Positions 1-11,605 of a stretch of DNA of 11,605 bases are shown here, in pieces. Source of the stretch: Burkholderiales bacterium (GTDB lineage Bacteria > Pseudomonadota > Gammaproteobacteria > Burkholderiales > Casimicrobiaceae); assembly GCA_031277445.1 (NCBI GenBank), contig JAITMH010000038.1, forward strand, positions 1-11,605. Direction: 5' to 3'. The number at the start of each line of letters is the position of its first letter. The first letter of the stretch is position 1. The notes under the pieces are model-generated. The model saw only the letters and a program-made list of their open reading frames with translations, searched no databases and was not told the DNA's origin. A program made the translations under genes and the position numbers.

Positions 1-2
1 CC

Positions 3-668
3 CCCTACCTCAAGGCTGGCATCAACACCATCGACTGCTATGACACCCACACGTCGATCTTGGACGTCCGCCGACAACTGGGAGACGCCGCCCGCGATGG
101 CTCGGCCGTCGCCGTCGTGTCGGTCGGCTGGGACCCGGGCAGCGACTCCGTCATACGCGCACTGCTTGAGGCCTGCGCCCCGAAGGGCCTGACCTACACC
201 AACTTCGGCCCCGGCATGAGCATGGGGCACACCGTCGCCGCCAAAAACATCGACGGCGTCGCCAACGCACTTTCGATGACCATCCCGCTCGGCACCGGCA
301 TTCATCGGCGGGTTGTTTACGTGGAACTTGCCGCAGGCAACAACATCGAAAACGTCAGCAAAAAAATTAAGGCTGATCCCTACTTCAGTCACGACGAGAC
401 GCACGTCATCGCCGTGAAAAGCATCGACGACCTCATCGACAAAGGCCACGGCGTCAACCTCGTCAGAAAAGGCGTTTCAGGGAAAACCGACAATCAGTTG
501 TTTGAGTTCAATATGAGAATCAACAATCCGGCTTTAACATCGCAAGTCATGCTGTCTTGCGCCAGAGCGACGTTCAAGCAAACGCCGGGGGTTTACACGA
601 TGCCCGAAATTCCGATGATCGACCTTCTGTACGGCGACAAGGAAACTTTGCTGGCAAGACTGGTTTGA
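3..668 (+). CDS. ddh: meso-diaminopimelate D-dehydrogenase, 3' part (5' end outside window)
   Basis: This NADPH-dependent enzyme converts L-2-amino-6-oxopimelate (the open form of tetrahydrodipicolinate) plus ammonia to meso-diaminopimelate in one step, supplying lysine and peptidoglycan; it acts in the cytoplasm. About 221 C-terminal residues are visible, read in frame from base 3 to the TGA at 666-668. Family marks are CYDTH near the start, VGWDPGSDS, the substrate-site stretch TNFGPGMSMGHT, INNPALTSQ, and the C-terminal EIPMIDLLYGD. GPGMSMGH and the tail resemble the Symbiobacterium/Bacteroides-type (type II) enzymes more than the Corynebacterium type, from memory of those families. Full proteins are about 300-325 residues, so the NADP-binding N-terminal part is missing at the window edge. 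The TTG at base 60 is internal because the conserved reading continues upstream of it. It converges on the epimerase gene with 17 bp between stop codons. Confidence 0.9.
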   Translation, partial: PYLKAGINTIDCYDTHTSILDVRRQLGDAARDGSAVAVVSVGWDPGSDSVIRALLEACAPKGLTYTNFGPGMSMGHTVAAKNIDGVANALSMTIPLGTGIHRRVVYVELAAGNNIENVSKKIKADPYFSHDETHVIAVKSIDDLIDKGHGVNLVRKGVSGKTDNQLFEFNMRINNPALTSQVMLSCARATFKQTPGVYTMPEIPMIDLLYGDKETLLARLV

Positions 669-685
669 GGATCAGGAAATATGTA

Positions 686-1912
686 TCAGAGTTGCGACTT
701 CTCTGATTCCTGACCTCTCATCCCTGCCCCGCACATTTGCGCAATGCCTTCGGCCAGACCGACCTTGGGCGACCAGCCGAGAAGATCACAAGAGATTGCA
801 GGATCAATCTGAAAATTGCCCGCCAATTTCTCAAAACGCGCCCTCTGCCCAAGCAGGAAACACGCTGCTCTCAAAAACCTGGGCGGTATCGAAAAAAGCC
901 GCGCAGGTTTTCTCAACTCGTGGGCGATCAAACGAATCAAATCCGGCGTCGCCGCATCTTCCCGATCAGACGCCAGCAAAATTCGCCCGCCCACATCCGG
1001 GTGACAAGCGGCGGCAAGAAAAAAATCCACGCAATTGGGAATATTGATAAAACTTCTGCGATTGTCGATCCCCGCCAACGGCAAAGGCACGCCACTTGCC
1101 GCCAGCCGTATGAGCGTCGCCATGTTCCCCTTGACGCCCGCGCCATAGACGAGCGGCAAGCGAACGACAACCGGTTCCAAGGCAGCGCAGTCGGATAACA
1201 AAAATTCTTCCGCTGCCCGTTTGGAGTGCGCATAAACGCTGTCGGGATGCGGCGCGACAGGCGAATCTTCACGGAAGGCTTCGCCTGCCGCCGAAGCCGT
1301 GCCATAAACAGCCACGGAACTGGCAAAAACAAAGCGACGCACCTGCGCCTTCAGCGCCGCTTCCGCCAGAGCGCGGGTCATCTCCAGATTGTCCCGAAGG
1401 TAAACCGAACGCGCAGACGGCAAAGAACTGTCTCCACGATGCGCACGTCCGGCAAGATGAAAAACCACCTCTACGTCCTGGCAAGCCTCCCGCCAGGCTG
1501 CGGGATCAACCGCGCTCCGCGTTACCTGAATGTTTTCCAGCTTTTCATCGTCGGCATTCTTTTCAAGTTTTGAAGCACTAGAGCGGCTTTGATTTAAGTG
1601 GGCACATTCTTGTGAGGATGCGCCGCGCTTTGCCCCCTTTTCAAAGGGGGTGTCCGTCGAAGACGGACGGGGGTTTGTCTCGGCTCCCCTCTCCCCTTGT
1701 GGGAGAGGGGCAGGGGGAGAGGGGCAAAACGGTGACCGTTCCCCCTCTCCCGCCCCTTCGGGGCACCCTCTCCCACGAGGGGAGAGGGTAAAAGGTGCAT
1801 GCGTTTGAACCGAAAACGCTCTAACTGCCCTGACCTCATGACCGGCGCCGAGAAGATAACGGACAAGATGAGCGCCGATAAAGCCGCCCGCTCCGGTAAC
1901 GAGACACTTCAC
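686..1912 (-). CDS. NAD-dependent sugar-nucleotide epimerase/reductase (extended SDR) carrying an 81-residue in-frame insertion
   Basis: This is an extended short-chain dehydrogenase of the UDP-glucose 4-epimerase superfamily. The C-terminal half (RRSFINI, then a stretch ending in a GW motif) resembles the WbpV/WbpK-type enzymes of O-antigen sugar synthesis. Visible motifs are the Rossmann GAGGFIG at residues 7-13, HLAG at 152-155, SSVAVYG at 198-204, and the catalytic YxxxK pair Y227 and K231. The start is GTG at 1912-1910, preceded by AAAAAGGAAA at good spacing; an overlapping ATG is out of frame. Residues 31-111 are encoded by a palindromic TA-flanked element (1579-1823), so the ancestral protein would be about 327 residues, normal for the family. 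The insertion lies just after beta-strand 2, near the cofactor pocket, so activity is uncertain. The last dozen residues overlap a short repeat also found downstream of dps. The exact sugar substrate cannot be told from sequence. Confidence 0.85.
   Translation of the reverse strand: MKCLVTGAGGFIGAHLVRYLLGAGHEVRAVRAFSVQTHAPFTLSPRGRGCPEGAGEGERSPFCPSPPAPLPQGERGAETNPRPSSTDTPFEKGAKRGASSQECAHLNQSRSSASKLEKNADDEKLENIQVTRSAVDPAAWREACQDVEVVFHLAGRAHRGDSSLPSARSVYLRDNLEMTRALAEAALKAQVRRFVFASSVAVYGTASAAGEAFREDSPVAPHPDSVYAHSKRAAEEFLLSDCAALEPVVVRLPLVYGAGVKGNMATLIRLAASGVPLPLAGIDNRRSFINIPNCVDFFLAAACHPDVGGRILLASDREDAATPDLIRLIAHELRKPARLFSIPPRFLRAACFLLGQRARFEKLAGNFQIDPAISCDLLGWSPKVGLAEGIAQMCGAGMRGQESEKSQL
706..726. 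repeat. Short dispersed repeat, copy 1 (GACCTCT type)
   Basis: This copy matches 2541-2561 at 19 of 21 positions. It encodes roughly residues 396-403 of the epimerase, so the C-terminal tail of that protein may be repeat-derived. Confidence 0.5.
1579..1823. mobile_element. MITE-like palindromic element with TA duplication, inserted in frame in the epimerase gene
   Basis: TA dinucleotides at 1579-1580 and 1822-1823 bracket a 241-bp block that starts GAGCG and ends CGCTC. The terminal inverted repeats match at 12 of 17 positions, or 14 of 19 counting the TA. Inside are several perfect hairpins: 1633-1640/1643-1650 (8 bp), 1652-1658/1662-1668 (7 bp), 1686-1695/1701-1710 (10 bp), 1752-1756/1760-1764 (5 bp) and 1766-1774/1780-1788 (9 bp). 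It encodes no transposase. TA target duplication is typical of IS630/Tc1-mariner elements, so a non-autonomous derivative of such an element is the likely identity; this is inference. Removing the element and one TA restores a continuous reading frame across the host gene (V30 joined to S112). Confidence 0.75.
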
Positions 1913-1954
1913 AGCATTTCCTTTTTCTTCAGCGGATCAATCTATCGATAAAGG

Positions 1955-2449
1955 TCAGCCGACAATTTTACCTCCCGCAGATTGGATGCGCTGAACAATG
2001 AATGTCTGCATTTCAGGCGAAAGGCAACGAAGCGGCAATATACTGAACTGTGCTTTGGAGTACATCAAAAGCCAAACATCAGAGAACCGCCAAAGTTCTT
2101 TCACAACGAGCCATTGAAAGCTCCCACTCCCGATAGCCGAGGTGATCGTAAACGTAGATTCATCGACGTGAAAGGTGGCTTGCGGATCGCCCATTTCGCG
2201 AAACCTGCGAAGCGAGGAGCGATAATGGACAAAATACAGAGCAACGGCGCTGACGATGCCCATAAAGAGAATTGAGCCTAACATTCCTACATGCCAAGTG
2301 CTCGTTCCTTGTACGACAAGCAAGCCGAAACTAAGCGCGACAACAACAAGGGCGACAGTGAAGCCGACACCGAGAGAACGACGCAAAAACCCGAATGCCG
2401 CCTGACGGATAATTTGCTCACTGAAGATAAGAGTAGTTTTGTGCGACAT
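1955..2449 (-). CDS. YcxB-like membrane protein
   Basis: This is a 164-residue protein of unknown function with the layout of the YcxB-like family. A short cytoplasmic N-terminus is followed by two hydrophobic helices (about residues 27-47 and 55-74), then a soluble beta-rich domain of about 80 residues. That domain begins TFHVDESTFTIT and contains FQWLVVKELWRFSDVWLL, the kind of pattern seen in the YcxB C-terminal domain. The ATG at 2449 has GGAG eight bases upstream on the coding strand, which supports the start. It is 42 bp upstream of the epimerase gene on the same strand, so the two may be cotranscribed, and 116 bp downstream of dps with a palindromic repeat between them. No enzymatic motif is visible. 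The family assignment is by pattern, moderately sure; the function is unknown. Confidence 0.7.
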   Translation of the reverse strand: MSHKTTLIFSEQIIRQAAFGFLRRSLGVGFTVALVVVALSFGLLVVQGTSTWHVGMLGSILFMGIVSAVALYFVHYRSSLRRFREMGDPQATFHVDESTFTITSAIGSGSFQWLVVKELWRFSDVWLLMYSKAQFSILPLRCLSPEMQTFIVQRIQSAGGKIVG

Positions 2450-2478
2450 GGTAGCTATCTCCAGATGTCAAACCCTTT

Positions 2479-2502
2479 CCCTCTCCCGCTTGCGGGAGAG
2501 GG
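2479..2502. repeat. Perfect 11-bp hairpin of the GGGAGAGGG repeat family
   Basis: The arms CCCTCTCCCGC (2479-2489) and GCGGGAGAGGG (2492-2502) pair perfectly around a 2-base loop. Together with the following TGGCCGAAGGCGGGA it resembles the inner part of the element at 1579-1823 read on the opposite strand (GGGAGAGGGTGCCCCGAAGG there). It lies between dps and the ycxB-like gene. There is no T run after it on the minus strand, so it is more likely a dispersed repeat than a terminator, although it could slow read-through. No TAGAGCG-type ends are seen around it. Confidence 0.7.
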
Positions 2503-2540
2503 TGGCCGAAGGCGGGATTGGGACTCAAACCTGCCCCCCG

Positions 2541-2561
2541 ATCCCTGACCTCTGATCCCTG
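2541..2561. repeat. Short dispersed repeat, copy 2 (GACCTCT type)
   Basis: This 21-bp stretch matches 706-726 at 19 of 21 positions, in the same orientation. Both copies are at the 3' end of a minus-strand gene: this one 4 bp past the dps stop, the other inside the last codons of the epimerase gene. It holds ATCCCTGA twice (2541-2548 and 2555-2562) around CCTCTG. The function is unknown. Confidence 0.5.
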
Positions 2562-2565
2562 AAAC

Positions 2566-3057
2566 TCACCCTTCCAGCAAACTGCGCAACATCCAGGCCG
2601 TTTTTTCATGCACCTGCAACCGCTGCGTCAACAAATCGGCAGTCGCTTCGTCACCGGCCTCATCCGCCGCCGGAAAACATTGACGCGCCGTGCGCGCCGC
2701 CGCTTCGTTGCCCTCGACCAACAGCCGGATCATTTCTTCGGCTTTTGGCACACCGGCTGTTTCCTTGATCGACGAACGTTTTGCAAACACCGAGAACGTA
2801 CCCGCCGCCGGATAACCCAGCGCACGGATGCGCTCGGCGATCACGTCCGTTGAATTCCATAACTCTGTGTACTGTTCCCCGAACATGACATGCAATGTAT
2901 TAAACATCGGACCGGTCACATTCCAGTGAAAATTATGCGTTTTCATATACAGCGCGAACGTATCGGCAAGCAAATTGGTCAACCCATCGGCGATTTTCTC
3001 GCGGTTCTTGGCGGCGATTCCAATATCCATCTTTAGCGCTTTAACTTTCTTCGACAT
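2566..3057 (-). CDS. dps: Dps-family ferroxidase / DNA-protecting ferritin-like protein
   Basis: Dps proteins form dodecamers that oxidise ferrous iron with hydrogen peroxide and store it, protecting DNA in stress and stationary phase. The 163-residue length is normal. The signature [17 protein letters not shown] is present, and the ferroxidase positions can be laid out by spacing: H44 and H56 on one helix, D71 and E75 on the next. The position four after H56, normally Asp or Glu, is Gly60 (codon GGG), with Glu61 next to it. This is unusual and may weaken the iron site. The N-terminus has several lysines (K3, K4, K6, K9), which could bind DNA. The ATG at 3057 is preceded by AAAGGA about seven bases upstream, and a TATAAT lies 47 bp upstream of the start, so the gene probably has its own promoter. 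The trmJ stop is 70 bp upstream. Confidence 0.93.
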
Positions 3058-3104
3058 ATGCGTTCCTTTCTTTGTTCAAAAATTCACTTTACGAGACCGG
3101 TTCT

Positions 3105-3110
3105 ATTATA
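3105..3110 (-). promoter_or_regulatory. Likely -10 box for dps
   Basis: ATTATA on the plus strand reads TATAAT on the coding strand, about 47 bp upstream of the dps ATG. No good TTGACA-like -35 is visible at 16-18 bp spacing. A weak -35 is common in activator- or stationary-phase-controlled promoters, which fits dps, but that is inference. Just downstream of the box is AGACCGGTTCT (3094-3104), an imperfect palindrome that could be an operator. Confidence 0.45.
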
Positions 3111-3127
3111 TTCCTCTTGTCGCCGAA

Positions 3128-3952
3128 TCACCCTTCCGATTTTTCGCCCTTGCGATCTTCTGTTTTCGCCGACTCAAGCAATGTGTCCATCTCCGCCAGA
3201 ATACCACGCAGAATATTGACCTCCTCACGCTCCAATCCAGCTCGTGCGAAAAGGCGCCGAAGCCGAGCCAGCAAACGCCTGGGACGTTCAGGGTTCAAAA
3301 ACCCGCAGGCAATCAGCGTTTTTTCAGCATGCGCGTACAACCTTTCGATGTCCTCATGCGTTGCGCCGGAAAAACGCGGCGCCTGCCAGACAGCCCCCGC
3401 GCCCAACGCCACCCGCAATTCGTAGGCCGCCACCTGCACCGCCGCAGCAAGATTCAACGACGAATACCGCGGATTGGCTGGAATCGTCGCCGCCACCGTG
3501 CATTGCTCCAACTCCGCATTGGAGAGTCCCGACATTTCCGTCCCAAACACCAGCGCGATGTCCGGTGCCCCCTCTGCCGTCAACAGCCGCGCCGCTTCTT
3601 CGGAGGCCTGCCGTACAGCCAGCACCCTTCCGGCAAATTCCCGCGACCGTGCCGAAAAACCCGCCGCCCAGACACACCCGGTCAACGCTTCAGACAAGGT
3701 TCCCACCACCCGCACACGCTCCAATACCTCGTCGGCGCCCGAAGCCATCGCCTCGGCTTCAGGCGCCGGAAAACGTAACGGCGACACGAGAACCAGTTGC
3801 GACAAACCCATCGTCCACATCGCCCGCGCCGCCGCCCCGATATTGCCGGGGTGGGTCGTGTGTACCAGTACGACCCGCACACGCGACAACGCCACCGGCT
3901 CTAAATCTGAACCCAACATTTCCATACCATCCAAATTTACTTTTCCCGCCAT
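3128..3952 (-). CDS. trmJ: tRNA (cytidine/uridine-32-2'-O)-methyltransferase TrmJ
   Basis: TrmJ uses S-adenosylmethionine to methylate the ribose 2'-OH of nucleotide 32 in the anticodon loop of tRNAs. The SPOUT (trefoil-knot) motifs are all here: HPGNIGAAARAM (about residues 34-45), LVFGTEMSGLSNAEL, and the knot segment IPANPRYSSLNLAAAVQVAAYEL-like stretch. A basic helical C-terminal extension follows, as in the E. coli protein, ending in a charged tail. At 274 residues it is slightly longer than usual. The first ATG (3952) has no clear ribosome site, while ATGs at codons 10 and 12 have a GGAT/GGA upstream, and homologs usually start near the SRVRVVLV segment. The true start may therefore be 27-33 bp further in. 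The neighbours (dps, EF-G-like) are not the suhB/iscR partners often seen beside trmJ. Confidence 0.92.
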   Translation of the reverse strand: MAGKVNLDGMEMLGSDLEPVALSRVRVVLVHTTHPGNIGAAARAMWTMGLSQLVLVSPLRFPAPEAEAMASGADEVLERVRVVGTLSEALTGCVWAAGFSARSREFAGRVLAVRQASEEAARLLTAEGAPDIALVFGTEMSGLSNAELEQCTVAATIPANPRYSSLNLAAAVQVAAYELRVALGAGAVWQAPRFSGATHEDIERLYAHAEKTLIACGFLNPERPRRLLARLRRLFARAGLEREEVNILRGILAEMDTLLESAKTEDRKGEKSEG

Positions 3953-4015
3953 GATAGCAAAATATACTTACAGCCCAATCACAACGGGTGAGCTACCGCA
4001 TGTAATCTGCGCTCT

Positions 4016-4104
4016 GTGGCTTCGCGTGAGATGGCAATAATTTTTCGTGGCTTTCGTGTTTTTCGTGGTTAACGGTTTTTTCTTCGCGGCTTCGCGTGAG
4101 ATGG
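4016..4104. repeat. Imperfect direct repeat unit around a CGTGG-rich spacer
   Basis: A 19-bp unit occurs at 4016-4034 and 4086-4104 (18 of 19 identical, G[T/C]GGCTTCGCGTGAGATGG). Between the copies is a stretch with TTTCGTG-type units in loose tandem (about 4043-4070). This resembles widespread intergenic repeats of proteobacteria. Its core CTTCGCGTGAG also occurs in the inverted repeat at 10446-10597, so at least two intergenic regions of this window share the family. It sits upstream of trmJ and downstream of the EF-G-like gene terminator. Confidence 0.7.
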
Positions 4105-4116
4105 TTTTCTGGGCTG

Positions 4117-4153
4117 ACAAAACAAAACACTGGATGGGGACAAACCCACCCAG
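4117..4153 (-). terminator. Rho-independent terminator of the EF-G-like gene
   Basis: On the minus strand a 9-bp stem (4153-4145 with 4138-4130, one G:U pair) closes a 6-base loop and is followed by TGTTTTGTTTTGT. It starts 26 bp after the stop codon of the EF-G-like gene. The U tract is interrupted by G, so its strength is uncertain. Confidence 0.6.
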
Positions 4154-4178
4154 CGTTATGTCAGGTCGTTCGTAATTG

Positions 4179-6233
4179 TCAATCCTCTTCCTGCTTGCGG
4201 TGTTTCTGATATTCTTCCGCCAGCTTTTGTTGCAGTTGAAACGGCGCCGGTTCATAGTGCGAAAGCGCCATCGTCCAGCCGCCATGTCCGGAAGTCATCG
4301 CTTTGATTCTGGCCGCGTAACCTTCCAGTTCGGACAGCGGCGCGATGCCTTCGATCAGCAGCATTCCTGCGCGTAGCGGTTGTGTGCCAGTCACTTGCCC
4401 GCGCCGTCCCGACAAGTCGCCGGCAATGTCGCCCATGTTGTCCGCCGGACAACTGATTTCCAGCCGCACCATCGGTTCCAGCACGGTCGGTTGCGCTTTC
4501 GTAATCGCGTCGAGGAACGCTTTGCGTCCCGCTGTCACGAAGGCGATTTCTTTGGAGTCCACCGCATGATGCTTGCCGTCGTAAACGATCACGCGCACGT
4601 CCTGCAACGGGAAACCCGCTACCGGCCCGGCTGCCAGCACTTGTTCGACGCCTTTTTGCACCGCCGGAATGAACTGGGTCGGAATCGTCCCGCCCTTCAC
4701 TTCGTCAACAAACTCGAACCCTGCGCCGCGTGGCAATGCTTCGATACGCAGCATCACTTCGCCGAATTGTCCTGCGCCGCCGCTTTGTTTCTTGTGCCGA
4801 TGATGGCCTTCGGATTTGCCTGCCACCGTCTCACGGAACGGCACACGCGGCGGTCGCGTTTCGACTTCCAGTTTGAACACGGTACTCATCCGCTCCAGCA
4901 CCGAGCGCAAGTGCAAATCGCCAAGTCCCCACAAAACGGTTTCGTTAAGCGTTGCATCGTGTTCGAGCTTCAATGTCGGGTCTTCGGCGATCATCTTGTG
5001 TATCACTTCCGACAAGCGTTGTTCGTCGCCCCGCTTGGACGGCGCAATCGCCACGCCGTGCATCGGCGCCGGAAACTCCAGTGGCTTCATGTGGATGTGA
5101 TCTTCGTCGTGCGAATCGTGCAATACGCAATCGAACACAATCTCCTCAACTTTCGATACCGCCGCAATATCGCCCGCAACCACCTGATCAACTTCAATAA
5201 ACTTGCTTCCCTGCATCAAGTACAGATGCCCCACCTTGAACGGTTTGCGACCGTCGCCGACAAAAAGCTGCGTATCGCGCTTGATGGTTCCCTGATGCAC
5301 ACGGAACACGCCGACTTTTCCGACAAATGGGTCGATCTGAACCTTGAACACATGTGCCAGCGCATGCTGCGCCGGGTCTTGCGTCGGCATGAATTTTTCG
5401 GCGCTCTCGCCTTCGCCACGGAAGAAAGGCGGCGGATTGCCCTCGGTCGGATTGGGCAGCAGCTTGACCATGATGTCGAGCAATTCCTGAATGCCAACAC
5501 CGTTCTTCGCCGAGGTAAAACACACCGGAATCAAATGGCCTTCGCGCAAAGCACGCTCAAACGGCTCATGCAACTGCTCGGCGTCTATGTCCTCGCCCTG
5601 CTCCAGATATTTCTCCATCAGCGCTTCGTCAACTTCGACCACCTGATCAATCAACGCCTGATGCGCTTCCTCCACCGACGAAAAATCCGATTCGCCGGAC
5701 GGATTGAAAAAGCAGTCAACCACCTTCGTCCCGTTTGCCGACGGCAAATTGATCGGCAAACATTCGCTGCCGAAAGCCTCGCGCACAGCCGCCAGCACCG
5801 CAGGCAAATCAACATTCTCCGCGTCAATCTTGTTGATCACGATCAGTCGGCAAAGTTTGCGCTTCTCCGTCCAATCCATCATTCGGGAAGTGATCATTTC
5901 GATGCCGGACTGCGCGTTAATCACCACCGCCGCAGTTTCGATCGCATCGAGCGCACCGATGGCCTGCCCGATAAAATCGGGGTATCCGGGAGTGTCCACC
6001 AGATGCACGCGGGTGTTGGCCGCTTCCAAGTGCAGCAAAGACGTCCGCAACGAGAGCTGAAAATTCTTTTCCAACGGATCAAAATCGGAAACCGTCGTCC
6101 CCCTTTCGATGCTGCCCGCTGCCTGTATCGCGCCTGTTTTGAGGAGCAGCGCCTCCGCCAGCGTCGTTTTTCCCGCATTGCCATGACCCACCAGGGCGAC
6201 TGTACGGATGTTTTCAGTAATGTATTGCGTCAT
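4179..6233 (-). CDS. EF-G-like translational GTPase (EF-G2 family)
   Basis: This is a paralogue of elongation factor G, 684 residues against about 700 for EF-G, with all five domains. GTPase motifs are G1 GHGNAGKTT (16-24), a switch I stretch ERGTTVSDFDP (43-53), G3 DTPGYPDF (80-87), G4 NKID (134-137) and G5 SAK (241-243). The catalytic His of the usual DTPGH is Tyr84, a feature of the EF-G2 family (such as the Thermus EF-G-2) rather than of canonical FusA. Domain IV carries GGAGQFGEV (485-493) and keeps His556 at the tip loop (HHAVDS), which corresponds to the translocation-loop His of EF-G. The ATG at 6233 has GGGAG five bases upstream. The gene stands outside any str operon (no rpsL, rpsG or tuf nearby), as expected for this family. 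The cellular role is not established; ribosome binding is likely from the domain layout. Confidence 0.9.
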   Translation of the reverse strand: MTQYITENIRTVALVGHGNAGKTTLAEALLLKTGAIQAAGSIERGTTVSDFDPLEKNFQLSLRTSLLHLEAANTRVHLVDTPGYPDFIGQAIGALDAIETAAVVINAQSGIEMITSRMMDWTEKRKLCRLIVINKIDAENVDLPAVLAAVREAFGSECLPINLPSANGTKVVDCFFNPSGESDFSSVEEAHQALIDQVVEVDEALMEKYLEQGEDIDAEQLHEPFERALREGHLIPVCFTSAKNGVGIQELLDIMVKLLPNPTEGNPPPFFRGEGESAEKFMPTQDPAQHALAHVFKVQIDPFVGKVGVFRVHQGTIKRDTQLFVGDGRKPFKVGHLYLMQGSKFIEVDQVVAGDIAAVSKVEEIVFDCVLHDSHDEDHIHMKPLEFPAPMHGVAIAPSKRGDEQRLSEVIHKMIAEDPTLKLEHDATLNETVLWGLGDLHLRSVLERMSTVFKLEVETRPPRVPFRETVAGKSEGHHRHKKQSGGAGQFGEVMLRIEALPRGAGFEFVDEVKGGTIPTQFIPAVQKGVEQVLAAGPVAGFPLQDVRVIVYDGKHHAVDSKEIAFVTAGRKAFLDAITKAQPTVLEPMVRLEISCPADNMGDIAGDLSGRRGQVTGTQPLRAGMLLIEGIAPLSELEGYAARIKAMTSGHGGWTMALSHYEPAPFQLQQKLAEEYQKHRKQEED

Positions 6234-6631
6234 GATGGCTCCCGGTTCAAATAAAAATTAAGAATCGAAGTCGAAGTGAAAAATGAGCAAAAAACCAAGT
6301 CCGGCAAAAGTTAAGAATGTACCGTACCCGCGCCCTCTGCGCCAGCCCTGTCTTGCCTTTTTAAGCCCACAAAGCCTTCCAGAGAACACGATAACATGAT
6401 GTTTTTACGGAAATATGGCCATACAAAGAGCCTTGCATATTGGGATCGGGTAAAAATCTCAGTGCCAGAAATTGCGCCTCACGATTCTCATACATCATGG
6501 CTTGCTTCATGTTCCTGTGTGCCGTTTTGTACTCGCTGTTTCTTTTTGGGTGTGCAAAGGAATAAGTGCCTCGTTCCCTACCCTTTTCCTTGCGGAAAAA
6601 ATGAACCAACACACGAAGTCGCTGGCCGAGA
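6234..6631. other. Non-coding gap of about 400 bp
   Basis: No convincing gene is found between the EF-G-like start and the quinone reductase stop. The short open frames here lack ribosome sites and family resemblance. The first 25 bases contain the ribosome site of the EF-G-like gene, and its promoter must lie further right, but no clear -35/-10 pair stands out. From about 6360 the base composition becomes more AT-rich, like the following gene, so this part probably arrived with it. A weak 6-bp hairpin (TTTTCC/GGAAAA) at about 6585-6600 has a short T run on the minus strand and could end the quinone reductase transcript. Confidence 0.5.
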
Positions 6632-7234
6632 TTATAGCTTTTCCCCCAAATGGTATAGCTTTTGCAGCCATTGAGAACGTCTTTCAGGCGTACTTTTTAT
6701 CACTGAAAAAATGGGGAAACATTGCACCTTTTTAAATCCACAATTCATGAGTATCTGTCTTTTAAGAACCAAGCCGTAGTCATGTATTATAAAAGGCACA
6801 AATCGAACAATTCCGGGGGCGTCTTGTGCATTGACAATCCACGCTGTTTTGTTTTTTATCAGTCCTTTCATGTGCGATTTGCTGTCATATTCATAGGCAA
6901 AGCCTTTGGCAAACACTCTGTCTATAAAGCCTTTCAATATTGCCGGCATGCCTGACCACCAAACGGGAAAAACAAAAACCAAATGGTCAGCCCATAATAT
7001 CGCTTCACGATAAACCTGCACTTCCGGGTCATGTTGCAGATCCCGTCTGAGTTTATTCTCGTCAAAAAAAAGAACAGGGTTAAAATTTTCCTGGTACAAA
7101 TCAGAAATTTTTATTTCATGTCCAGCAGCTTCCAGACCTCTTTTCAGGTTTTCAAACGCGGCGAAACAAAGCCCTTTTCTGTTGGGGTGAGCCACAATCA
7201 TATACACTTTTTTGACATTTACCTCTTTGTTCAT
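6632..7234 (-). CDS. Flavodoxin-fold NAD(P)H dehydrogenase (quinone), NQO1/MdaB/KefF-like
   Basis: These FMN- or FAD-binding flavoproteins make two-electron reductions of quinones and other electrophiles with NAD(P)H, in the cytoplasm. The 200-residue sequence has the family pattern: MIVAHPNRKG (12-21) at the phosphate-binding loop, then ADHLVFVFPVWWSGMPAILKGFIDRVF (82-108, with the flavin-binding PVWWSGMP at 90-97) and GFAYEY (111-116). The ATG at 7234 has only a weak ribosome site (GAAAGCGACAA); no better in-frame start is seen before the conserved segment. Base composition is strikingly AT-rich (24 G/C in 60 bases at 6661-6720) compared with its neighbours, and codon choice follows, which suggests recent transfer. 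It lies 101 bp downstream of the RND gene on the same strand but probably has its own promoter. The physiological substrate is unknown. Confidence 0.85.
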   Translation of the reverse strand: MNKEVNVKKVYMIVAHPNRKGLCFAAFENLKRGLEAAGHEIKISDLYQENFNPVLFFDENKLRRDLQHDPEVQVYREAILWADHLVFVFPVWWSGMPAILKGFIDRVFAKGFAYEYDSKSHMKGLIKNKTAWIVNAQDAPGIVRFVPFIIHDYGLVLKRQILMNCGFKKVQCFPIFSVIKSTPERRSQWLQKLYHLGEKL

Positions 7235-7324
7235 TTGTCGCTTTCATCAGATCAAAAACCACTGTTACGCTCAACATTTCATGGATGAAACTTTCCACTT
7301 GTGTGGGGTCGCTCTAAATCCCCT

Positions 7325-7334
7325 CCCCCCCCCC
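7325..7334. repeat. Ten-base C (G on the coding strand) homopolymer
   Basis: Ten consecutive C bases start one base from the RND stop codon (TCA at 7336-7338), preceded by CCCT. The tract lies outside both flanking genes, so a length change would not shift a reading frame. Confidence 0.9.
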
Positions 7335-7335
7335 A

Positions 7336-10300
7336 TCACGTCCTCAGCCTTCCAAGCCAACGCGAAAAATCATCTACGTAGGTGAACACTACCGGCACAA
7401 TGAGCAGGCTGAGGATGGTGGATGTGAAGAGTCCGCCGATCACGGAGATGGCCATCGGGGCGCGAAAGGTCGTGTCCGCATTGCCAAGCCCTAGCGCCAG
7501 CGGTAGCATGCCCGCGCTCATGGCGATGGAGGTCATTACGATGGGGCGTGCGCGTTTACGGCAGGCGTCAAGCAGGGCGTCGAGTCTTTCGAGTCCGCGG
7601 TTGCGTTGTGCGGTGATGGCGTACTCGATGAGTAAAATGGAATTTTTGGTGGCAAGCCCCATCAGAAGAACAAGGCCGAGCAGGGAGGACATCGAGAGGC
7701 TGGAACCGGTCAGCAGCAGTCCGACAAAAGCGCCGCCAAGCGACAACGGCAAAGCGGCCAGCAGTGTGATCGGGTGCAGGAAGTGTCTGAACAGCAACAC
7801 AAGTACGGTGTAAACGCACAGTATGCCGGCAAGGATGGCGATCAGGAAACTCACAAAGAGTTCGCTCATGAACTCCGCCTCGGCGATTTCCATAACGTTC
7901 AGCCCCGGCGGAAGATCAAGCACGGAGGGAAGCAAGCGAACTTGTTTTGAAACGCCGCCCATGGGTGTGCCTCCGAGTTCGATGTCGAAGCGTATGTTGC
8001 GCGAGCGGTTGTGGCGCGTGATTTGCGCTGGACCAGCGAACATTTCCAGGGAGGCAATTTCGCCGAGCATCACCGGGCCATGTGTGCCCGGCAGTGTCAG
8101 CCGCCCGATCATCGCCAGATCGCTGCGCGCTTTGTCGTCAAGTTTCACGAGGATGGGAACTTGCCGTTGGGAAAGATTGAGTTTGGCCAGCGCCGTGTCG
8201 TAGTCGCCAAGGGTGGCGATGCGCAGTGTGTCGGCAATGGCAAAACTGGTCACGCCAAGATCCGCTGCGCGAGCAAAATCAGGCCGAACGGCGATTTCCG
8301 GACGAATGAGACTGGCGCCCGATTTGATGTTGCCAAGTCCCGGCAGGGCGCGCAGGTCGCGTTCTATGGCAAGCGCGGCAGTACGCAGCGCATCAGGGTC
8401 GTCGCCTGTGAGCAAGAAGGAATAACGATCCGAGCCGTCCCCCCACCCAACGTCGAAGCGTGCGCCGGGCAGCGTTTCGAGCGCGGCGCGAATCTGATGT
8501 TCGATGACTTGTTTGCGCGGGCGTTCGCCACGTTGGGAAAGCTGAAGGGTCAGCGACGCTTTTCGCACGTCGCCGCCGGAAGATGCAAAAGCGTCGCCCC
8601 CTGCACTGCCGCCGCCAATGGTGGAATAGATGCGTGTTATATGATCCAGTTGTGCGAGTCGGTCGTGGACTTCTCCGACAATGTGGCGCGTTTGCTCGAG
8701 TGTTGCGCCCGGCGGCAGTTCAAGATGGATCTGGGTTTGCGAATTGTCGTCTGCAGACATGAAGTCTTGAGGGAGCAACACTGCAAGCATCATGGAAGCG
8801 ATGAAGAAGGCTATCGCGCAAACGATGGTAAGCACACGGTGGTTCAAACACCATTCGGCTTTTTTCGTGTACCACTGCACCCATCGCGGTTCGCTGTGAT
8901 CCCGCATGGAAGGTTGAAACATGGAAGCGGCAAGGATCGGCGTAATCATCCGGGCAACAACCAGAGACATGGAAACGGCGATCACGGCGGTCCAGCCGAA
9001 TTGTTTGAAGAACAGTCCTGCAACACCATCCATGAACGCAATGGGCAGAAAGACGACCACCAGCGTCGCTGTGGTTGCTACGACAGGCAGCCCGATTTCC
9101 GCCGTGGCATCGAGCGCTGCCTGCCTTGGCGTTTTTCCCATGCGCAGGTGGCGCACGATATTTTCGACTTCCACAATGGCATCATCGACCAGAACGCCCA
9201 CCACCAGTGAAAGCGCAATCAGGGTGACGACATTGAGTGTGTAACCGAACAGGTACATCCCCAGAAAGGCGGAGATCGCCGACAACGGAAGCGCCGTAGC
9301 AGCCACAATGGTTGCGCGAAAGTTACGCAGAAAAAGGAAAACAACGAACACGGCAAGAAACGCTCCTTCATAGAGCATTCGCATGGAGACTTGAAATGCT
9401 TCTTGTGCAAAATCGGCGAAGTTGAAAGCCTCGACGATTTCGAGATCGGGGTGAGCCGCGAGAATCTTTTGCAATTCGGCGCGTATCCCCGCGCCGGTTT
9501 CGACTTCGCCCTCGCCCCTGCTGCGTGTGACCTCAAACCCGACGGCAGGCATTCCGTCCAGCAACGCGAGCGAGCGCGTCTCAGCCACGGTATCCTGCAC
9601 CGTCGCCACATCCGCGAGACGAACGCGACGGCCATCCCAAAGCGGAATTTCCATGCGCGCCAGTTCTTCGGCAGACGCCACGTTTGCCAGCGTGCGTATC
9701 GGTTGTTCGCCACCCCCCAACTCAGCGCGACCTCCCGCCATCTCTATCTGCATCTGGCGAATCTGGCGCGAGATTTCCGTCACCGTCACCCCCAGCGCCT
9801 GCAAACGCAAAGGATCAAGCGTGACCCGCATTTCACGAGTGACACCGCCAACCCTTGTGACCGCGCCCACCCCTTTGACAGCAAGCAGGCGCTTCGACAA
9901 TTCATTGTCGATAAACCAGGACAGCGCCTCGTCGTCCCAGCGTTGTGAGCGCACCGCATACGCAAGGATGGGCATCGAGGCAAAGTCCACGCGGTTGACG
10001 ACCGGATCGAGCAAGTCGGACGGCAAATCGGAACGGACACGCGCAACCGCAGAACGCACATCGTCCACCGCCTCCTGCAAAGGTTTTTCCAACTGAAACT
10101 CCAGCAGGATTGTCACCACGCCATCCTGGATCGTCGAATACGTGTGCCTGAGTCCCTGTATCGTCGCGGCGGAATCCTCGATGCGTCGTGCGACATCGTT
10201 TTCAAGCTGTCCCGGCGCAGCCCCCGGTAGCGCAGCCACCACCGTCACCATCGGCATGTCGAGGTCGGGGAAACTCTGGATTTTCATGCGCTGGAAGCCA

Positions 10301-10386
10301 ATAATCCCGCCCACGCAAAGCAGCACGAAAAGCATGATGGGCGGGATCGGATTGCGAATCGACCACGCCGAGACGTTGATATTCAT
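7336..10386 (-). CDS. RND efflux permease, HAE1/AcrB family
   Basis: This inner-membrane proton-driven exporter works as a trimer with a periplasmic adaptor and an outer-membrane channel to expel amphiphilic compounds. The 1016-residue length is typical. The N-terminus (IRNPIPPIMLF) and first helix lie at residues 10-30, the two large periplasmic loops at about 35-335 and 545-840, and the helix bundles at about 337-490 and 843-1005. The proton relay is intact: D401 and D402 in VGVLVDDAIVEVEN, K914 in GLATKNS, R945 and T952 in RARPIVMT. The ATG at 10386 has only a weak ribosome site. It is downstream of its adaptor gene by 246 bp, an unusually wide gap filled by an inverted-repeat element. No outer-membrane factor gene follows, so either it lies off the right edge or a separate TolC-like protein is shared. 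The substrate cannot be deduced. Confidence 0.95.
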   Translation of the reverse strand: MNINVSAWSIRNPIPPIMLFVLLCVGGIIGFQRMKIQSFPDLDMPMVTVVAALPGAAPGQLENDVARRIEDSAATIQGLRHTYSTIQDGVVTILLEFQLEKPLQEAVDDVRSAVARVRSDLPSDLLDPVVNRVDFASMPILAYAVRSQRWDDEALSWFIDNELSKRLLAVKGVGAVTRVGGVTREMRVTLDPLRLQALGVTVTEISRQIRQMQIEMAGGRAELGGGEQPIRTLANVASAEELARMEIPLWDGRRVRLADVATVQDTVAETRSLALLDGMPAVGFEVTRSRGEGEVETGAGIRAELQKILAAHPDLEIVEAFNFADFAQEAFQVSMRMLYEGAFLAVFVVFLFLRNFRATIVAATALPLSAISAFLGMYLFGYTLNVVTLIALSLVVGVLVDDAIVEVENIVRHLRMGKTPRQAALDATAEIGLPVVATTATLVVVFLPIAFMDGVAGLFFKQFGWTAVIAVSMSLVVARMITPILAASMFQPSMRDHSEPRWVQWYTKKAEWCLNHRVLTIVCAIAFFIASMMLAVLLPQDFMSADDNSQTQIHLELPPGATLEQTRHIVGEVHDRLAQLDHITRIYSTIGGGSAGGDAFASSGGDVRKASLTLQLSQRGERPRKQVIEHQIRAALETLPGARFDVGWGDGSDRYSFLLTGDDPDALRTAALAIERDLRALPGLGNIKSGASLIRPEIAVRPDFARAADLGVTSFAIADTLRIATLGDYDTALAKLNLSQRQVPILVKLDDKARSDLAMIGRLTLPGTHGPVMLGEIASLEMFAGPAQITRHNRSRNIRFDIELGGTPMGGVSKQVRLLPSVLDLPPGLNVMEIAEAEFMSELFVSFLIAILAGILCVYTVLVLLFRHFLHPITLLAALPLSLGGAFVGLLLTGSSLSMSSLLGLVLLMGLATKNSILLIEYAITAQRNRGLERLDALLDACRKRARPIVMTSIAMSAGMLPLALGLGNADTTFRAPMAISVIGGLFTSTILSLLIVPVVFTYVDDFSRWLGRLRT

Positions 10387-10445
10387 ACTTGACCAGCGCC
10401 CATTGCTCGGGCTTTTTTGAAAAATGAGACTATGTGGCTGAATAT

Positions 10446-10597
10446 CTCACGCGAAGGCGCGAAGACGCGAAGATATATCAAGGGAGCCGCCGCATGGGTG
10501 AATATTTTTATCTCTGATAACGCACTGCTTGTCGGCGAAGAAGTGTTTGTACTCAGGCTGGAAGTCCCTCCTTCGCGTCTTCGCGCCTTCGCGTGAG
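10446..10597. repeat. Perfect 27-bp inverted repeat element between adaptor and pump genes
   Basis: The arms 10446-10472 and 10571-10597 are exact reverse complements over 27 bp, separated by 98 bp. Each arm is itself repetitive (GCGAAG units) and ends in the CTTCGCGTGAG core also found at 4020-4030 and 4090-4100. A small 7-of-8 bp hairpin (10523-10530/10538-10545) lies in the middle. The whole intergenic region is further flanked by a 12-bp inverted repeat (10417-10428/10632-10643) that overlaps the adaptor stop codon. No transposase is present. In RNA this would form a long stem that could protect the adaptor message or reduce pump translation. Confidence 0.85.
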
Positions 10598-10632
10598 CGT
10601 TTTTTAGATTTAAAAAAGTCATTTTTCGATGC

Positions 10633-11605
10633 TCATTTTTCAACAACCCGCACCCGGTCACCGTCGTTGAGAAAACCCGCGCCTGCCAACACAATTCTCG
10701 AATCCGGCGCAAGACCGTCGAGAATTTCCACGCGATCTCCGATACGCCGCCCCGTCATCACCTTCACCTGACGAACCGAGTCATCCGGTTCCAACTGAAA
10801 CACGTAGCTGAACGCCTCGCGCATCGTCACCGATTGCGACGGAACCGTCAGCGCAGGTTGCAGACCCAAATGAAACTCGCCGCGTGCGAACATTCCTGGT
10901 CGTATCGCCGCATCCGGCGGAAGATCGACGTAAGCAAACCCCGTGCGTGTGCGCACATCAAGCGTTGGCGCGACCATTCGGACAGAACCTTCAGCGAAGC
11001 GTTCATCCGCAAGCGTCAGTTGCACTGAAACACCGGGAGTGATGCGCTCCAGTTCGACATCCATCAATTCCGCCCGCCATTCCAGACGTCCCTTCCGGAT
11101 CAGTCGGAAAAGCTCCCCGCCAGGACCGAACACCGCGCCCACCGTCGCGGAGCGTGCCGAAATCACGCCGCCATCGGGCGCCAGCACACGGGTGCGAACA
11201 AGACGCAATTCCTGCGCCGCAAGCGCTGCCTGCGCCAACTCAACCTGCGCACGAGCAGATTGTTCGGCAGACAGATATTGAACGATATTTTGATCGCTCA
11301 TTGCCCCGCTGCCGCGCAAAGCTCTTGCGCGTTCGGCGTCATCACGAGCCGTCTCCATCACACTGTGCGCCTGCGCAAGCGCCGCCTTCGCCTGCGCAAC
11401 ATCAATTTTGACCGGCTCATCGTCGAACACCGCAAGCACCTGCCCCGCCTTCACCGTGTCGCCCACATCCGCAAACACCTCGGCCAAGCGCAAAGCCTGC
11501 ACATCGGAACCAATCACGGCTTCCTGCCATGCCTCAACAGAACCATTGGCCAGAATGCGAACCGGCCAATCTTCCGTCTCAGGTTGCGCCACCGTCACCG
11601 TCAGC
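10633..11605 (-). CDS. RND efflux periplasmic adaptor (membrane fusion protein), N-terminus outside window
   Basis: Adaptors bridge the RND pump and the outer-membrane channel in the periplasm. About 323 residues are visible, ending at the TGA at 10635-10633. The GTG at 11598 is probably an internal Val: the frame stays open to the window edge and the signal peptide or lipobox expected at the N-terminus is not yet reached. Visible parts in order: the first half of the lipoyl domain (VFADVGDTVKAGQVLAVFDD), an alpha-helical hairpin rich in Ala, Gln and Glu with SAEQSARAQVELAQAALAAQ, the second lipoyl half (RVLAPDGGVISARSATVGAVFGPG), a beta-barrel (LEWRAELMDVELERI to MFARGEF), and a membrane-proximal domain ending LAGAGFLNDGDRVRVVE. 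The helical hairpin is short. It is upstream of the pump gene on the same strand and surely forms one efflux system with it. Confidence 0.92.
   Translation of the reverse strand, partial: LTVTVAQPETEDWPVRILANGSVEAWQEAVIGSDVQALRLAEVFADVGDTVKAGQVLAVFDDEPVKIDVAQAKAALAQAHSVMETARDDAERARALRGSGAMSDQNIVQYLSAEQSARAQVELAQAALAAQELRLVRTRVLAPDGGVISARSATVGAVFGPGGELFRLIRKGRLEWRAELMDVELERITPGVSVQLTLADERFAEGSVRMVAPTLDVRTRTGFAYVDLPPDAAIRPGMFARGEFHLGLQPALTVPSQSVTMREAFSYVFQLEPDDSVRQVKVMTGRRIGDRVEILDGLAPDSRIVLAGAGFLNDGDRVRVVEK

Follow-up and report, generated by a model that had tools for sequence, protein, structure and literature searches.

A dispersed palindromic repeat found in frame within an epimerase gene and other housekeeping genes of a betaproteobacterial genus

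An insertion in an epimerase gene of a Burkholderiales bacterium was found to be one copy of a palindromic repeat that is dispersed through its genome and its genus. A sequence-only reading of the window (the whole 11,605-nucleotide stretch of DNA that was analysed) had covered this single locus. The broader result is that the repeat also stands in frame in other housekeeping genes, a status that we presume from the roles of these genes in model bacteria. Comparison of the copies and their host genes makes it likely that this is a non-autonomous MITE-like repeat of one genus, whose in-frame copies are translated as tolerated loops in enzymes that remain functional.

The inserted block and its empty site in relatives

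The host protein matched PF01370 above the cut-off (E 3e-36) in two stretches, the larger of them C-terminal to the insert, and its predicted structure matched UDP-sugar epimerases in a fold comparison and has the ordinary fold of that class. The Rossmann glycine motif and YxxxK are hallmarks of extended-SDR epimerases, and they were found here as GAGGFIG at residues 7-13 and as Y227/K231. The catalytic pair had been described as untouched, which agrees with a 25-row alignment (window protein included) in which Y227 is almost invariant and K231 invariant. All the NCBIfam models among the matches listed were below their cut-offs, so that the assignment stays at the level of an extended-SDR epimerase. 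The insertion comprises 81 codons in frame, and its excision gives a protein of 327 residues (408 - 81), as the sequence-only reading had calculated.

The block carries TAGAGCG at one end and CGCTCTA at the other, and its terminal inverted repeats are imperfect, the 19-nt arms being 74% complementary, while the arms of the core (1687-1709 and 1766-1788) are 96% complementary. Its predicted RNA fold reached -139.9 kcal/mol, with z = -9.2 against dinucleotide shuffles; a structured-RNA family was considered and set aside, there being no Rfam match at gathering score within the window. The first description of a single TA-flanked element was right about the insertion and its palindromic, imperfect ends, whereas the simple one-piece structure did not stand, because a 51-bp palindrome is nested inside the window copy and rules out a single simple MITE. 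Typical copies (L006, L007 and others) are without this module, which is common to L002 and L013. On sequence comparison the block is thus a composite of a base repeat of ~192 bp and the nested palindrome; the insertion measures 243 bp, or 192 bp minus the module, both divisible by three, and full copies without the module are mostly about 180-200 bp. Elsewhere in the window, at 2479-2502 between a 164-aa ORF and a Dps-like gene, the palindrome CCCTCTCCCGCTTGCGGGAGAGGG resembles the repeat core alone.

Table 1. Coordinates of the epimerase gene and of the parts of the inserted block in the window
Feature	Position	Strand	Remarks
Extended-SDR NAD-dependent epimerase gene	689..1912	-	408 codons, GTG start at 1912, stop at 686-688; from the ORF listing
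Whole inserted block, both TAs included	1579..1823	-	residues 31-111 of 408, 243 bp net; empty allele in G002, G004 and G007
Terminal inverted repeat with TA, protein N-terminal side	1805..1823		inverted-repeat pair and family consensus
Terminal inverted repeat with TA, protein C-terminal side	1579..1597		inverted-repeat pair and family consensus
Palindromic core	1684..1789	-	encodes a LSPRGRGCPEGAGEGER..PSPPAPLPQGERGA-type peptide; conserved in aligned matches
Nested 51-bp palindrome, 17 codons	about 1633..1683		end points uncertain by one base

The epimerase orthologues of three same-genus genomes (Table 1) read through the insertion point without the block. In named assemblies, 16 epimerase loci spanned residue 1 to 390 or beyond (L051-L054, from G003, G007, G004 and G002 in that order, and 12 additional ones, two of them from one assembly), and 15 of the 16 were too short to hold the 81 residues, so that the check by homologue alignment came out in favour of an insertion. 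The remaining locus, L051 of the sister genome G003, has a shorter in-frame insert at the same junction. In the 25-row alignment, seven other rows had the N-terminus in register, six without insert and the G003 short form; the remaining rows are N-terminally trimmed and uninformative at the insert. The closest matches were records titled Proteobacteria, Betaproteobacteria, Burkholderiales, Azoarcus, Zoogloeaceae, Methylobacillus and Accumulibacter; the codes of the bins suggest that they originate from termite guts. The G003 insert has lost the distal end of the repeat and still has the first junction, the core and an intact frame, and we read its break, set against a base copy, as lying at a CAAA microhomology.

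The empty alleles carry a single TA (GTTAGC-type in G007), which supports the proposed TA duplication at the window site. For the family at large a TA duplication is less clear: TA was found at both ends in only 4 of 20 full-length rows besides the window copy (two of the 20 being duplicates), and the junctions at trpE, glnE, opdA, recJ and aroA showed no clean TA duplication.

Copies of the repeat and their reading frame

A DNA search of the own genome (G000, a metagenome bin of 211 contigs, 73% complete) with the block gave 78 matching pieces, the query itself and reverse palindrome matches included. Together with the matches of a second DNA comparison they merged into 50 copy clusters, 44 of them of at least 80 bp; the further copies that the sequence-only reading had called for are thus present. 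With the 78 pieces and the z score of the RNA fold the observation is beyond chance. Contigs C190, C33, C53 and C121 of this genome end inside the repeat, and the true copy number is therefore probably above the count. The DNA match search of ten same-genus genomes found the repeat in seven (G001, G002, G003, G004, G006, G007 and G010) and did not find it in G005, G008 and G009. Family-wide, at least 36 of 64 genomes matched, no more than 12 candidates being scored in each, and outside the genus the matches listed were core pieces only, of roughly 35-120 bp.

The family consensus (TAGAGCGG...CCGCTCTA, 194 bp), built from 88 aligned matches with a few loci counted twice, carries terminal inverted repeats and contains no transposase gene. 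When compared in ten-column blocks, the core was 75-93% pairwise alike apart from one variable block at 43%, and the terminal blocks were 59-75% alike; the ends of many copies are degenerate. A second nested module, encoding a PPLQGG-type peptide, recurs in L200, L210 and L268 (aroA and recJ), where it occupies much the same place inside the repeat. Two copies, at L005:1501-1697 and L010:1453-1637, apparently close the upstream frame; they are tightly placed, between a PilC/PilB-type pair (T2SSF/T2SSE) and between iscS- and iscU-type genes, respectively.

In G000, 15 of the 50 clusters lie within open frames of recognisable genes, namely those for the epimerase, pgeF, hypF, prmC, recJ, trpE, glnE, mfd, dnaX (51-bp-type module only), nnrD, mpl, a MidA-like methyltransferase, aroA, a second epimerase and priA, the last at a contig end. 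Family or structure alignments resume on both sides of the element in 11 of these 15; in the other four (pgeF, the MidA-like gene, the second epimerase and priA) the family match is one-sided. The hosts in G003, much of which were picked through same-frame peptide matches, are the epimerase, opdA, gcvT, gpmI, folC, a RecB/AddA-like helicase, priA, rsmB, an ABC transporter, recJ, a periplasmic binding protein, a U32 peptidase, tsaB, rlmJ, a second epimerase and an HrpA/HrpB-type helicase; support is one-sided for the binding protein, tsaB, the second epimerase and the HrpA/HrpB-type helicase. Further in-gene cases were found in G001, G004, G006 and G007. Out of 68 candidates, a database search with the insert peptide gave 10 proteins (PgeF and RecJ from G000, the G003-type epimerase, RsmB, TilS corresponding to G010:C47, ferredoxin-NADP reductase, GlmU, NadD and two hypothetical proteins), and a second search, with the OpdA insert, gave four proteins, one being the query's own, and no further named host.

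Alignments to PDB structures break at the element in OpdA of G003 (398|453 against 419|425 of 4ka8), RecJ (275|376 against 209|219 of 8y30), Mpl (250|331 against 279|337 of 3hn7), NnrD (442|492 against 422|427 of 2ax3) and PrmC (242|321 against 157|165 of 1t43), and the PgeF alignment takes in only the region that follows the element. Orthologue searches in ten relatives found the site without insert in 10 of 10 for TrpE, in all nine with both halves for GlnE, in all nine with the gene for OpdA, in 8 of 9 for AroA and in 9 of 10 for RecJ; the exceptions are G007, whose AroA has a shorter related in-frame insert, and G003, whose RecJ has a related in-frame insert of different length.

One of the six frames of the consensus is free of stops and each of the other five has at least one. 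The sequence-only reading had noted that the other two gene-strand frames are stopped at or near the ends of the window copy, and the same is seen in the consensus (TAG at one end, TAA near the other). The stop-free frame is used by 37 of the 40 in-gene copies examined, although these cases were selected by an open frame across the element and "in frame" is thus partly built in; among in-gene copies picked by DNA match alone it was 22 of 24. The three exceptions are one copy in a RecB-like gene and two in G006. The count left out dnaX with its 51-bp module only, a second prmC copy close to the N-terminus, and frames that lacked a family match or had the repeat far upstream of the domain (such as L008, L016, L150, L194 and L208). 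After extension to the model ends, 4 of 12 full-length rows unassigned to genes (5 of 13 if L008 is included) were divisible by three in length, which indicates that length is not conserved for its own sake. In a limited counter-check of 40 further frames (two in-gene), 25 had a Pfam match, with no domain seen to be split out of frame, and 15 had none. The simplest reading is survivorship, with copies of open frame and length divisible by three persisting inside needed genes.

Mode of spread and relation to known palindromic elements

MITEs of the IS630/Tc1 type are short, have no transposase gene, carry terminal inverted repeats and a TA flank and occur in many copies; the present repeat shares these features, the TA flank being clear for the window copy. 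One difference is that profile searches of 11 genomes identified no IS630 partner with matching ends: the DDE_3 profile gave nothing in G000 and one fragment of 32 positions in G006, and the NF033545 profile gave weak partial matches in 6 of the 11 genomes with none above its cut-off. The suggested search for an IS630-type transposase thus returned weak sub-threshold pieces and one short fragment. At L187:326-880 in G010, a frame with a weak match to an IS1-type transposase (PF03400) ends 12 bp from a repeat copy.

The repeat also shares its palindromic make-up and its place inside ORFs with intragenic REP elements bearing GTAG or CGTC tags. A survey describes such elements within genes of several species, O. 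terrae among them; their clusters encode 43-82 residues in Thauera and R. conorii, and many of the targets are DNA synthesis and repair genes (PMC3733652). REPs are units of 20-40 bp with a GTAG or CGTC tag, whereas the present unit has ~192 bp, long terminal repeats and TA flanks. A spread of the REP/BIME type, in which the core multiplies by means of a Y1/RAYT transposase or gene conversion and the outer repeats are passengers rather than the ends of a MITE with a TA target, is in our judgement rather unlikely. The higher likeness of the core blocks than of the terminal blocks argues for it, as do the short core pieces in other genera of the family and the finding that the two epimerase inserts, from G000 and G003, are not mutual nearest relatives; it is opposed by the existence of full copies with TAGAGCG..CGCTCTA-type ends and by the single TA of the empty alleles at the window site. 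These two inserts differ by 14%, with a dS of 0.6 for the gene. A simple vertical history of the shared sites is therefore unclear, and inserts that are less diverged than the silent sites of their gene and yet not mutually closest suggest conversion between copies or re-insertion.

For the MITE-like repeat that we prefer, the closest parallel in mode of action is with the Rickettsia palindromic elements. These are described in a review as dispersed elements of about 150 bp, in frame within many unrelated genes and with a conserved encoded peptide (PMC10969869). The present repeat is likewise palindromic and dispersed, with many in-frame copies in unrelated genes and a conserved encoded peptide, and the likeness to these elements raised by the sequence-only reading is borne out by the one preferred frame; it differs in its ~192 bp, its bacterial class, its GC-rich composition, its TAGAGCG/TA ends and its nested modules. 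The repeat appears to work like the Rickettsia elements by analogy of action, and it is not filed among them by sequence. No earlier report of it was found in the open-access literature searched.

Fate of the interrupted proteins

We read the element, from the sequences compared, as a translated and tolerated selfish repeat that acts like the Rickettsia elements and is not exapted. The window copy would be one of many copies of a non-autonomous palindromic repeat, with a TA target at the window site, that multiplied within one genus of Betaproteobacteria. The base form adds 192 bp (64 codons) and has a single stop-free frame in one orientation, and a copy landing in a gene with the right orientation, frame and a length divisible by three would leave the gene open for the ribosome to read through. 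The product would be a Pro/Gly/Arg-rich, probably disordered loop in an enzyme that keeps its function, and out-of-frame landings in needed genes would be lost. In-gene copies may then outlive speciation, with nesting, deletion and possibly conversion altering them without loss of frame, the loop sequence being tolerated and not selected.

In AlphaFold models, residues 36-118 of the epimerase and the insert 163-226 of AroA had pLDDT below 50, and the non-insert parts of both proteins were mostly at 75-98; the other ten-residue blocks of the epimerase were mostly at 83-98, lower around 151-170 and at the C-terminus. Structure prediction thus set the insert apart from an otherwise well-modelled fold, which it leaves where strand 2 (residues 26-33) ends. 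Between G000 and G003, the dN/dS of the epimerase insert was about 2 (bootstrap 0.84-8.2; 47 shared codons) against 0.17 for the rest of the gene. When whole open frames were compared, upstream stretches included, the values were about 0.9 for the recJ insert (56 codons) with about 0.11 for the rest, and about 0.3 for the aroA insert (35 codons) with about 0.08 for the rest. The insert sequences look mostly unconstrained, with aroA too short to tell, and the host proteins look constrained; the AroA insert, at about 0.3 on 35 codons, may be under some constraint. Exaptation of the peptide, as the sequence-only reading had it, is not supported by the insert values in the epimerase and recJ. Its further suggestion of an inactive protein is unlikely, the rest of the gene being under purifying selection and open in both species despite differing indels.

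The insert could also be removed from the RNA by splicing, or bypassed by the ribosome over a stable hairpin, to give a protein of normal length. The strong predicted fold and the precise sites of the palindrome in conserved genes speak for such a process, which would not require an open frame or a length divisible by three; yet nearly all in-gene copies use that frame (with the selection for open frames applying), internal remodelling in G003, G007 and G000 preserves it and Rfam gave no match at gathering score in the window, and we regard this alternative as very unlikely. We find it hardly credible that the interrupted genes are decaying pseudogenes open by accident. The genome is a fragmented draft and the insertion adjoins the end of strand 2, the cofactor-binding place in the Rossmann-type epimerase fold, but the low dN/dS of the rest of epimerase, recJ and aroA argues against decay, residues conserved among relatives are retained in the aligned insert-bearing epimerase and AroA, and no second copy of aroA, trpE, glnE or recJ was seen in the own genome at its 73% completeness. 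A misjoining of repeats into genes during assembly or binning, as a bin in 211 contigs with several ending inside the element might suggest, has a negligible probability, as the joins are in frame and filled sites are common to separate genomes (epimerase and recJ in G000 and G003, aroA in G000 and G007).

For the tolerated repeat, a more far-reaching view, which we offer tentatively as a possibility, is that coding sequence is the habitat of the element and that filled sites are long-lived disordered loops, repeatedly rewritten in frame across species. If true, the one stop-free frame and the 64-codon base length would enable its spread through housekeeping proteins, and nesting, deletion and conversion would have provided sets of the same enzymes with naturally varied loop insertions. 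Rickettsia is the best-known case of a selfish palindrome invading many proteins in frame, and a betaproteobacterial genus would be a further one. Empty and filled orthologues in sister genomes would allow direct questions on the timing and cost of insertions and on the tolerance of enzymes for loops of 40-80 residues. For annotation, odd Pro/Gly/Arg-rich inserts in genomes of this genus should be suspected to be repeat-encoded.

Two other places in the window were observed. In an ORF at the end of an EF-G-like gene (3968-4285), the peptide ISREAAKKKPLTTKNTKATKN looks repeat-encoded. Between two pump genes (10383-10771), HAKARRREG / LRVFAPSRE-type peptides are encoded on both strands, which suggests another dispersed inverted repeat.
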